A stretch of 64,000 nucleotides of DNA from Fibrobacter sp. UWH6 (GCF_900142465.1 NZ_FRAX01000016.1:1-64000), one strand, 5' to 3'; shown: positions 1-64,000, counted from the first letter of the stretch. A program made the numbers and translations. Notes: generated by a model from the sequence alone, not told the origin.

Positions 1-1
1 G

Positions 2-79
2 AACAATAGACCAAGAAAAAGGCTTGACTACCTAACACCAAATGAGTATCTTTTGAAAAAGTTCAACATTATGCGTTAG
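2..79 (+). CDS. IS30-family transposase, C-terminal end (cut by window edge)
   Basis: The reading frame entering from the left edge encodes 25 residues beginning NNRPRKRLDYLTPNE and stops at TAG 77-79. The NNRPRK-L-Y-TPNE pattern is the conserved last segment of IS30-family integrase-core transposases. Only the tail is visible, so intactness cannot be judged. A dispersed palindromic repeat follows at once; no clear terminal inverted repeat was identified in the next 60 bases. The residue pattern is seen directly; the family assignment rests on general knowledge of IS30 C-termini. Confidence 0.7.
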   Translation, partial: NNRPRKRLDYLTPNEYLLKKFNIMR

Positions 80-95
80 CGATTAGAAATCGCCT

Positions 96-150
96 TTTAT
101 AATCGCGCCGAAGGCGCCATATTTTAACTCACAACTCATAGCTCACTACT
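96..150. repeat. Dispersed intergenic repeat (GGCGCC palindrome plus CTCATA repeats)
   Basis: The stretch holds GCGCCGAAGGCGCC followed by degenerate CTCA-AACTCATAGCTCACT repeats. The same two modules occur together at 11487-11740, 19221-19330 and 27429-27575, so this is one member of a dispersed family. Here it lies between the transposase tail and the 3' end of the convergent peptidase gene. Confidence 0.65.
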
Positions 151-679
151 CCAACAGCTCTACGTGCAGGTGTTCTGCATCGCCTTTTTCCCAAATTGCT
201 CGGGCCTTGCCCTTAAGCTTATCTTCGACGCCGGTTACAACCATCCGGCGTTTTTCAATGGGAATGTTCTTAATACGGAAATCAATAGCCTTGTTAAAGT
301 AGTGCTTAGAATTTCGGGCATGAAAAGGATAGTCATTACCGCTTGTGATTACGGGAATGTAATCATCCCCCATCACATTGTGGAAGACGTTCACCACCGT
401 CAGACCCACCGTATCCATAACCGGTTCCAGGCTTTCAAGGTACACCCCCGGTTTCTGTCGGGTGCGGTTCAGCAAGAGACGGTGGACCTCATCACCATTA
501 AAGGCTCGGTTGTTCAGGTGGCGCAAATATTCCTCGGCAGACCAGGATTCCTCAACATAATTACTTTCAAACTTTGGGATAGGCCGACGATTGTCCTGAA
601 TTAGCTGGTAGACAAAAAATACCAGCGCAACAGCAATTACAGGCATTAAAAGATGAATATGTTTTAGAATAAACTGCAT
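146..679 (-). CDS. M15-like (D-Ala-D-Ala carboxypeptidase-type) membrane-anchored peptidase
   Basis: A 177-residue protein with an N-terminal signal anchor (residues about 5-24). The C-terminal half carries the M15/hedgehog-type zinc pattern: S-K-H-x4-K-A-I-D (His and Asp ligands, residues about 123-132) and a final E-H-L-H-V-E (about 170). Members of this fold cleave D-Ala-D-Ala or other peptidoglycan cross-links in the periplasm; the anchor and motif spacing fit that role, but the protein is short and the substrate is inferred. It diverges from the lipoprotein gene at 730 with about 50 bases between the two starts. The ATG at 679 is the only reasonable start before the anchor. Confidence 0.6.
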   Translation of the reverse strand: MQFILKHIHLLMPVIAVALVFFVYQLIQDNRRPIPKFESNYVEESWSAEEYLRHLNNRAFNGDEVHRLLLNRTRQKPGVYLESLEPVMDTVGLTVVNVFHNVMGDDYIPVITSGNDYPFHARNSKHYFNKAIDFRIKNIPIEKRRMVVTGVEDKLKGKARAIWEKGDAEHLHVELLE

Positions 680-729
680 TTTACAATAGATTTCGCGTTT
701 TCCAACGCCAAAAATACTATTTTAGAGGC

Positions 730-1086
730 ATGAAAAAGATTATCGCCCTCTCTATTACACTCTCTGCAGCAGCAACCCTCTTTACCGCATGCGGAAACGA
801 CTCCGCAAATTATGTGGGCCACTGGCAGGGTGAATCCAATATGGTTTTCGAAGTTTTGAGCAACGACAATCAGAACTTCACAATCCGCAACATCAATGGC
901 GACCTTACCGCCAAGTTCGAAGACGGCAGAATCTGCGGCAAGAATTCCCTGGATATGCAGTATTGCATGACCGTCAAGGGAGACTCCGCTTACTATGAAT
1001 TCGGCGGCATCACCACGGGTTACAAGCGTATCGGCCAGGCTGAATACGAACAGATCTTCGACAACCAGAAGAAGAGCATGCAGTAA
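730..1086 (+). CDS. Small lipoprotein, unknown function
   Basis: A 118-residue protein with a lipoprotein signal (MKKIIALSITLSAAATLFTAC; lipobox FTAC, Cys 21). The mature part is about 97 residues, has two further cysteines (about residues 66 and 75) and looks like a small beta-rich fold beginning YVGHWQGE, reminiscent of lipocalin-like or DUF-type small lipoproteins. No enzymatic motif is visible. It is monocistronic and ends just before a strong intrinsic terminator. Function unknown. Confidence 0.7.
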   Translation: MKKIIALSITLSAAATLFTACGNDSANYVGHWQGESNMVFEVLSNDNQNFTIRNINGDLTAKFEDGRICGKNSLDMQYCMTVKGDSAYYEFGGITTGYKRIGQAEYEQIFDNQKKSMQ

Positions 1087-1131
1087 TCCTATAATACGGA
1101 TTTTGCCGCTCTTTAAAAAATCTGACTTTAT

Positions 1132-1166
1132 AAAGAAACCCCTCAGTAAAAATGAGGGGTTTCTTT
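1132..1166 (+). terminator. Intrinsic terminator after the small lipoprotein gene
   Basis: A 14-bp perfect stem (AAAGAAACCCCTCA at 1132-1145 pairing with TGAGGGGTTTCTTT at 1153-1166) with a 7-base loop and a T-rich 3' arm. Because both arms are A/T-ended it could also serve the convergent gene ending at 1263. Confidence 0.85.
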
Positions 1167-1262
1167 TGTGCTTTAATCCAATATTATGGCAGCAGAACTA
1201 CTCCAGTTTATTTGCGAATTCATCAAACCAGCTCACGAGCTTCAAAACCAAATTGGTCCAGC

Positions 1263-2033
1263 CTAGTTCTTGGCTTCGTTCAGCACTTCGACCACCAATT
1301 TTTCAACCATGGACTGGGAGGGAGCGCCGCTCCAGACACGCTTGATGTAACCGTTTTCATCCAGAAGCATCAAGGTGGGAACCGCCCTAATTCCATAGCG
1401 GCGCCACATTTCCTGGGTGGCATCGCGGTAGAGGGGGTACGGCGAAGCGTGCTGCTGCACATAGAAGGCATTCAGAGTCTTTGTATCTTCGTTAGAAATA
1501 CCGATGACTTCCAGGCCCTTGGAGGCGTACTTGCCATACACATTGGCCAGCACAGGCAAGGTCTTACGGCAAGGGCCGCACCATGTAGCCCAGAAGTCCA
1601 GCAAGGTGGCCTTGGGCTTGGCGTTGCGCTTTTCGCCATTCTTGTAGAAGTTGGCGCCGAATTCAGCCATCTTGCTTCCGATAGCGGAACCTGTCAGGCT
1701 GCTGATATCATCGGGGCGATCCGTAATCTTTACGGTCATGGGAATCTTCTTCCCTTCACGAACCACATCAATCTTGACGTTCGACCCCACCTTGCCCTTG
1801 GAAATAGCCTGCTGGATTTGTGCAACATCCTGAAGGGGCTGCCCCTGGACACCCACAATCTGGTCACCGGCCACCATGCCTGCGGTAAAGCAACCGGAAC
1901 CGGGATGCACGCCAATAACCTGGAGGGCCAAGTGATTTTCGAAAGTTCCCTTCTTGAAGGTAACACCAAGCCAGGGCACGGCACAGGCAAAGCTAACCGC
2001 ACAAAGAATCAAAAATGCAAAATTGCGATTCAT
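1263..2033 (-). CDS. Periplasmic PDZ-thioredoxin (TlpA-like) protein
   Basis: A 256-residue secreted protein. Residues 1-18 form a signal peptide (cleavage near ACA-VPW). A PDZ-like domain follows (about 20-105; GMVAGDQIVGVQGQPL is the carboxylate-loop region), then a TlpA/ResA-type thioredoxin fold (about 130-250) with active site WCGPC in LLDFWATWCGPCRKTLP and the cis-proline segment RAVPTLMLL. It is predicted to be a thiol-disulfide reductase. The PDZ domain suggests recruitment to protein C-termini, an unusual pairing. It lies 14 bases downstream of the flavoprotein gene at 2048 and is probably co-transcribed. A purine-rich AGGTGGGCGAGG precedes the ATG. Confidence 0.85.
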   Translation of the reverse strand: MNRNFAFLILCAVSFACAVPWLGVTFKKGTFENHLALQVIGVHPGSGCFTAGMVAGDQIVGVQGQPLQDVAQIQQAISKGKVGSNVKIDVVREGKKIPMTVKITDRPDDISSLTGSAIGSKMAEFGANFYKNGEKRNAKPKATLLDFWATWCGPCRKTLPVLANVYGKYASKGLEVIGISNEDTKTLNAFYVQQHASPYPLYRDATQEMWRRYGIRAVPTLMLLDENGYIKRVWSGAPSQSMVEKLVVEVLNEAKN

Positions 2034-2047
2034 GACGCCTCGCCCAC

Positions 2048-3235
2048 CTACTTCAGAGTCGTCACCTTGGGATTATGATTGTCGTAATCCTGCAGGGTGG
2101 CATAACCCGTTTCCTTGAGGGCGGCAGCCAGTTCCTTACGCATGGAATGAGCGGCCATCCAGCGGAATGCCACCACAGAATAGCACTGCACGGCATCCAC
2201 ACCCATCTTGATCAGGTCAAACACCTTGAAGCCATGGTCGATACCGCCGCATGCGATCACGCTCATCTGGGGGTAATGTTCGCGGATATACTTTACGTTC
2301 CATACCATGTTCTCGTACAGGGGGCGGCCAGACATGCCACCGCAATCTCCATCGGCGCGGAGGGGCGTCAAGTCTTCGAACTTGGTCTGTACGGGAAGTT
2401 CGCTAATCTTCTTGGTGGGGTAAGTGTTGCCCACCACCACACCGTTCACGCCGCAACGCACCAGCATATCCATGATGTTCACCAGATGGCGTTCAGAAAG
2501 GTCCGGGCTGATTTTAGCATAAACGGCCTTGCGCAAAGTCTGGGAATTGCGGAACTTCATGATTTCGCTGAAGATCTTTTCGGTGAGGGACAAGTCCATG
2601 TCTACGCGGGATTCACCGGTATTGGGGCAGCTCACGTTAATTTCTATGTAATCACCAGCCTTGTAGGCGATGGCAAAGCTTTCCACCACGTCCTTTAATT
2701 TATCTTCATCGTTGGTCAGGCCCGGAGTTTCGGCAACGGAAACACCGACACAGAGGCCAACCTTGTGGGCCTTGGCCAGCTGGGCGTCTACACGGCGGGC
2801 AATGACTTCGACACCTTCGTTATTCAGGCCCATGCTGTTATGAATGGCACGTTCCTCTTCGATGAAACCGACGCGGGGACGGTGGGTATTACCTTCGCGG
2901 AAGTTGCGGGTGGCAGTACCTACAGAAATACCGCCGAAACCCATATTGGCGTAGTCGCAAATGCGCTTGGCCGTCTTGTTGGCACCGGCTGCCAGAATGA
3001 TGGGGCAACCGAAATACAGGGAATTGCTATGGTCCGGGAAAGTGACCACGCGCTTGAGGGTCTTGCTCAAGTCGGGGCGGCCGCTCATAAAGGGAATGAT
3101 GGGAGCAAACCTGGCGGCATGCTTCAGGGAGTCATGACGGAATTCCGGATTGTTGTGGAAAATCTTGCGGATCATGGCCAACACGCGGTCGCCAAAGTTC
3201 AGGTAGTATTCGTGATTTACACAATTGAATGCCAT
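2048..3235 (-). CDS. pyrD: Dihydroorotate dehydrogenase-like FMN enzyme
   Basis: A 395-residue TIM-barrel flavoprotein. Signature segments are IILAAGANKTAKRI, the active-site loop INVSCPNTGES (Cys in the catalytic-base position, as in class 1 DHODH; class 2 has Ser), and the FMN phosphate region VIACGGIDHGFKVFDLIKMG with AVQCYSVVAFRW. It would oxidise dihydroorotate to orotate in pyrimidine synthesis. The first 80 residues are longer than in minimal class 1 enzymes. The ATG at 3235 is chosen because AAAGGTG lies 6 bases upstream; an in-frame start at 3274 lacks such a site. No pyrK neighbour is seen, so the electron acceptor is open. Confidence 0.75.
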   Translation of the reverse strand: MAFNCVNHEYYLNFGDRVLAMIRKIFHNNPEFRHDSLKHAARFAPIIPFMSGRPDLSKTLKRVVTFPDHSNSLYFGCPIILAAGANKTAKRICDYANMGFGGISVGTATRNFREGNTHRPRVGFIEEERAIHNSMGLNNEGVEVIARRVDAQLAKAHKVGLCVGVSVAETPGLTNDEDKLKDVVESFAIAYKAGDYIEINVSCPNTGESRVDMDLSLTEKIFSEIMKFRNSQTLRKAVYAKISPDLSERHLVNIMDMLVRCGVNGVVVGNTYPTKKISELPVQTKFEDLTPLRADGDCGGMSGRPLYENMVWNVKYIREHYPQMSVIACGGIDHGFKVFDLIKMGVDAVQCYSVVAFRWMAAHSMRKELAAALKETGYATLQDYDNHNPKVTTLK

Positions 3236-3389
3236 AATTACACCTTTTAATCGCCTTTTTATAGTCAGCGTCAATTATTACGCCTTTTAAAATAGAAAAT
3301 ATAAAGGCCTGACACTGCGCCCCATTTTTCTTTACTATTTTCATGTGTGGTTAAATCAGGTCAAAAACGCTAACTATATAACAAGACTT

Positions 3390-4769
3390 ATGGAACAGCA
3401 GATCAAGAAAGCTATCAAGGCAAAAATGCCCACCTATATTCAGCAACTGAGCAAGCTGGTGAGCATTCCCTCCATCAGTTTCGACAATTTTGACCAGAAG
3501 TATGTTCTGGAATCCGCCGAGGCCGTCAAGCAGATGTTCGCCGAAGCAGGTCTCACCAACATCCAGTTCCTGACTCCGGAAAGCGGCCGCCACACGGTCT
3601 ATGCCGAAAGCCTGACCTCTCCGGACAAGCCCACCATCTTGTTGTACGCCCATCACGACGTGCAGCCCCCCATGCGCGAGGCCCTCTGGAACACCAAGCC
3701 TTTTGAAGCAACCGTCAGTGCCGACGGAGAACGTCTCTTTGGCCGCGGCACCGCCGACGACAAGGCCGGCATCATTATGCACCTGGCCGCCCTGGAACAG
3801 GTCCGCGCCCTTAAGAAGAACGACGGCCCTAACCTGAAGTTCATTATCGAAGGCGAAGAGGAATCCGGCAGCGCAGGTTTCGCAGGCATCCTTAAAAAGC
3901 ATGCCGAACTTTTGAAGGCCGATGCCGTAATCATCGCCGACCTGGGCAACTTCGCCAAGGGCACGCCCTCCATTACCACCACCCTTCGCGGCATGAGCGC
4001 CGTATCCGTGGAACTGAAGGCAACGAAGGCTCCCCTCCATTCCGGCTCCTGGTCAGGCCCCATTCCCGACGTAGGTCAGGTCCTTTGCCGCATGATCGCG
4101 GAGCTGACCGACGGTACCGGCAAGATCTTGATTCCCGGCTTTGAAGACGGACTGGTTCCGCCCACCGCCGAAGACTTGGCCTCTTACAGGAGCCTGGGCA
4201 TGACCGAAGAAATCTTCCGCAACGACGGCGGCGTCCTGGATGGCGTCAAGCTGAAGTGTTCCGAAGATGAAATTTTGACGACCCTGTGGCGCAAGCCTAG
4301 CCTGGTGGTTACCGCCATGGAAGTGGGCAGCCGCATGAACGCAGGAAACGTTCTGCAAGACAGCGCCTACGCCCGCATCGGCATCCGTCTGGCCCCCGGC
4401 ATGGACGCCGACCGCTGCACCCAGCTGCTGGTGGACTTCCTGAAGCAGCACGTTCCTTATGGAATCCAGTGCAACATCGTTACCGAAGACGGCGCCAACC
4501 CCTTCGTCACAGACACAAGTCACCCCTTCTTCAAGAAGATGAGCGATGCCATGACCGCCGCCTACGAAAGCGAGACCAAGATTATCGGTTGCGGCGCCAG
4601 CATCCCCGGTGCAGAACTTTTCCGCAGCACCCTGGGCAACATCCCCGTGCTGATGACCGGTCTTGAAGACCCCGAATGTAACGCCCACGGCGAAAACGAA
4701 AGCCTTTACCTGCCCGACTTCGAAAAGGGTATCGTAGCAGAAACCTTGTTCTTTGGAGGCCTCTGCTAG
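3390..4769 (+). CDS. M20-family metallodipeptidase / deacylase
   Basis: A 459-residue cytosolic enzyme of the ArgE/DapE/carboxypeptidase-G2 superfamily. Zinc-ligand motifs are in order: YAHHDVQP (His, then catalytic Asp two residues later), GRGTADDKAG (bridging Asp), EGEEESGS (catalytic Glu plus Glu ligand), VIIADLGN (Asp ligand) and a C-terminal NAHGENE (His ligand). A lid/dimerisation domain lies between. The length and the HHDVQP variant match M20 dipeptidases (PepV / cytosolic nonspecific dipeptidase type) rather than DapE. Substrate unknown. The ATG at 3390 begins MEQQIKKAIK; no strong ribosome site is seen. The sirtuin gene follows 10 bases later, so the pair is probably one operon. Confidence 0.85.
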   Translation: MEQQIKKAIKAKMPTYIQQLSKLVSIPSISFDNFDQKYVLESAEAVKQMFAEAGLTNIQFLTPESGRHTVYAESLTSPDKPTILLYAHHDVQPPMREALWNTKPFEATVSADGERLFGRGTADDKAGIIMHLAALEQVRALKKNDGPNLKFIIEGEEESGSAGFAGILKKHAELLKADAVIIADLGNFAKGTPSITTTLRGMSAVSVELKATKAPLHSGSWSGPIPDVGQVLCRMIAELTDGTGKILIPGFEDGLVPPTAEDLASYRSLGMTEEIFRNDGGVLDGVKLKCSEDEILTTLWRKPSLVVTAMEVGSRMNAGNVLQDSAYARIGIRLAPGMDADRCTQLLVDFLKQHVPYGIQCNIVTEDGANPFVTDTSHPFFKKMSDAMTAAYESETKIIGCGASIPGAELFRSTLGNIPVLMTGLEDPECNAHGENESLYLPDFEKGIVAETLFFGGLC

Positions 4770-4779
4770 AGGATCACTT

Positions 4780-5469
4780 ATGAAAAAACGCTTGGTTGTT
4801 TTAACTGGTGCAGGAATTAGCGCGGAATCCGGACTCAGGACATTCCGCGGTAACGACGGCATGTGGGAACACGAAAACATCGACGACGTATGCACCCCCG
4901 AAGGTTACTACCGCGACCGCAAGCGCGTCAAGGATTTCTACAACTTCCTGCGCATGGGTCTCAAGGAACACCAGCCCAACGCCGCCCACTACGCCCTGGC
5001 AGAACTGGAAAACCGTCTTGGCGACGAATTCCTGCTGATTACCCAGAACGTAGACGACCTGCATGAACGCGCCGGCAGCCGCCAGGTGTTGCATATGCAC
5101 GGCGACCTGATGCGCCTGACCTGCGAACGAGACCCCAGACACCAGTTCGTATTCAAGGGCGAAGAAACCATGAAGACCATCTGTCCCTTCTGCGGTGCCA
5201 TGAGCCGTCCGGACATCGTGTTCTTCGGAGAAACCCCGCAGTACATGGAAGAAATCCAGCAGGCCCTGGAAGAATGCGAAGAGTTTGTCTACATTGGCAC
5301 CAGCAGTGTGGTCTACCCCGCCGCCGGTTTCAAGAGCCTGGCCCATTCCTACGGAGCCAAGGTTACCTGTCTGAATTTGGAAGTCCCCGCCAGCGACCCC
5401 TACACCGATGTAAGCATCCAGGGCAAGGCCAGCGTCATTGTACCGGAATGGTGCAAGAACTTTAAATAA
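4780..5469 (+). CDS. cobB: NAD-dependent protein deacylase, CobB-type sirtuin
   Basis: A 229-residue protein with sirtuin motifs: VLTGAGISAESGLRTFRG (NAD binding), TQNVDDLHERAG, catalytic His in LHMHGDL, and a zinc ribbon reduced to C (LTC) and CPFC, as in other bacterial CobB proteins. It removes acyl groups from lysines using NAD. The class III desuccinylase signature Y-x-x-R of E. coli CobB (FYNARR) is changed here to FYNFLR, placing Arg one residue later. The start at 4780 follows AGAGGA with 7-base spacing; an upstream in-frame start overlaps the M20 gene and is unlikely. Confidence 0.9.
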   Translation: MKKRLVVLTGAGISAESGLRTFRGNDGMWEHENIDDVCTPEGYYRDRKRVKDFYNFLRMGLKEHQPNAAHYALAELENRLGDEFLLITQNVDDLHERAGSRQVLHMHGDLMRLTCERDPRHQFVFKGEETMKTICPFCGAMSRPDIVFFGETPQYMEEIQQALEECEEFVYIGTSSVVYPAAGFKSLAHSYGAKVTCLNLEVPASDPYTDVSIQGKASVIVPEWCKNFK

Positions 5470-5504
5470 TTTGTGGACGTCAAAAAGTTTCCGCTAACCG
5501 GTTT

Positions 5505-6590
5505 TTATAGACCGTAGCAGAAAGCGATATGATCCGCTTCGGAGTCCTGACTCCGGGGCGGTTTTTCGTTACCGCGGCAACGAGCCTGAGCGTCGGCGGA
5601 AAGCTTGGAGCAACGTTCGCATCGATCCGCAAAACGACAGCCAGACACAAAATCCTTGGGATGCGGCACAGAGCCCGGAATAGACTTCAGGTTCTTCATT
5701 TCGCTGTGACTTTCAGGAATGGCTGCCAGCAAGCCCTGGGTATAAGGATGCAGCGGATTGTTGATGACTTCACGGACAGGGCCCACTTCAACAATGCGGC
5801 CCGCATACATTACAGCCACGCGGTTGGCATACTGGGAAACGATACCCATGTTGTGGGTAATGAGCAGCACTGCGGTTCCAGTACTTTCGGCCATTTCCTT
5901 AAGCACCGCCAGAACCTGAGCCTGCACGGTCACGTCAAGAGCCGTAGTCGGTTCGTCGGCAATAATCAGCTTGGGCCTAGGCAGCAACGCCATCACGATG
6001 CAGACTCGCTGCAGCATACCCCCCGAAAGTTCATGAGGGTAAGAATTCAAGACACGATCCGGATCCGTAAAGCCGGCCAAGTTCAGCATGCGGCGAACTT
6101 CCGCTTCAGGGGCATCCTTCCCGGAGCCTACCATGGAACGTGCGCGGGCACTGAACTTGAAAACTTCCAGCAGCTGTTTCTTGATAGTCACCACCGGATT
6201 CAGGGCCTGCATGGGTTCCTGGAAGATGCACGCGATTTCGGAACCGCGAACCTTCTGAAGTTCCTTCAGCGGGAGTTTGGACAAGTCAATGCAAGATTCC
6301 TCGCTATCGCTCGGAATGACACATTGAGACGCGTTCTGAAAGGCTCCTTGAGACGCGTTCTTAATGGCGCTGGGAACAAACAGCACTTCGCCGCTGACAA
6401 TTTTTGCGGAGGGCTGAGGCAGCAGTCGCAAGATGCTCATGGCGGTCACGCTCTTACCGCAACCAGACTCCCCCACCAGCGCAAAGAATTCACCGGCATG
6501 GATGTCAAAGGAAACACCGTCCGTCACCTGCAGGCGGGCAGCCCCGAAGGCCACCGACAAATCCTTTACTGAAAGAACCGTGTTACTCAT
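5505..6590 (-). CDS. Peptide ABC transporter ATP-binding protein (OppD / YejF N-half type)
   Basis: A 361-residue ATPase with Walker A GESGCGKSVTAM, Q-loop FQEPMQAL, signature LSGGMLQRV, Walker B KLIIADEPTTALD, and the C-terminal oligopeptide-transporter domain with the Cys-rich GCRFADRCERC (iron-sulfur-type motif of OppD/DppD). It energises the permease encoded upstream; its ATG overlaps the permease stop (start 6590, permease ends 6583). Between the Walker A region and the Q-loop sits an in-frame insertion of about 30 residues containing two NASQ repeats and CVIPSDSEES, encoded by the repeat at 6295-6361. E. coli YejF has two ATPase halves; here only one is present in the window. Confidence 0.88.
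   Translation of the reverse strand: MSNTVLSVKDLSVAFGAARLQVTDGVSFDIHAGEFFALVGESGCGKSVTAMSILRLLPQPSAKIVSGEVLFVPSAIKNASQGAFQNASQCVIPSDSEESCIDLSKLPLKELQKVRGSEIACIFQEPMQALNPVVTIKKQLLEVFKFSARARSMVGSGKDAPEAEVRRMLNLAGFTDPDRVLNSYPHELSGGMLQRVCIVMALLPRPKLIIADEPTTALDVTVQAQVLAVLKEMAESTGTAVLLITHNMGIVSQYANRVAVMYAGRIVEVGPVREVINNPLHPYTQGLLAAIPESHSEMKNLKSIPGSVPHPKDFVSGCRFADRCERCSKLSADAQARCRGNEKPPRSQDSEADHIAFCYGL
6295..6361 (-). repeat. Repeat element inserted in frame in the ABC ATPase gene
   Basis: On the minus strand it contains TCATTCCGAGCGATAGCGAG (at 6298-6317) preceded by two copies of a 14-bp direct repeat, TTGAGACGCGTTCT on the plus strand (6324-6337 and 6348-6361), with a period of 24 bp, i.e. eight codons. 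CATTCCGAGCGATAGCGAGG-type sequences are a widespread dispersed repeat in many bacterial genomes, normally intergenic. Here the element stays in frame and encodes residues absent from the ABC-ATPase core. Confidence 0.7.
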
Positions 6591-7662
6591 AGCGGTCTCC
6601 AGACTTGGGATCCATGGCATCGCGAACACCTTCGCCTACAAAAGTGGTCAAAAGCAAGGTCACAAAGAGTGCCGCCACCGTACTTACAGAAATCCAGGGG
6701 GCGTAAAGATTATTCAATCCCTGGCTCATCAGTTCGCCCCAGCTAGGTGTAGGCGGCTGCAGACCGAAGCCAAGAAAATCCAGGGAGGTCAGGCTTCCGA
6801 TTCCGCCAATCAAGGTAAAGGGGAACAGCGTCACCACAGGCGTCATGGCGTTGGGCAAAATTTCCTTGAAGAAAATATGACGATGTCCAAGTCCCAACAC
6901 GCGGGCGGACTGCACATAGGTCATGCCGCGCAGCTTCATGAATTCGGCACGCATATAGTAGCTGAGCGAAATCCAGTTGAAAGCAGCCATAATCAAAATC
7001 AGAAGCCAGAAACTGCGGCCATAGATACTGCCAATAAGAATCACCACATAAAGCATGGGCAGCGAAGACCAGATTTCGATAATGCGCTGCATGCCGGTAT
7101 CCCAGAACTTTCCAAGATAGCCCTGAATGCCACCAATGACGATTCCCAGGAACGTACCCAGAACCGTTAGCAGTAGACTAAAGCTGATACAAATCCTAAA
7201 ACCATGAATCAAGCGGGCCAGAACGTCGCGGCCATTGGAATCCGTTCCCAGCCAATGCTTGGCGCTGGGGGCGAAAGGCGGCGCACCGTCATTATCCAGG
7301 TCGGCCTTCAGCGGGTCATGAGCCACAGGAGGCATAATGGTCCAGAGAGCAGGACAGCCACCGGCTCGAGTAAAACCTTCGGCGGCATCTTCTTCGCATT
7401 CACGAACCGCAGCAAACAAGGCACCGTAATCGGCCTCGGTATCATAGCTACCGCCAAAGTCCTTGTCGCTATATCGGGCAAAGGCCGGGAAATAGCTCTT
7501 GCCATTGTAGCTCATGTACAGGGGTTCGTCGTTCACGGTCCAGGGGCTAGTCAACGAAAGCAGGTAAGCCGCCACAAGAACCACAAGCGACCAGAAAGCC
7601 CGACGATTCCTGCGGAAACGTCTCAGACGATTCAAGGTTTCTTGAGTCAATCGAACTTTCAT
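6583..7662 (-). CDS. yejE: Peptide ABC transporter permease, YejE-like
   Basis: A 359-residue inner-membrane permease. The N-terminus (RRFRRNRRAFWSL, one transmembrane segment, then a periplasmic region with NDEPLYMSYNGKSYFPAF) closely follows the E. coli YejE pattern (NDKPLLV-Y-G-WYFP). The BPD_transp_1 domain spans about residues 150-350, with the EAA-like loop SARVLGLGHRHIFFKEILPNA that contacts the ATPase, and ends FVGEGVRDAMDPK. YejABEF imports peptides such as microcin C and larger oligopeptides. No yejB or binding-protein gene is adjacent: the gene upstream in the operon is a sensor kinase, 14 bases away. Confidence 0.85.
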   Translation of the reverse strand: MKVRLTQETLNRLRRFRRNRRAFWSLVVLVAAYLLSLTSPWTVNDEPLYMSYNGKSYFPAFARYSDKDFGGSYDTEADYGALFAAVRECEEDAAEGFTRAGGCPALWTIMPPVAHDPLKADLDNDGAPPFAPSAKHWLGTDSNGRDVLARLIHGFRICISFSLLLTVLGTFLGIVIGGIQGYLGKFWDTGMQRIIEIWSSLPMLYVVILIGSIYGRSFWLLILIMAAFNWISLSYYMRAEFMKLRGMTYVQSARVLGLGHRHIFFKEILPNAMTPVVTLFPFTLIGGIGSLTSLDFLGFGLQPPTPSWGELMSQGLNNLYAPWISVSTVAALFVTLLLTTFVGEGVRDAMDPKSGDRYE

Positions 7663-7676
7663 GTGCCAAGCCCGCC

Positions 7677-10256
7677 CTAGTTAAACACCTTCTGCAAAAG
7701 GTTATAGAACTTGGTAAAGTCAACCGGCTTAGAAATATGCCCATCCATGCCGGCATTCACCGATTCCTGGACATCTTCGGCAAAGGCGTTTGCAGTCATT
7801 GCATAAATCTTGATGCAGGCCTTGAGCGGGTCAGACATTTGACGAATTCTGCGGGTCGTCTCATAGCCGTCCATGCGAGGCATCTGCACGTCCATCAAAA
7901 TCAAGTCGTAGCTGCCAGACGGTTCACGTTCCAACCTTTCAAGGCATTCCATGCCGTCTTCGGAACATTCCACATGAACGCCAAAACTCTTCAGCATTTC
8001 TTCGGCAATCTCGCGATTCAACTTGTTGTCTTCTACAAGAAGGATTCGCTTGCCCTGAAGGTTAGCAATGTACTTCGGCGAATTCTTACCATCACCCACG
8101 CTATCGCTTTCTGCAACACGGTGAGGAGTTTTCACCACGACCTTGGTACCTTCGCCAACCTTGCTGTTCACCTCGATGGTACCACCCATCAAGTCCACAT
8201 ACTTCTTGACGATACTCAGGCCAAGGCCAGAACCAACGACACCGCTAATCGTCGCAGACCGTTCGCGTTCAAAATCTTCGAATATATGAGGCAGGAAACT
8301 TTCCGATATACCCACACCGTTGTCTTCAACGGTAGTCACCATATAGCACCAGCCTTCCTTTTCGTGAGGCATTTCGCGGAAGTTCACTCTGACAGTTCCA
8401 GCGTTCTCGGTATACTTCACCGCATTGCTGACCACATTCAGAATCACCTGCTGGACTTTAACCTTGTCGCAGAAAATATACTTGTGACCCATGTTTCTGG
8501 ACACCAGAAGCATGATATTCTTTTCTCGAGCAGTTTCTTCGAAGGTCACGGCAACTTCGCCTGTCAGTTCGGCCACCACAGTGGGAGACTCTTCCAGAAA
8601 CACTTCGCCCGATTCAATGCGAGCCATGTTCAGCACGGAGTTAATCAAGCCCATCAGCTGCTTGCCGGACATCTGGATATTATTCAGACAGCGAGAAAGT
8701 TTTTCAGTCTGTTCGGGAGGCAGACCCAGTTCCCACAAATACTGCAGGGCCAACGTATCATAGCCAAGTACCGCATTCATAGGTGTGCGGATGTCATGAC
8801 TCATGTTGAACAGGAACTTCGACTTGGCCTTATCGGCAGAGCGAGCCTTTTCCAGGGCGGTTTCCAGAGCGATTCGCTGTTCCAGTTGTTTCTTCTGCTT
8901 TGAACGTTCCAACTCCATGGTTTCGTCAAAGTTCTTGAAGCCCATCACAAATTCCGGACGAATCTTGGAAGGTCTTACGAAAAGAGCCTGGATATAATGG
9001 GTCGTACCGTTCCCCTGGGTACGGAATACGAAATCAAACTGAGACCTGTTGGCAAAAGCCTCCTTCACCTTTTCAAGGGTCAACACCTGATCAAACAAGG
9101 CCTTGTCTTCGGGAATAACCATACGGTTGGCGTACACAGCCATGATCTGATTATACTTGGCGTCTCCGCTAAAGAGAGCGCCAGCCTTCTGAACGAGAAT
9201 GGGGGCAATACGGATGCACTGGTTTTCACCCGTATCCAGATTCACTTCGAAGACACTGGCGTACGATTCCGCCAAGGCGCCGACCACACTCTGGAAGTGG
9301 TCCCTGTTTTCTGTATGGATCATGCGGCTGGCCCGGTTCATCAAGTAGATTACCAGGAAAACAATCAAGACGATGATCAAGGCTATTAGAAGGGCGCCAA
9401 CCACAACCTGGATAGAAACCTTTGAAATTTCTTCCGGAGGGACCCGGACCACAAGGTAAAATCCGTAATCGCCAATGGCATAAACACCGGCTACGTGGGC
9501 ACCGTTCTCGTCGCCATAGGTGAACTCAACAATGGAATCATCCAAGGCGGCCTTACGGAACAAGTCCATATTGCGATCGGCAAAATTACCAGTCAGCACA
9601 GACCTGAACGGGAGGCCATATTCCGCCTCATCCAGAGAAGAGACCACGTTCAACTTGGAATCCAGAATGTATTCGTACGCACGGCGGTTACTCAAGGAGG
9701 AATCAAGCAAATGGCGTAATTTTGTACGGCCACCCATGGAGCCCACCAGATAGCCCACAACAGAATCCTTAAATGTTACGGGCTGTACAAATCCTGCTAG
9801 GGCCTGCAAACTCCTCTTGGACTTCAGAATGGAGAAGACGTTGTTCTTTCTGGAAATGGCTTCCCTATAGAGGGGTTCATCATAAAGATCGAACTGATTG
9901 TCTTCGCTTACAAGGACCCCATCGAGCCTAAGGAAGTCCACATAGTCAAAAAAGTCCTCACTATTTTCCGCCACCTCTTTAACAGCAGCCGGCGTAACGG
10001 GCAAACTCTTTAGCCGACGAGAGAGTTCCGAAGCCATCAACTGAACCTTTACGCGGGATGCATCCAGATGATGATTCAGCAGTTCCGATTTCTGCTTAAC
10101 TTCCCATGCGACATACATTTCAATCTGTCTCACATGAGCTTCACGGACAATGTATGCAAAAAAAGCGGCAGCGATAAAAACGCCAACGGCAACAGAAGTC
10201 GCAAGTAAAAACTTGGGATTCATGTCCATCGGTCTGTTGTTCTTTTTGTCTTCCAT
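7677..10256 (-). CDS. Hybrid sensor histidine kinase with receiver domain
   Basis: An 859-residue membrane kinase. Order: TM1 (about residues 13-37), a periplasmic sensor region of about 240 residues (dCache-like in size), TM2 (VVGALLIALIIVLIVFLVIY), a PAS-like region, HisKA with phospho-acceptor FNMSHDIRTPMNAVLGY, HATPase (N box NVVSNAVKYTE, G1 EDNGVGIS, G2 GSGLGLSIVKKYVDLMGG) and a C-terminal receiver (VEDNKLNREIA, phospho-acceptor Asp in LILMDVQMPRMDGYE, Lys in GHISKPVD). No DNA-binding output is present, so signalling goes to a separate partner or is internal. ATG 10256 is preferred; a GTG 21 bases upstream is possible. It is first in an operon with the YejE-like transporter genes. Confidence 0.9.
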   Translation of the reverse strand: MEDKKNNRPMDMNPKFLLATSVAVGVFIAAAFFAYIVREAHVRQIEMYVAWEVKQKSELLNHHLDASRVKVQLMASELSRRLKSLPVTPAAVKEVAENSEDFFDYVDFLRLDGVLVSEDNQFDLYDEPLYREAISRKNNVFSILKSKRSLQALAGFVQPVTFKDSVVGYLVGSMGGRTKLRHLLDSSLSNRRAYEYILDSKLNVVSSLDEAEYGLPFRSVLTGNFADRNMDLFRKAALDDSIVEFTYGDENGAHVAGVYAIGDYGFYLVVRVPPEEISKVSIQVVVGALLIALIIVLIVFLVIYLMNRASRMIHTENRDHFQSVVGALAESYASVFEVNLDTGENQCIRIAPILVQKAGALFSGDAKYNQIMAVYANRMVIPEDKALFDQVLTLEKVKEAFANRSQFDFVFRTQGNGTTHYIQALFVRPSKIRPEFVMGFKNFDETMELERSKQKKQLEQRIALETALEKARSADKAKSKFLFNMSHDIRTPMNAVLGYDTLALQYLWELGLPPEQTEKLSRCLNNIQMSGKQLMGLINSVLNMARIESGEVFLEESPTVVAELTGEVAVTFEETAREKNIMLLVSRNMGHKYIFCDKVKVQQVILNVVSNAVKYTENAGTVRVNFREMPHEKEGWCYMVTTVEDNGVGISESFLPHIFEDFERERSATISGVVGSGLGLSIVKKYVDLMGGTIEVNSKVGEGTKVVVKTPHRVAESDSVGDGKNSPKYIANLQGKRILLVEDNKLNREIAEEMLKSFGVHVECSEDGMECLERLEREPSGSYDLILMDVQMPRMDGYETTRRIRQMSDPLKACIKIYAMTANAFAEDVQESVNAGMDGHISKPVDFTKFYNLLQKVFN

Positions 10257-10307
10257 AGGAGGCCCTTTTTCGCACACAATAATAACAAATTTCTAATATG
10301 TAGTCGT

Positions 10308-11495
10308 ATGAGAGAAAAGACGATTGAGCACAAGAAAGAGAAAGACCAGAAGGAACGTTGCATTTTGGTTGGTATCGCCACTCCAAAAGTGCGTCCCTGG
10401 CTCGCCACCGAACAATTGGCGGAACTTGGTCGACTGGCAGAAACTGCCGGAGCTGAAGTTGTGCAAAGCTTTTTACAGAGGGTTCAGCAATTCAATGCCG
10501 CTACCCTTATTGGAGAAGGCAAGGTAAATCAGGTAAAACAAGCCCTTGAAGAAAACGACGCCAAGATGGTGGTTTTCGACGATGATCTATCCGGTTCCCA
10601 GGTCCGCAACCTGGAACAGAGAATGCCGGGAATCAAGGTCCTTGACCGCACAGGGTTAATCCTGGACATTTTCGCAAAGCATGCCGTTACCGCCGAAAGC
10701 CGCCTCATGGTAGAAGTGGCCCAGTTGCAGTATATGATGCCCCGCCTTACCGGTGCGTGGACCCACTTGTGTAGACAACATAACGGCGGTATTGGAACCA
10801 AGGGCCCTGGCGAAACCCAGCTGGAAACGGACCGTCGACTGATCCGCAAGCGCATACAGGAACTGAAGAAAAAACTTGAAAAAATCGAGGACGCCCGCGA
10901 AAGCCAGGCGGAAAACCGCAACGACATCTTTCACGTCGGCATCGTTGGTTACACCAACGCCGGTAAGAGTACTCTTACCAACCGGCTCACCGGTGCCGAC
11001 GTCTACGTCGAAGACAAGCTCTTCGCCACTCTGGACAGCACCACCCGCAAGCTGTTCCTTGACGGCGAGAACATCATCCTCTCCGACACCGTGGGCTTTA
11101 TCCGCAAACTCCCCCACAACCTGATCGAAACTTTCAAGAGCACCCTGGGAGTGGCCGCCCACGCCGACTGCATCCTGGAAGTGGTTGACGGAAGCGCACC
11201 CGACTACCGCGAACATCTGGAAGTCACCCACAAGACTCTGGAAGGTATCATCAGCAAGGACACACCCCGCCTCCGCGTATTCAACAAGGTGGAAGTCTGC
11301 GACGAAGCCCGCCGAAACGAACTGCTTGAAAACTATCCCGAAGCCATCCAGGTCAGCGCCCGCGAAAACATCGGCATGGAACGCCTGCGAGAAGCCTTCA
11401 GGGAGCAGCTATCCAACTGGCACAAGAAGCGAGAAGCACAAGCAGAAAAAATCAAGGAAGAAGCAGAATCACCGTGGAAGAGTGAAGAGTTATGA
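10308..11495 (+). CDS. hflX: Ribosome-associated GTPase HflX
   Basis: A 395-residue protein. The N-terminal HflX domain ends in the glycine-rich GGIGTKGPGETQLETDRR; a coiled-coil linker (KKKLEKIEDARE) follows, then a TrmE/Era-type G domain: G1 GYTNAGKST, G3 DTVGF with RKLPHNLIETFKSTL, and G4 FNKVE (in place of NKxD). HflX binds the 50S subunit and splits stalled 70S ribosomes. The last residues (EEL, stop TGA) are encoded by the first unit of the heptamer repeat array beginning at 11487, so the 3' end has been fused to or eroded by the repeat. It is divergent from the hybrid kinase gene. Confidence 0.95.
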   Translation: MREKTIEHKKEKDQKERCILVGIATPKVRPWLATEQLAELGRLAETAGAEVVQSFLQRVQQFNAATLIGEGKVNQVKQALEENDAKMVVFDDDLSGSQVRNLEQRMPGIKVLDRTGLILDIFAKHAVTAESRLMVEVAQLQYMMPRLTGAWTHLCRQHNGGIGTKGPGETQLETDRRLIRKRIQELKKKLEKIEDARESQAENRNDIFHVGIVGYTNAGKSTLTNRLTGADVYVEDKLFATLDSTTRKLFLDGENIILSDTVGFIRKLPHNLIETFKSTLGVAAHADCILEVVDGSAPDYREHLEVTHKTLEGIISKDTPRLRVFNKVEVCDEARRNELLENYPEAIQVSARENIGMERLREAFREQLSNWHKKREAQAEKIKEEAESPWKSEEL

Positions 11496-11740
11496 GTTAT
11501 GAGTTATGAGTTATGAGTTATGAGTTACGAGTTACGAGTTATGAGTTACGAGTTATGAGTTACGAGTTATGAGTTACGAGTTATGAGTTAAAATATGGCG
11601 CCTTCGGCGCGACTATTTAGCTGAAAGGAGCCGCAGGCTCCGACCTCGTACCTGATACCTCATACCTAACTTTGGCGCCTTCGGCGCAATTATTTAGCTG
11701 AAAGGAGCCGCAGGCTCCAACCTCATACCTGATACCTAAA
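11487..11740 (+). repeat. GAGTTAT/GAGTTAC heptamer array plus palindromic dispersed repeats
   Basis: From 11487 to 11590 about 15 tandem 7-bp units alternate between GAGTTAT and GAGTTAC. Then come two copies of a module of about 90 bp containing GGCGCCTTCGGCGC, TTTAGCTGAAAGGAGCCGCAGGCTCC and CTCATACCTGATACCT. GC-rich hairpins alternate with AT-rich direct repeats. No gene is seen. Related modules occur at 96-150, 19221-19330 and 27429-27575. Confidence 0.85.
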
Positions 11741-11744
11741 AATT

Positions 11745-12326
11745 ATGAACAAAGAAGAACTTAAAGAAAAGTATGGCAAGAAGCGCGTCCCTCACCAGTG
11801 GCGCGGTACCGACTTCATCTCCGCACAGATTTGCACCTTTTTCGGTTCGGGCATGAGCCCCAAGGCCCCCGGCACCATGGGAAGCCTGGCCGCCGCCATC
11901 GTCGCCTACCCCATGGCATTGCTATTTGCCAAAATCGGCACACCCGACCTGGGCATCCGCGGAACATCCGCCGGTCTGAACAGCGCCTTCCTTATCGCCG
12001 CCATCTTCGTATTCTTCGCCGCCATCCCTTTTGTCAAGAAGGCCATGAAGGATACGCAGACCGAAGATCCGGGCTGGATTGTCATTGACGAAGTCTGCGG
12101 CATTTTCATGTCGTTAGCATTTATTTCTAATGCAAGTATACTCGCCCATCCCTGGACCCTTGCAGTGGCCTTCGGACTGTTCAGATTCTTCGACATCCTG
12201 AAGCCCCTAGGTATCCACAAGTTCGAAGCCTTCCCCGGAGCATGGGGCGTCATGGCAGATGACTTGCTGGGCGGTATTTACGCAGGCATCCTCATGGGCG
12301 CCATCGCATTCGGAATCGGACTTTAA
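11745..12326 (+). CDS. pgpA: Phosphatidylglycerophosphatase A
   Basis: A 193-residue integral membrane enzyme that dephosphorylates phosphatidylglycerophosphate to phosphatidylglycerol. Diagnostic motifs: FFGSGMSPKAPGTMGSLAA near the N-terminus, DPGWIVIDEVCG in the centre, and FRFFDILKPLGIHKFE and GAWGVMADDLLGGIYAG toward the C-terminus, the metal- and lipid-binding residues of the family. A 25-residue hydrophilic leader precedes the fold. The start follows the repeat region directly and no good ribosome-binding site is visible. It converges on the diguanylate cyclase gene with no spacer (12326/12327). Confidence 0.93.
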   Translation: MNKEELKEKYGKKRVPHQWRGTDFISAQICTFFGSGMSPKAPGTMGSLAAAIVAYPMALLFAKIGTPDLGIRGTSAGLNSAFLIAAIFVFFAAIPFVKKAMKDTQTEDPGWIVIDEVCGIFMSLAFISNASILAHPWTLAVAFGLFRFFDILKPLGIHKFEAFPGAWGVMADDLLGGIYAGILMGAIAFGIGL

Positions 12327-13847
12327 TCAGCCGCGCCAGAAGGTAAAGGAACGGCCCTCGATTTTCTTACTTTCGTAGGTACAGTCGTCGGCCTGTCGAT
12401 AAAGGTCATCAAAGTCAACCTTGCCGCCCCTAAAGAAGGTGGCACCAAGGCTTACGGCAATATTGTAATCTTCAAGGCCTTCAATAGAGACCTTATTCAG
12501 TTCCGTAAAGAATCGTCCAATGGCCTGTGCACCCAACTCCTCGTTGGTCACCTTGCTCAGGAATACCATAAATTCATCGCCACCTAGACGCAGCAGCACA
12601 TCGACGTCACGAAAGGTCCTCTGCATGGCATCGGCTACAGCCACAATCACCTTGTCACCAGCCTGGTGGCCATAATTGTCGTTGATGGACTTAAACTTGT
12701 CTATGTCAAACAGGCAAAGCATTCCCTGCAGGCGGTCGTGCATCTTTTCCTTGATCTTGGAAACGCCACCGTTGCGGTTGTAAAGGCCAGTCATGGCATC
12801 GGTTTCCGCCTGGGAAATCAAGGCCTTTTCACGCTGCTTCTGTTCGCTGATATTTTCCACCGCAAAAATCACGTAGCGGGGCAATTCATCTTTTTTGTCA
12901 AAGTCCACGTTCACATAACGGGCGCGGCACCACATCCCGCTCTGCGAAAGGAATTCATGAGTAATGGTCGTCTTCCCTTTCAGACGTTCCTTCAAAGTCC
13001 CTAAGTCCAGGAACTTCTTTGCGTTTTCAAGAAAATCGGGATCCACAGTCTGCAAGGCACCATGATGTAACATCTGCTCCACATGAGGGCCCATGGCACC
13101 ATAAGGCTTCAGGGCATCTACATCATTACGAAGTTCCATGAACATCCCGGTATCAAGGTCTGCATGATACATGGTAACGTAAATATTGGAAATGGACTTC
13201 AAATATTTCGTCAGCTGTTCCTGGTTCGTCAATTCATTAACTCGATACTCAAACACAAAACGTTCCAGCTTCATTCGGGTCATGTAGGTTCCAAGAATCA
13301 AGCCCACGCTACTGTAGACCACCATGTTCACAATTTCAAGATTCACCATTTCGGCGGGCTTGAAAATCTTCACAAGATGAATGAACAGCAATTCCAAAAC
13401 GAAATACAGGATCGCCAATCGATAAGGGCGGTCTGTAAAGAACATGGGCACGATGGCGAACATGACCAAAAGCGAAATGGTCAGCTGGTTTGGCGAACAT
13501 ACAAAGGCCAACAGGAATCCAAAGCCGAACAGAACACAGTCAAACAGGTATATCAGCCAAGGCAGCAACCTGGGCTTGCGGGGAACCAGATAGTAGTTGG
13601 CGAAGTAAATAATCAGCGATAGAACCAGGCCAAAACTGTAACCGAAATTCTGGTCAATCTTAACTTCAATCTGGAATGAACGGGAAAGCAACAGGGCCGT
13701 AGCAAACAGCACCACCGCGATCCTTGAAAAAGCATGAAGGGCCGCCTGGTTATTACGGTCCATAGCCGCCTTAATCTTAGGAAACTCCCTAGGATCAATA
13801 CAAGCATACAGGATGTAGCTGCGCAACCATTCAAAAAATCGTTTCAT
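12327..13847 (-). CDS. Membrane diguanylate cyclase (GGDEF)
   Basis: A 506-residue protein with about five or six transmembrane helices in the first 190 residues, a PAS-like region (about 200-340) and a C-terminal GGDEF domain. The active site is RLGGDEFMVF. An inhibitory I-site, RDVD, lies five residues before GGDEF, so product feedback is expected. Metal-binding FDIDKFKSINDNYGHQAGD is intact. It makes cyclic di-GMP. The ATG at 13847 is chosen over an upstream TTG; neither has a strong ribosome site. Confidence 0.9.
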   Translation of the reverse strand: MKRFFEWLRSYILYACIDPREFPKIKAAMDRNNQAALHAFSRIAVVLFATALLLSRSFQIEVKIDQNFGYSFGLVLSLIIYFANYYLVPRKPRLLPWLIYLFDCVLFGFGFLLAFVCSPNQLTISLLVMFAIVPMFFTDRPYRLAILYFVLELLFIHLVKIFKPAEMVNLEIVNMVVYSSVGLILGTYMTRMKLERFVFEYRVNELTNQEQLTKYLKSISNIYVTMYHADLDTGMFMELRNDVDALKPYGAMGPHVEQMLHHGALQTVDPDFLENAKKFLDLGTLKERLKGKTTITHEFLSQSGMWCRARYVNVDFDKKDELPRYVIFAVENISEQKQREKALISQAETDAMTGLYNRNGGVSKIKEKMHDRLQGMLCLFDIDKFKSINDNYGHQAGDKVIVAVADAMQRTFRDVDVLLRLGGDEFMVFLSKVTNEELGAQAIGRFFTELNKVSIEGLEDYNIAVSLGATFFRGGKVDFDDLYRQADDCTYESKKIEGRSFTFWRG

Positions 13848-13954
13848 CAGTTTTAAAGTAAATAAAAAAATACCCGTGGGAACATTTCCCAATCAACTTC
13901 ATAGGAAAATCATCTAAAAAAAGGTATTTTTGGCCTAATTTGGAGTGAATAGAT

Positions 13955-16276
13955 CTATTCTTCGGCTTGCAGAGGGTAATCGAACTGAATTGCCCTGTGA
14001 GTCGCAATCTTATCGAACTTGACTTCGTAGTATAAGTTCTCGGCATCGACACCAACCACGGTACCCGCCCCCATAATCTTGTGAACGACACGGTCCCCTT
14101 CCCCAAACTTGGCAATGGGAGCTTTCTTGCCGACAACACCATCTACACCGGATTCGCCATCCAGATTCTCGCCCAGTTCGCGGTTGCGATCCACCTCGGC
14201 AATATGTTCCTTGGCGGCGCGGTACCATTCCTCGGTAAAACCCTGAACCACATCCAGGTCGTCCATATCCATTTCCAGCAGGAACCGTGACGGGTAGCGA
14301 CATTGGACATCGCCACCGGCGCTATCTTCGGAATCGCTGATGCACAGCACATTTTCGGCGCGGGTCAGAGCCACATAGGCCAGACGGCGTTCCTCTTCTA
14401 GCTGAGCCTTGTTCTTGACTCGCTTTACCGGGAAGCAGCCTTCGTTAAGGCCGCAGACAAACACATAAGGGAATTCCAGGCCCTTGGCGTTGTGGATGGT
14501 CATGAGCTGAACCTTATCCTTGCGGACTTCTGCAGATTCAGCGGATGAGTCAGAGGAACCGCCCGCCCCATCGCCGGCTCCATCCCCCAAGCCATCGCTA
14601 TTTGTGAACAGCACGATGTTCTGGAGGTATTCATCAAGGGTAGCATCTTCTTCGAAGTTCTTTTCGAACTCCATGACGCCCTGCTTAAGTTCGGCAAGGT
14701 TACCCAGGCGGTCTTCGTCACCATCCAGGCGAAGCATTTCTTCGTAGCCGGTTTCGCGGAGCATCTTGGTCAGCACATCGCTGACGGCCATATCGCGGTA
14801 AAGCCCGCGGTACTTCTCGATCAGCTTGACGAACTCGCCCACCTTGGTGCGGGCCATGAAAGCGGCACAATCCAGGTCAGGCTTTACAGCATCATTTTCG
14901 ACGGCGGCATTTTCCGCCTCGGCGGCCACATAAATTTCTAGAAGGGCATCGTAAAGATTCAGCCCGCGGCTAGTGGCGTAATTCTGCAAGATAGCCTGCT
15001 TCTTAGGGCCAAACATGCGCTTGGGCGTATTCACCACACGCAAAAAACTCAAGTCGTCGCCGTATACCAGCATACGCAAGTAGCAAAGCACATCCTTCAC
15101 TTCCTGGCGCTGGTAAAATCCGATACCGCTGTAAACCTTGTAAGGCAAGTCCGAAGACATCAGCGCTTCTTCTACAGAGCGGGACTGGGAATGCATACGG
15201 TAAAGGACTGCGATATCCTTGGGACTGACGCCGTTATCGATTGCCTGCTTGATCCGTTCCACAATCCATTCCGCCTCTTTGCGGGTGTTCTTGGCGTGGT
15301 AAAACACAGGCGTCTTGCCGCCGGCCCTGGTGGGCTTCAACACCTTCTGAATACGGAACTCGTTATTCTTGATAACGGAATCCGGGATTTTCAGGATCGA
15401 GGGCGTCGAACGGTAATTGTTCTGCAGAAGGATTGTCTTGCAGCCTTCGTGGTGGCGGTCAAAATCAAGAATGCGGTTGACATCGGCCCCCCGCCAGGTA
15501 TAAATCGTCTGGTCCGGGTCCCCCACAACAAAAAGATTCTTGTGGTAGCTGCAAAGCAGTTCCGCCAGGCGGTACTGCTGACCGTCAATATCCTGGAATT
15601 CATCCACCATCACATACATCATGCGCTTGGCCCACTTCTCCCGCTTTTCGGGGAAGCGTTCCAGAATATAAAGCGTTACCAGAATGAGGTCATCAAAATC
15701 CAGCGCAAAATTTTTGCGCTGTTCATATAGGTAGCGGTAATAAACCCGATGCCACTTATCAGGCGCAGCCTCCACCAATTCCAAAAGGCCTTCGGCATCC
15801 TTGTCGGCAAACAGGGAAACATAATCCGCCTCGTTGGCCTTGCGACCGCCAATGAAATCCATGACGCTACTGATCTTAAGGTCGTTCAGGTGCAGGCCCA
15901 GTTCGGCATAGCACTTCTTTAGCAAGGTCTTCTGATCGTCTTCGTCAAGAATCATGAATTCCTTGGGATAATTCAGCACATGAATATCTTCGCGAAGGAA
16001 CTGTACGCAAAAACCGTGGAAGGTGGAAATATAACCGGAATCGTCGCCCTTGAGCATGGTGCGAATTCGGTTCTTCATTTCGCCGGCGGCCTTGTTGGTA
16101 AAGGTAACGCAAAGAATATTGGATGGAGAAATCCCCAGCTCCCTAGCCAGATACAGATAGCGATGGGTAAGCGTGCGGGTCTTGCCGGAACCAGCCCCGG
16201 CAATCACACGAATAAAGCCCTCGGTATTTTCAACAGCCTCGCGCTGTTCTGCGTCTAGTTTAGAAAGCAAATTCAT
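13955..16276 (-). CDS. pcrA: UvrD/PcrA-type superfamily 1 DNA helicase
   Basis: A 773-residue helicase with motif I AGAGSGKTRTL, Q motif LDAEQREAV, motif II VDEFQDID, motif III GDPDQTIYTWRGA, motif IV LQNNYRST, motif V TIHNAKGLEFPYVF and motif VI VALTRAEN. A short C-terminal Tudor-like segment (GEGDRVVHKIMGAGTVVGV) is typical of PcrA/UvrD and binds RNA polymerase. Between motifs IV and V an acidic, Gly/Ser-rich insertion (GDGAGDGAGGSS) is a lineage feature. It acts in repair and removal of stalled complexes. TATTTTTG lies 6 bases upstream of the ATG, implying a nearly leaderless mRNA. Confidence 0.95.
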   Translation of the reverse strand: MNLLSKLDAEQREAVENTEGFIRVIAGAGSGKTRTLTHRYLYLARELGISPSNILCVTFTNKAAGEMKNRIRTMLKGDDSGYISTFHGFCVQFLREDIHVLNYPKEFMILDEDDQKTLLKKCYAELGLHLNDLKISSVMDFIGGRKANEADYVSLFADKDAEGLLELVEAAPDKWHRVYYRYLYEQRKNFALDFDDLILVTLYILERFPEKREKWAKRMMYVMVDEFQDIDGQQYRLAELLCSYHKNLFVVGDPDQTIYTWRGADVNRILDFDRHHEGCKTILLQNNYRSTPSILKIPDSVIKNNEFRIQKVLKPTRAGGKTPVFYHAKNTRKEAEWIVERIKQAIDNGVSPKDIAVLYRMHSQSRSVEEALMSSDLPYKVYSGIGFYQRQEVKDVLCYLRMLVYGDDLSFLRVVNTPKRMFGPKKQAILQNYATSRGLNLYDALLEIYVAAEAENAAVENDAVKPDLDCAAFMARTKVGEFVKLIEKYRGLYRDMAVSDVLTKMLRETGYEEMLRLDGDEDRLGNLAELKQGVMEFEKNFEEDATLDEYLQNIVLFTNSDGLGDGAGDGAGGSSDSSAESAEVRKDKVQLMTIHNAKGLEFPYVFVCGLNEGCFPVKRVKNKAQLEEERRLAYVALTRAENVLCISDSEDSAGGDVQCRYPSRFLLEMDMDDLDVVQGFTEEWYRAAKEHIAEVDRNRELGENLDGESGVDGVVGKKAPIAKFGEGDRVVHKIMGAGTVVGVDAENLYYEVKFDKIATHRAIQFDYPLQAEE

Positions 16277-16282
16277 ACTGCA

Positions 16283-16290
16283 CAAAAATA
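16283..16290 (-). promoter_or_regulatory. TAnnTTTG -7 promoter element of the helicase gene
   Basis: TATTTTTG on the minus strand, ending 6 bases before the ATG at 16276. It matches the Bacteroidetes-type -7 consensus exactly. Transcription would start at or next to the start codon. Confidence 0.6.
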
Positions 16291-16302
16291 CACTTTAACA
16301 AA

Positions 16303-16552
16303 GGCTCTGTCAAGTCACCCCATACACATTTGAGCAACTAGCATAAAAAGTCCGTTTTGTCAGCCCGTCGAAAACTGCATTTTTACTCCAGAAACGCCAT
16401 TTCAAGGCTGTTTATTAGCTTCGGCGCCAAAGCATATTTACAGTAGGTTTGCAGCATACAGTCTGGACTGACAGAGCCTGCAGTTAGAATACAGCTAACA
16501 AAACGCGTTTATGCAATCTGACCCTGGCCGTACGAAAAAACTTGACAGAGCC
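16303..16552. repeat. Intergenic segment bounded by 12-bp inverted repeats
   Basis: GGCTCTGTCAAG at 16303-16314 and its exact complement CTTGACAGAGCC at 16541-16552 flank about 225 bases without a gene; a partial third copy, TGACAGAGCC, lies near 16469. This could be a small non-autonomous element (MITE-like) or repeated regulatory sites. No coding potential is seen inside. Confidence 0.4.
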
Positions 16553-16558
16553 ATCCGA

Positions 16559-17770
16559 TTAGTAGTCTTTTGCGCACCGGACGGACGCCCCGTTGACTTT
16601 CTTTAGACCCGCAGGTCGGTTTACATAATTGTCAGCGACAAAAGCTATCCTGCCTAACACTTCATGTTCTTCACTGTCGTATTCACCGGGCATCCAGTGA
16701 CAAGCGTATTTTTCTATATTTTGATAAGTAGCTTGTTTTTCATTACTGTATCTACTCTGTAATTTAAGATCCCCCGCCGGCAGAAGGGAGAATCCGCGTT
16801 GGTTGCTCCCCCACAGGACAGCCCCCAAATAATTGGCACCATTACGCGATATGCTTCCCTTCATAATCAAGCCCCATTCTTCTTGATTCATCACATGCCA
16901 GCCCTCGGGGCATATTCCTTGATGGAGAACGGCCGTCAATGCACCTTTGGCTTCAGGAATCGGATTTTTCATCAAGTCATACTCTACAGGGCACTTGCTC
17001 GTGCCCAAGCCAAAGCTGTCGCAGGCGGCAGGGAAATTCATGGCGCTAGCCCAGGTGTAAAGCCCGCCGAAGCCGTTGTCGCAGTACCACGGGTCGTCGT
17101 CGTAGCAGAATTTCGTGGAGTCGGTCATCTGGATTCCGGCATCAATCATCTTCCCGTAGTTCAGGTTCTGCGCAAAAAAAGTAATGGAATCAAGTCCAGA
17201 AATAAGGACTTCATAACGAATGGTCTTGTACACCTGGCCGTCGCGCGGGTCGGTGAACTCGCCGTAGCTGTAGCCCTGGTCGTTCACAAACAGCTCGCTC
17301 ATGTCGTAGTACTTGCTACTGCTGCTCGAACGGGCAACAGAACTGCTGGATTGTAGAATCCAGTGACCGTTTATGCAACGATACCTCAAATTGTACTTCG
17401 AAATGAATTTTGACCCACCTTCATATTCGCTGTCGCAAAGCGAGTCTACCAGCACAAAGCTGCTCGAGCTAATCCCGACATCGCTAACCGCTCCCGACGA
17501 TGCCGCCACAGAACTGCTAGATCTCCGGTCGGTGCCGGGGATGACACTGCTGCTGGAGGTGGCACTTTCGCTCGATTTTGCGGAGTTTCCCTTGCTCGAG
17601 GAGCTCTTCTTGGAAGTCTTCCCGCTGCTGGAGGCGGCGTCGAGGCCTTCGTCGTCGCTCGAGTTCACGGAAATTTCGTCGCTTGCGCCACTCCCGGAGT
17701 CGCCTCCGCAGGCGGTAAAGAACATGGTTGCCGCGAACAGGGCCAGGCAAAAAATTCTGAGCAGGTTCAT
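16559..17770 (-). CDS. FISUMP-domain surface lipoprotein
   Basis: A 403-residue lipoprotein: signal ending FFTAC (Cys 21), a serine-rich low-complexity linker (about 23-100), a small Cys-containing module (LCDSEYEGG...YRCINGHW, about 110-140), a second poly-Ser linker, then the FISUMP domain (about 165-403) with the family marks FTDPRDGQVYKT, FAQNLNYG, CYDDDPWYCDNGFGGLYTW, CPEGWHVMNQEEW and final VRCAKD. The domain is abundant in Fibrobacter; its binding role is not established. A close paralogue lies downstream at 17992, sharing a near-identical signal-peptide coding sequence. Surface exposure is inferred from the linker architecture. Confidence 0.88.
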   Translation of the reverse strand: MNLLRIFCLALFAATMFFTACGGDSGSGASDEISVNSSDDEGLDAASSSGKTSKKSSSSKGNSAKSSESATSSSSVIPGTDRRSSSSVAASSGAVSDVGISSSSFVLVDSLCDSEYEGGSKFISKYNLRYRCINGHWILQSSSSVARSSSSSKYYDMSELFVNDQGYSYGEFTDPRDGQVYKTIRYEVLISGLDSITFFAQNLNYGKMIDAGIQMTDSTKFCYDDDPWYCDNGFGGLYTWASAMNFPAACDSFGLGTSKCPVEYDLMKNPIPEAKGALTAVLHQGICPEGWHVMNQEEWGLIMKGSISRNGANYLGAVLWGSNQRGFSLLPAGDLKLQSRYSNEKQATYQNIEKYACHWMPGEYDSEEHEVLGRIAFVADNYVNRPAGLKKVNGASVRCAKDY

Positions 17771-17829
17771 TCAAATATCCTTGTCATAACTCGTTTGAAA
17801 AATAAAAAATTTATATGTGAGCATCATTT

Positions 17830-17985
17830 TTACGCAGCGTCCATCAAGAGTCTTGGTTCTAGAGACTCAATTTTGTAATTATTGCGGTTGTATTTCTTAG
17901 ACTTTTTGTTCTTCTTGTTGAATTTAGACACATAACCCCTATAGCCTTTCTCCAAAAAGGCTTTGTTAATTTGTTCAAAATCTTG
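17830..17985 (-). pseudogene. LEPR-XLL domain remnant
   Basis: Between the two FISUMP genes the minus strand has a 51-codon open stretch bounded by TAA at 17986-17988 and TAA at 17830-17832, with no usable ATG in frame. It reads as a Lys/Asn-rich segment followed by YKIESLEPRLLMDAA. The LEPRLLMDA core is the LEPR-XLL motif found near the N-terminus of very large surface or secreted proteins, where it continues into the mature chain; here it stops at once. It is most likely the broken 5' part of a lost giant adhesin-type gene. Confidence 0.6.
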
Positions 17986-17991
17986 TTATAG

Positions 17992-19188
17992 TTAGTAGTT
18001 TTTTACACAGCGGATGGAAAGAGCATTTGTCTTAAGAGCCCCTCCACTCCGACTAAAAGAATTTTTGTTAACATAGGCCGCTTGAGCAACATCCTCTTGA
18101 CTTTTATGTTGTTGCGGCAGATAATAGCCCACAGACTCAGTAATGTGTTCGAATTTTTTTTCTTGCCAATACCCGGCTGGCAGTATCGATAATCCGTAAG
18201 AATTCTTGCTACCGAATCCGGTAACCTTTGAGCCCATGTAATAGGCAACATCACTACCGCTCATTTCAGACAGAAGCGTCCATACATCCTCGTTCATCAC
18301 ATGCCACCCGTCTGGGCAAATTCCTTGATGCTGGGTAAACAGAACATCTCCATTGAAATTTTCATTCTCGCTGCTTAAATCGAACTTATTAGGACATTTT
18401 TCCGAAGCGACAGAGAAACTATCACATACGGCAGGGAAACCCATGGCGTTGCTCCAGGTATAGAGACCGCCCCAGCCGTTGTCGCAGTACCACGGGTCGT
18501 CATCATAGCAATACTTGGTACCTTTCCCCTGTACCGTACCGCCCGGCACCCTCTCGCCATAGTTCAAATTCTCGGCAAATATGGTGACAGAATCAACGCC
18601 GCGCATATGGTACTTATAATCAATCGTCACCGTACGATATTTCTGTCCGTCGCGAGGGTCTGTAAATTCTCCGTACTTGACATCCGGATTGAATTGTTCC
18701 GTCATGTCAAAATAGCTACTACTGCTAACAGAACTAGACGATTCAACCTCAACCCAAAAACCATTCTTACAAATATATCTGACCCCTGTTGCCAAGACAC
18801 GTTTTGTCTCCCCTTCTTCTGCTGCATCACAGGGTTCTAATGCAGATTCACTAGAGCTACTGCTATTCCCTGCCGACGAGTCCGCAGACGTTCCCGAGCT
18901 GCTCGACTTAACGCTTGACGAGGCTGGGTTAGACTCACCGCCACTGTTCTTGTCTCCTGTAGACGAGCTGGATTTCGCAGAGGAAGAGCTGTTCGTAGTC
19001 GAAGACGAGACACTGCTGCTAGATTTGTCTCCATTGCCGTCACTGGTCCCGTCGCCGCTGCTCAGGATTTCGCTAGACGAGGATTCCTTTTCCGGTTCAA
19101 CGAAGCTGCTGCTGTCGTCGTCACCGCAGGCGGTAAAGAACATGGTTGCCGCGAACAGGGCCAGGGCAAAAGGTAACAGTCGATTCAT
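17992..19188 (-). CDS. FISUMP-domain surface lipoprotein
   Basis: A 398-residue paralogue of the product at 16559. The lipoprotein signal MNRLLPFALALFAATMFFTAC is followed by a poly-Ser/Gly/Asn linker (about 24-115), a Cys module (EPCDAAEEG...RYICKNGFW), a short SSSS linker and the FISUMP domain with FTDPRDGQKYRT, FAENLNYG, YCYDDDPWYCDNGWGGLYTW, CPDGWHVMNEDVW and final IRCVKNY. Function is unknown; the cell-surface location is inferred. The LEPR-XLL remnant lies immediately downstream and a dispersed repeat upstream. Confidence 0.88.
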   Translation of the reverse strand: MNRLLPFALALFAATMFFTACGDDDSSSFVEPEKESSSSEILSSGDGTSDGNGDKSSSSVSSSTTNSSSSAKSSSSTGDKNSGGESNPASSSVKSSSSGTSADSSAGNSSSSSESALEPCDAAEEGETKRVLATGVRYICKNGFWVEVESSSSVSSSSYFDMTEQFNPDVKYGEFTDPRDGQKYRTVTIDYKYHMRGVDSVTIFAENLNYGERVPGGTVQGKGTKYCYDDDPWYCDNGWGGLYTWSNAMGFPAVCDSFSVASEKCPNKFDLSSENENFNGDVLFTQHQGICPDGWHVMNEDVWTLLSEMSGSDVAYYMGSKVTGFGSKNSYGLSILPAGYWQEKKFEHITESVGYYLPQQHKSQEDVAQAAYVNKNSFSRSGGALKTNALSIRCVKNY

Positions 19189-19220
19189 TTGTTCACTCCA
19201 AAGAAAGAAGATAGAAATTG

Positions 19221-19330
19221 TTGATGAGGCACGAGGTTCGAGGGCGCTCGCGGGGCTCGCTTCGAGGTTAAAATTTGGCGGCTACGCCGCGTAGCTAAAT
19301 CTCATAACTCGTAATTCATACCTCATAATT
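19221..19330. repeat. Dispersed intergenic repeat
   Basis: GGCACGAGGTTCGAGGGCG, a palindromic GGCGGCTACGCCGCGTAGC, and the tail CTCATAACTCGTAATTCATA. The modular order (GC-rich palindrome, TAGCTAAA, CTCATAACT-type repeats) matches the element at 27429. The rest of the gap (to 19414) holds no recognisable gene. Confidence 0.6.
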
Positions 19331-19414
19331 AATTGGCGACGCTTACCCCCTCGTACGCCGATAAAGGCACAACAGCCGGAGTCCGCTGTCTGAGGGATTA
19401 ATTAAATTAAATGT

Positions 19415-21451
19415 ATGCATTTAAAGTTTCGCCAGAGCATTCTCTCCCTGATACCGTCACTGGCGGTTATCTCGTTCCTGTTCGCAAGTTGTTCTAGCGA
19501 AAACTACGAAGAAATCGTTACCGTTTCCATCAAGGACGGTGTTCTAGGCGATCCGGTAGACATCGATGTTCCTTCCGACCTTTTCAGGTCCAGTTCAGAC
19601 ATGTCTCCGTTCAAGACATCCTCCAGTTCGATAGCCAGCGGTAAATCTTCTGACAGTAAGACGGATTCATCTGACAGTTCCGTCAACCCGGTTAGCAGTT
19701 CTTCTATTGACGTCCCAAAATCATCTGCATCACAGGCAAGCTCCTCGTCGCAGAAAACCGAGACTCCGGCCTCAGCCCTTCCGCCGGCAGGATTCTACTC
19801 AGCCTTTACCCTGACCGCCCCTACCCCGAAGAATGGCGGTGTGATCCGTTGCACTTACGACGGTTCCGAACCCACCAGTGCCACGGCCCAGGCAAGCAAC
19901 AAGAACATCTCTTCTACAACTGCCGTTCGCTGCTACGAATTTATCGGTAACGGCATCGTCGCCAAGGAAACCCAGACCTACTTTATCAACGAAACCATTT
20001 CGATGCCCGTAGTGGCCATTAGCGTGGCTCCGGAATATTTCAACGGTTACGTCGCGGCCCCCAAGTGCTCCCCGGACCCCTGTTACTCCGCCAAGTTCTG
20101 GGAAGACGTGGAGTACCCGGTACATGTCGAATACTTCGCCAACGGCAGCCGTTCCACCCAGAAGGATTTCGAAATTGACGCCGGGATTTCCATCATGGGC
20201 GGCTGGAGCCGAAACCAGATCAAGAAATCCGTTTCGATCGCCATGCGCAAGGAATACCAGGACGGCCGTCTGAAGTACCCGCTTTTTGACACCCGCCCCG
20301 AAAAGAAAAAGTTCAAGGCATTCAACCTCCGCAACAACGGCAACCGCTTTGTCAGCGACTACATCGAAGACCCCATGGCCGTAAGCCTGCTGGAAGGGAC
20401 CCATGTGGATTACCAGCGTTCTCGCCAGGTGGTGGTTTTCTATAACGGAGTCTATTACGGCATTCACGACATGCGTGAAAAGTTGAACGAACATTTCGTA
20501 GAGACCAACTACGGAATCGATTCCAAGGGCGTGGACGTCATCAAGCATACGAACACGGATATCAGCGCCAGCGGTGGTACCAGCGAAGGTTACATCAGCA
20601 TGCTGAACTACGCCGTCAATAACGACCTGACCATAGACGCCAACTACATCACCCTGGGAACCATGCTGGACATCGCCAGCTACGTTGACTACATGGCGGC
20701 AGAAATCTACTACCACAACGGAGACTGGCCCAACAACAACCTTCGTGCCTGGCACTCCGTAGAACAGCCCTGGAAGTTCATGGCCTTCGACATCGACCAC
20801 GGTTTTGACTGGACCTGGAACGTTAGCGGTTTTGGCCAGAGCACCAACATATTTACATGGATCAAGAACGGCGGAACCACAAGCGGATCCTGCTACAAGT
20901 CCAGCAACAGCCTCTGCTTCCACAACCTGTACAACAACATTATCAAGAACGAGAACTTCAGGCGCACCTTCATAAACAGGGCTGCCGTCCTGTACAACAG
21001 TTTTGTCAATTCCGCAAAGGTTGAAACCGCTGTCGACAAGATGGTATCCACCATGCCCATTTCCGATATTACCCGCGATATGAATAAATTCCCCAGGGCT
21101 CAGTTATGGTACACCAACAGTTGCAACAACGGATTTGAATATACGGGCTCCTGCCTCAAGACCTGGTCCCGCAGCAGGGACAGCAAGGTCATCCAGGAAT
21201 TCCAGAACGAATTTGGCCTTGAATCCCTGGTGAAGATGACCATCAGCGCCACAGGACTGGGAACAGTGCTGCTAGATGATATCGCCCTGCCCAGCCAGAG
21301 CTACACAGGCAATTTCTTTAACGGTCACCCCATGAAGTTGACAGCCAGCGGAAACGGCGGCATCTTCGTAGAATGGGAAGATGGATCCGCCCAGAATCCC
21401 CGTTTTGTCTACGCATCGGCCGGGGCCACCTACACAGCCAAATTCAAGTAA
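19415..21451 (+). CDS. CotH-kinase-domain surface lipoprotein
   Basis: A 678-residue lipoprotein with signal and lipobox FASC (Cys about 26), a Ser-rich linker (about 60-125), a chitobiase/HEX_C-type beta domain (PPAGFYSAFTLTAPT...YTFDGS-like CTYDGSEPTS, about 128-195), then a CotH-type protein-kinase-like domain (about 200-600): IMGGWSRNQIKKS, FNLRNNGNR, YGIHDMREKLNEHFVETNYG and the metal-binding MAFDIDHGFDW. A C-terminal repeat of about 75 residues ends the chain. CotH proteins are atypical kinases, first known from spore coats; in Fibrobacter-type anaerobes they are found on surface or cellulosome-related proteins. The phosphorylation substrate is unknown. Confidence 0.8.
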   Translation: MHLKFRQSILSLIPSLAVISFLFASCSSENYEEIVTVSIKDGVLGDPVDIDVPSDLFRSSSDMSPFKTSSSSIASGKSSDSKTDSSDSSVNPVSSSSIDVPKSSASQASSSSQKTETPASALPPAGFYSAFTLTAPTPKNGGVIRCTYDGSEPTSATAQASNKNISSTTAVRCYEFIGNGIVAKETQTYFINETISMPVVAISVAPEYFNGYVAAPKCSPDPCYSAKFWEDVEYPVHVEYFANGSRSTQKDFEIDAGISIMGGWSRNQIKKSVSIAMRKEYQDGRLKYPLFDTRPEKKKFKAFNLRNNGNRFVSDYIEDPMAVSLLEGTHVDYQRSRQVVVFYNGVYYGIHDMREKLNEHFVETNYGIDSKGVDVIKHTNTDISASGGTSEGYISMLNYAVNNDLTIDANYITLGTMLDIASYVDYMAAEIYYHNGDWPNNNLRAWHSVEQPWKFMAFDIDHGFDWTWNVSGFGQSTNIFTWIKNGGTTSGSCYKSSNSLCFHNLYNNIIKNENFRRTFINRAAVLYNSFVNSAKVETAVDKMVSTMPISDITRDMNKFPRAQLWYTNSCNNGFEYTGSCLKTWSRSRDSKVIQEFQNEFGLESLVKMTISATGLGTVLLDDIALPSQSYTGNFFNGHPMKLTASGNGGIFVEWEDGSAQNPRFVYASAGATYTAKFK

Positions 21452-21465
21452 AAAGGACGCTCACG

Positions 21466-22035
21466 CTAATCGCGTAGGCAACGCACCGAGTACATATTGG
21501 TGCTGATATCGAAATCCCTGGAAAAGTCCCCCGGAGGAGCCAGATGCCAACCAAAGGCATCACCATCTTCTTCGGTAGCGCTCCAGAAATGGGCAGACAC
21601 ACCCAGATCTACAAACTCATCCGTAGCCTTCCCTGCCGGAACCACGTCGAAACCATAACGGTCGGAGCCGTCCCATTTGTCCCTGGACTTTAGGCTGACC
21701 CATGCTTCTTCCTTTCCGTCGCTATCTTCGATAAAGCGTTTGAACATGGTCCATTCGTCGTTATCGGGCAGATGCCAGCCTCGGGGGCAGGATTTTACAG
21801 CGGATGAAAATGCATACAGTCTGCCGTACCTTTTACAGTTTTCGTCACTGTTATCGTAACAGGCACTCCCTTCGGACTTAAAGTTCAAATTCTGGGACAT
21901 CCACGTTTTTGAGCCAATTTTGACGGTTTTGTAGGTCTGACCGTCTCGAGAATCCGTAAAAGAACCCGTGACAGGCACGGATATTGCTAAAGTGGGCAGG
22001 AAGAAGCAAAGAAAGGGAACGAAAATTTTATTCAT
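21466..22035 (-). CDS. Secreted FISUMP-domain protein, minimal form
   Basis: A 189-residue protein made of an ordinary signal peptide (cleavage near AIS-VPV, no lipobox) and a single FISUMP domain: FTDSRDGQTYKTVKIGSKTW, MSQNLNF, CYDNSDENCKRYGRLYAF, CPRGWHLPDNDEW, FWSATEEDGDAFGWHL and final VRCLRD. It is about half the length of the other two paralogues because it lacks the Ser-rich linkers. Function unknown. A near-match -7 element, TATCTTTA, lies about 6 bases upstream of the ATG. Confidence 0.88.
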   Translation of the reverse strand: MNKIFVPFLCFFLPTLAISVPVTGSFTDSRDGQTYKTVKIGSKTWMSQNLNFKSEGSACYDNSDENCKRYGRLYAFSSAVKSCPRGWHLPDNDEWTMFKRFIEDSDGKEEAWVSLKSRDKWDGSDRYGFDVVPAGKATDEFVDLGVSAHFWSATEEDGDAFGWHLAPPGDFSRDFDISTNMYSVRCLRD

Positions 22036-22107
22036 GCAACTAAAGATATATTTCTTTCCCCATTTTGCAATGCAAAGGATAAATAACTAAATTCGCCCCG
22101 CTTTTTT

Positions 22108-23046
22108 TTAAAACTTGATGGGGTACATCAGGTACCAGTGGACTTCGGGGTAAACCTGCACCGTGGGAGCCGGGAACTTGAAGTAGTTCAAGTAACGCAC
22201 AATTTGGCGGGCCAGACGACTCTGGGGCCGGAAGGCTTCAAGGTCGTAGTCCAGGGCGATGTAGACTTCGCGATGGGGCGTTCCCTCGTAATGCTTGATG
22301 AAGACGCCCTCGTCAATGCTGAGACCCACGGCAATGGCAAGCCAGCTGGGGTAATAGGCGCGGGCTGCGGCGGGCAGCATGCGGTAAGGCTTGAAGCTAG
22401 CCCAGTAAGTCTGGTTCACGTAGTCGTCGGTAAAGATGCCGTCTGAAGCCTGGTGGTCCTGGCGGTAGTAAACCTTGGTATTGATCCAGTAGCTCCACTT
22501 GAGGTCCACATACTTGAACAGCGGAACATAGCGTTCTGCCATAGGCAAGAAACCGCCAAGGGACCCGGACAGAACGTCAAAGATGCTGAAACCCCAGCTG
22601 GGAGCGAAGCCGTCCTTGATGTCGATGGCGATATGGGTGGACATGGCAGAAAGACCTGCGAACAGGTAGGAATAGAATTCCGAGACACCAGCCCAGTGGT
22701 AACCTTCGTAGAAGAATTCGCCCAGAGCCACACCCGAGGCAAAATGCCCCAGCTTGTCCAGGTTCAAGGCGTAGTCAAAATCGTTTTCAAAGTGGAAATC
22801 GTTGCCGTTCTCGCCCCACCAGCCCTTGTCAAAGACAAGCCAGTAGGCGGCACCGTAGGCGATCAGGGTCGTAGAGGCCACGCCCGTCAGCTTCAGGGCA
22901 CTGAACTCGTGATTTTCCTGAGGATCCTCGGAGCGGTAATCCCAGGTGGAATCTCGCCAGGTCATGGGACCAAGGAAGCTGTCGGCCTGAGCCGCACCAG
23001 TTCCAGCCAGCACACCGGCAAGCATATATTTCAACACTCTTTTCAT
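22108..23046 (-). CDS. DUF2279-family envelope protein
   Basis: A 312-residue protein beginning MKRVLKYMLAGVLAGTGAAQA (signal peptide, cleavage near AQA-DSF). The central part has the DUF2279/YfiM pattern: LDKLGHFASGVALGEFFYEG, then IDIKDGFAPSWGFSIFDVLSG, a set of conserved His/Asp residues in hydrophobic helices. The C-terminal 110 residues are beta-rich and end LMYPIKF with an aromatic terminus, which hints at an outer-membrane connection. Function unknown. The start at 23046 is preferred because TATTTTTG lies 7 bases upstream; an in-frame extension to 23139 would run through the fabF terminator. Confidence 0.75.
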   Translation of the reverse strand: MKRVLKYMLAGVLAGTGAAQADSFLGPMTWRDSTWDYRSEDPQENHEFSALKLTGVASTTLIAYGAAYWLVFDKGWWGENGNDFHFENDFDYALNLDKLGHFASGVALGEFFYEGYHWAGVSEFYSYLFAGLSAMSTHIAIDIKDGFAPSWGFSIFDVLSGSLGGFLPMAERYVPLFKYVDLKWSYWINTKVYYRQDHQASDGIFTDDYVNQTYWASFKPYRMLPAAARAYYPSWLAIAVGLSIDEGVFIKHYEGTPHREVYIALDYDLEAFRPQSRLARQIVRYLNYFKFPAPTVQVYPEVHWYLMYPIKF

Positions 23047-23053
23047 CGGGCTG

Positions 23054-23061
23054 CAAAAATA
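23054..23061 (-). promoter_or_regulatory. TAnnTTTG -7 element of the DUF2279 gene
   Basis: TATTTTTG (minus strand), 7 bases before the ATG at 23046, placed directly behind the fabF terminator hairpin whose T-rich tail it partly supplies. Confidence 0.55.
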
Positions 23062-23063
23062 GA

Positions 23064-23091
23064 AAACCTCTCGGCATAAGCCAAGAGGTTT
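23064..23091 (-). terminator. Intrinsic terminator downstream of fabF
   Basis: On the minus strand AAACCTCT pairs with AGAGGTTT, extended by an inner GGC/GCC pairing, followed by TCTATTTTT. It separates fabF from the DUF2279 gene. Confidence 0.75.
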
Positions 23092-23138
23092 CCTAAAATC
23101 AGATTTGAGCCGAAGGGCCAAAAGGCCGAGCGGTCTCA

Positions 23139-24368
23139 TTAGTCCTTAGCCAGGAGCACGACGCTGTTGTGGCCACCGAAGCCGAAGCCATCGGACATAG
23201 CGTACTTGAAGCTATGAGCAGTGTTCTTGTTGGCGCAAACGTCAAAGTGGATACGTTCGTCCTGGTTGAACACGTTGGTGGTAGCGTGGATCATCTGGTT
23301 CTGGAGAGACTTGATGGTGATGATTGCTTCGAGAGCACCGGCAGCACCGAGAGCGTGACCGATCATGCACTTGGAAGAGTTGATCTTCAGAGTGTCGCGG
23401 AGACCGAAGACCTTTTCGAGAGCGGAGCATTCAGCAACGTCGCCCAGCGGAGTAGAAGTACCGTGGGTGTTGACGTAGCCAACGTCGGAAGCAGAAATCT
23501 TAGCATCGCGGAGAGCCATTTCGATAGCCATGCGAACGCCTTCACCGTCTTCACGAGGAGCGGACATGTGGTGAGCGTCGGCGCTCATGCCAACACCGGC
23601 AACGCGGGCGAGGATCTTTGCGCCACGCTTCTGAGCGTGAGAAAGGCTTTCGAGAACGAGCACGCCAGCACCTTCACCGATAACGAAACCGTCGCGGTCA
23701 ACGTCGAACGGGCGGGAAGCGGTGGTCGGATCGTCGTTACGCTTGGACAGAGCCTTCATGGAGCAGAAACCGGCAACAGCGACTTCGTTCACGGTTTCGT
23801 CGGCACCGCCAGCCAGCATGATGTCGGCACGGCCCAGACGGATAGCGTCGTAGGCGGCAGCGATAGCGTGGTTGGAAGTAGCGCAAGCGGAGGTCACTGC
23901 GAAACAGGGGCCCATCCAGCCAATGCGGTTAGAAACTTCACCGGCAGGCATATTGGTGATAGCCATGGGAATGAAGAACGGAGACACACGGCTAGGACCG
24001 CGAGTTGCATAGGCAACGCAAGTGTCGGTGTAAATCTTCATGCCACCGATACCGGAACCGATGATCACACCGGCGCGGCTGGGATCTTCTGCAGCAGGAT
24101 CGACACCTGCATCGGCCAGGGCCTTGTATGCAGAGTAAACGGCATACTGGATGCTACGGGAGTAGCGGGACTGGTCGCGAGAGCTGAAGTATTCGTCTGC
24201 AACGAATTCGTTCACGCTAGCGGAGAACTTGGTGGTAAAGTTGGTTGCATCAAAGCGAGTGATCGGGGTGATGCCGGACTTACCTGCGAGGAGGCTGTCC
24301 CAAAGAACGTCGGGAGAGTTACCAAGGGCAGAAACGCAGCCCATACCAGTGATTACAACTTCTTCCAT
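23139..24368 (-). CDS. fabF: 3-oxoacyl-[acyl-carrier-protein] synthase II
   Basis: A 409-residue condensing enzyme of fatty-acid elongation. The catalytic triad is visible: Cys in TSACATSNHAI, His in VNTHGTSTPLGD and His in MIGHALGAAGALE. Glycine-rich GFGFGGHNSVVLL closes the thiolase fold. It condenses malonyl-ACP with acyl-ACP in the cytosol. It is transcribed alone from a TACATTTG element 40 bases upstream and stops before a terminator. It is strongly conserved throughout. Confidence 0.96.
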   Translation of the reverse strand: MEEVVITGMGCVSALGNSPDVLWDSLLAGKSGITPITRFDATNFTTKFSASVNEFVADEYFSSRDQSRYSRSIQYAVYSAYKALADAGVDPAAEDPSRAGVIIGSGIGGMKIYTDTCVAYATRGPSRVSPFFIPMAITNMPAGEVSNRIGWMGPCFAVTSACATSNHAIAAAYDAIRLGRADIMLAGGADETVNEVAVAGFCSMKALSKRNDDPTTASRPFDVDRDGFVIGEGAGVLVLESLSHAQKRGAKILARVAGVGMSADAHHMSAPREDGEGVRMAIEMALRDAKISASDVGYVNTHGTSTPLGDVAECSALEKVFGLRDTLKINSSKCMIGHALGAAGALEAIITIKSLQNQMIHATTNVFNQDERIHFDVCANKNTAHSFKYAMSDGFGFGGHNSVVLLAKD

Positions 24369-24408
24369 ATATTCCCAAAGGTTAAGATTTGAGTCAGTTA
24401 ACTATTAC

Positions 24409-24416
24409 CAAATGTA
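24409..24416 (-). promoter_or_regulatory. TAnnTTTG -7 element of fabF
   Basis: TACATTTG on the minus strand, about 40 bases upstream of the fabF ATG, giving a normal-length leader. Confidence 0.6.
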
Positions 24417-24586
24417 GAAATTTCATTTTGTTGATTAAAGTCACACCATTGGCGAGACCGCGAAAAAATTATAATAAAAAACTTACAGAAATCTTACATC
24501 AGGATTAAAGCAGCCCCATTTTCGGTCACCACGCCAAAACCACGCCACCTTTAAAAACGTTTCCAAAGCATTGACAAACAATAATC

Positions 24587-24594
24587 TACATTTG
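24587..24594 (+). promoter_or_regulatory. TAnnTTTG -7 element of orn
   Basis: TACATTTG ending 8 bases before the ATG at 24603, preceded by TTGACA at 24571-24576. Spacing to the start codon leaves almost no 5' leader. The 190 bases between this site and the fabF promoter contain no other feature that I recognise. Confidence 0.65.
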
Positions 24595-24602
24595 CCCCCG
24601 CT

Positions 24603-25157
24603 ATGGTAAGAATTAAAAGTGCGCCGAACCTCGTGTGGATGGACCTGGAAATGTCCGGGCTGGACCCAGAAAAGGATGTAATCCTTGAAGTGGCAACCAT
24701 CGTGACCGACGGAAACCTGAAGATCCTGGCCGAAGGCCCCGTCATCGCAATTCATCAGACCGAAAACATCTTCGAAGGCATGGACGCCTGGAACACCCGC
24801 CACCACACCCAGAGTGGCCTGGTGGACCGCTGCCGCAAATCGAAAATCACCGTAGCCGACGCCGAAAAAATGACACTGGACTTCATCAAGCCCTTCACCC
24901 AGGAACGGGGCAACGTACTCTGCGGCAACTCCATCACCCAGGACCGCCGATTCCTCTACAAGTACATGCCCAAGCTCTCCGGATGGCTCAACTACCGAAA
25001 CGTCGACGTCAGCTCCATCAAGGAACTGACCTTCCGCTGGTACCCCAACCTCCCCGAATTCGAGAAAATGGAAAAGCACCAGGCCCTGGACGACATCCGC
25101 GAAAGCATCGCCGAACTGGAATACTACCGAAAAACGATATTTGTAAAGAACGTTTAA
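24603..25157 (+). CDS. orn: Oligoribonuclease (3'-5' nanoRNase)
   Basis: A 184-residue DEDDh exonuclease. Motif I WMDLEMSGLDPEKD, motif II GNSITQDRRFL and motif III HQALDDIRESI are intact. It degrades 2-5-nt RNAs and, in many bacteria, pGpG, the linear product of cyclic-di-GMP hydrolysis, which links it to the c-di-GMP enzymes at 12.3 and 52.8-56.7 kb. The stop is directly followed by the next start (25157/25158), so it heads an operon with a transpeptidase gene and lgt. Confidence 0.95.
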   Translation: MVRIKSAPNLVWMDLEMSGLDPEKDVILEVATIVTDGNLKILAEGPVIAIHQTENIFEGMDAWNTRHHTQSGLVDRCRKSKITVADAEKMTLDFIKPFTQERGNVLCGNSITQDRRFLYKYMPKLSGWLNYRNVDVSSIKELTFRWYPNLPEFEKMEKHQALDDIRESIAELEYYRKTIFVKNV

Positions 25158-26552
25158 ATGACCATCAAACCTTACGTCGATACCCAGGACCGCCTCCCCT
25201 ACGCCGTGCGCATGAGGAACCGCGCCATCGCCATCTTCGTTTTCATTGGAATTTGCGCAGGCATCGGTTCGTGTATCTATAAAGACAAGATTTCCGGGGC
25301 GGAAGCCGCCGAGTTAAAGGTGGAGACTCAGGCAGAGCCCGCTAACGATTATAACAAGGAAGAAGTTGCCGCAGGCAATCAGGCGCAAGAGATAAAAGCA
25401 GCCGGTCCGTCTGAATCCGCAAAGATGTTCGAAGGGCCCACCGCCGAAGACATCGAAAATACACAGATGGCGGTAACTGCAGAAATCGCCCCATCCAACC
25501 CGCCTGCCGTAGAAATCATCGACAGCGCCCACATCAAGAGCCAGAAAGACGTGTTCATGGCCGAAAAGATCGACAACCTGCTCCGTCGATTCAAGCCCGA
25601 AAACGCCATCATCCTGATCGTAGACGCCAAGAGCAACGAAATCATGGCCTGGGGCGAACGCAAGAACAACGCCGTGCAGAACCAGCCGGACTACCTGACC
25701 CGCAACACCTTCCCCGCCGCCTCCCTGGCAAAGACAATCACCATCGCCGCCGCCATGGAAAGCAACCGCTACGCCCTGAACACCTCGATCCCGCTCATCG
25801 GCCGCGCCCACCATCTTTACAAGAACCAGCTCAGGGTTCCCCAGAATTATCATGGCCCCACCGTAGAAATGCAGGACGCCTACGCCCATTCCTACAACCC
25901 GCCCCTGGCCCTCATCGGCATGAACGTGGGAGCAAGCAAGCTTAAGGCCGCCGCCCGCAACCTGGGTTACAACATGAACTACGCCGCAGGACTTCCGGGC
26001 AGGTCCAGCTTTACGCCGCCGGACACTGGCTACGGCCTTGCCGAAGCCAGCTGTGGCTTCACCGAAGCCACCACGCTGTCGCCCCTACAGGCCGCCGCGC
26101 AGGTCCGCGCCATCCTCATGAAGAAGCCTCTTGAAATCCCCTGGTCCACCACCCCGGACCTCGACGGCTACGCCCCCAAGACCCGCCTGGCCCTGGACGT
26201 GAACAAGTTCAGCGAAAACACCTACTACGGACTCCGTCAGGCCATGATCCGCTCCGTGACCCACGGCACCGCCCGCAAGAACATCTCCACCAGGCACATG
26301 GCCCGCAAGAACTATAACGCCCTGAACATCGGCGGCAAGACAGGCTCCCTGGACGGTTCCGACCCCAAGGGCCGCTACGACTGGTTCATGGGATTCGCCG
26401 AAAGCAAGGAAGACCCCAGCAAGGCGATCATCATCGTAGTTTTGCAGATTTACGACAACCAGGGCTTGCGCCCCCAGCCCACCACCCAGGTGGCCGGCAT
26501 GCTAATCAATTATTGGGCCCACCAGTACGTCACTGGCGGAAAGAAGAAATAG
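25158..26552 (+). CDS. Penicillin-binding transpeptidase-domain protein
   Basis: A 464-residue protein with one transmembrane anchor (about residues 22-40), an acidic Ala/Glu-rich linker (about 45-120) and a penicillin-binding transpeptidase domain. Active-site motifs are present in order: SLAK (SxxK nucleophile) in FPAASLAKTITIAAAM, SYN (SxN) and KTG in GGKTGSLDG. No glycosyltransferase domain or PASTA repeats are seen, so it is a monofunctional D,D-transpeptidase of unusual short form; a beta-lactamase-like or regulatory role is less likely. It sits between orn and lgt in one transcription unit. Confidence 0.88.
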   Translation: MTIKPYVDTQDRLPYAVRMRNRAIAIFVFIGICAGIGSCIYKDKISGAEAAELKVETQAEPANDYNKEEVAAGNQAQEIKAAGPSESAKMFEGPTAEDIENTQMAVTAEIAPSNPPAVEIIDSAHIKSQKDVFMAEKIDNLLRRFKPENAIILIVDAKSNEIMAWGERKNNAVQNQPDYLTRNTFPAASLAKTITIAAAMESNRYALNTSIPLIGRAHHLYKNQLRVPQNYHGPTVEMQDAYAHSYNPPLALIGMNVGASKLKAAARNLGYNMNYAAGLPGRSSFTPPDTGYGLAEASCGFTEATTLSPLQAAAQVRAILMKKPLEIPWSTTPDLDGYAPKTRLALDVNKFSENTYYGLRQAMIRSVTHGTARKNISTRHMARKNYNALNIGGKTGSLDGSDPKGRYDWFMGFAESKEDPSKAIIIVVLQIYDNQGLRPQPTTQVAGMLINYWAHQYVTGGKKK

Positions 26553-26561
26553 GAGAACAAC

Positions 26562-27428
26562 ATGGATTTATCTTGGTGGAACTTGATTCCCACTTACTTT
26601 GACGGTACCGCCATTGAACTTGGCAACTTCCCGGTGCGCTGGTACGGCATCATGTACATCTTCGCCTTCGTCACAGCCTACCTTACGCTGTGGCACATCA
26701 ACAAGAAGGACAAGCTGGGCTACACCAAGGACCAGTTCGACAGCCTGTTCACCTGGATTATCGCCGGTATCATCCTGGGCGCACGACTGGGCTATGTGAT
26801 CTTCTACAAGCCTGGCTACTACCTGGCCAACCCCACCGAAATCCTGCTGCCCATGACCCACGACGCCCTGGGATACCACTTTAGCGGTATCGCCGGCATG
26901 AGCTACCACGGCGGACTCATCCTGGGCATCGTCTTTACCATTATCGGTCTCAAGCGAAACAAGATGGATGTCTGGCAGGGCCTGAACCTGTGCTTCCTGG
27001 CAGCTCCCCTGGCCTATACCTGGGGCCGTTGGGGCAACTTCATCAACGGGGAACTTTACGGTGAAGTGACGACAAGCGCCATCGGCATGTACTTCCCCCT
27101 GGCCCACGACAGCTCACTGGCCAACCCTATCCTCCACCACCCCAGCCAGCTTTATGAAATGTGCTTCGAGGGTGTTATCTTGTTCGTGCTCCTGTACAAC
27201 CTGAGGCGCATCCCGCTGCTCAAAGACAAGATGCCCTGCCTCTACCTGATGGGCTACGGCCTCTTCCGCTTCTTCATCGAGTTCTTCAGAAAGTCTGACG
27301 CACACCTTGGACGTAACGACCTCTTCGGCATGAGCCGAGGCCAGACGCTTTGCAGCGTCATGGTCCTTAGCGGCCTCATCTGGCTGATCGTAATGATCTA
27401 CCGTCAGAAGAAGCAAGCAAAGGTGTGA
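26562..27428 (+). CDS. lgt: Prolipoprotein diacylglyceryl transferase
   Basis: A 288-residue integral membrane enzyme that attaches diacylglycerol to the lipobox cysteine of prolipoproteins, the first step for the many lipoproteins in this window. Signatures: VRWYGIMYIFAF, GARLGYVIFY, MSYHGGLILG (essential His), the Lgt signature GRWGNFINGELYGE, HPSQLYEM and the C-terminal GLFRFFIEFFRKSD. A ribosome site AGGAG lies 6 bases before the ATG. Confidence 0.96.
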   Translation: MDLSWWNLIPTYFDGTAIELGNFPVRWYGIMYIFAFVTAYLTLWHINKKDKLGYTKDQFDSLFTWIIAGIILGARLGYVIFYKPGYYLANPTEILLPMTHDALGYHFSGIAGMSYHGGLILGIVFTIIGLKRNKMDVWQGLNLCFLAAPLAYTWGRWGNFINGELYGEVTTSAIGMYFPLAHDSSLANPILHHPSQLYEMCFEGVILFVLLYNLRRIPLLKDKMPCLYLMGYGLFRFFIEFFRKSDAHLGRNDLFGMSRGQTLCSVMVLSGLIWLIVMIYRQKKQAKV

Positions 27429-27575
27429 GGTACGAGTGATGAGGGCGGAGCCTGCGGCTCCTTTGAGCTAGATAATCGTGCCGGAAGCGCCCTACACAGC
27501 CATCAGTTTTCAGCATTGAGCAAAGAGTCATTATAATAGCGCCGAAGGCGCCTTACTTTAGCTAACTGCTCACAG
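27429..27575. repeat. Dispersed intergenic repeat cluster
   Basis: Contains GGAGCCTGCGGCTCC, GCGCCGAAGGCGCC and CTCACAGCTCATAACT, i.e. the same modules as at 96-150 and 11487-11740, in reverse order. It fills the gap between lgt and the pmbA terminator; no gene is seen. Confidence 0.65.
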
Positions 27576-27590
27576 CTCATAACTAAAAAA

Positions 27591-27614
27591 ACGAGCCCGC
27601 AGGCTCGTTTTTTT
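27591..27614. terminator. Bidirectional intrinsic terminator between lgt and pmbA
   Basis: ACGAGCC (27591-27597) pairs with GGCTCGT (27602-27608), flanked by A7 on the left and T9 on the right, so it can stop transcription from both convergent genes. The T-run overlaps the pmbA stop codon. Confidence 0.85.
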
Positions 27615-28943
27615 TTAAACGCTAACGCTGAGTTCGCTTACGGCTAATGCCGGCACCATGTAGGTTCCGAAGGGGTCCCGGTATTCGCTACCCACATCCA
27701 CCACGTTCTTCATGATGTCGAAGAAGTTGCCGCTGAGGGTCACGCCATCTACAGGATGCTGGATGACGCCATTTTCGCACCAGAAACCGTGAGCGCCCAT
27801 AGACAGTTCACCGCTAATGGCGTTACAGCCGGAGCCACCTTCCAGGCGAACAACCAGCAGACACTTGGGGAACAGCTTCAGCAAACCGGCCGTAGTCAGT
27901 TCACCTGCGGGAACCAGCAAGTTGTTAAAGGAAGTCCCCATCTTGCTGCCGAAATCGCGGGCGCCGTTGCCGGTGGTCTCGCGGCCAGCCTTGGCCGCCG
28001 TCTCAAGATTGTAGAGGGCTTCGTTGAACACGCCGTTCTTTACCACTTCCACACGCTTGGCCACACAGCCTTCGGAGTCGCAGCGGTACTTGTGCTGGAA
28101 CAATTCGCCCTGAGGGTCGTTAACGATGGAGAACTTTTCGCCAGCCACCATCTGACCTTCCATGCCGGCCAGGCGGGACTGTCCCTTCTGCATGGCTTCG
28201 GCTTCGAAAGCGGAGCAATACATTCCCACAATGCGGGCAGAAACTCTTTCCGAGAACACCACGGGAATCTTGCCGCCCTCGATTTTCTTGGCACCAAAAA
28301 GTTCCGTGGCATAGTCAGCCGTCTTCGTCGCGATTTCATCGATACTGAACTGCTTCCAGTCGCGACCGGACCTCACGAAGTTTCCAAGCTTCTTGACGCC
28401 ATCGCGGACAGCTACGGCACCAGCCCCCGCAGAAGCGGAGTTGGACTTACCCTTGTAGAATACGCCTTCGCTATTGGCAATCACAGAAGAGGCGCTGGTC
28501 ATATCCGCACCCAGGTACGGAATATTTTCAATTTCCTTGGACTTCGCGAAGGTCTCTTTTTCTAGTTCGATACAGAAGTCCTTCATCTGCTGCAAGTTCA
28601 GGGATTCCAGGGCCGGGTTGTAGTTGGGATATTCATCCGGCATTTCCACAGGCTTGGGCAGTTGGATATCGATGGACTCCGTCCACTGAGTATGACAGAG
28701 AGCATCCTTCAAAGTCTGCGCCACCGCTTCCTTGGTCAGACGTTCCGTATAGGCATAACCCGGATGGCCATCCTTGATCACGCGGACACCGAGACCGACG
28801 GAGTCAGAAATTTCTGTATTCTGTACCTGTCCCTGAAAAACGGACAGACCTTCGGAATGGGAAGTAGAAGCAATTACATCAAACTGCTGAGCCTCTTTCT
28901 TGGCCAAGTCACACATGTAGGATACAGCATCAACAATATTCAT
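27615..28943 (-). CDS. pmbA: TldE/PmbA-family metalloprotease subunit
   Basis: A 442-residue PmbA/TldE homologue: N-terminal FDVIASTSHSEGLSVFQGQVQN, central SARIVGMYCSAFEAEAMQKGQSRL, the RCDSEGCVAKR segment and C-terminal GGSGCNAISGELSMGAHGFW. In other bacteria it pairs with TldD to form a protease that trims unfolded leader peptides; TldE supplies the non-catalytic half. No tldD is in the window. The start at 28943 overlaps the stop of the upstream HigA-like gene in an ATGA arrangement, so translation is probably coupled. Confidence 0.9.
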   Translation of the reverse strand: MNIVDAVSYMCDLAKKEAQQFDVIASTSHSEGLSVFQGQVQNTEISDSVGLGVRVIKDGHPGYAYTERLTKEAVAQTLKDALCHTQWTESIDIQLPKPVEMPDEYPNYNPALESLNLQQMKDFCIELEKETFAKSKEIENIPYLGADMTSASSVIANSEGVFYKGKSNSASAGAGAVAVRDGVKKLGNFVRSGRDWKQFSIDEIATKTADYATELFGAKKIEGGKIPVVFSERVSARIVGMYCSAFEAEAMQKGQSRLAGMEGQMVAGEKFSIVNDPQGELFQHKYRCDSEGCVAKRVEVVKNGVFNEALYNLETAAKAGRETTGNGARDFGSKMGTSFNNLLVPAGELTTAGLLKLFPKCLLVVRLEGGSGCNAISGELSMGAHGFWCENGVIQHPVDGVTLSGNFFDIMKNVVDVGSEYRDPFGTYMVPALAVSELSVSV

Positions 28944-29218
28944 TTGTTCGGCTCCAAGTTCGAGGCTCCAGACGTAGCATTGGCAAAAGCACAACGGGAC
29001 TTACGTTCCAGCATTTTCCAGTAGGCGGCGGGGCTGCCGGTTACAGATTCCAGTGCAGAAGCCAGGTCCGCAGTAATGGGCTGGGTTCCAGCAATCAGGG
29101 CTTCCAACATTTCCATAGACACGCCGATGCGACGGGCGAATTCAGCCTTGTCCATCTTAAGCCATTCGATGCCTTCCAAAATTGCCTGTCCCGGAGTGGG
29201 AGTTCCACGTCTTGCCAT
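28940..29218 (-). CDS. HigA-like XRE-family regulator (orphan antitoxin type)
   Basis: A 92-residue protein with a lambda-repressor-type helix-turn-helix: KAEFARRIGVSMEMLEALIAGTQPITADLASALESVTG, followed by SPAAYWKMLE, the tail typical of HigA/VapI antitoxins. No HigB-like toxin gene is adjacent on either side: the neighbours are an AlgX-like gene (15 bases upstream) and pmbA (4-base overlap). It may be a domesticated antitoxin acting as an operon regulator. Start 29218 follows AAGGAAG with 6-base spacing. Confidence 0.8.
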   Translation of the reverse strand: MARRGTPTPGQAILEGIEWLKMDKAEFARRIGVSMEMLEALIAGTQPITADLASALESVTGSPAAYWKMLERKSRCAFANATSGASNLEPNK

Positions 29219-29233
29219 ACACAACTTCCTTGA

Positions 29234-30796
29234 TTAAAAGTCTACCGTCTTCCAGCCTTCTGCGCCAAAGCGCAGATCGCGTTCCACAAATTCCCAGATC
29301 AAGAGCTTCTTGCCCTTCAGCACACCAGCTCGACGAGCCAGCTTTTCGCGGACCAAGGTACTTGCACCGCCATCGCTTACAATGCTTGCCACCGGACGCT
29401 TCATGTCCTTGGCGAAATGTGCGATCCAGCCGGCGTTCACCGGGGAATCCGTCTGGTAAATTCGGCTGAAACTGTCCCCGAGAATCAGGATCTTCGCATT
29501 GCGGAAATCATCCTTGAAAGGGACAACCACATGGCCCATCACCTTCTGGGACTTAAACACATTGAACTTGTTCAGGCCGCTCATTTCTCCGATGTCACCC
29601 ATACGGTCTGCGGCACTATCCTGAACATCATACTCTATAGATTCCGGTCCCACATCAACCAGACTATCTTCCACCATTTTCTGAACCTTGGTGTAGATTT
29701 CCCAGGCAGCCAGTTCCGCGCCTCGAGGAGTCCAGTGGGTATCGTCATTCAAGTACAGGGCACCCAGTTCACCATCGTTGGCCTTGGCCGCCCACAAGGG
29801 AGTGTAAAGGTCTACCGTATTGAAGCCCAGGGCAGTAAGGCTATCCAGAACGGTCTTGCCATGACCTCTATAGTCGCCGCCACCCATCACAGGCTTAATA
29901 TCATTATCTCCGGTCAGTCGTTCCGGGTAGATGCTGGGTTTACCAGGAACCACCACCACCAGAAGTTCCACACCCTTGGCCTTCAGTTGGTCCCTAAATT
30001 TTTGGATTGCCTTAATGGGATCGTCTAACTTGGCTGCGCGTTCATCAAACGGAGACGGCTGAACCAGAAATTCCACATCCTGGCGGTAATAAAGCCACGG
30101 GTCAGAAGAAAGATCTGCTGGATTATTCCCCAGGACCACCTTCTCGCCCGGCTCACTGAACAGTTTCCACACCGTCAGCTGGTACTTGGGACGAATGGCC
30201 AGAACCAAGGCATTTTCATTTTCCACAGTTTTTTCGAAAGCCCTGAGATAGCTTCCCTTCCAGACACCATAACGTCTAATACCATCCAAGGCGCGCAATA
30301 CAGAAAAATCACTAAAGCGTTCCGTAATCACGCGCAAACAGGAATCCAGTTCCGGGAAATGTTCCGGTTCATCTTCCAGAACATACAACAGAGTGTCAGC
30401 ACGGCGGAGCAATTTGTAGTCATCGTCAGCCGTGTCCAGCTGCGCATAAGTATTTACCGCAAAAGTCGCAGATTCAAGATCCGAAAGGGCATTTACCACA
30501 GGTTCCAGATTCTGGGACAGTTCCCCCTCATTGGAGCCGGCAGCAACGTTCTCACGGGCGTCATGCCAGGCAGCCTTCAACTTGCGGGCGTTATCCACCA
30601 TGGAAGCCTCACGCTTGAAAGGCCCGTAAAAAGTATCCTTGAAAATGTCAAAGGACAAGAGCCGCGGACCGCCAGAAACAGAAGAATCAGCCTCTTCATC
30701 GGAGGAACCACAAAAATCAACCACCGTCTGCACAGTAAAGGGCAGCAGGAGCAATACGCCAAAAATCGCGATAAGAACAACAAAGGATTTCTTCAC
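29234..30796 (-). CDS. AlgX/AlgJ-like SGNH-type acetyltransferase, membrane-anchored
   Basis: A protein of about 520 residues with an N-terminal signal anchor (KKSFVVLIAIFGVLLLLPF) and a periplasmic AlgX/AlgJ-like SGNH domain. Recognisable are VVVVPGKPSIYPERL, LYLNDDTHWTPRGAELAAWEI (the Asp-His pair of the family's DTHW motif) and ILGDSFSRIYQ, a circularly permuted nucleophile block (GDSFS). Family members O-acetylate exopolysaccharides such as alginate. No MBOAT partner is adjacent, so the acceptor is unknown. The start is uncertain: GTG at 30796 begins the anchor; a TTG at 30829 is possible. Probably co-transcribed with the HigA-like gene and pmbA. Confidence 0.72.
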   Translation of the reverse strand: MKKSFVVLIAIFGVLLLLPFTVQTVVDFCGSSDEEADSSVSGGPRLLSFDIFKDTFYGPFKREASMVDNARKLKAAWHDARENVAAGSNEGELSQNLEPVVNALSDLESATFAVNTYAQLDTADDDYKLLRRADTLLYVLEDEPEHFPELDSCLRVITERFSDFSVLRALDGIRRYGVWKGSYLRAFEKTVENENALVLAIRPKYQLTVWKLFSEPGEKVVLGNNPADLSSDPWLYYRQDVEFLVQPSPFDERAAKLDDPIKAIQKFRDQLKAKGVELLVVVVPGKPSIYPERLTGDNDIKPVMGGGDYRGHGKTVLDSLTALGFNTVDLYTPLWAAKANDGELGALYLNDDTHWTPRGAELAAWEIYTKVQKMVEDSLVDVGPESIEYDVQDSAADRMGDIGEMSGLNKFNVFKSQKVMGHVVVPFKDDFRNAKILILGDSFSRIYQTDSPVNAGWIAHFAKDMKRPVASIVSDGGASTLVREKLARRAGVLKGKKLLIWEFVERDLRFGAEGWKTVDF

Positions 30797-30840
30797 GTTC
30801 AAAAAGATAGTATTTTCTCCCGCCCACAAAAAAATTATAC

Positions 30841-30848
30841 TATATTTG
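30841..30848 (+). promoter_or_regulatory. TAnnTTTG -7 element of the tRNA gene
   Basis: TATATTTG, 43 bases upstream of the tRNA 5' end, an exact match to the consensus seen before other genes in this window. Confidence 0.55.
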
Positions 30849-30891
30849 GTTGCGCTTATGGCAGTAGGCCTAAGGCCCCGCCGTAGTTGTT

Positions 30892-30964
30892 GCCTGGATA
30901 GTTCAGTTGGATAGAACGGGTCCCTCCTAAGGATCAGACTCGCGTTCGAATCGCGATCCGGGTA
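30892..30964 (+). tRNA. tRNA-Arg (anticodon CCT)
   Basis: A full cloverleaf can be drawn: acceptor GCCTGGA / TCCGGGT (two G-U pairs), D-stem GTTC/GAAC, anticodon stem GGTCC/GGATC with loop CTCCTAA (anticodon CCT, reading AGG), a short variable loop, T-stem TCGCG/CGCGA with loop TTCGAAT and discriminator A. CCA is not encoded. An intrinsic terminator follows directly. Confidence 0.95.
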
Positions 30965-30970
30965 TTTTCA

Positions 30971-31006
30971 AAGGTTTCTGGTTCACTCCAGAAGCCTTTT
31001 TCTTTT
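30971..31006 (+). terminator. Intrinsic terminator of tRNA-Arg
   Basis: AAGGTTTCTGG pairs with CCAGAAGCCTT (one mismatch region) around a TTCACT loop, followed by TTTCTTTTT. Confidence 0.8.
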
Positions 31007-31156
31007 TCCCCAAAAAAATCCTGCGCCCATCCAGAAGTTCTATTTCTTTGTTGTAAACAAAAACAACGTATAGTTTAGTACAAGTTAAGAAACAACTGTA
31101 TAATTTATTAGTTTTTACACATCTTTTTGTGTAGGGTAACAAACAAAGGAACAAAG

Positions 31157-32926
31157 ATGAAAAAACTTACAACAATGGTAGTCGTAGGTTCGTTGGCCCT
31201 GTGCGCCTCCGCCTCCGAAAATACTGTCCGGCTAAAAAGAGACGTCCTTGGACGAGCCCTCGGTTCAAACCAGAAACAGTCCGTCCTCCTGAAAAAGGCG
31301 AAGGTCCAGGAAGCTACGCCACTGGCCACCAGATACAGCGGCCTGTACAACAGCATGGCAGACCTTTACAACCCCAATGAACAGGAGCCCAGCCTGGGCA
31401 GATATGTCGTCGCCACCTTCATCAACGACAACAGTACCGGTTACGCAGATCGTTTCGATTTCAACGAACGTTCCAACATTCCCCTTAGCGAATTCAAGAC
31501 CAGGGTCCAGGACTTCGAAGACCACTACACTTCCGTAGTCGGTGACTATGATACGCCCCAGATCAAGGTCCGTTACAGGGGTATATATCCCTACGAGACC
31601 ACACCCTACTCCGTCATGTTCGGTGCCGACATGTACGATTACCAGGGCAGCTTCTACAGGGTCAACAACGAAATGTACATGACCAAGAACGGCCTGAACT
31701 CCGTCTACGGCATTCGAAACTACGCCCATGACAACGGCTATGTCGGTGTCGCCACCAGGATGTTCTTTATGAGCCAAGGTACGGCATTCCCCGGTTACGT
31801 CAACTTTACGCAAAAGACAGGATGTAACCTCAGCATGAGCCGCGGCTACAACAGGACCGAGGAACTAACCTACAACGTAACTCTGGCCATGGACATCGCG
31901 CCCTTTGCCAACGTGTACCTTTTTGACGCCGCATGCGCCAACAGCGTGGACTTCTACACCTATCTTCCCGATAGCCCCAGAAACGAAGACCTTGCCGTCG
32001 GCGTCCACGATTATTCCTACTTCGGCTACATCTTCAAGGATAACGAAGCCTACAAGCTGACCTATGACGAAGAAGCCGCCATCCTGGACGACTTCATCTA
32101 CCATAACAGAACCATCGACTTCGCAACCATGGCCGAAAGGAACAACTTCGCCCTGGCCAACAACGCCATTTCCGTAGCCCCCTACCAATACTACAATGGC
32201 GAAATGCTCCCCCACGACGATGTAAACCCGTACTTCAAGAACGGATACAGCTATGTCAAGCCCGAAATCTCCGCCATGACCTACCTGTACCTGAACGGTC
32301 ATAAGAAGGTGACCCAGATTATGACAGGCCAGTTCGTAGACCACGATGCCGTTACCGCCAACCCCAGCGCCGCCCCCACCCTGGCCGCAGCCATGGTGAC
32401 CGACCTGATTTCCAAGAATCCGTTCTACAAGTGGCATCCCGAAGTTGTCAAGGCCTTGCTGCTCACATCCGGCCTTAGCGACATCCTCAGGAACCGCTAC
32501 ACCAAGGACAACTATAACGGAGGCGGGTCTGAAGTAGGCATGTTCCGTCCCAATTTCAGCGGTATGATCAAGGGCAACCGTTCCCGCTATTGGATCGGCG
32601 ACAACAACGACTTCTTCAAAAATGGACCCATCAAGTTCGTCGAGAAGAACCTGGTCAAGGGTAAAAAATACAAGCTCGCCATTTCCTGGCTGAACTCCGG
32701 CATTTACCAGATTGCAAACGGTCGAATTCAGCAAGATCTGGACCTGAGTGTTGCTGTCCCCCAGGCAAACGGTTCCAAGAAATATTACCGTTCCATGTCC
32801 TACGGCAACACCTTCGAAATGGTGGAATTCGAGACCGTCACAAACGATCCCATCACCATCGAGATTTCCCGATTTGCCAACAACGGCGGCCGAGTCATGC
32901 TAGGCTACAACCTCCACGAAATGTAG
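31157..32926 (+). CDS. Secreted subtilase-like (S8 fold) protein, possibly inactive
   Basis: A 589-residue protein with a signal peptide (MKKLTTMVVVGSLALCASA). The centre follows the S8 peptidase order: MDIAPFANVYLFDAA (like the GVAPxA strand), ANNAISVAPYQ (oxyanion-region strand), YVKPEISAMTYLYLNG, then NPSAAPTLAAAMVTDLI with WHPEVVKALLLTSG, which matches the GTSxAxP serine block but with NPSAAP. The C-terminal beta-sandwich (DLDLSVAVPQANG...FEMVEFETV) resembles pre-protein convertase-type domains. No DTG-like Asp block or HGTH-like His block is found, so a full catalytic triad is not visible. Monocistronic. Confidence 0.6.
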   Translation: MKKLTTMVVVGSLALCASASENTVRLKRDVLGRALGSNQKQSVLLKKAKVQEATPLATRYSGLYNSMADLYNPNEQEPSLGRYVVATFINDNSTGYADRFDFNERSNIPLSEFKTRVQDFEDHYTSVVGDYDTPQIKVRYRGIYPYETTPYSVMFGADMYDYQGSFYRVNNEMYMTKNGLNSVYGIRNYAHDNGYVGVATRMFFMSQGTAFPGYVNFTQKTGCNLSMSRGYNRTEELTYNVTLAMDIAPFANVYLFDAACANSVDFYTYLPDSPRNEDLAVGVHDYSYFGYIFKDNEAYKLTYDEEAAILDDFIYHNRTIDFATMAERNNFALANNAISVAPYQYYNGEMLPHDDVNPYFKNGYSYVKPEISAMTYLYLNGHKKVTQIMTGQFVDHDAVTANPSAAPTLAAAMVTDLISKNPFYKWHPEVVKALLLTSGLSDILRNRYTKDNYNGGGSEVGMFRPNFSGMIKGNRSRYWIGDNNDFFKNGPIKFVEKNLVKGKKYKLAISWLNSGIYQIANGRIQQDLDLSVAVPQANGSKKYYRSMSYGNTFEMVEFETVTNDPITIEISRFANNGGRVMLGYNLHEM

Positions 32927-32939
32927 TCTAGAGTAAAAG

Positions 32940-33737
32940 TCAATCCTGTTTCAGGTAAACCACTTGCTGGGGGAAGGGGATTTCAATCTTGCCTTCGTCC
33001 AGCAATTTCTTTATCTTCTCGAGATATTCCCGTTTAAGGCTCGGGAAATCACTGGCACGAACCCACACGCGTACCGAAACGTTCACGCTGCTGTCGGCCA
33101 AATTCTCAACAAAGATCGCGGAGGCAGGATCCTTCAGGAAACGATCTTCTGCGGCGACCATCTTGCGGAAAATATCAAACACCTCGTCCAAGGAAGCGCC
33201 GTAGGCGACCCCAACGGACAAATCCAGTCGGCGAACCTTATTGCGGCTGAAATTCACAATGGGAGCACCCCACAGGGAACTGTTCGGGGCAGAGACATAC
33301 AGGCCATCCGTCGTCTTGAGGGTCGTATTAAACAACCCGATACCACCGATCTTTCCCTTGACATTTCCGCATTCGATGTAATCCCCAGCCTTGAAAGGGT
33401 TAAGGAACAAAAGCAAAATACCCGAAGCCACATTTGACAGGGTATCCTTAAGGGCAAGGCCAATGGCAAGGCTCGCGGCACCGATCATGGCCAAAATTCC
33501 ATTGGTATTCACGCCAAAAATATTCAGCCCTACAAGAAGGCCTATTACATACAGGGAATACCTGAACAGATCTGTTATCAGGGGCACCGCCGCCGGGTCC
33601 AGCCCGCGCTTGGTCATACGACCGATCACCTTGTGAAAGGACCAAACAAGAAACTTGATGGCGACGATTACCACGAGCAGCAACAGGAGCCGCTCGAAAA
33701 TTGAATCCTCGGGAATATACTCTCTAATCTTATCCAC
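32940..33737 (-). CDS. mscS: Small-conductance mechanosensitive channel (MscS family)
   Basis: A 265-residue channel with three N-terminal transmembrane helices; the pore helix TM3 is the Gly/Ala-rich AMIGAASLAIGLALKDTLSNVASG, followed by the MscS beta domain (FKAGDYIECGNVKGKIGGIGLFNTTLKT) and the alpha/beta vestibule ending in IPFPQQVVYL. It releases solutes under hypo-osmotic shock. The start is set at GTG 33737 because TACATTTG lies 5 bases upstream of it; an open frame extends to a TTG at 33782, but that lies upstream of the promoter element. Confidence 0.92.
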   Translation of the reverse strand: MDKIREYIPEDSIFERLLLLLVVIVAIKFLVWSFHKVIGRMTKRGLDPAAVPLITDLFRYSLYVIGLLVGLNIFGVNTNGILAMIGAASLAIGLALKDTLSNVASGILLLFLNPFKAGDYIECGNVKGKIGGIGLFNTTLKTTDGLYVSAPNSSLWGAPIVNFSRNKVRRLDLSVGVAYGASLDEVFDIFRKMVAAEDRFLKDPASAIFVENLADSSVNVSVRVWVRASDFPSLKREYLEKIKKLLDEGKIEIPFPQQVVYLKQD

Positions 33738-33742
33738 GGGGG

Positions 33743-33750
33743 CAAATGTA
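33743..33750 (-). promoter_or_regulatory. TAnnTTTG -7 element of mscS
   Basis: TACATTTG followed by CCCCC and then GTG on the minus strand. The arrangement parallels orn (TACATTTGCCCCCGCT-ATG) and implies a leaderless message. Confidence 0.6.
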
Positions 33751-33843
33751 GAAAAAAAATTAAAATCTACCCCGTGACGCAAATCAATCGCAAACTTTAA
33801 AAAAAACGTTCATTTTTTATATTTAAGTCAAGGAGTATGCTTT

Positions 33844-34656
33844 ATGGAATTCATTAAATTTTTAACAAGAACGGTGGCGATTTCTTTGATTATCGCCCTG
33901 TCCGCATGCAGTGACGACTCCCTCCTCGATGTGCCCGACGAAGAATCCTCCGAGAAAAAATTCGATACCTTCTACGACCTGAATGACTGTACCGACGAAA
34001 ATGCTGGCGAAATCGCCTACGTAATCAGCGAAGACGCCTACTATGTCTGCTCCGACAAGTGGTACCGCGAACACCGCGACACCAAATCCAGTTCCTCCAC
34101 GTCCAAGGAATCTAGCAGTTCCGTAGAATACATCGAGGAGCCCGAAGAAATTTCCTCCAGCAGCAACGACGAACCCGAGGAGCCGCCCTGCAGTTCCGCA
34201 GCCGAACCCGAAGAAGCATCTTCCAGCAGCATCGCCTACTACCTAGAGACAGCCAAGGAGCTGTACCTGACCATGACTTCCTACGAGCAGGTATCCAAGA
34301 ACTGGGACGGCTTCGATGGCGCAGGCGACCCCCAATTCAGCTTTTCCATCAAAACCTACGCAGACGGAATCCAAGGCGCAATCCTGTCCATCAACAAGCT
34401 CCTCAGTCTCGACGACAAACGCAGTTGGAGCGGAAGCAAAACAGCCTCCGTTACAATACCCAAGGGAATCGATTCCCTGGTCATCTGCGCAAAGGTCCTC
34501 GATATCGACGTCAACTACCACGACGACTATTCCTCCGGCAACTGCGCCTCCCAGGGACAAATCGGCTACCTGGAAAACTACGAAGAAATCTCGCAGTCCG
34601 ATGCCAAGGGCAAAGACTATAGGCTCTACTGGGAATGGTTCCTGACCGAGGAATAA
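33844..34656 (+). CDS. Ser-rich-linker lipoprotein, unknown function
   Basis: A 270-residue lipoprotein: signal with lipobox LSAC (Cys 22), an acidic segment, a two-Cys module (LNDCTDENAGEIAYV...YYVCSDKWYRE) shared in style with other Fibrobacter lipoproteins, Ser/Glu/Pro linkers (about 80-135) and a C-terminal domain of about 135 residues with two Cys and many aromatics. No known domain is recognised. Its stop abuts the start of the metzincin-type lipoprotein gene (34656/34657), so the two products may work together. A ribosome site AAGGAG lies upstream. Confidence 0.75.
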   Translation: MEFIKFLTRTVAISLIIALSACSDDSLLDVPDEESSEKKFDTFYDLNDCTDENAGEIAYVISEDAYYVCSDKWYREHRDTKSSSSTSKESSSSVEYIEEPEEISSSSNDEPEEPPCSSAAEPEEASSSSIAYYLETAKELYLTMTSYEQVSKNWDGFDGAGDPQFSFSIKTYADGIQGAILSINKLLSLDDKRSWSGSKTASVTIPKGIDSLVICAKVLDIDVNYHDDYSSGNCASQGQIGYLENYEEISQSDAKGKDYRLYWEWFLTEE

Positions 34657-36117
34657 ATGTTTCACAAAATCCTTAAGGTCATAGTCCCCCTCAGCCTCCT
34701 CCTTTTGCAAGCCTGTTCCGACAACTCCGACATATCCTCCACGGAACAGGAAAACACGAACGCAGGAACCACGGAATCCTCAAAGACCTACTTCACCGAT
34801 GAAGGTTACGAAATTGGCCAGTGTCAACCCGTCTTTTACGGCCTTAAGATTTTCGTTCCCGAAGAAAACGCCTTCTACATTTGCGCCAATAATAACCGCT
34901 GGATAAAAGTCCGCGTAAACGACGACTACGAGGAACCTGCATCCAGTTCAAGCACCTGGGTCGAAGAGTTCCCCGTTGATTCCGTCCACATCATTATCGA
35001 CACCCTTCCCTACAGCAGTTCATCGGCAGTTTGCGATCTGTACTGGAATTCAGACTACGACGATTACATATACGCATACCCCAACGACAAGGCCAATAAC
35101 GATTCCGCCTCCCACAGGCTTGCAGACGGAGGAGTTTTCCTGAACATTCTCCAGGGCGGGAGCTATTCCGTACGGTTCCAGAAGGGATCGGACACTATCG
35201 CCCCGGAACTAAGCCTTTATCATTATTCGACCTACACCACAACGATCCAGGCGCAGGATTCCATCGATTACTGGTACTTCCCCATTAATGCGGAAAACCT
35301 GAAATCAAGCGATTTCTATAAAACAAGATTACACAACAAGGACTGCTCATTTTATAAGGAACCGACAAAAGGGTTCCTCTTTGAAGGCTCCGGAAAGTAC
35401 TCCAGCCACTTCAACATAAACCTGATCGTTATCGGCAAGTACATGGGCACATCGGACAAGGCAAGCGAAACCACGCTGGCCGAAACCATCAAGGCCCGCA
35501 TGAACGAAGCCCTTAACAACGGAGGAGTATTCGTTGACAAAATCACCGTACTCCACGCCCATGAACACGAGTTACACGGCCAAATGTTCCCCGAAGATAG
35601 CGCCTACGTCCTCCCCTACGGTCGAGTATTCGCCAACTACAGCCTGCTGGAAAAGTGGAACGGCCACGAAAATGCCCTAAACCTGATGCTAGGCTACTAC
35701 ATAGACCGGCCGAACATTCTCGGTTTTGCCCCTAGATTCGGAGGGCACCTAGACGCCTCAATCCCCAACTACTCCTACGTGGTACTGGGAACCCACAACC
35801 GCGTCACGGGCAAGCCAACGGCACAAAGCTCAAACGACATTGCCGAGACAGCCGTTCACGAGGCGGGGCACTTCCTGGGACTGCGCCATACATCCTCTTC
35901 CAAGAACGACATGGAAGGAGACCTGGACAAGTCCAACGTCGAAGACGGCCTAGAAGACACCCCCTACTGCGCCAAGGTGAATACCAGCGAAAACATAGAC
36001 AACTGCCCCGACCGCCGCAACATCATATTCCCATACAGCTCAGACAAGACAGAACGCACCTACTCCGGGGAGCAGGTGGAACAAATCAGAAAGAACCTGA
36101 CGCTGATGGTGCACTAG
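34657..36117 (+). CDS. Metzincin-type zinc metalloprotease lipoprotein
   Basis: A 486-residue lipoprotein with lipobox LQAC (Cys 20), a two-Cys recognition module (GQCQPVFYGLKI...FYICANNNRWIKV), a Ser linker, a beta-rich middle (about 125-260) and a C-terminal catalytic domain. HEAGHFLGLRH matches the metzincin zinc-binding consensus HExxHxxGxxH exactly. The expected Met-turn is not evident: the corresponding stretch reads NIIFPYSS. The protein is translationally linked to the preceding lipoprotein. The location is inferred to be the outer surface, and the substrate is unknown. Confidence 0.82.
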   Translation: MFHKILKVIVPLSLLLLQACSDNSDISSTEQENTNAGTTESSKTYFTDEGYEIGQCQPVFYGLKIFVPEENAFYICANNNRWIKVRVNDDYEEPASSSSTWVEEFPVDSVHIIIDTLPYSSSSAVCDLYWNSDYDDYIYAYPNDKANNDSASHRLADGGVFLNILQGGSYSVRFQKGSDTIAPELSLYHYSTYTTTIQAQDSIDYWYFPINAENLKSSDFYKTRLHNKDCSFYKEPTKGFLFEGSGKYSSHFNINLIVIGKYMGTSDKASETTLAETIKARMNEALNNGGVFVDKITVLHAHEHELHGQMFPEDSAYVLPYGRVFANYSLLEKWNGHENALNLMLGYYIDRPNILGFAPRFGGHLDASIPNYSYVVLGTHNRVTGKPTAQSSNDIAETAVHEAGHFLGLRHTSSSKNDMEGDLDKSNVEDGLEDTPYCAKVNTSENIDNCPDRRNIIFPYSSDKTERTYSGEQVEQIRKNLTLMVH

Positions 36118-36145
36118 AAAGGAGCAACAAAAGCCCTTCCAGCCG

Positions 36146-37972
36146 TTAACGGAAACGGCCAAACAGTGAAGCGAAAAAGCCCTTCTTCGATGGTTCTTCC
36201 CTGGAAGGTGAATATTTGTCCTTAGCCAGAGGTTTCTTCTCAAAAGTCAAATCCACATCTTCACCCTTCCAGAAAGCCAACATTTTCTTTTGGACTTCGG
36301 AGCAGAAACGTTCATTTTCCTGATAGGACAACAGAACCTGCTTTGCCTGGTCAATCTGATTTTCGATTTCGTAAACCTGAGGGGCAAAGGTCTGGAAGAA
36401 TATCGATTCATCATTCAGCTGCAGATAGATATCCTTGAAGGCATCCTGAATTCCCTGCTTCAAGTTAAGCTGAGCCTTTCTAAACTTTTCTTCGTTGGCC
36501 TTATTCATGATAATGCCAGCCACATCGGCAACAAGCGAAACGGCCGCACCAACCACGGGCAATGTCTTTCCGGCAAAATTAGCCAACTTTACAGCGCCCC
36601 AGGGTTTAAACTTGATGGCAATGCCAACCTTTCCCAGAAGGTCGCGGCCTGCGAAAATCATGGCCTTGTCAATGCCATCAGCCTTCTTAAGCAGACGGGC
36701 ACCTCCCTTGACCAAACCCAGAGCTGCATCGATATTCTTGGATCCCACATCCAAGTCCGCCTGAATTTTTTGACAGGTTGTAGAGACAATTCCTTCAAAA
36801 TGATCTTTCAGAATATCCTGGATGTTGCCTTCCAGCTTGTAGGCAGATCCAGAACCAATTTCATCATCCACGACACTTTGCAATGTATCGGGAGTGGAAC
36901 TATCAATCTTCGAAACGATTCGACGTTCAAGGGCCAAGAGTTCTTCACGACAAGGGCGAATTTCACGCTTCAAGTCCGTGCAAGCATTATTCAGGTCTCT
37001 TTCCAGGACTTCCACAGTATTCTTGGTTTCGGGAATGACAGCCTGATTCAATTCACGCTGTTCATAGTCCAGGGCCTGCAAATTCACCTTGGATTCTTCA
37101 ATGATAGCCGTGAGTGCCGTATCCTGAATCAGCTTCTGGGGAAGGATTTCCTTAACCACGGAATTGACCATATCCCTAAGATTCTGCATTCTGGAATACT
37201 TCTCGTACTGTTCTCTCTTTTCTGGAGTCAGCCAGTAATTCTTGCGGCCGGCACCATTATCCTGCAAGCCCTTTCCTTCGGGATCCGAGGAAATGCACAC
37301 GATGTTCAGATTCTTGATTTTACCACTATTAGCATCCAATCCGCAGAATCTAGAGACATTTTCTACTAGGAAGTTCTTCTTATGCACTTCCTTGGCAGCA
37401 AAATCATCAGGATCCGTATAGTCGCAAACATCATCCATGCGGTTAATGACAAAGATGGTATTGTCGAACTTTTTCAGCTTGTTCATTAACCAAGCTACAG
37501 TCTCCTTGTGACTATCCTTCAAGGGATTGGTTGCTGCCACGATGTACAAAATCACATGGGCTTCCGAAATATAATTCTCCGTCACGCTGGAGAACTTCTG
37601 GCCAAACAGACCCGGCGTATCCACGAACACACAGGGAGGCACATCGGCATCGATATTCTGGGGAGCGTATTCAATCACTTCATCCGAAGATTCCTCTTCG
37701 GCAATTTTCATATTGCTATCTGCATGGCCCAGGAACCCTGCCACCGTACTGGTCTTGCCATCAGAAAAGGCACCCACCAGGGCAATCTTCAACTTGCCAG
37801 ACTGAATGCTGGCTTTTAAGGCTTCTACCTTGTCCATGGATTTCTGGAACGACACCTTCAATTCATCGTTCAGAGTTTTTTCTTTAGCCTGCTTAAGCAA
37901 ATCGGAGAACTGGTCCAACTTGCCCATGAACTTTAAGGTTTCTGCAGAAAAAGCATTTTCATTTGTAGACAT
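36146..37972 (-). CDS. LeoA-like bacterial dynamin-family GTPase
   Basis: A 608-residue GTPase. G1 is GAFSDGKTST (about residues 67-76), G3 FVDTPGLFG, and the G4-like motif is INRMDD in place of NKxD. The remainder is helical with a hydrophobic Gly/Ala-rich segment (FAGKTLPVVGAAVSLVADVAGIIM, about 480-505), the place of the membrane paddle in bacterial dynamin-like proteins. It lies third in an operon, 2 bases after the stop of the 991-residue membrane GTPase subunit, whose last codons supply its ribosome site (AAGGTGG). LeoA of enterotoxigenic E. coli promotes toxin or vesicle release and is encoded with LeoB and LeoC. The exact role here is unknown. Confidence 0.75.
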   Translation of the reverse strand: MSTNENAFSAETLKFMGKLDQFSDLLKQAKEKTLNDELKVSFQKSMDKVEALKASIQSGKLKIALVGAFSDGKTSTVAGFLGHADSNMKIAEEESSDEVIEYAPQNIDADVPPCVFVDTPGLFGQKFSSVTENYISEAHVILYIVAATNPLKDSHKETVAWLMNKLKKFDNTIFVINRMDDVCDYTDPDDFAAKEVHKKNFLVENVSRFCGLDANSGKIKNLNIVCISSDPEGKGLQDNGAGRKNYWLTPEKREQYEKYSRMQNLRDMVNSVVKEILPQKLIQDTALTAIIEESKVNLQALDYEQRELNQAVIPETKNTVEVLERDLNNACTDLKREIRPCREELLALERRIVSKIDSSTPDTLQSVVDDEIGSGSAYKLEGNIQDILKDHFEGIVSTTCQKIQADLDVGSKNIDAALGLVKGGARLLKKADGIDKAMIFAGRDLLGKVGIAIKFKPWGAVKLANFAGKTLPVVGAAVSLVADVAGIIMNKANEEKFRKAQLNLKQGIQDAFKDIYLQLNDESIFFQTFAPQVYEIENQIDQAKQVLLSYQENERFCSEVQKKMLAFWKGEDVDLTFEKKPLAKDKYSPSREEPSKKGFFASLFGRFR

Positions 37973-37974
37973 AG

Positions 37975-40950
37975 CTAAGCCACCTTGATTTGATTGATAT
38001 TCTTTTGGATTTCCTCTGTAATCAGAAGCATCTTCTTTTCCAGAGACTGAACGAGTTCATAGGATTTAATTGCAGATTCAATCTGATACTTGGCATCAGC
38101 AATATTGGCGTCTAGGCACGAAGCAAGACTTTCAGCATGGCTATTAATCTTGCCGGACATTTCGTACCAGGCATCGCGAGCAGAATCTTCAACGGCGTCG
38201 GCCGCCTTTTTCTTGCACTTACGAATCTTGGATGCATCCGATTCAAAGAAACTGAAGATTGAAACCAGCACGCCAACAACAGCACCAACAATACCGCCGA
38301 CAATATTTCCAATCACCGGGAACGCCGTTCCAATGGCAATACCGGACATCACATAGCCACCGATCGTAAACGCCACATTGCCAAGGGTTCCCATGTTAAA
38401 GGAGTCCACAGAAATAGAAGGCAATTCCATAGAAAGGTTGCCAATGTCCAGTTTCATGCCACGAACATATTCGTCTGTATAGGACTGCACTCTGGCAGAG
38501 AAATCATTGATGGCCTCTTCCATGGCCTTGGAAACACGATTCTGGAATCGAACCTGTAAATCAGATTTGTGATTATTCATGGTGTATTCCAGCTCATCAT
38601 CAACGATTTTCTTATTCCGTTCAATATGAGGATAGATGATTCCTTCTAGAACATCAATCCGGTAGAAATCAAAGACTGCATTTTGGGCGGCACTGGGCAA
38701 GTTTCGCTTAATTCTATAAGCGGCCTGTTCCAGATTCGAGATATAGCTGCCGGCTCTCTGATTGACCTGGCTCCTAAAATTGTCAATGACATTCTTTTGA
38801 TTTCTAATGGTTGCGATATACTCTGATTCCAGAGTACTCTTCAATCTCACCAGGGCAGCCTTCTTAATGCGGCTGGGAGCGCTTTCGCAATTATGGATAA
38901 TATAATTTCTCAAGTCGGCTAAACGGCTCACCTGCAAAAGTTCCATTTCGGTTGCGCGACTCAAGAAAGAACTCTGCTGCCTGCGTAAGGTCTTCAGGGA
39001 ATCACAGACCGCTTCGTTATCCTGGTGGAGCATGGGATTTTCAAAAGTAGTCACCCCCTGGTTCATGGCCAAGGCGCACAAGCCCGGGAGCACAGCAACG
39101 CCAAACGTATTCTTGTAAAGATTGTTCTTCACCACACAGCGAAGTTTTTCTTCGATATTCACATTGTTCTTGGCGGCCTTACTTACCTTTTCGGTAATAT
39201 CCTTAACGTAGTTATCGCCTTCATATTCCTTTTGCGGTTGCAGCGGGATATTATGGATGCCAATGACTTCGGTTACGTTCTTTCTTAGATAATCGTTCAC
39301 CTTAGCCAAGGTACTTTCTTCTAGGCCCTTGGATTCACGAGCCACATAGCAAACCAGGTGAGCCTTACCCAAGGCACGGCTAATAATATCCTTGAAGTAT
39401 TCTTCCTTTCCTTCAATACCCGGAATATCTACCAACTGGGCAGCTTCCCCATTGATATTCAGGGAATAGGTCTTGTAATCCTTGGTAAAGTCCTGGCTAC
39501 CGTTACCAATAATGGCACCATCGACCTGAAAATACTTTACAGTGGTACGCAATCGGTTCAATTCGATCAATTCGATCAAGTTATCAATAACACGTTCCTG
39601 TTTTGTGGGGAACAAGGATTTTTTGATTTTCGAAGCCTTAAGCAGGCTCAAAATACCAGGTCTTTCGTCTGTAGATTCAGCCAAGTCGTTGGATGCGGTT
39701 TCAGCCTTGGCGGTCTCAACAGTCTTGGCTGTTTCGGTCCTGGCAGTCTTAGGAGTTTTTGCTGCAACTTTTTCGGCTTTTGCTGCCAGGGGCTCATTCT
39801 TTGAAGCCTTGGGCTGCTGATGGACAGCAATCGAATCGGAAGCCAACCAGCGGAACAAACCCTTGACTAAACGGCCTAAGGCCGCAAGGCACTTCATCAA
39901 GAAATAGAATGAAGTGAATAAAATTCCAAAGTACACCAGGAGGCAGGCGTAAACACTATTTATAGACAAGGAGGAATTCAAAGTTTCTGTCAAATAGGTA
40001 TCCAATCCGCCCTTAAAGACTAGGGAAACACAATGGACCGCTTGGGTGACTGCCCCCATGCAATCGTAAATTCCAAAATCAAGTGGTTCCTTGGGCATAT
40101 TGAAGAATACCACACCCAAAAAACAGGAACTGGCCCAAAGCAAACCGACAAAGGTAAGCATGGTAGAAACCGTTGTTGCCAGGAAGATTCTGCCATCGGA
40201 CAAGGCGCAACTTACTTGACTCAAACCAAGAAGAATAGCGATGACAGCAATAACTGCAAAACCGATGCCAAAATACCATGCACCCAAGACATAAGCGAAC
40301 AAGGACAAAAACATGGTGATTGCGGTCAGCATGGGATAAAACGGAGTCCATCCAAATTGATCACTAGGAGTAGGCTTTTCTACAACCGCTTTCTTGAACA
40401 CCCTGGCAATAAGAGCAAGCCACTTCCTCTTAATCATGCACATCATACAAATAATGGACATCATCGAGAAGAAGGCGTAAAAAAGGTAGGCGGCAGCAAT
40501 GCAAACTAAGGAAGCCCTAACGACAGACACATCAGCCCCTTCAGCAGCATTCTGAACAAAAGCTTCTAGCCCTGTCGTTGTCCAGCTATGTAGAGCCATC
40601 AAGAATTTGCGGAAAACCCCTACAAAGCCATCTGTGCCAAAGTTTACCATGGTATCCAGCTTTTGCTGATTCACGACAACATTGGTGCAGAACACTCCAG
40701 CTACAAAAACAACCCCTGACGAAATCAGCGTATGAATAAGAGCCGACAGGGTATAAAGCTTGGACTCATAGGCGCCGGCGCAGAAAATTGCCCCCACCAA
40801 GGCGCAAACGACAGCCACGGCTGCCACAATGTAGGCAACGACTGGGTAACCACTTCCGCACACAGCCATGGAAATAAGGAACAAGGCGGCAGTGCCCCAT
40901 GCCCCTTGAGCTTCCATACGAAGCTCTTCTTTTTTTTCTTCATTAGCCAT
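37975..40950 (-). CDS. Large membrane dynamin-like subunit lacking a P-loop (LeoB/C-like)
   Basis: A 991-residue protein. The N-terminal 350 residues contain about seven transmembrane helices. An Ala/Lys/Thr-rich linker (about 375-430) follows, then a G-domain fragment: YKTYSLNINGEAAQLVDIPGIEG holds the switch and G3 (DIPG), and EVIGIHNIPL sits where G4 belongs, but no GxxxxGKS motif precedes it. The rest is long helices with a C-terminal hydrophobic Gly-rich hairpin (GNIVGGIVGAVVGVLVSIFSFF), typical of dynamin membrane paddles. The missing P-loop is in the preceding gene product; the two genes overlap as TAATG. Start 40950 was chosen for that coupling. Confidence 0.7.
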   Translation of the reverse strand: MANEEKKEELRMEAQGAWGTAALFLISMAVCGSGYPVVAYIVAAVAVVCALVGAIFCAGAYESKLYTLSALIHTLISSGVVFVAGVFCTNVVVNQQKLDTMVNFGTDGFVGVFRKFLMALHSWTTTGLEAFVQNAAEGADVSVVRASLVCIAAAYLFYAFFSMMSIICMMCMIKRKWLALIARVFKKAVVEKPTPSDQFGWTPFYPMLTAITMFLSLFAYVLGAWYFGIGFAVIAVIAILLGLSQVSCALSDGRIFLATTVSTMLTFVGLLWASSCFLGVVFFNMPKEPLDFGIYDCMGAVTQAVHCVSLVFKGGLDTYLTETLNSSLSINSVYACLLVYFGILFTSFYFLMKCLAALGRLVKGLFRWLASDSIAVHQQPKASKNEPLAAKAEKVAAKTPKTARTETAKTVETAKAETASNDLAESTDERPGILSLLKASKIKKSLFPTKQERVIDNLIELIELNRLRTTVKYFQVDGAIIGNGSQDFTKDYKTYSLNINGEAAQLVDIPGIEGKEEYFKDIISRALGKAHLVCYVARESKGLEESTLAKVNDYLRKNVTEVIGIHNIPLQPQKEYEGDNYVKDITEKVSKAAKNNVNIEEKLRCVVKNNLYKNTFGVAVLPGLCALAMNQGVTTFENPMLHQDNEAVCDSLKTLRRQQSSFLSRATEMELLQVSRLADLRNYIIHNCESAPSRIKKAALVRLKSTLESEYIATIRNQKNVIDNFRSQVNQRAGSYISNLEQAAYRIKRNLPSAAQNAVFDFYRIDVLEGIIYPHIERNKKIVDDELEYTMNNHKSDLQVRFQNRVSKAMEEAINDFSARVQSYTDEYVRGMKLDIGNLSMELPSISVDSFNMGTLGNVAFTIGGYVMSGIAIGTAFPVIGNIVGGIVGAVVGVLVSIFSFFESDASKIRKCKKKAADAVEDSARDAWYEMSGKINSHAESLASCLDANIADAKYQIESAIKSYELVQSLEKKMLLITEEIQKNINQIKVA

Positions 40951-41444
40951 TACATGCCCCCTACGACAAAGCCAGCAGCAAAACCAGCGACCAAAGTCAC
41001 CACAGGGATCACATAGGACATGACACTTCTCTTGCACCCCGCCTTAATATTATTCAGGTCTCTTACAAGGGTATCGCAGCGTTTCTGGAAATCCTTCTCG
41101 ATCGAAGCCATGTCGGCTCCATTCTGTTCCATCTGCTTTCGGCGGGATTCTTCGTCAAACAGGATTCGTAGAGATTCAATAATGGTACTCTTACCGGCAC
41201 CAGTCTGGCCAAAAAAGGCAATGGAGAACTTGTCAAATTCGGAATTGCGTTCCAATTCCTCCACCAAGTCCTTAAAATGTTCTTTTTGTTTTTCTAGATC
41301 ATCAATGAAAACACCCACTTTTTCCTGAAGTTTTTCATCGTTTTGAGCATTCACGGCCTTCAGTTCATTCAATATCTGATCAGCGGAATCTGTGACCTGG
41401 GTATAGACATTCTTTACTTCTTCTCTAGTGTTCGTAGTCGACAT
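40950..41444 (-). CDS. P-loop half of a split dynamin-like GTPase, membrane-anchored
   Basis: A 164-residue protein: N-terminal coiled coil (about 10-70), then IAFFGQTGAGKSTIIESLRIL (G1/Walker A, about 76-95), a second helical stretch, and a C-terminal transmembrane helix (SYVIPVVTLVAGFAAGFVVGG). No G2, G3 or G4 motif follows; the chain ends after the membrane helix. With the next gene product, which has G3 but no P-loop, it can make one complete G domain. It is first in the operon, with the ribosome site GAGGA 5 bases before the ATG at 41444; a possible upstream ATG at 41456 lacks one. Confidence 0.72.
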   Translation of the reverse strand: MSTTNTREEVKNVYTQVTDSADQILNELKAVNAQNDEKLQEKVGVFIDDLEKQKEHFKDLVEELERNSEFDKFSIAFFGQTGAGKSTIIESLRILFDEESRRKQMEQNGADMASIEKDFQKRCDTLVRDLNNIKAGCKRSVMSYVIPVVTLVAGFAAGFVVGGM

Positions 41445-41812
41445 GGGCGTCCTCAAAAATGTAATAATATTGGGAAATGTAATCTTTTTTACACATTTAC
41501 GTTTCCTTTCTTACAATATTGTGAACTTTTTGTGAGCATTATCATTCCAATTTGGGATATTTTCCTCAAGCGACTGGAACTTATTTTGCCTTTTTGGGAA
41601 AAATGCTCGCCAACTTTTCCACGAAGTTCCACCATAGGGTGAAAATTTGCCCTCTTTTTCACTCACTTTTCCCCACAAAATGGGCATTTTGCGTTAAAAC
41701 CGGCCATTTTCACTCACTTCGGGAAACTTTTTTCAAAAAAAATGTCGTTTTCACAACACTTCGGGGGGCGTTTTTTGCATTTTAGGCGAGTAGGGTTAAA
41801 AAAGGAGTTCAA
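41445..41812. promoter_or_regulatory. Divergent intergenic region between the dynamin operon and the helical-protein gene
   Basis: A 368-base AT-rich gap. Seen in it: a 10-bp palindrome ACAATATTGT (41513-41522); an inverted pair TGGAACTT (41575-41582) and AAGTTCCA (41614-41621), the same 8-mer that is repeated in the WYL-gene promoter 6 kb away; two copies of TTTTTCACTCACTT-like sequence (about 41656 and 41707); and the ribosome site AAAGGAG before 41813. No exact TAnnTTTG element is found for either direction (TACATTTC is the closest on the minus strand). No gene is seen. Confidence 0.5.
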
Positions 41813-42547
41813 ATGAAGTCAATCATCAAGATCAAGTTTCACGACATGCGGAACCTCGAGTTTAGAGGTGTCCAGTATCAATTACTCCAGATGGCGCAGG
41901 ACATCAAGACTCCGGGAGCATCTTCCTTCATAGAGGATTTCAGAAGTTCATTTCAGGAAATGTGCCAACACTTTGATTCCGGGCTGCAGGATTCCCCCGA
42001 CCGCATCGTCCACAACATCCACGAGGAGCGATCCTCCTTTTATTACCGGTGTCGCGCCGTGGCCAAGGCGGCCGCCAGCCATCCCAACCCCACAGCACGT
42101 GAAGCCGGGCAGAAGTTGTGGAGCATTTTCCAGAAATTCCCCTCCAGCGCACGGATAAACCAGCTTCAAGCCTACGGTATGATCGGACGTTTGGTGAACA
42201 ATGCCCGTTCTATCGGGGAAGACGCCCTGGAGTGTTGCGGTTGCAAGGTTTGGATCGACGAGCTGGACCGAATTAACCAGAGTTTCCTGCAGGCAGACGC
42301 CGAGCGAAACTATGCACGAGGCCATCGGGAGTTGAAGCAGAGCCTCCACCTGCGGGATCGATGCACCGAGGCATTCGACCTGATCGCCACATTCGCCAAG
42401 TTCCAGGCCGCCCAGGGGGATATTTCCTGCGCCCGTTTCATCGATTCCGCCAACGCCATGCTAAAGGACAAGAAGATGCACATGGCCCAGCGCAGGAGCA
42501 GCAAGGGAAACTCCTCCGAAATCAAGTACTTGCCAGTTGTGATCTAG
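41813..42547 (+). CDS. Helical protein of unknown function (DUF6261-like appearance)
   Basis: A 244-residue, mostly alpha-helical, cytosolic protein without signal or membrane segment. The beginning (IKIKFHDMRNLEFRGVQYQLL) and the overall length recall the DUF6261 group common in Bacteroidetes, but I cannot confirm membership. It has basic and Cys-containing stretches (ALECCGCKVWIDEL) and no enzymatic motif. It has a good ribosome site (AAGGAG) and stands between the dynamin operon (divergent) and the GLUG-repeat gene (same strand, about 80 bases away). Confidence 0.5.
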   Translation: MKSIIKIKFHDMRNLEFRGVQYQLLQMAQDIKTPGASSFIEDFRSSFQEMCQHFDSGLQDSPDRIVHNIHEERSSFYYRCRAVAKAAASHPNPTAREAGQKLWSIFQKFPSSARINQLQAYGMIGRLVNNARSIGEDALECCGCKVWIDELDRINQSFLQADAERNYARGHRELKQSLHLRDRCTEAFDLIATFAKFQAAQGDISCARFIDSANAMLKDKKMHMAQRRSSKGNSSEIKYLPVVI

Positions 42548-42595
42548 GAATCCCGCTACTTGACGGGTTTTACGCATCAGATGTATATTTTACAA

Positions 42596-42603
42596 TACAT
42601 TTG
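42596..42603 (+). promoter_or_regulatory. TAnnTTTG -7 element of the GLUG-repeat gene
   Basis: TACATTTG, 24 bases upstream of the GTG at 42628. It shows that transcription begins after the preceding gene and rules out the longer in-frame extension back to 42361. Confidence 0.6.
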
Positions 42604-42627
42604 GGTTTTACGTTTTACCCCAAGGGT

Positions 42628-44127
42628 GTGGCGATAAAGATTAAATTTTTTGGCAAGACTTTCAAGACAATTGCGTTTTTAATACCGGCAGCATGTTCCG
42701 CCGTTTTCGCACAGTGGAACGGTACCGCCAGCGAACCCATCGAGAAGAATGTTATCGATGGCAAGGTGTTCTACACCATCACCAGCGCCGAGGAATTAAC
42801 CTGGGTCGGTGTCCAGGTCAAGAACGGTTTTAACGGGATCAATGTGGTGTTGGCTAACGATATTGTTTTCGGCGCAGATTCCTCCCAGACCAGTTCCCGC
42901 CTCTGGACCCCCATCGGAAAAGACACGACCACCGCCTATGCAGGCACTTTCGATGGTGCAGGTCACACAATTTATGGCTATTATGTAGAACAGGGAACAT
43001 TTGCAGGCCTTTTTGGAGCCCTTTCTCCTGATGGTGTTATCAAGAACTTGAGGGTTGCCAATAACAAGGTAACCGTCACAGAAGCAAGTGCGACCGCTGG
43101 GGGTATCGTAGCCTTTAATAGAGGCCTCGTGGATAATTGCGAAAACTCGGGGACTGTGGACGTCACCACGAAGGCTTATGCTGCAGGGGGTGTAGCCGGC
43201 ATTAACGAAGGAGTCGTATCCAACTCCTCCAATTACGGTTCCGTTACCTCCAAAACAACAATGACGTCCGAGGGCGGCTTTGAAAACGGCACCCGAGCCG
43301 GAGGCATTGTTTCTTTCAATCAATACGGAAAAGTTTTCGACTGCGTTAACCATGGTGACGTCGTTGCCGCCACGGTACTTGTCCCGATCGATATTGATAA
43401 CGACTGTATTGCCGGCGGTATTGCAGGCGGTAATGAAGGTTCCCTATATCGGAACTTCAACGACGGCTCCATTATTTTCCGCAATTCCTATAACAATTCG
43501 GGAACCAACATGAAATTCACAAGCACCGGCGGCATCGTAGGCCGCAACCTCGGCTTCGTGGAGAGATCTTCCAACTGGGGCAATATCATTGCCAAGATTG
43601 CCAGCACGTCAACAAAGGCCGGCACAAGTTCCTATTCTACGGCAGGCGGCGTTGTCGGCGCAAGCAGAGGCACGGTCAGCGACGTATTCAATACCGGTTC
43701 CGTGACCGTTACGAAAGTTGCCACGGCTTCCTACGCGGGAGGCATTCTCGGTTCCCTATTCGGATCCGAAAAGTTAACCAACAGCTACAATGCCTCGTCA
43801 AATATTACCGGCACTTTGATTGGTGCGGTTTCCGCTTACATTACAGAATCATCCCATGTGCAAAATTGCCACTATGACGCATCCTTGTTCAGCACCAAGA
43901 CTCCCGCCATCAAGTCTGTCGGCGGATCGGCCACCGTCAAGGATACTTCGGGATTAAAGACCGACAACATGAAGTCCGACGAAATGGCCTGGATCCTGAA
44001 CACTGTCAACAACACCGAAAAGAACAGGAAGCTCTGGGGCCGCGAAGACAGCTATCCCGTCTTCGCCAACGAATCCGTCAAGCCGATTTCCCGCGTAACC
44101 ATGAATAACGATGGCGAGGAGCTGTAG
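42628..44127 (+). CDS. Secreted GLUG-motif surface protein, frameshifted at the 3' end
   Basis: A 499-residue protein starting at GTG 42628 with a signal peptide (KFFGKTFKTIAFLIPAACSAVFA). The mature chain is a series of GLUG-type repeats, for example TAGGIVAFNRGLVDNCENSG, AAGGVAGINEGVVSNSSNYG and GGIVGRNLGFVERSSNWG, which build beta-solenoid-like surface or adhesin domains. It ends prematurely at TAG 44125-44127 (NNDGEEL). Shifting the frame by one base at this point continues into a 46-codon sorting-tail-like segment, so the original gene was about 545 residues. Whether this is a real mutation or a sequencing error cannot be told here. Confidence 0.78.
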   Translation: MAIKIKFFGKTFKTIAFLIPAACSAVFAQWNGTASEPIEKNVIDGKVFYTITSAEELTWVGVQVKNGFNGINVVLANDIVFGADSSQTSSRLWTPIGKDTTTAYAGTFDGAGHTIYGYYVEQGTFAGLFGALSPDGVIKNLRVANNKVTVTEASATAGGIVAFNRGLVDNCENSGTVDVTTKAYAAGGVAGINEGVVSNSSNYGSVTSKTTMTSEGGFENGTRAGGIVSFNQYGKVFDCVNHGDVVAATVLVPIDIDNDCIAGGIAGGNEGSLYRNFNDGSIIFRNSYNNSGTNMKFTSTGGIVGRNLGFVERSSNWGNIIAKIASTSTKAGTSSYSTAGGVVGASRGTVSDVFNTGSVTVTKVATASYAGGILGSLFGSEKLTNSYNASSNITGTLIGAVSAYITESSHVQNCHYDASLFSTKTPAIKSVGGSATVKDTSGLKTDNMKSDEMAWILNTVNNTEKNRKLWGREDSYPVFANESVKPISRVTMNNDGEEL

Positions 44128-44264
44128 ACGTCTTTGATATGCAGGGAAGACCTGTCATTGTCCAGAAGTTCACGAAGGGCAACGCCAACAATCTCACCCT
44201 TCCCCGCAGCGGATCTTACATTTTGAAAGTTGCCGGACAAACAAAACAAGTTACCGTCAAGTAA
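44124..44264 (+). pseudogene. Out-of-frame C-terminal sorting tail of the GLUG protein
   Basis: Read from GTA at 44124, the frame gives VDVFDMQGRPVIVQKF...LPRSGSYILKVAGQTKQVTVK and stops at TAA 44262-44264. The pattern V-x-DxxGR...G-Y-x-L-K-V...K-V-x-V-K is that of C-terminal secretion/anchoring tails of FCB-group secreted proteins and matches the tails of the esterases at 57934 and 59535. It is in the -1 phase relative to the GLUG gene and overlaps its stop codon. Confidence 0.7.
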
Positions 44265-44275
44265 ACATTCGAAAC

Positions 44276-44302
44276 AGTGCTCCCCAAGGGAGCACTTTTT
44301 TT
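44276..44302 (+). terminator. Intrinsic terminator between the GLUG gene and the E1 gene
   Basis: AGTGCTCCC (44276-44284) pairs perfectly with GGGAGCACT (44288-44296) around CAA, followed by seven or eight T. It stops the GLUG transcript just before the convergent E1 gene. Confidence 0.9.
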
Positions 44303-45566
44303 ATTGGAACTTTTTCAGCATCTCTTCCAATTCATCCCCTTCATCTAAAGCAATGGGACCTTGACTGCATTGGGCACAATTGTCAAGTTGCCGAATATGG
44401 CTTCCGTACCATCGAAGGATGGTTGGCTTTGGCCCTGCGCCAGGCATGGGGCTCCAATTGGCAAAGCGGTTTTCACGACGGTTTGCCCACATGTAGTAAT
44501 CGTACACCAGCTCATTCTCGAGGGCGGAAATGCCGGAATCTATTCCACGGGAAAGTTCCACCAAGGAGATTTTCACCATCATATTGCAAATAGGTGCGAT
44601 ATCAGCAGATAGACCTACTTGCACCACGGCATTCGCCTCCTCGGGACTTACATAGGCGGCAATCTGCCCATTACGTCGGGCGCTTTCTACATTGGTAATC
44701 TCCTCAGCTTCAGCGTCAAACCAAGCATTTCCAAGTAGGCAATTGTAGCAAGGGCCGTCGGGCACGTAACGGAAAACGTCTCCTCCGGCAGCACGGGAAT
44801 TGGCCCTGCCAAAAATGCAGACCTTACGATGTCTTACAACGGAGTCATTCAAGTTAAATCGACTCTTGTTATTATCGGTAGCACAAATAACCAGATCCGC
44901 CCTGGAGACCTCTCTGTTTAACAGAGTCAAATCCTGATTAATATCCACCGGGAACCGATCCACCTGTGCGTAAGGATTTTTTCCCAGGATGGCATCACAA
45001 AGAGCATCCGTTTTTAGGCGTCCCAAATCATTTACCACACAAGTATGGCGCATCAAATTGTGCAATTCCACCCTATCGAAATCCAGTAGGGAAAAGGAAC
45101 CCACGCCCGCCTTGGCAAGTTCTATTGCAATTTGGGAACCGAAACTTCCCAAGCCAACAATCATCACCCGCTTAGACACAAGCGCACCAACTTCCAAAAT
45201 TCCTTGACTTCGGGAATAGAGATTTTCCCGTGAGGGAATAAATTGCAGTTCCATTTTCTGCCACCATGGGGAAATCCGTTTTTCGGATGAAACGCCATTG
45301 GTCACTTCCGTAGAGCAGTATGCATCTGCAGAATTCTTCGTTACCAAAATCAAGTAGCGATACTTTTCAGCTTCCACAGGATCTTCTACAGCGCAAAGGT
45401 CTCGAGTAAACAGGCAAAGAGATTCCCTGCCGTAACCATGGGCAGGGCGATACATATGGAAATGGACAACCCCCTCCCCTTCCCATTCGCAGGCAACTCC
45501 TTCCCAGGATACAAGATTCCCATTTAGAAATTCCTGTAATTCCTGCTGGTCCAAAAAGGCTAACAT
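44301..45566 (-). CDS. E1-like activating enzyme (ThiF/MoeB/UBA fold)
   Basis: A 421-residue protein. Residues 1-120 are an unrecognised N-terminal domain; residues 121-380 form the E1 adenylation domain: nucleotide motif VMIVGLGSFGSQIAIELAKAG, LLDFDRVELHNLMRH (Asp and Arg of the ATP site), LGRLKTDA (Lys) and LVICATDNNKSR (Asp for magnesium). Paired zinc-binding CYNC and CAQC occur as in ThiF-type E1s. Several other Cys (for example in APICNMM) could form the thioester. It should adenylate the C-terminus of a small modifier and pass it to the E2. It is last in the five-gene operon and overlaps the 78-residue gene by 7 bases; AAGGAAGG lies before the ATG. Confidence 0.85.
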   Translation of the reverse strand: MLAFLDQQELQEFLNGNLVSWEGVACEWEGEGVVHFHMYRPAHGYGRESLCLFTRDLCAVEDPVEAEKYRYLILVTKNSADAYCSTEVTNGVSSEKRISPWWQKMELQFIPSRENLYSRSQGILEVGALVSKRVMIVGLGSFGSQIAIELAKAGVGSFSLLDFDRVELHNLMRHTCVVNDLGRLKTDALCDAILGKNPYAQVDRFPVDINQDLTLLNREVSRADLVICATDNNKSRFNLNDSVVRHRKVCIFGRANSRAAGGDVFRYVPDGPCYNCLLGNAWFDAEAEEITNVESARRNGQIAAYVSPEEANAVVQVGLSADIAPICNMMVKISLVELSRGIDSGISALENELVYDYYMWANRRENRFANWSPMPGAGPKPTILRWYGSHIRQLDNCAQCSQGPIALDEGDELEEMLKKFQ

Positions 45567-45796
45567 GCAAAACCTTCCTTGGTCATGCCCGTAACGACAG
45601 TTCCCTGGGTAGGAGCCTGGCCTTTTGCCACCTGGCGAAATTCTCCAGTAGTTTCATCAAATACCAGGTCAATCATGGAATGACCAGATCCCTGACCACC
45701 CTGCTTACGAATTTCTTCGCCCAGTTTCTGTTCAGCACGACCCGCAAAGCCATCTGCAGAGAAGGCGGTAAAAATCTTAATGTTTTCTTTTTTCAT
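45560..45796 (-). CDS. 78-residue protein of the conjugation operon, candidate modifier
   Basis: A small protein beginning MKKENIKIFTAFSADG, with a short helix (GRAEQKLGEEIRKQG), a strand pair (MIDLVFDETTGEFRQVAKG) and the C-terminus TVVTGMTKEGFAC. I do not recognise a family. It has no di-glycine end and no convincing ubiquitin fold, but it is encoded immediately before the E1, at a position where such operons often carry the modifier. Start 45796 has AGG about 7 bases upstream; an ATG at 45829 has none. Alternatives are a conjugation substrate or an accessory factor. Confidence 0.6.
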   Translation of the reverse strand: MKKENIKIFTAFSADGFAGRAEQKLGEEIRKQGGQGSGHSMIDLVFDETTGEFRQVAKGQAPTQGTVVTGMTKEGFAC

Positions 45797-45860
45797 AACG
45801 ATACCTATTTGTTGTTTAAATGTGTTCATAGATGCATGGCCGGGGGCGGGAGCAACCCCA

Positions 45861-46355
45861 TCACGATTGATGATTCAGGTAATAGTCAATGTCATTACCA
45901 GTTTCCAGATGTAGTTCATACATGTTTAGCCACAGGCAGCACTTCACGTAAATCTTGTACAGCGACACCCCCGGATTCCAGGAAGCATTTCCGTAATGGC
46001 AGATACGGGTCCAGCCATGTTCTGAATCCAGCACATGCATGGAACCATCGCAGGAATCCAGACGATTTCCATCCCGATCCTTCAACATCTGAGTCACAAA
46101 GACCTTGGGCACATCATTGGGGAAACGTCGCAAATCCATGTGCAACGTATACAGGTTCCTCTTGGTGCGGGCTGCAAATACCGCATATGGTTTTTCACCC
46201 ATGTAAATGTGATAGACGTTATCGGGAACGTTCTTCCGTTTCAGCACCCCAATTTCACTTTGCACCCGTTCAGGCGTGAGACGAACATCATCTTCATCGT
46301 CGTCCTCATCATCGGAACGATGAGACAATAAAGCGTTTATCAATTCTGCAAACAT
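45861..46355 (-). CDS. E2-like ubiquitin-conjugating-fold protein
   Basis: A 164-residue protein. After an acidic N-terminal segment (HRSDDEDDDEDD) comes an E2-like fold: strands YAVFAARTKRNLYTLHMDL, the FPNDVPKVFVT turn (equivalent to the P-x-x-P strand region of E2s), then HVLDSEHGWTRICHYGNASW with the likely catalytic Cys (RIC), followed by NPGVSLYKIYVKCCLWLNMYELHLETG, the crossover helix seen in bacterial E2 proteins. The HPN tripeptide of eukaryotic E2s is not present. It overlaps the JAB gene end by 16 bases and has GAGG before the ATG. Assignment is from pattern and context. Confidence 0.72.
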   Translation of the reverse strand: MFAELINALLSHRSDDEDDDEDDVRLTPERVQSEIGVLKRKNVPDNVYHIYMGEKPYAVFAARTKRNLYTLHMDLRRFPNDVPKVFVTQMLKDRDGNRLDSCDGSMHVLDSEHGWTRICHYGNASWNPGVSLYKIYVKCCLWLNMYELHLETGNDIDYYLNHQS

Positions 46356-47374
46356 GATTCATCCTCTTTTTCAAGTTGCCTATTCCGAGTCACCGCGGCA
46401 TAATATTGGGTAAAGGCTTCAAGAATATCTCCCTGAAAATTCCATTGAACCTCTCCCCCCGCGGTGACTCCATCTATGGAAACACTTACGGGAACCTTCG
46501 GGAATTCCGCAGGAAAGTACAAGTCAACATTTCCCACCATCACGTGCACATGATGATTTTCATCCAGCATGACAGACACTTTCTGAGGATAAGACGTTTC
46601 TTTCAGGAACTTGTTTATTTGCACCAAGACCTTCTTGTTCTGAACCGAATTGAGCCAATAACCATCATCAAATTCGCTTACCACTCGGTCCTTCGCCACT
46701 TCAACCTTGTACACTTCTCCATGGCAGGGTTTGGGGGACTCCGGATGAATCAGCACATCCTGCAAATCCTGATCCACCAACTGCCTAAAAGGAGATTCAC
46801 ACTCCTTGATACTCCAACAGGCCATCTCATAATCGTAGCCATGATCCTCATGAAAATTGAAGGCGTTAAAGGTGGTTCGCAGTTCTGCATAACCGGAACC
46901 ACCATTCCCCAAGGCCACTCCTCGTTTCACTTGACAATTTCCAATGCAAAGCAAGAATCGACGCAAATGGGAACGGCAAATATTATTTACCATGGTGGAA
47001 TCATCATGGCCACTGGGCCGTGCCAATCCCAACTGATGATGAGAATGCCATTCCCCAATATGTTGCAGCCCGTACTTTTCCAACAGGAAATTACCAACCT
47101 TTACCAAATAGTCCAGGTCCTGGTTAAAGAAGGTTTCCTGATGGTTCGCATTCCGTCCTGGGCCGATCGCATATAGAACTACGGGTATTCCCGTGGACGT
47201 CCAGAAACCAAACAGTTGGCCTCCCGTTTCTATATCCGGATAATCCAGGATGCAGCGGGAGACGTAATCCAGTTCGCTCCTGTAAATCATGGCCAAGGGC
47301 GAAGGTGAGCTTTCATCGGGATTCTTCCCGCCATACTCAAACCAAAGCCCGTGCTTTTTTAAAACATTAGACAT
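46340..47374 (-). CDS. JAB/MPN+ metalloisopeptidase fused to an RWD/E2-like domain
   Basis: A 344-residue protein. The JAB domain (about residues 20-170) has the upstream Glu in DIETGGQLFGFW and the zinc motif HIGEWHSHHQLGLARPSGHDD, i.e. HxH-x8-S-x2-D. After a linker, residues about 240-340 look like an RWD or inactive E2 fold: VHVMVGNVDLYFPAEFPKVPVSVSIDG resembles the beta-meander and P-x-x-P region, with no catalytic Cys. JAMM enzymes of such operons process or remove the modifier. The start 47374 has AAGGTGG 6 bases upstream; earlier in-frame ATGs at 47422 and 47398 have weaker sites. Confidence 0.82.
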   Translation of the reverse strand: MSNVLKKHGLWFEYGGKNPDESSPSPLAMIYRSELDYVSRCILDYPDIETGGQLFGFWTSTGIPVVLYAIGPGRNANHQETFFNQDLDYLVKVGNFLLEKYGLQHIGEWHSHHQLGLARPSGHDDSTMVNNICRSHLRRFLLCIGNCQVKRGVALGNGGSGYAELRTTFNAFNFHEDHGYDYEMACWSIKECESPFRQLVDQDLQDVLIHPESPKPCHGEVYKVEVAKDRVVSEFDDGYWLNSVQNKKVLVQINKFLKETSYPQKVSVMLDENHHVHVMVGNVDLYFPAEFPKVPVSVSIDGVTAGGEVQWNFQGDILEAFTQYYAAVTRNRQLEKEDESCLQN

Positions 47375-47400
47375 TCTGGGCCACCTTATATCAAACATTT

Positions 47401-47790
47401 CTAGCAATCTTCCAAGCCACATTCCCGGGTCACCTCGTCAATGGCCTTCTCGATATCATGACCCGATTCCACGGCGTTCTTGAACTTTTCCAGACCCATG
47501 CAAAGTTTGTTCATTTCCCCCATCATGATGTCGCCTGTCTTTTTTACGGCATAAAAACTCATGTCGATGCCCAGGCAAACAGTCGCCTTTTCCGAAAGCC
47601 CAAATTCCTGGGCCAGCGCCGTGGATTCGCGTTCAATAAAATCTTCGTCCTTTTCCATGTCGTAGACGAAGTCTCGCTGGGCACCAGCCAACTTTTCCCG
47701 GAGTTCCTTGACGACTTCGGTCTCCTCCACATAGGCAGCCAAAACTTCGGCCAAGGTAAACAGCACTGATGTATCTGAAATCTGGATCAT
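47401..47790 (-). CDS. 129-residue helical protein, first gene of the conjugation operon
   Basis: An unrecognised protein, mostly helical by eye (LAEVLAAYVEETEVVKELREKL; MNKLCMGLEKFKNAVESG), with a short possible strand segment in the middle (KATVCLGIDMSFYAVKKTG) and the C-terminus ECGLEDC. No signal or membrane helix. It heads the operon, with ribosome site GAGG before the ATG and a TATCTTTG promoter element about 48 bases upstream. The stop at 47401-47403 lies 26 bases before the preferred JAB start. It could be a sensor, substrate or adaptor. Confidence 0.6.
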   Translation of the reverse strand: MIQISDTSVLFTLAEVLAAYVEETEVVKELREKLAGAQRDFVYDMEKDEDFIERESTALAQEFGLSEKATVCLGIDMSFYAVKKTGDIMMGEMNKLCMGLEKFKNAVESGHDIEKAIDEVTRECGLEDC

Positions 47791-47837
47791 ACGAACCTCA
47801 TAAAATTTTGATGTATGTTTGACTTTCGTCGTCAACA

Positions 47838-47845
47838 CAAAGATA
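47838..47845 (-). promoter_or_regulatory. TAnnTTTG -7 element of the conjugation operon
   Basis: TATCTTTG on the minus strand, giving a leader of about 40 bases before the 129-residue gene at 47790. Confidence 0.6.
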
Positions 47846-47889
47846 CCTTTGGGTAAAAAGCCTCACAACGGTATCAAAAAAAATATTGA

Positions 47890-47938
47890 AAAAGTGGAAC
47901 TTTTATTTTTATAGAAATAGGCAAATATGGAACTTTTA
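47890..47938. promoter_or_regulatory. Candidate operator repeats for the WYL regulator
   Basis: Palindrome AAAAGTGGAACTTTT (47890-47904) and a second TGGAACTTTTA (47928-47938) form direct repeats 33 bp apart, about three helical turns. The second lies just upstream of the near-consensus -7 element TATATTTA (47945-47952) of the WYL gene, and the first lies between the two divergent promoters. A regulator bound here could control both directions. Confidence 0.55.
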
Positions 47939-47957
47939 AAATCCTATATTTACAGTT

Positions 47958-48962
47958 ATGGAAAATTCCGCTAAAATCAAAATCGCCGTATCGGCGACTA
48001 TTCGAAACCAGCTTGAAATGGATATTCAAGATTACCAGCTAAAAGGGATTGGCGAACTCTGCAACAAGATTATCGAATTGCGCCAGGAACTAGCTTCATT
48101 TCCTTTATCTAAGCGTATTTCAAGGGAAAATTGCGAACTTTTCAAGAACAGCGCACCCCTGCAATTTATCCTTCACAAGCGCAATGGGGAATTCGCGACT
48201 TACGCCGTTTCTAAAAAAATCAAGATAGCCACCTTGTGCAGGCATTACCTACAGCAGTACGTAGACATGCCCCGTGGCAAAAGAGAAATCTTTCTCAAAA
48301 AAGTGGAACTTTCAAAAATAGATTACGCCATTGAAAACCAGCTAAATGTTTGGCTAGACTATCACGGAAAGAGAAAATTGCTGGCACCATGCTTTGTCGC
48401 TCTTTCTCCTGCCCACATGAGGGCCTACCTGGTAATTTGCGAAAGATCCGAGTTGGGAGTTGAATTCAAGGCATTTCGCTTAAGTCACGTCAAGAACGTT
48501 GAAGTGGCAACAGCCCATAACAGCAACTCTGCCGATGATACAGTCGCCTTCCACACTCAAACCAACGCTCTATACAGGAAATCGTTAGATTTTAAGAATC
48601 ATTTCGACCCCTTCCTTTGCTATGGCCAGGAGCTAAAAGTGGAACTTTCTCCTGAAGGGGTTGCCTTATACAATAGGGCTGCCACGAACCGCCCCAAGAT
48701 TCTTAAGGCTCCCCAAAACCCTGGCAGTCACAATTCTTTCGTTTCCGCTCAGGAAGAAATCGCTAGCGCCTTGGACGCCCAACGTCCCGGCATCTATACC
48801 TTCGAATGCTCCCCGGAACTAGCCAAGGTCTATTTTCCTCAATTTCTGGAAACGGCACAGGTCCTCGCCCCCGCCGAGCTACGCCACTACTTCCGCCAGC
48901 GATTCCTGAAGGCAGCCTCAGCCTACGGCCTCGTGGATCAATTCACCGCCAAAAAAGTTTAA
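47958..48962 (+). CDS. WYL-domain transcriptional regulator
   Basis: A 334-residue protein. The N-terminal part (about 1-130) is helical and may bind DNA, without a clear canonical helix-turn-helix. Residues about 130-200 match the WYL fold (VWLDYHGKRKLLAPCFVAL...AYLVICERSE...FKAFRLSHVKNVEV), and the last 90 residues look like the WCX extension (TFECSPELAKVYFPQFLE). WYL proteins such as CapW and BrxR repress bacterial defence operons and respond to a ligand, possibly nucleic acid. It is divergent from the E1/E2/JAB operon, with shared candidate operators between them. The start is set by the -7 element directly upstream. Confidence 0.82.
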   Translation: MENSAKIKIAVSATIRNQLEMDIQDYQLKGIGELCNKIIELRQELASFPLSKRISRENCELFKNSAPLQFILHKRNGEFATYAVSKKIKIATLCRHYLQQYVDMPRGKREIFLKKVELSKIDYAIENQLNVWLDYHGKRKLLAPCFVALSPAHMRAYLVICERSELGVEFKAFRLSHVKNVEVATAHNSNSADDTVAFHTQTNALYRKSLDFKNHFDPFLCYGQELKVELSPEGVALYNRAATNRPKILKAPQNPGSHNSFVSAQEEIASALDAQRPGIYTFECSPELAKVYFPQFLETAQVLAPAELRHYFRQRFLKAASAYGLVDQFTAKKV

Positions 48963-49186
48963 GTTCAACGTATCGGATACAAAGCCGGTTAAAAGAACTT
49001 TTGGGGCACTTTGTATCGAATTTACACCCTGACGCCAGTTTCTTACTTTTTTCACGGAAACTGTGTTTTGTTTCTTACGTAATATTTATATAAGCATTCT
49101 ATATTATTAATATCAGCTGTTTCTTCTATCTTTGGCGAGAGTTTTTGACCATCAAAAACGACTTTTCAACCATAGGAAACATCCTT

Positions 49187-50446
49187 ATGAACCGCACCTC
49201 CAAGCTATTTGCGGCAGTCCTCGTGGCCATTCCTTGCGCCATTACCCCCAGTTTTGCAGGCGGCCTCACCCATAACACCAACCAGACCGCCCATTTCGTA
49301 CGTGGTATCGCCCGCGATGCCTCCACCGATGTGGACGCCGTCTACACCAACCCGGCAGGAACCACCGAATTCCAGAAGACCTGGAACATCTCCTTGAACA
49401 GCCAGACCGTCTGGCAGAAGCGAATCATCAACACCACCTTCGCCACCGGCGCCGAAAAGGAATATGTAGGCGAAGCCTTCGTGCCCAGCATGCCCAGTTT
49501 CCTGGCCGCATGGCACCACAACAACGTGACCGTTTCTGGCGCATTCACCATCGCCGGTGGTGGCGGCACCGTCACTTACGATGACGGACTCCCCATGTTT
49601 GACGCATTCACCCTCAGTAATCCCCTTACCAAGGGCATGCTGCTAAGCGACATCGGCGGCAGCGCCGAACTTGAAGGTTCCAGCTACATCTTCGGATGGA
49701 CCCTGGGTTCCGCCTACCGTTTTAACGACTACATTTCAGGTTACGTAGGCGCCCGCTTCAACTACGCCACCAACAACTACAAGGTCAAGGCAGACCTTTC
49801 CAAACTCGGCATGGGCGAAGCCGAAATGGACGTGGACCAGACCGGCTACGGCGTCACCCCGATCCTCAGCATGGACGTACGCTACAAGCGCCTGACTGTC
49901 GCCGCCAAGTTCGAATACCGCACCCGCATGGAACTTGAAAACGACACCAAGAAGATGCCCAAGCAGCTGGCCGCCTCCTTCCCCAACTATGCAGACGGCG
50001 TAAAGACCGATGCCGACATGCCTAGCTACCTTTCTGTAGGCGCCCAGTTCGAATTCGTGCAGGGCGTTCGCGGCGCACTTGGCTACCACAGGTTCTTTGA
50101 TGCCGCCGCCAACTACGCAAACGGTGGTGACAAGTACCTGGAAAGCACCAACGAAATGCTGGTGGGCTTCGAATGGGATATCATCTCCCGCTTGACTCTT
50201 AGCGCAGGCGCCCAGTTCTCACGCATTGGAGTCAGCGACAAGTACCTGACCGAAATGAACATGAACGTCGATGCCAACAGCTACGGCGGCGGTATCGCCT
50301 TCAAGGCCACCGACTGGATGAAGATCAACCTGGGCTACTTCCACAGTTTCTACTACGAATGGAAGGGCGACAAGGAAGCCTACGGCAAGAACAACTACGA
50401 TCGTGAAAACCAGATGGTGGGTATTGGCGTAGACTTGACTTTCTAA
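49187..50446 (+). CDS. FadL/TodX-family outer-membrane porin
   Basis: A 419-residue beta-barrel protein with a signal peptide (KLFAAVLVAIPCAITPSFAGG). The mature N-terminus GGLTHNTNQTAHFVRGIARDASTDVDAVYTNPAG is the hatch-domain signature of OmpP1/FadL/TodX transporters of hydrophobic compounds. Many alternating strands follow and the chain ends in Phe (GIGVDLTF), as expected for Bam-dependent insertion. Substrate unknown. The start at 49187 begins the signal peptide; upstream in-frame codons are not part of it. The 220 bases before it contain no recognised gene. Confidence 0.85.
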   Translation: MNRTSKLFAAVLVAIPCAITPSFAGGLTHNTNQTAHFVRGIARDASTDVDAVYTNPAGTTEFQKTWNISLNSQTVWQKRIINTTFATGAEKEYVGEAFVPSMPSFLAAWHHNNVTVSGAFTIAGGGGTVTYDDGLPMFDAFTLSNPLTKGMLLSDIGGSAELEGSSYIFGWTLGSAYRFNDYISGYVGARFNYATNNYKVKADLSKLGMGEAEMDVDQTGYGVTPILSMDVRYKRLTVAAKFEYRTRMELENDTKKMPKQLAASFPNYADGVKTDADMPSYLSVGAQFEFVQGVRGALGYHRFFDAAANYANGGDKYLESTNEMLVGFEWDIISRLTLSAGAQFSRIGVSDKYLTEMNMNVDANSYGGGIAFKATDWMKINLGYFHSFYYEWKGDKEAYGKNNYDRENQMVGIGVDLTF

Positions 50447-50483
50447 TGGGTTAAGCAACTATAAAAAGCTAATTTTATAATAG

Positions 50484-50512
50484 GACCGAGGCCACGCCCC
50501 CGGTCTTTTTTT
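50484..50512 (+). terminator. Intrinsic terminator after the FadL-like gene
   Basis: GACCG pairs with CGGTC around a GC-rich loop, followed by T7. The T-run runs directly into the metG promoter element, so terminator and promoter overlap. Confidence 0.75.
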
Positions 50513-50519
50513 AAATTTG
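50512..50519 (+). promoter_or_regulatory. TAnnTTTG -7 element of metG
   Basis: TAAATTTG ending 7 bases before the ATG at 50527; the transcript would start at or very near the start codon. Confidence 0.65.
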
Positions 50520-50526
50520 GGCGCAT

Positions 50527-52620
50527 ATGAAGAACTTTTACGTTACTACCCCGATTTACTATGTGAATGATGCCCCCCATATCGGGCACTCCTACACCAC
50601 CGTCCTTGCAGACATTCTTACTCGTTTCCACAAGATTCTGGGCTACCAGACCTTCTTTTTGACCGGTACCGATGAACACGGCCAGAAGGTGCAGCGTGCT
50701 GCCGCCAAGCGCGAAGTGGACCCCCAGGCCCATGTGGATGAATACTACCATCACTTCGAAGATCTCTGGAAGAAGATGGGCATCTGCAACGACTTCTTTA
50801 TCCGTACCACCTACCCCGAACATAAGGCTTACGTTCAGGAATGCCTCCAGAAGCTCTGGGACAAGGGCGAAATCTATTCCAAGGAATACGAAGGCTGGTA
50901 CTCCGTCGGTGAAGAACGTTTCTTTGGCGAAGACGAACTGGACGAAAACAAGTGCGACCCCATTAGCCACCGCCCGGTGGAATGGCTGAAGGAAAAGAAC
51001 TACTTCTTCAAGATGAGCAAGTACCAGCAGCAGCTCATCGACCATTTGAACGCCAATCCCGACTGGATCGTTCCCGACTACCGTCGTAACGAAATCCTGG
51101 GCTTCTTGCGCCAGCCGCTGAACGACCTTTGCATCAGCCGTCCGAAGGCGCGCCTTAGCTGGGGCATTCCTCTGCCCTTCGATAACGACTATGTGACCTA
51201 CGTCTGGTTTGACGCTCTCCTGAACTATGTGAGCGCCTCCACCGCTTTCCACAAGACTTTTGCCGATGGCACCCCCATCTGGCCCGCCACTTACCACCTG
51301 ATCGGTAAGGACATCTTGACCACCCACAGTGTTTACTGGCCCACCATGCTCATGGCCCTGGACATTCCTCTGCCCAAGCATATTCTGGCTCACGGCTGGT
51401 GGCTGGTGAACGGTGGCGAAAAGATGAGTAAGTCTGCCGGTAACGTGGTGAAGCCCATGGACTACATGGAAAAGTATGGCGACGACGCCTTCCGCTACTA
51501 TCTCGCCCGCGAAATGGTGGTTGGCCAGGACGCAAACTTCACCCACGATTCCTTTGTCCGTCGCATTAACGCCGACTTGGCAAACGACCTGGGCAACGTT
51601 CTGAACCGCGTCCACAAGCTGGTTCTCACCAACTTCGAAGGCAAGCTCCCCGCAGCAGTCGTTATGGATGACGCCGCCAACGACGTGATGAACCTGGCCA
51701 AGAAGGTCATCGAAGACATCAAGCAGGACCTGCCCCAGGCACGTCTTTCCCAGTCTATCGAAAACATCATGAGTCTGGTCCGTAGCATCAACCGCTACTT
51801 TGAAATCAAGGCTCCCTGGAAGCTGGCCAAGGACCCGGCTCTCAAGGATGAACTGGCAACCGTTCTCTATGTGGCTGCCGAAGCCGTGCGCCTCAGCCTC
51901 TGCATGCTGTGGCCGGTGATCCCCACCAAGGCTGAAGAAGGCCTCAAGATGCTGGGCACCAAGTTCACTAGCGCTGAAGACCTGGTCTGGGGTCTCATGA
52001 AGGGTGGCGAAGCTTTCGGTGAAGGCAAGCCCCTGTTCCCCCGCATCGAAGAAGAAGTGAAGCCCCAGCAGCAGCAACAGCAGCAGAAGCCCAAGCAGAA
52101 CAAGCCCCTGACCGCAGCCGATGTTCCTGCCGCCATGGACCTCCGCGCCGCAAAGATCGTGGAAGTGGCAGACCATCCGGATGCAACATCCCTCTACGTT
52201 CTGAAGGTTGACGCAGGCGAAGGCGAACTCCGCACCGTTTGCTCCGGCCTGAAGGCTAGCTACGAAGCTTCTGAGCTTAAGGATCGTATGATTCTCTTGT
52301 TCGCAAACCTGAAGCCGGCCCCCCTCCGCGGTATCATGAGCGCAGGTATGCTCTTCGCAGGCGACCTGGAAGCAGAATCCCACAAGTGCCGCCTGGTGGC
52401 TGTACCCGAAGGCGCAAAGCCCGGTGACCGCGCATTGTTCAAGGGTGTTCAGCCCAGCGAACCTCGCGAACTGAAGCTGAAGGATTTCGACAAGATCGCT
52501 CTCTCCGTCAAGAACGGCGAAGTGTTCTGCACCGCAGGCGAAGGCGCCGCCCCCATCGCACTGGAAATCGATGGCAAGGCTGTCACCTGCGACGTCCCCG
52601 AAGGCAACGGAGTGCATTAA
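50527..52620 (+). CDS. metG: Methionyl-tRNA synthetase
   Basis: A 697-residue class I synthetase that charges tRNA-Met. The HIGH motif is in YVNDAPHIGHSYTT and KMSKS in NGGEKMSKSAGNVVKP. The connective peptide lacks a full zinc knuckle (single Cys in ENKCDPISHRP). The anticodon-binding helical domain is followed by a Gln/Lys linker (QQQQQQQKPK) and a C-terminal tRNA-binding (EMAP-II/Trbp111) domain from AAKIVEVADHPDATSLYVLKVDAG. The product is translated from a nearly leaderless message. Its GC-rich coding sequence creates long open frames on the other strand, which are not genes. Confidence 0.97.
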   Translation: MKNFYVTTPIYYVNDAPHIGHSYTTVLADILTRFHKILGYQTFFLTGTDEHGQKVQRAAAKREVDPQAHVDEYYHHFEDLWKKMGICNDFFIRTTYPEHKAYVQECLQKLWDKGEIYSKEYEGWYSVGEERFFGEDELDENKCDPISHRPVEWLKEKNYFFKMSKYQQQLIDHLNANPDWIVPDYRRNEILGFLRQPLNDLCISRPKARLSWGIPLPFDNDYVTYVWFDALLNYVSASTAFHKTFADGTPIWPATYHLIGKDILTTHSVYWPTMLMALDIPLPKHILAHGWWLVNGGEKMSKSAGNVVKPMDYMEKYGDDAFRYYLAREMVVGQDANFTHDSFVRRINADLANDLGNVLNRVHKLVLTNFEGKLPAAVVMDDAANDVMNLAKKVIEDIKQDLPQARLSQSIENIMSLVRSINRYFEIKAPWKLAKDPALKDELATVLYVAAEAVRLSLCMLWPVIPTKAEEGLKMLGTKFTSAEDLVWGLMKGGEAFGEGKPLFPRIEEEVKPQQQQQQQKPKQNKPLTAADVPAAMDLRAAKIVEVADHPDATSLYVLKVDAGEGELRTVCSGLKASYEASELKDRMILLFANLKPAPLRGIMSAGMLFAGDLEAESHKCRLVAVPEGAKPGDRALFKGVQPSEPRELKLKDFDKIALSVKNGEVFCTAGEGAAPIALEIDGKAVTCDVPEGNGVH

Positions 52621-52662
52621 CAAAAACGCAGAAAACCATTCGCGTTTGATAAACATCACATA

Positions 52663-52708
52663 TTAACAGTTAGACTGTTAAAAAGACCCGTCTTTGGCGG
52701 GTCTTTTT
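52663..52708 (+). terminator. Double hairpin: palindrome and intrinsic terminator after metG
   Basis: TTAACAGT-TAG-ACTGTTAA (52663-52681) is followed at once by AAGACCCG paired with CGGGTCTT (about 52683-52704) and T7. The second hairpin is the terminator; the first is an additional AT-rich palindrome of unknown purpose. Confidence 0.8.
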
Positions 52709-52786
52709 TTATGCAGGCCCCCAAAAATCTCCATTTTCCGTCATTTTTATTTACTTTTCTTTACAAGAAGAAAGGAGATGCATATC

Positions 52787-53851
52787 ATGTCCGACACCAA
52801 CCAGAAAGGGTTGCAAGAAAACCAGACAATCGCCAACCGAATGAACGTCCTCATGATCGCCCTGACGCTAATCATGATGGTCATTTACTACGCCATCGGC
52901 GCCCATATCCTGGTCACCTTTTCCATCTTCATCGCCCTGGGATACGCCTTCAACTTCTTGCTGATCCGGAATCGCAGGATGGTGGAATCCACCTGGAGCA
53001 CCTACGCCCTACTCACCTTGTACATGGTCGTTTGCACCATATGCCTGGGCTACGATTACGGGTTCCAGCTGTACACCATGTCCACCATCCCCCTGATTTT
53101 CCAGCTGAAGTACATTTCCAAGAAATTCAACCAGCGGGACCCCAAGGCCGCCGGATTTTCCATCATCATCCTCCTTTCTAGCCTAATTTCTTCGCTGTAC
53201 ACAGTGAAGGTGGGGCCCATCTACCATATCGGCGGCCTACCGCCCCTGATTTTTTTGGGGATGAACATCTGCATTGTGTGCTACTTCCTGATTTTCTTTT
53301 CTAGCAACACCATCAACCAGATTATCGATTTTGAGATAATGCTGGGAAGGCAAGCTAACTTTGACGCCCTGACCGGGCTTGCCAACCGTTACAGGATGCA
53401 GGACTACCTGAAGGAAATCTTTGAATCCCAGGAACAGTCCGACGGACAGGCTAGCAAATTCACCGACAGTTCCGAGAACATCTGGGTGGCCATGCTGGAC
53501 ATCGACTTCTTCAAGAAAATCAACGACAAGTACGGCCACGCCACCGGCGACCGGGTTCTTGAAAAGTTGGCGGAAACATTGCGCAAGGTTTGCCAGGACT
53601 GCGAAGTCAGCCGCTGGGGCGGCGAGGAATTCTTGATTTGCGGCAAGGGAGATCCGCAGACCCTTCTAGAAAATCTGGTAAAAAAAGTCGAGAGCGTTTC
53701 TGTACAGAGCCCTCACGGTAACATCCATTTTACCATCTCGGTCGGCGTTACCCATAAGACACCCAACGACACCTTGGATACCTGGGTTACCAGGGCCGAC
53801 AAGCTTTTGTACAAGGCCAAGGAAAACGGCAAGAACCAGGTGGTCGTCTAA
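52787..53851 (+). CDS. Membrane diguanylate cyclase (GGEEF), first of a tandem pair
   Basis: A 354-residue protein with about six transmembrane helices (residues 20-180) and a C-terminal GGDEF domain: FDALTGLANRY, MLDIDFFKKINDKYGHATGD and active site SRWGGEEFLICG. No RxxD inhibitory site precedes GGEEF (CQDC is there instead), so product inhibition at the I-site is not expected. ATG 52787 is chosen because AAAGGAG lies 9 bases upstream; an ATG at 52778 abuts that site. The stop overlaps the start of the paralogue (TAATG). Confidence 0.92.
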   Translation: MSDTNQKGLQENQTIANRMNVLMIALTLIMMVIYYAIGAHILVTFSIFIALGYAFNFLLIRNRRMVESTWSTYALLTLYMVVCTICLGYDYGFQLYTMSTIPLIFQLKYISKKFNQRDPKAAGFSIIILLSSLISSLYTVKVGPIYHIGGLPPLIFLGMNICIVCYFLIFFSSNTINQIIDFEIMLGRQANFDALTGLANRYRMQDYLKEIFESQEQSDGQASKFTDSSENIWVAMLDIDFFKKINDKYGHATGDRVLEKLAETLRKVCQDCEVSRWGGEEFLICGKGDPQTLLENLVKKVESVSVQSPHGNIHFTISVGVTHKTPNDTLDTWVTRADKLLYKAKENGKNQVVV

Positions 53852-54876
53852 TGCTTTCCAATCTAAACGATCTTAAGAAGGCAGCCTTTGTCGTGAACAC
53901 CGTGCTTACGGTGCTGGTCATCGTGATGATGGCCTTTTACTACTTCATGGGCGCCACGTTCCTCGCCTACTATTCCATCCCGGTAGCCTGCTTCTACTTT
54001 TTCCATTATTACTGGATCCACAAAAAACAGTTTACCAAGGTCACATGGACCACCTACACCATGCTTACCTTGTACATGTTCATTTGTACCATATGTCTCG
54101 GCTATGATTACGGATTCCAGCTGTACGCCATGTCCACCATCCCCCTGATTTACCACATCCGGTACATGGCCAAGAAGTTTAAGCAGCCCGATCCGAAGCC
54201 CAATCTCTTTTCGGTTTTCATCGTCATTTCCTGCATGGTTTCCTCCCTCTATTCCGTTTATGCAGGGCCAATCTACCAGATCGGCGGGGCAGTCAAGCTG
54301 GCGTTTCTGTGCATGAATCTGGGAGCGGTGTGTTTCTTTTTGGTCAGCTTTTCACAGGTAACGTCTAAACTGATTATCAAGACCGAAGAAAAGCTGATCA
54401 AGCAGGCTGATTTTGACGCCCTGACCGGGCTTGCCAACAGATACTACATGATGTCAAGACTGGATCCGATTTTAGCCGATAAGAATGCGGCATCCAATCA
54501 GTGGCTGGCCATGATCGATGTAGACAACTTCAAGAAAATCAACGACACCTACGGTCACGACGTTGGCGACCAGGTTCTGATGATTCTCGCCAACCAGATG
54601 AAAAAGATTTGCAAGGATTGCGTTATCAGCCGCTGGGGTGGCGAGGAATTTTTGGTCAGCGGCAATAATTCCAAGGTATCTCCACGAATCATGCAGACCT
54701 TGCTTGAAGAAATCAGGAAGCGAGAAGTCCATTCCGACACGGAAAATTTCCACTTTTCCATTTCTGTGGGTGTTTCGATGCACATAGCCAACGAGTCATT
54801 GGGACCGTGGATTAGAAGGACTGACCGGTTGCTCTATCAAGCCAAGAAAAACGGCAAGAACCAAGTGGTTTGCTAG
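53851..54876 (+). CDS. Membrane diguanylate cyclase (GGEEF), second of a tandem pair
   Basis: A 341-residue paralogue of the preceding protein along its full length, including the membrane segment TICLGYDYGFQLYAMSTIPLI and the catalytic SRWGGEEFLVSG; MIDVDNFKKINDTYGHDVGD is intact. It also lacks the RxxD I-site. The shared, unusually well conserved membrane part suggests the two sense related signals or form a heterodimer. The start overlaps the upstream stop by one base, so the pair is translationally coupled. Confidence 0.92.
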   Translation: MLSNLNDLKKAAFVVNTVLTVLVIVMMAFYYFMGATFLAYYSIPVACFYFFHYYWIHKKQFTKVTWTTYTMLTLYMFICTICLGYDYGFQLYAMSTIPLIYHIRYMAKKFKQPDPKPNLFSVFIVISCMVSSLYSVYAGPIYQIGGAVKLAFLCMNLGAVCFFLVSFSQVTSKLIIKTEEKLIKQADFDALTGLANRYYMMSRLDPILADKNAASNQWLAMIDVDNFKKINDTYGHDVGDQVLMILANQMKKICKDCVISRWGGEEFLVSGNNSKVSPRIMQTLLEEIRKREVHSDTENFHFSISVGVSMHIANESLGPWIRRTDRLLYQAKKNGKNQVVC

Positions 54877-54970
54877 TCAATCGTTTGTGCGGCCAAGTGT
54901 TGTAAACTTCTCAACACATAATATTAGCAACATATTTCTGTAAGCAGGCGGACTTTCGTTTTTGAATTTT

Positions 54971-54978
54971 TACATTTG
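54971..54978 (+). promoter_or_regulatory. TAnnTTTG -7 element of the HD-GYP gene
   Basis: TACATTTG, 19 bases upstream of the ATG at 54998, so the phosphodiesterase has its own promoter apart from the two cyclases. Confidence 0.6.
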
Positions 54979-54997
54979 ATTTCAGGAAGTTTTGTGT

Positions 54998-56692
54998 ATG
55001 ATTATTGGGTATTTAATAACAATGTGCGTTCTGGCAGCCATCAACAACGTGCTGCATTTCCGTAACTACGGAAGAAACACGCATCTTTATTCGCTGTTAT
55101 TCTTCGCTCTATTCATCTGCTGCGCGGGACATTTGCTCCTGGCTTTGTCTCAGACGGCCGACGGCGCCATTATGGCCGTCAAGATGAGCTATGCAGGTTC
55201 TGCATTCCTCCCCTTCTTCTTGTTCTGCGCCATCTTGCAGGTGTGCCATGTCCGTTTCCAGCAGGCTTATCAGCTGGTACTGTTCCTGCTCAGTTTTGCC
55301 ATCTTCGGCATGGTCTGCACCATCGGCTACAGCGACCTCTATTATAAGGATTTTGCCTATGCAGTCGCCAGCGGTGTGGGTAACTATGTAGTACAGAACT
55401 ACGGCTGGGGTCATGACCTGTTCAACGTCATGCTCCTTGTCTACCTGGTCGCAAACGTAAGCATTATCGTCCACACCTTCTTCAAGAAGAAGAACGTCTC
55501 TTACAAGAGCCTGTTCGCCCTGGCCCTGATCGAAACTTCCACTATCGCTTCTTTCCTGTTGGCCCGCTTCATGGAAAACGATATGCTGATCATGCCGGCG
55601 GTCTATGTATTCGACCAGTTCCTGTTACTGTATATCTGCGAACGTGTCAAACACTATGACATCAGCGAAAGCGTACTCCGTTCCCTGGAAGCAGGTAACG
55701 CCAACGGCTACGCTTCCATTTCTACCAGCGAAAAATTCCTGGGCGGAAACGAGATCGCCTACAACCATTTCCCCGAATTGCTGGAATGCCGTGTAGACCA
55801 TACCTTGCCTAACAAACCCGGTGTCGTGCAGTTCTTTAAGGAATGGGCAAACGAAATTCGCCAGGGTAACGTCATCCACGAAAAGGAATTCGAGACCGGC
55901 GACCGGCACTTCAAGTGCACCGTCAAGAAGTCCGGCAATTCCGACAGGGATTACGCAACTTTATTCAAAATCGAAGAAGATACGGAATACCACCGCTACG
56001 TGCAGATGCTGGGTAGCGACAACAACCGTCTGCAGCAGTTGGCCAAGAGCAACGCCTCCCAGATTCACGCCATCCAGGAACAGATGATCGTGAACATGGC
56101 CAGCATGGTCGAAAGCCGCGACTCCAATACCGGCGGCCATATCAAGCGTACCAGCAAGGTTGTGGCCATCCTGACCGAAGAGATGCAGCGAGACCCCAGT
56201 TTCAACTTGCCCAAGAAATTCTATGAGGCTCTGATCGTTGCCGCCCCTATGCATGACATCGGTAAGATCGCCATCGACGACATGATCTTGCGCAAGCCGG
56301 GCAAGTTCACCGACGAAGAATACAACATCATGAAGTCCCATGCCGCCAAGGGCGCCGTCATCGTAGAGAACCTGCTTTCTTCTATCGAAGACCCGTACCT
56401 GGTGCAGATTGCCCGTAACGTGGCCCACTACCACCATGAACGTTTCGACGGAAGTGGCTACCCCCATGGACTGGCCGGGGAACTGATCCCCTTCGAAGCC
56501 CGCATCATGGCCGTGGCCGACGTTTACGACGCCCTGGTCAGTCGCCGTTGCTACAAGGAACGCATGTCTTTCTCCAATGCAAACGAGATTATCATGGGTT
56601 CCATGGGTACGCATTTTGACCCCCGCCTCAAGCAAAGCTTCGTGAACGGCCGCGAAAAGCTGGAAGCTTATTACCGCCAGGTGACCCACTAA
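54998..56692 (+). CDS. Membrane HD-GYP cyclic-di-GMP phosphodiesterase
   Basis: A 564-residue protein: seven-transmembrane N-terminal region (7TM-histidine-kinase-type, about 1-225), a PAS-like domain (about 225-340), a short coiled coil (NRLQQLAKSNASQIHAIQEQ), then an HD-GYP domain (about 355-560) with metal-binding MHDIGKIAIDD and the HHERFDGSGYP signature. It should hydrolyse c-di-GMP to pGpG or GMP, opposing the two cyclases encoded just upstream. ATG 54998 is preferred to a TTG two codons earlier; AGGAAG precedes it. Confidence 0.92.
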   Translation: MIIGYLITMCVLAAINNVLHFRNYGRNTHLYSLLFFALFICCAGHLLLALSQTADGAIMAVKMSYAGSAFLPFFLFCAILQVCHVRFQQAYQLVLFLLSFAIFGMVCTIGYSDLYYKDFAYAVASGVGNYVVQNYGWGHDLFNVMLLVYLVANVSIIVHTFFKKKNVSYKSLFALALIETSTIASFLLARFMENDMLIMPAVYVFDQFLLLYICERVKHYDISESVLRSLEAGNANGYASISTSEKFLGGNEIAYNHFPELLECRVDHTLPNKPGVVQFFKEWANEIRQGNVIHEKEFETGDRHFKCTVKKSGNSDRDYATLFKIEEDTEYHRYVQMLGSDNNRLQQLAKSNASQIHAIQEQMIVNMASMVESRDSNTGGHIKRTSKVVAILTEEMQRDPSFNLPKKFYEALIVAAPMHDIGKIAIDDMILRKPGKFTDEEYNIMKSHAAKGAVIVENLLSSIEDPYLVQIARNVAHYHHERFDGSGYPHGLAGELIPFEARIMAVADVYDALVSRRCYKERMSFSNANEIIMGSMGTHFDPRLKQSFVNGREKLEAYYRQVTH

Positions 56693-56694
56693 GC

Positions 56695-56702
56695 TAAATT
56701 TG
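56695..56702 (+). promoter_or_regulatory. TAnnTTTG -7 element of the NUDIX gene
   Basis: TAAATTTG ending 5 bases before the ATG at 56708, overlapping the 3' flank of the HD-GYP gene; implies a leaderless transcript. Confidence 0.6.
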
Positions 56703-56707
56703 GGTCC

Positions 56708-57193
56708 ATGATAAACACCACTCTCTGCTATATCGAACAGGACGACAAGTACCTGCTGCTCCACCGCGTCAAGAAAAAGAACGACATCAATAAGGACAAG
56801 TGGATCGGCATCGGCGGAAAGTTCGAGGAGTGGGAATCCCCCGAAGACTGCATCAAGCGCGAAGCCCTGGAAGAAACCGGGCTTACCCTGGTGCGCCCCA
56901 AGTATCGCGGTATCGTAACCTTCATTAGCGATGGCATGGACCAGACGGAATTCATGCACCTTTTTACCGCCACCCAATGGACTGGCGAAATCAAGGAATG
57001 CGACGAAGGTAATCTGGAATGGGTTCCCAAGGCCGACGTGGCGAAACTCCCCCACTGGGACGGCGACCTGATATTCCTGGCCCTTCTAGAAAGAGGTGAA
57101 CCCTTCTTCAGCTTAAAGCTGACCTACAAAGGCAGCACCCTGACCGAAGCCCTCCTAAACGAAGCCCCCGTAAAAGTCGAAGACTTTATTTAA
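56708..57193 (+). CDS. NUDIX hydrolase (MutT-type)
   Basis: A 161-residue protein with an intact Nudix box, GKFEEWESPEDCIKREALEETGL (shown split as Gx5E: GKFEEWE; x7REUxEExGU: REALEETGL). The length and the following strand pattern resemble 8-oxo-dGTP-type diphosphatases that clean oxidised nucleotides. Substrate not determined. Single gene with its own promoter element; its 3' end meets the tandem repeat array. Confidence 0.9.
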   Translation: MINTTLCYIEQDDKYLLLHRVKKKNDINKDKWIGIGGKFEEWESPEDCIKREALEETGLTLVRPKYRGIVTFISDGMDQTEFMHLFTATQWTGEIKECDEGNLEWVPKADVAKLPHWDGDLIFLALLERGEPFFSLKLTYKGSTLTEALLNEAPVKVEDFI

Positions 57194-57198
57194 AAAAT

Positions 57199-57419
57199 CG
57201 TCGCGGAGCGACTACCACTTTGCCAGGGCAGCCCTCATTAAAATTCGTCGCGAAGCGACTACCACTTTGCCAGGGCAGCCCTCATTTAAAAATCGTCGCG
57301 GAGCGACTACCACTTTGCCAGGGCAGCCCTCATTTAAAATCGTCGCGGAGCGACTACCACTTTGCCAGGGCAGCCCTCATTTAAAAATCGTCGCGAAGCG
57401 ACTACCACTTTGCCAGGGC
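57199..57419 (-). repeat. Five tandem copies of a 47-48-bp unit derived from the 3' end of the LptE-like gene
   Basis: Copies begin at 57199, 57246, 57294, 57341 and 57389. On the minus strand each unit carries the last codons of the LptE-like gene (GCCCTGGCAAAGTGGTAG, i.e. ALAKW-stop), then the hairpin GTCGCTCCGCGAC or GTCGCTTCGCGAC, and a T-rich run. The copy nearest the gene is the true 3' end; four more follow downstream. Each resembles a complete stop codon plus terminator. Confidence 0.88.
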
Positions 57420-57908
57420 GTTGGTGATGATCAGGTCTTGGAGTTTTTCGATGGCTCTTGTCTGACCGTGGCGGTCTTCGGTTTCGTTGGCCTGAACGTC
57501 GTAGGTTCCTTCGGCAGACAGAGACTTGTTTTCGTAGATGATTCGTTCCTTGACGTTGTCGTAGAACTTGACCCCGACGCGGATCGTTACGCGGTAAGAT
57601 TCCACATCGCTGTTGCTGTTATAGTCCATGGGCTTGTTGGTATAAGACAGCAGGGTCACCTCGAAGTCGGCATTGGCCTCGGACTTGATAACGCGAACGC
57701 CACCGGCATTCTTCTTGAACATATCTACGACAGCGGTATAGATGTCGTTTGCCAGCACCGGATCCAGAGTCTTATCGTCAACTTCATGGATGTTCACCGT
57801 CTTGATATGACTGGGAAGCGTACTCGCAGTAAAGCTATAACACCCCGACAGAACCGTCAGGGTGCATAGCCACAAAAAAGCTAGAGCGACTTTCAGGCAA
57901 TACTTCAT
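57402..57908 (-). CDS. lptE: LptE-like LPS-assembly lipoprotein
   Basis: A 168-residue lipoprotein with lipobox LSGC (Cys 23) and a small alpha/beta domain (SHIKTVNIHEVDDKT, then VVDMFKKNAGGVRVIKSEANADFEVTLLSY, and VTIRVGVKFYD) typical of LptE, which plugs the LptD barrel in the outer membrane during lipopolysaccharide export. No lptD is in the window. The last five codons and the stop lie inside a repeat unit that is duplicated four times downstream. A near-match -7 element (TAAATTTA) lies 6 bases before the ATG. Confidence 0.75.
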   Translation of the reverse strand: MKYCLKVALAFLWLCTLTVLSGCYSFTASTLPSHIKTVNIHEVDDKTLDPVLANDIYTAVVDMFKKNAGGVRVIKSEANADFEVTLLSYTNKPMDYNSNSDVESYRVTIRVGVKFYDNVKERIIYENKSLSAEGTYDVQANETEDRHGQTRAIEKLQDLIITNALAKW

Positions 57909-57933
57909 CGCTCTTAAATTTAGTTAAAACAAC

Positions 57934-59391
57934 CTACTTTACAGAGAATATCCTGTTTAGAGCGCCGTTTTTCACAATGTACAAGCCCTTGTTAAGGTTC
58001 ATGGAATTCAGTCGAGTCTGAATTTCACCGGGGCGAGAATTGAGCTTACATACAAAAGCCCCTTTCAAGTTGTACACGCGGAACGAGGTTTCGCTAGACA
58101 GCATAAGACGGTTCTTGGCCAAGCCCACCTCGTCAGAAGTAACTTCGGTCAGCTTGACATTATCGATGAACACAGATCCTGTGGCAAGACCAGCATTAAT
58201 GGAAATACGGCCATTTTCATCGGTAGGTTCGTTCATGGTGAACATGATTTCATAAGTCTTGGATGTTGTGCCAAGGTCGAAGGTGGCGGCTTCGCCCAGG
58301 TAGCTGGTCCACGGGTCCGTATCCTTTTCCAGGTTCACTTCGAGAGTTCTTGCGACGGAAGCATAGGCATCAAAGGTCAGCTTGTAGCTCTTGCCCTTTT
58401 CGTAATGCATGCCGTTCTGAATCACCTGTACGTCGTAGGCGTTGGCACCCACCTTGGTCACATTGATTTCGCCCTTGCCTTCGTTAAACTTGAAAGTACC
58501 GTCACCGCTATGAACGGTCAGAGACCAACCAGCCAACTTCAGGGAATCAGAGAAAGTACCGTTGAAAACGGTATCCCTATTGGTGGGAACCACGATCGGT
58601 TCAGCCACGCCATCCAGGGAGTATTGCTTCACGAAATTCCAGATGTCGGAAACATCGGCCTTGGACGGGCTATGACCACGGCCCTGAAGTTTCAGGTGCT
58701 TGATATAGACGCCATCATCGCAGGGGCCCCAACTGTAAAGGGTTGCCCGGTTTTCGCTATTGGGATAGTTTTCCGTGACTTCGGCCTGAGCCGGGCAGTT
58801 AAACTGGTCACGATAATTCTTCAGGAAACTTTCCAGCGAGCTATACTGCAACACATCGTCATTGGTTCCGTGAGGGTGGAAAATGGGAACCGGGCGCATG
58901 GCCTTGGACGCACCATACACATTGGGGCCGGAACAGGGAGCGAAAGCGGCGATCTTGTCGGCAATCTTGCTCATGGCGTGGTAAGTAAACATACCTCCCA
59001 TAGAGAAACCGGAAAGGTAGACGCGCTTGGTATCGATATCGTAATCCTTGACCATCTGGTTAATAATTTCGGTCACCCACTTGGTATCCTTATCGCCCTG
59101 GATATCCCAGGTAGACATTCCCGTACCGCCTCTAGGGTACACCACCACGAAACCAGCCGTATCGGCCACAGTTTCCCAGTGGGTCATATCCTGCTGGTAA
59201 TTGGGATCCTGGTCCATGCCGTGCAGCGAAAGAAGCAGCGGGCTCTTCGGCGCCAGATTCGACGGGGCGTACACATGGATGTTGCGCCCGGAAACAGACA
59301 CCTTCTTATAGTCATTCAGGGATTTTCCGCCTCCACCCCACTGGGCGAAAGAAACGGTTGCGGCAATCATTAGCAGGGGAAGAATTCTCAT
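57934..59391 (-). CDS. Secreted CE1/PHB-depolymerase-type esterase with CBM-like domain and sorting tail
   Basis: A 485-residue secreted enzyme: signal peptide (MRILPLLMIAATVSFA), an alpha/beta-hydrolase domain (about 25-270) with nucleophile elbow SGFSMGGMFTYH, LLSLHGMDQDP for the oxyanion hole and a late His (GRGHSPSKAD), a beta-sandwich of CBM4/9 type (about 290-425; VFNGTFSDSLKLAGWSLTV...VFIDNVKLTEV), and a C-terminal tail (FRVYNLKGAFVCKL...KGLYIVKNG). It probably removes acetyl or feruloyl groups from xylan. Start 59391 is preceded by AAGGAG. Confidence 0.85.
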   Translation of the reverse strand: MRILPLLMIAATVSFAQWGGGGKSLNDYKKVSVSGRNIHVYAPSNLAPKSPLLLSLHGMDQDPNYQQDMTHWETVADTAGFVVVYPRGGTGMSTWDIQGDKDTKWVTEIINQMVKDYDIDTKRVYLSGFSMGGMFTYHAMSKIADKIAAFAPCSGPNVYGASKAMRPVPIFHPHGTNDDVLQYSSLESFLKNYRDQFNCPAQAEVTENYPNSENRATLYSWGPCDDGVYIKHLKLQGRGHSPSKADVSDIWNFVKQYSLDGVAEPIVVPTNRDTVFNGTFSDSLKLAGWSLTVHSGDGTFKFNEGKGEINVTKVGANAYDVQVIQNGMHYEKGKSYKLTFDAYASVARTLEVNLEKDTDPWTSYLGEAATFDLGTTSKTYEIMFTMNEPTDENGRISINAGLATGSVFIDNVKLTEVTSDEVGLAKNRLMLSSETSFRVYNLKGAFVCKLNSRPGEIQTRLNSMNLNKGLYIVKNGALNRIFSVK

Positions 59392-59534
59392 TTTTTGCAC
59401 TCCTTTTAAATTCCCATTCCAATTTGGAATATATATGTGGGCATTCAAATTATTACTGCTACCTATAAAAAAATGATGTAAACCTCAACAACACCGCAGC
59501 CATTTTTTATTTTCTGTTTCGTATGAGGATTTCT

Positions 59535-60503
59535 ATGGATTTAAGACAACTTACCACCATCGCCGCCATCTCGATTTTCACGGCATCTGGAGCCTTCGCC
59601 ACAAAGGTGGCCTGCGTCGGCAACAGCATCACATTCGGATACGGCTTAAACTGGGACGAAAAAACATATCCGCAAAACCTGCAGATTATGCTAGGCGATG
59701 ACTTCGAAGTGGGAAACTTCGGGCATTCCGGTATGATGTTCCATAAAAAATCTAACGAATCCTACTGGACGTCCCCCAAATTCAAGGAAGCCTACGAATT
59801 CCAGCCCGACATCGTGGTCATTGAACTGGGAACCAACGACAGCAAGTATTTCCACGACGGTGCAGGAAGTTCCACGGGGTACAACTACTACGCCTACGAT
59901 TCCAAGGGCTATTCCCGGGCAGACCTCCTGGACGAAATGAAGAAGGACTACGAGGCCCTTATCGACACCTTCGCCCACCAGCCCCAGGCCCCCACCATTT
60001 ACGCCACCCTGCAGCCCTACGCCAACAACTGGGACTGGTTCATTACAGACACCGTTATCGTGAACGTCATCAACCCCCTGATCAAGGAAGTGGCCACCAA
60101 CAAGGGCGTACAACTCATCGACCTCCACGAATCCTTCAATAAGCCGGAATGGCTGCTGGATGACAACGTCCACCCCAATGCCAATGGGGCATACGAACTG
60201 GCAGCCATTATTGCGAAATCAATCAGACCGGCCAGCGGCAACGAAACACCCGCCAACAGTTCCAATTCGGCAGACATTTCCAGCAGTTCCTCTGCAAATA
60301 ACGTATCGGACAACGAAGAAACAGGAATTTTGCACGAGACCACGGCCTTAAAAACCTACACCGGAGACGTCTCTATTTTTGATTTGAATGGGAATTACAT
60401 CAAAAAGGTATACGCAAACGGTTCTTTAGACATAAAGATTGGCCATAAAGGAACGTTTATTGTGAAAGCGGGACGGAATACGCAGAAAATTATCCTAAAA
60501 TAA
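59535..60503 (+). CDS. Secreted GDSL/SGNH esterase with sorting tail
   Basis: A 322-residue protein with a signal peptide (IAAISIFTASGAFA) and an SGNH-hydrolase domain: block I VGNSITFGYG (Ser nucleophile), block II NFGHSGMMF (Gly), block III IELGTNDSKY (Asn) and block V LDDNVHPNANG (Asp-His). A Ser/Asn-rich linker (about 235-262) leads to the C-terminal tail VSIFDLNGNYIKKVYANG...GTFIVKAGRNTQKIILK. Probably a carbohydrate esterase acting on plant polysaccharide. It is divergent from the CE1-type esterase, so the two may be co-regulated. Start 59535 has GAGG upstream; an ATG at 59523 is also in frame. Confidence 0.85.
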   Translation: MDLRQLTTIAAISIFTASGAFATKVACVGNSITFGYGLNWDEKTYPQNLQIMLGDDFEVGNFGHSGMMFHKKSNESYWTSPKFKEAYEFQPDIVVIELGTNDSKYFHDGAGSSTGYNYYAYDSKGYSRADLLDEMKKDYEALIDTFAHQPQAPTIYATLQPYANNWDWFITDTVIVNVINPLIKEVATNKGVQLIDLHESFNKPEWLLDDNVHPNANGAYELAAIIAKSIRPASGNETPANSSNSADISSSSSANNVSDNEETGILHETTALKTYTGDVSIFDLNGNYIKKVYANGSLDIKIGHKGTFIVKAGRNTQKIILK

Positions 60504-60548
60504 TTGCTATTATTACATCCGAAAATTTTTATCTAACCGAGGCATAAA

Positions 60549-61835
60549 ATGCTTGACATTAAGAAGATCCGCGAAAATCCGGAATATTATATTGCTGAAA
60601 CCGAAAAGAAGTATACTACCGTGAGCCTGCGCGATGTTCTCGCCATCGACGAAGAACGCCGCCCCCTCCTCACCGAAGTGGAACGCCTCAAGAGCGAACG
60701 TAACGCTCAGTCCAAGCTCATTGGTGAACTGAAGAAGAAGGGCGAAAATGCCGACGCCGCCCAGGCCGCTACCCGCGAACTGGGCAACAAGATCGACGAA
60801 ATGGACAAGAAGCTGAAGGATCTGGAATACAAGCAGACCGAAATGCTCATGCACGTCCCCAACATCGCTCCCCGCTCCATCGAAGGTAAGGACTCCAGCG
60901 ACAATAAGGTCGAAAAGGACGGTCCGATTCCTTTCGACTACTACACCAAGAACGATGACTTCGCCCGCGTCGACCACAAGACCCTCGGCGAACGTCTTGG
61001 CATTTTCGACTTTGAACGTGGCGCAAAGATTTCCGGTTCCGGCTTCCCGGTCTACCGCGGTCTCGGTTCCCGCCTGGAACGCGCCCTCATCCAGTTCTTC
61101 CTGGACGAACACCAGAAGGCTGGCTTCGAAGAATTCACTCCTCCGTACCTGGTAACCCGTAACACCATGCGTGGTACCGGTCAGCTCCCCAAGTTCGAAG
61201 AAGACATGTACCGCTGCGACAAGGATGACGACCTGTTCCTCATTCCGACCGCAGAAGTTCCTCTGACCAACCTGTACTCTGGCGAAGTGATTCCCGAATC
61301 CGAACTGCCCAAGCGCATTTGCGCCTACTCCGCTTGCTTCCGTCGTGAAGCAGGTTCCTACGGTAAGGACACCCGCGGCCTTCTCCGTCTCCACCAGTTC
61401 AACAAGGTTGAAATGGTTTACTTCGCTCATCCGGAACACTCCTACGAAGATCACGAAGAACTGACCCGCTTTGGCGAAATGCTTTTGGAAAAGCTGGGCC
61501 TCCCCTACCACCGTCTGGCACTCTGCAAGGGCGACCTCGGCTTTGGTGCAGCAAAGTGCTACGACCTGGAAGTCTATGCTCCGGTGGAAAAGAAGTGGCT
61601 CGAAGTTTCTTCCTGCTCCAACTTCGAAGACTACCAGGCACGTCGCGCAGGCATCAAGACCAAGATCAACGGCAAGAACACCTTCATCCACACCTTGAAC
61701 GGTTCTGGCCTTGCTACTCCTCGCGTGATGGTTGGCATCTGCGACAACTACCAGCAGAAGGACGGCTCCCTGTTGATTCCTGAAGTGCTGCGTCCCTACA
61801 TGGGCGGCATGGAAAAGATTGAGCCTAAGAAGTAA
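60549..61835 (+). CDS. serS: Seryl-tRNA synthetase
   Basis: A 428-residue class II synthetase. The N-terminal long coiled-coil arm (about 30-105) contacts the tRNA-Ser variable arm. Class II motif 2 is FRREAGSYGKDTRGLLRLHQF and motif 3 is NGSGLATPRVMVGICDNYQ; TAEVPLTNLY lies between. It charges tRNA-Ser and tRNA-Sec in the cytosol. GAGG lies before the ATG. Confidence 0.97.
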   Translation: MLDIKKIRENPEYYIAETEKKYTTVSLRDVLAIDEERRPLLTEVERLKSERNAQSKLIGELKKKGENADAAQAATRELGNKIDEMDKKLKDLEYKQTEMLMHVPNIAPRSIEGKDSSDNKVEKDGPIPFDYYTKNDDFARVDHKTLGERLGIFDFERGAKISGSGFPVYRGLGSRLERALIQFFLDEHQKAGFEEFTPPYLVTRNTMRGTGQLPKFEEDMYRCDKDDDLFLIPTAEVPLTNLYSGEVIPESELPKRICAYSACFRREAGSYGKDTRGLLRLHQFNKVEMVYFAHPEHSYEDHEELTRFGEMLLEKLGLPYHRLALCKGDLGFGAAKCYDLEVYAPVEKKWLEVSSCSNFEDYQARRAGIKTKINGKNTFIHTLNGSGLATPRVMVGICDNYQQKDGSLLIPEVLRPYMGGMEKIEPKK

Positions 61836-61855
61836 TCACTTCGTTAGACCAATTT

Positions 61856-61896
61856 ACAAAGGCGAAATTCCCTAGGGAGTTCCGCTTTTGTTTTGT
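61856..61896 (+). terminator. Probable intrinsic terminator after serS
   Basis: AAAGGCGAAATTCCC with GGGAGTTCCGCTTTT forms an imperfect stem of about 13 pairs around TA, followed by TTTTG. The remaining 140 bases to the next gene are AT-rich with no gene. Confidence 0.65.
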
Positions 61897-62032
61897 AAAA
61901 AAAACACAAATAAAATCGTTTTTTGTTGATAAATGCTACAAAAAAGCCCGTAATGTTTTTTTTCTTCTCCGTAACCTCGAAAAAAAGCAAATTATATGCT
62001 AAATTGTAGCTCAAACTAATTAAGGAGTATAT

Positions 62033-63307
62033 ATGAATTTCAAACTCGTTTCCGTTGCTGCAGCTCTTGCAGTTTCCGCAGCCGTCGCTCAGGACTATGA
62101 CGACGAATATGAAGAAGCAGCCCCCGCCGCTGCCGAAGAACAGGCTGAAGCCGCTCCGGCACCTGCTCCGGCACCCGCAGCTCCCGCTGTAGAAGATTCC
62201 TGGGACAAGACTGCAGAAGCAGCTCCCGCACAGGCAGCCGCAGCTCCTGCAACCGGTTTCAACGTTCTGCATGCCAATGCCTATAACGCTGTAGGCAACG
62301 AAGCTGCTGCAGCTACCATCAATGGCGATATGTCTATGCCTCACAAGATGGCAGGCCGTACCCTCTTGTACGTTCAGCCGTCTGCAAGAGAAGGCGTTGT
62401 CTCTCTCGCTAGCGGTGGCATGACCTACTTGATGCAGTACACCAACAACGGCGGCCCCGCAATGCTCACCGCCGGTATCGCAACTGGTGGCCTCGGTGTT
62501 ACCGTTGATTTGGCTCTGAGCAAGACCTTCACCTCCCACGAAGTTTCCACTCAGGCAGGCACCGCTGAATCTGACGCCTCTACCACCGGCGCAGGCGACA
62601 ACATCGGCGTGAACTTCTCTATGAACCTGGGCGCATTGGAATTCGGCGCACACGCATTCTGGGAAACCTTCCAGGATGAAACCGACACCGAAAACGATCA
62701 GACTGAAGTCGACCGCGACTATTGGGATATCGGAATTTCTGCCGTCGTTTCTAACGCACCTTCCGCCAAGAGCCTCGCCTGGTCTGCAGGTCTTTCTCTC
62801 ATCCGCCATGCAAGCACCGAAGAAACCTCTACCGGAAACCAGTCTACCGAAGTCACCAACCCGGAATCCAGATTCACAATCACCCCCAACTTCAACCTTG
62901 CATTCCCCGTTGCAAGCGTAGCTAACGCTCAGCTGTTCCTCGGTACCAACACCTACCTCCCCATCGTGATGTACGATGAAATCAAGGATGATGACTCCAA
63001 GAACAACCGTTCTGAATTCGGTCTCTACACTACCCCCAACATGCTGGCAGAAATCACCCTGAACGACAACTGGATGTTCTTCGGTGGCGCAAGCTTCACT
63101 TGGGTCATCTTCGACCGTCTCGGCGAAGAAAACAAGGCTAACCTCCATACCGAAGACGATTCCACCATTCGTCTTGCAACTTCCACTGCATACGCAAACG
63201 CTGGTGCTCGTTTCTCCTTCAAGAACTTCGTCCTCGAAGCTTCTGTTAGCCAGACCAGTTCCCTGGATAACTTCGCAGGAAACCTGGGTGCCTTCATCCA
63301 CTTCTAA
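62033..63307 (+). CDS. Outer-membrane beta-barrel protein with Ala/Pro/Glu-rich N-terminus
   Basis: A 424-residue protein with a signal peptide (KLVSVAAALAVSAAVA), a low-complexity acidic and Ala/Pro segment (about 20-75, peptidoglycan- or periplasm-spanning in character), then about 340 residues of alternating strands ending LGAFIHF with terminal Phe, as in outer-membrane barrels. Codon choice here is rich in favoured codons and the gene has a strong ribosome site (AAGGAG), suggesting high expression. I do not recognise a specific family; it resembles Fibrobacter major outer-membrane proteins. The lipoprotein gene 13 bases downstream is probably co-transcribed. Confidence 0.7.
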   Translation: MNFKLVSVAAALAVSAAVAQDYDDEYEEAAPAAAEEQAEAAPAPAPAPAAPAVEDSWDKTAEAAPAQAAAAPATGFNVLHANAYNAVGNEAAAATINGDMSMPHKMAGRTLLYVQPSAREGVVSLASGGMTYLMQYTNNGGPAMLTAGIATGGLGVTVDLALSKTFTSHEVSTQAGTAESDASTTGAGDNIGVNFSMNLGALEFGAHAFWETFQDETDTENDQTEVDRDYWDIGISAVVSNAPSAKSLAWSAGLSLIRHASTEETSTGNQSTEVTNPESRFTITPNFNLAFPVASVANAQLFLGTNTYLPIVMYDEIKDDDSKNNRSEFGLYTTPNMLAEITLNDNWMFFGGASFTWVIFDRLGEENKANLHTEDDSTIRLATSTAYANAGARFSFKNFVLEASVSQTSSLDNFAGNLGAFIHF

Positions 63308-63319
63308 TTTGAGGTTGTC

Positions 63320-63754
63320 ATGAAAGTTCTCGTAACAATCGCTGTCGCCACCGCCATGGCCGCCTTCGTTGGCTGCTCCGGTGATGGTGATGTGTCCAAG
63401 GCCTCCGGCAACTTCCAGGAAACCATTCCTAGCAGTCCTACCGAAGACGTCCCTGCAGCAGGTGACGAAGATTTTGACGGCGGAAGCAACGCAAATTTCG
63501 TCAACTGCAGTGCAAACGGTGAAGACTTCTCCATTTGCGTCGAAGCCTCTGAAGAAATCTACAACCAGTACGGTGCCTTCTGCGAAGCATTCGAAGGAAG
63601 CAAGGGTTCTGGTAAGTGCACCAACAAGGGCAGCAAGTCCTGCCAAATCAAAGGTGCCACTGTATACGTAGGTGGTGAAGCAGCCGAATCCTCCTGCGCA
63701 GAACTCGAATTGATTGTAAACGCAGTAATTTCCGGCCTATACGATTGGGAATAA
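63320..63754 (+). CDS. Small Cys-rich lipoprotein
   Basis: A 144-residue lipoprotein (signal with lipobox VGC, Cys 19). The mature part is acidic at first and then has six further Cys (FVNCSANGEDFSICVE, GAFCEAFEGSK, GKCTNKGSKSCQIKG, SSCAELE), which can form three disulfides, consistent with an extracytoplasmic site. Function unknown. It follows the outer-membrane protein gene by 13 bases and ends before a terminator, so the pair likely forms one unit. Confidence 0.72.
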   Translation: MKVLVTIAVATAMAAFVGCSGDGDVSKASGNFQETIPSSPTEDVPAAGDEDFDGGSNANFVNCSANGEDFSICVEASEEIYNQYGAFCEAFEGSKGSGKCTNKGSKSCQIKGATVYVGGEAAESSCAELELIVNAVISGLYDWE

Positions 63755-63789
63755 GTATTTTACTTTAAATCGAATCGTTTAAACGTCAA

Positions 63790-63824
63790 AAATGGGACTG
63801 GTGAAAACCGGTTCCATTTTTTTT
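63790..63824 (+). terminator. Intrinsic terminator
   Basis: AAATGGGACTGG pairs with CCGGTTCCATT (one G-T and one mismatch) around TGAAAA, followed by T8. Confidence 0.85.
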
Positions 63825-63850
63825 GTGCAATCTTTTCTAAAATTAGGCCC

Positions 63851-64000
63851 ATGGTTTTAAATGTTATCTGGCTTGTATTCTTTTTTGGTGCATTCGTCGC
63901 CTGTATCGTTCAATGGTTGGCCTTCGGCGACACCGGAATTTTCAACAAAGCCATTTTGGGCGCATTCGACATGTCCAAGACAGCCTTCGAAATAGCCATC
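63851..64000 (+). CDS. SpmA-like nucleoside-recognition (Gate) membrane protein, 5' part
   Basis: An open frame from ATG 63851 runs off the right edge (50 codons). It encodes a hydrophobic segment VLNVIWLVFFFGAFVACIVQW followed by FNKAILGAFDMSKTAFEIAI. The N-W-x(n)-K-A-x3-A-x2-SAKTA-E-type layout is that of SpmA-like spore-maturation/nucleoside-recognition domain proteins, which also occur in non-sporulating bacteria. It is preceded by a weak -7-like TAAAATTA 5 bases upstream. Confidence 0.6.
   Translation, partial: MVLNVIWLVFFFGAFVACIVQWLAFGDTGIFNKAILGAFDMSKTAFEIAI

What the first reader, a model, noticed from the sequence alone, without database searches (positions are those of the whole stretch)
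44301..47790. Five-gene ubiquitin-like conjugation operon (unknown - JAB/RWD - E2 - 78 aa - E1) under a divergent WYL regulator
Seen: E1 with GxGxxG, ATP-site Arg/Lys/Asp and CxxC pairs; an E2-like protein with a Cys in RICHYG; a JAB protease with HxH-x8-S-x2-D; two small unassigned proteins; overlapping genes; one promoter; a WYL gene on the other side of it. Known: CBASS Cap2/Cap3, Bil and Bub operons use E1/E2/JAB sets against phage, and WYL proteins control several defence operons. Inferred: this is a complete conjugation pathway, probably defence, whose composition I cannot match to a described type.
Basis: partly seen in the sequence, partly recalled or inferred. Interest (0 to 1): 0.92.

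Follow-up and report, generated by a model that had tools for sequence, protein, structure and literature searches.

The report
Peptide-tagging operon with ubiquitin-type enzymes
This rumen-type bacterium carries a ubiquitin-style enzyme set (activating enzyme, conjugating enzyme, metalloprotease) whose built-in tag seems to be a tiny peptide rather than a ubiquitin-like protein, and the same four-gene core recurs in four other bacterial phyla, often next to a ClpB-type protein-unfolding machine.

Summary
The operon is real and larger in meaning than reported. Its core is four genes, JAB–E2–small protein–E1, found in that order in 44 of 44 complete loci I recovered (Fibrobacterota, Bacteroidota, Kiritimatiellota, Verrucomicrobiota, Cyanobacteria). 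The first gene and the WYL gene are Fibrobacter-only additions. E2 has a predicted UBC-like fold with an invariant Cys119; JAB and E1 active sites are invariant, except that the E1 has no conserved catalytic cysteine.

The surprise is the 78-aa protein. It belongs to an undescribed family of 56-82 aa peptides: a β-hairpin motif (LVFNPxTGEF), then a conserved C-terminal …MTkeGFA, with no detectable or predicted β-grasp fold. It is fused to the E1 N-terminus in five loci and sometimes duplicated, so it would need proteolytic release, a natural job for the JAB. Half the loci encode a ClpB-like AAA+ unfoldase after the E1, and downstream membrane, Ig-like or SH3 proteins carry the same hairpin at their N-terminus (21/121 ORFs versus 1/453 elsewhere).

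Best reading: a ubiquitin-type cascade that conjugates a Pup-like minimal peptide. Conjugation, the targets and any antiphage role are unproven.

The parts
44301..45566 (-). E1-like adenylyltransferase (421 aa): N-terminal ~120-aa domain, ThiF domain, Zn CxxC pairs; no conserved catalytic Cys
   Evidence: ThiF E=1e-31; invariant ATP-site residues and Zn Cys; a homologue's model matches ThiF, Cap2, BubCD
45560..45796 (-). Small peptide (78 aa), putative modifier precursor: TGEF hairpin plus C-terminal TKEGFAC
   Evidence: family of 31 aligned members; no Pfam or PDB relative; hairpin only in the model of a fused homologue; single copy in the genome
45861..46355 (-). E2-like conjugating enzyme (164 aa), catalytic Cys119
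   Evidence: AlphaFold pLDDT 91; best fold hit UbcH5c; PADLOC E2 profiles hit by up to 19 of 45 members; C119, H107, H120, W126 invariant
46340..47422 (-). JAB/JAMM metalloprotease (360 aa) with C-terminal FPxxxP region, possibly UBC/RWD-like
   Evidence: PADLOC JAB E=6e-12; JAMM residues invariant; C-terminus weakly matches Vps37A and the E2 profile
47401..47790 (-). g1, 129-aa protein of unknown role, only in the Fibrobacterota loci
47958..48962 (+). Divergent WYL-type regulator (N-terminus resembles ribbon-helix-helix, own reading), conserved with the operon in three Fibrobacterota genomes
   Evidence: PADLOC WYL E=7e-11
47895..47938 (.). Two direct TGGAACTTTTA repeats upstream of the WYL gene, possible operator (tentative)
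   Evidence: one copy present in L008, none in L007
44276..44296 (+). Terminator-like hairpin between E1 and the converging neighbour gene
   Evidence: such sites are not rarer in shuffles

Best explanation
The operon encodes a ubiquitin-type protein-conjugation pathway whose modifier is the 78-aa peptide. Proposed steps (all inferred from anatomy): (1) the JAB protease releases the mature peptide from tails, tandem copies or E1 fusions at or near the conserved GFA; (2) the E1 adenylates its C-terminus and, having no conserved catalytic Cys, passes it directly (or through residue 327, Cys/Ser/Thr) to E2 Cys119; (3) E2 attaches it to target proteins; (4) JAB removes it. The TG beta-hairpin is a docking handle, shared with downstream partner proteins. 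In half of the relatives a ClpB-type unfoldase would then remodel tagged complexes; in the window genome and G150 dynamin-like proteins sit nearby instead. The WYL regulator probably induces the operon under stress such as phage infection. Shown: gene order, active-site conservation, E2-like fold prediction, peptide family, fusions, motif sharing. Inferred: covalent conjugation, Clp coupling, defence.
For: JAB-E2-peptide-E1 in 44/44 complete loci from five phyla (38 peptides by profile, 6 by reading). Distance matrices of the four proteins correlate (rho 0.72-0.84). Catalytic residues of E2 and JAB invariant. E2 fold: top hit UbcH5c, probability 0.93. Peptide C-terminus conserved to the end, 0-5 extra residues, many ending exactly at GFA, as expected of a C-terminally activated modifier. 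Peptide-E1 fusions in L017, L018, L034, L046, L047. MccB, an E1-like enzyme that acts on a short peptide, is among the closest E1 structures. Clp gene after E1 in 22/44 loci. Hairpin motif in downstream partners, Fisher p=2.6e-14.
Against: No biochemical data. The peptide lacks the Gly-Gly end and the beta-grasp fold of known ubiquitin-like proteins, and the GFA end degenerates in L032/L033 (RPFF) and L035/L036 (HGWANR). E1 has no invariant catalytic Cys, so the transfer route is unclear. E2 fold-search E-value is only 0.18 and few members reach Pfam E2/RWD models. The fusion model has low overall confidence (pLDDT 66) and says nothing reliable about docking. No Clp gene beside the operon in the window itself.
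Confidence: 0.55

Rival explanations
1. The peptide is a non-covalent adaptor or regulator (for example an E1/E2 activator or substrate bait). The real modifier is an unlinked chromosomal ThiS/MoaD-like protein, or the E1/E2 act directly on a partner's C-terminus.
For: The hairpin is shared with other proteins of the loci, so at least that part looks like a docking motif; the E1 closely resembles MoeB/ThiF; direct peptide-E1 fusion could serve tethering.
Against: The C-terminal motif is as conserved as the hairpin and sits at or within five residues of the C-terminus in the aligned free copies; no ubiquitin-like gene was seen linked in the loci inspected.
Confidence: 0.22
2. A small-molecule or RiPP-like pathway: the E1-like enzyme activates the peptide C-terminus to make a modified peptide product (as MccB does for microcin C), and E2/JAB are maturation factors.
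For: E1 is close to MccB and PaaA; short precursor-like peptide; two radical-SAM genes in L013 and homologues of them in L016 and L031.
Against: An E2 and a JAB with intact active sites are in every locus; no consistent exporter or immunity gene seen; the peptide end is conserved across phyla rather than hypervariable; the Clp and membrane partners fit a protein-level process.
Confidence: 0.12
3. The peptide is a sulphur carrier (thiocarboxylate donor) like QbsE or CysO, with JAB trimming it.
For: JAB plus E1 plus a small protein is the layout of the sulphur-transfer operons described in PMC1779556; Fibrobacter copies end in Cys.
Against: No rhodanese domain on the E1 and no sulphur genes noticed next door; no Gly-Gly end; a dedicated E2 is present in all loci, and the terminal Cys is not conserved outside Fibrobacter.
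Confidence: 0.05
4. The peptide has a cryptic ubiquitin-like fold missed by sequence and AlphaFold, making this simply another Bil/Bub-like operon.
For: Its place in the operon is where a ubiquitin-like gene could be; bacterial ubiquitin-like proteins can diverge strongly.
Against: Median length about 62 aa including a low-confidence N-terminus; model shows one hairpin and two short helices; no Pfam, PDB or profile match.
Confidence: 0.06

Closest known systems
6A-MBL / type II CBASS Cap2-Cap3 E2-E1-JAB modules
   Same: Nearest JAB profiles (6A-MBL cap2_3 hit by 33/33 JAB members); same E1-E2-JAB logic; E1 fold matches Cap2
   Different: Three separate proteins here, no E2-E1-JAB fusion, no metallo-beta-lactamase or CD-NTase among the operon genes; a dedicated peptide is encoded
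Bub (bacterial ubiquitination-like) operons
   Same: Conjugation operons often controlled by WYL (CapW) or other stress regulators (PMC13373217); E1 model matches BubCD
   Different: Bub ubiquitin-like proteins have beta-grasp domains (own knowledge of Gong et al. 2025, not readable here); here a ~60-aa hairpin-plus-tail peptide
Bil (BilABCD)
   Same: Four-gene set of modifier, E2, E1 and JAB (PMC11354881); 3 of 45 E2 members weakly hit BilB
   Different: BilA has two ubiquitin-like domains, BilB has a CEHH motif, BilD has a Cys domain; none is found here
Pup / UBact tagging
   Same: Small, low-structure peptide acting as a C-terminally attached tag, linked to an AAA+ unfoldase in many loci (analogy)
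   Different: No Pup ligase; ubiquitin-type E1/E2/JAB enzymes; C-terminus GFA instead of GGE/GGQ; unfoldase is ClpB-like, not proteasomal
MccB-type peptide adenylation
   Same: An E1-like enzyme that adenylates a short peptide C-terminus
   Different: No E2 or JAB in microcin C biosynthesis; antibiotic product rather than protein tag

Membership tests
Bil | Ubiquitin-like (beta-grasp) BilA | tested here: not met
   No Pfam/PDB match; one hairpin and two short helices in the model
Bil | E2 with CEHH motif (C-x5-E-x-H-x4-H) | tested here: not met
   Sequence after C119 is HYGNASW; motif as given in PMC11354881
Bil | E1 with conserved catalytic Cys domain | tested here: not met
   Only the Zn Cys are conserved (C397/C400 in 31 of 32); position 327 is Cys/Ser/Thr
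Bub | beta-grasp ubiquitin-like BubA | tested here: not met
   defining property from own knowledge
Bub | E1 of BubCD-like fold | tested here: inconclusive
   Foldseek alignment over ~416 columns but rmsd 18-19 Angstrom
Type II CBASS | E2-E1 fusion (Cap2) | tested here: not met
   E2 and E1 are separate genes in all 44 loci
Type II CBASS | CD-NTase encoded in the operon | tested here: inconclusive
   None among the operon genes scanned; flanking genes not all scanned
6A-MBL | Single E2-E1-JAB protein plus metallo-beta-lactamase | tested here: not met
   separate proteins; JAB scores 22 bits against a 320-bit family cut-off
PRTRC | PRTRC ThiF, JAB and E2 subfamilies | tested here: not met
   Only a weak PRTRC_ThiF hit (19.5 bits, cut-off 144.75) and no PRTRC JAB or E2 hit
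Ubiquitin-type E2 (UBC fold) | Helix, 4-strand meander, catalytic Cys before long helix | tested here: met
   (fold score moderate: TM 0.45-0.50, E 0.18)
JAMM metalloprotease | E, HxH-x7-8-S-x2-D | tested here: met
   E65, H126, H128, S137, D140 invariant
Pup | GGE/GGQ C-terminus and PafA-type ligase | tested here: not met
   C-terminus GFA(x); enzymes are E1/E2
WYL defence regulators (CapW-like) | WYL domain protein next to an operon and controlling it | tested here: inconclusive
   WYL match and conserved adjacency; control of the operon not testable here

The most novel reading that the evidence does not exclude
A widespread bacterial tagging system in which ubiquitin-type enzymes (E1, E2, JAB) attach a minimal, largely unstructured peptide instead of a beta-grasp protein, using an E1 without a catalytic cysteine, and hand tagged proteins to a dedicated ClpB-like unfoldase: the enzymology of ubiquitin combined with the tag style of Pup.
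Probability: 0.45. Interest if true: 0.93.

Novelty: new variant of a known kind. Interest (0 to 1): 0.8.

Why it matters
Every ubiquitin-like pathway I know of, in eukaryotes and bacteria, uses a β-grasp modifier; Pup is the known disordered exception and uses unrelated enzymes. A cascade that keeps E1, E2 and JAB but swaps the modifier for a ~60-aa peptide would show that the enzymes do not require the ubiquitin fold, would give a very small genetically encoded tag, and would link a bacterial conjugation pathway to a ClpB-type unfoldase. The core is compact enough to reconstitute in E. coli, so the claim is directly testable.

Tried and rejected
Single-sequence searches of the E2, small protein and g1 against Pfam, NCBIfam and PADLOC gave nothing or borderline hits; only deep alignments and a structure model settled the E2. 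The E2 profile against PDB sequences found nothing significant. The peptide profile's PDB hits are designed or natural kelch-type repeats sharing a DPxTGEW-like turn, taken as chance. Viral-contig scan with the E2: no relatives. Plasmid search: only two Bradyrhizobium barranii plasmids with a distant JAB-E2-E1 set. A first peptide/E1 joint alignment misplaced the peptides and was discarded. The neighbourhood scan for defence genes was mixed (single hits such as Cas10, DpdF, PsyrT; also ordinary metabolism), so it was not used as proof of defence. The Bub papers (Ye 2026, Gong 2025) are not held. A sulphur-carrier role was considered and set low.

Full report
OBSERVATION. Single-sequence HMM searches support ThiF (E1, 1e-31), JAB (PADLOC 6e-12) and WYL (7e-11); the E2 is only marginal (PADLOC 0.0017), and g1 and the 78-aa protein have no credible hit.

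DISTRIBUTION. In 168 Fibrobacterota genomes only three carry the JAB gene. In all three the whole six-gene arrangement is kept beside metG, while the far side varies: LeoAB dynamins in the window, other dynamin-like genes in G150, a Clp ATPase in G089. A scan of about 85,000 genomes with the JAB alignment gave 46 loci, mostly gut/rumen Bacteroidales MAGs, plus Kiritimatiellota, Verrucomicrobiota and Cyanobacteria, including the Spirulina subsalsa and Anabaena assemblies. The scan needs an exact short motif, so this is a lower bound. Iterated profiles show JAB-E2-[small gene]-E1 on one strand in every locus that is complete (44 after removing two duplicates). The profile finds the small gene in 38; in the other six a 55-65 aa ORF of the same style lies between E2 and E1. 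g1 and the WYL gene are confined to Fibrobacterota in this set. Pairwise distances of the four proteins correlate strongly (rho 0.72-0.84, Mantel p about 0.001), as expected of a co-inherited module.

THE SMALL PROTEIN. Alignment of 31 members shows a variable N-terminus, a hairpin motif L-[VI]-[FY]-[ND]-x-x-TG-[ED]-F, a variable linker and a C-terminal V-x-x-M-T-x-[ED]-G-F-A followed by 0-5 residues, many copies ending exactly at GFA. In five loci (L017, L018, L034, L046, L047) it is fused to the start of E1 with GFA (GFF in the cyanobacteria) kept at the junction. L012, L021 and L028 have extra copies, L041 has a second hairpin unit after GFA, and the window copy has an internal DGFAG near the N-terminus that could be the scar of an earlier unit. 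These are the marks of a precursor that must be cut. No Pfam match; PDB profile hits are kelch-like turns. A model of the natural L017 fusion, with correctly aligned peptide rows, gives one hairpin of moderate confidence and helices of low confidence, not a beta-grasp. Eighteen of 30 fall on the disordered side of a charge-hydropathy plot, so 'largely unstructured' is plausible but not proven.

THE ENZYMES. E2: pLDDT 91 model, helix, four-strand meander, Cys, long helix; best PDB match UbcH5c (probability 0.93, TM 0.45-0.50, E 0.18), then the Fanconi core complex. The stretch H-x11-C-x6-W-x-P parallels the HPN…C…WSP signature of eukaryotic E2s (own reading). JAB: complete JAMM site. Its C-terminal region carries a FPxxxP segment; weak links to Vps37A (E 0.3; own knowledge: its N-terminus is a UEV domain) and to the E2 profile make an inactive UBC/RWD domain likely but unproven. 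E1: MoeB/ThiF-like with Zn CxxC pairs. Across 32 sequences no Cys other than the Zn ligands is conserved; position 327 is Cys 24, Ser 5, Thr 3, and S320 is nearly invariant. Either the adenylate passes straight to E2 or an unusual nucleophile is used.

PARTNERS. A Clp AAA+ gene (Pfam AAA_2, ClpB_D2-small) follows E1 in 22 of 44 loci. Both Walker A motifs are present, and the region where ClpP-binding unfoldases carry [LIV]G[FL] lacks it in the copies where it could be read, apart from one probably coincidental VGL; three copies could not be read by the pattern. Beyond it lie either a membrane/SH3 protein, or an Ig-like protein plus a DUF4407 membrane protein. Many of these partners carry the same FNPxTG hairpin at their N-terminus: 21 of 121 same-strand ORFs within 4.5 kb downstream of E1 against 1 of 453 other ORFs (and that one lies inside an operon), Fisher p = 2.6e-14 (related loci are not independent, so the p-value is optimistic). 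I read the hairpin as a docking handle and the GFA end as the reactive end. Several cyanobacterial loci instead have a divergent NB-ARC ATPase. A distant Bradyrhizobium plasmid version precedes a CBASS-type nuclease and a TIR protein.

FUNCTION. The defence idea rests on the WYL regulator, the patchy distribution and neighbours (LeoAB; nuclease/TIR; related WYL genes in other Fibrobacter beside ZorAB-like, HerA, dynamin and patatin genes). Bub operons, the closest described kin, have similar regulators but have not been shown to protect against phage (PMC13373217). I therefore hold stress response and antiphage defence open.

COMPARISON. The system fails at least one defining feature of Bil, Bub (as known to me), type II CBASS, 6A-MBL, PRTRC and Pup. 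It works like a ubiquitin-type pathway but is not a member of any of these; hence 'new variant of a known kind'. I found no description of it in the papers I could search, but the two most relevant Bub papers could not be read.

Noticed in passing
36146-41456: A LeoAB dynamin-like pair (PADLOC LeoA 1e-204, LeoB 4e-242). The P-loop (GQTGAGKS) lies in a separate upstream ORF 40950-41456 that overlaps the main LeoB ORF by about 4 nt, so LeoB appears split with membrane segments at the joint.
   Followed up: partly
L055 4784-11154 (Bradyrhizobium barranii plasmid): Distant JAB-E2-E1 set in Alphaproteobacteria; its E1 has a degenerate peptide-like N-terminus (KLVYDKTRRTIVAVS) and is followed by a CBASS-type nuclease and a TIR protein.
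   Followed up: partly
L056-L064: Paralogues of the WYL regulator (43-49% identity) in other Fibrobacter genomes without the conjugation operon, at the edge of variable islands with ZorAB-like, HerA, dynamin, patatin and FISUMP-type proteins.
   Followed up: partly
41813-44264: A DUF6261 protein and a repeat-rich secreted-looking protein sit between the operon and LeoAB in the window genome; not seen in G150 or G089 at that place.
   Followed up: no
L013 2142-5147: Two radical-SAM-like proteins just upstream of the Kiritimatiellota operon; homologues lie in L016 and L031.
   Followed up: no
L026 16012-17517, L028 8811-10112, L037, L040, L041, L054: DUF4407 membrane proteins consistently paired with the hairpin-bearing Ig-like protein downstream of E1 or Clp; role unknown.
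   Followed up: partly
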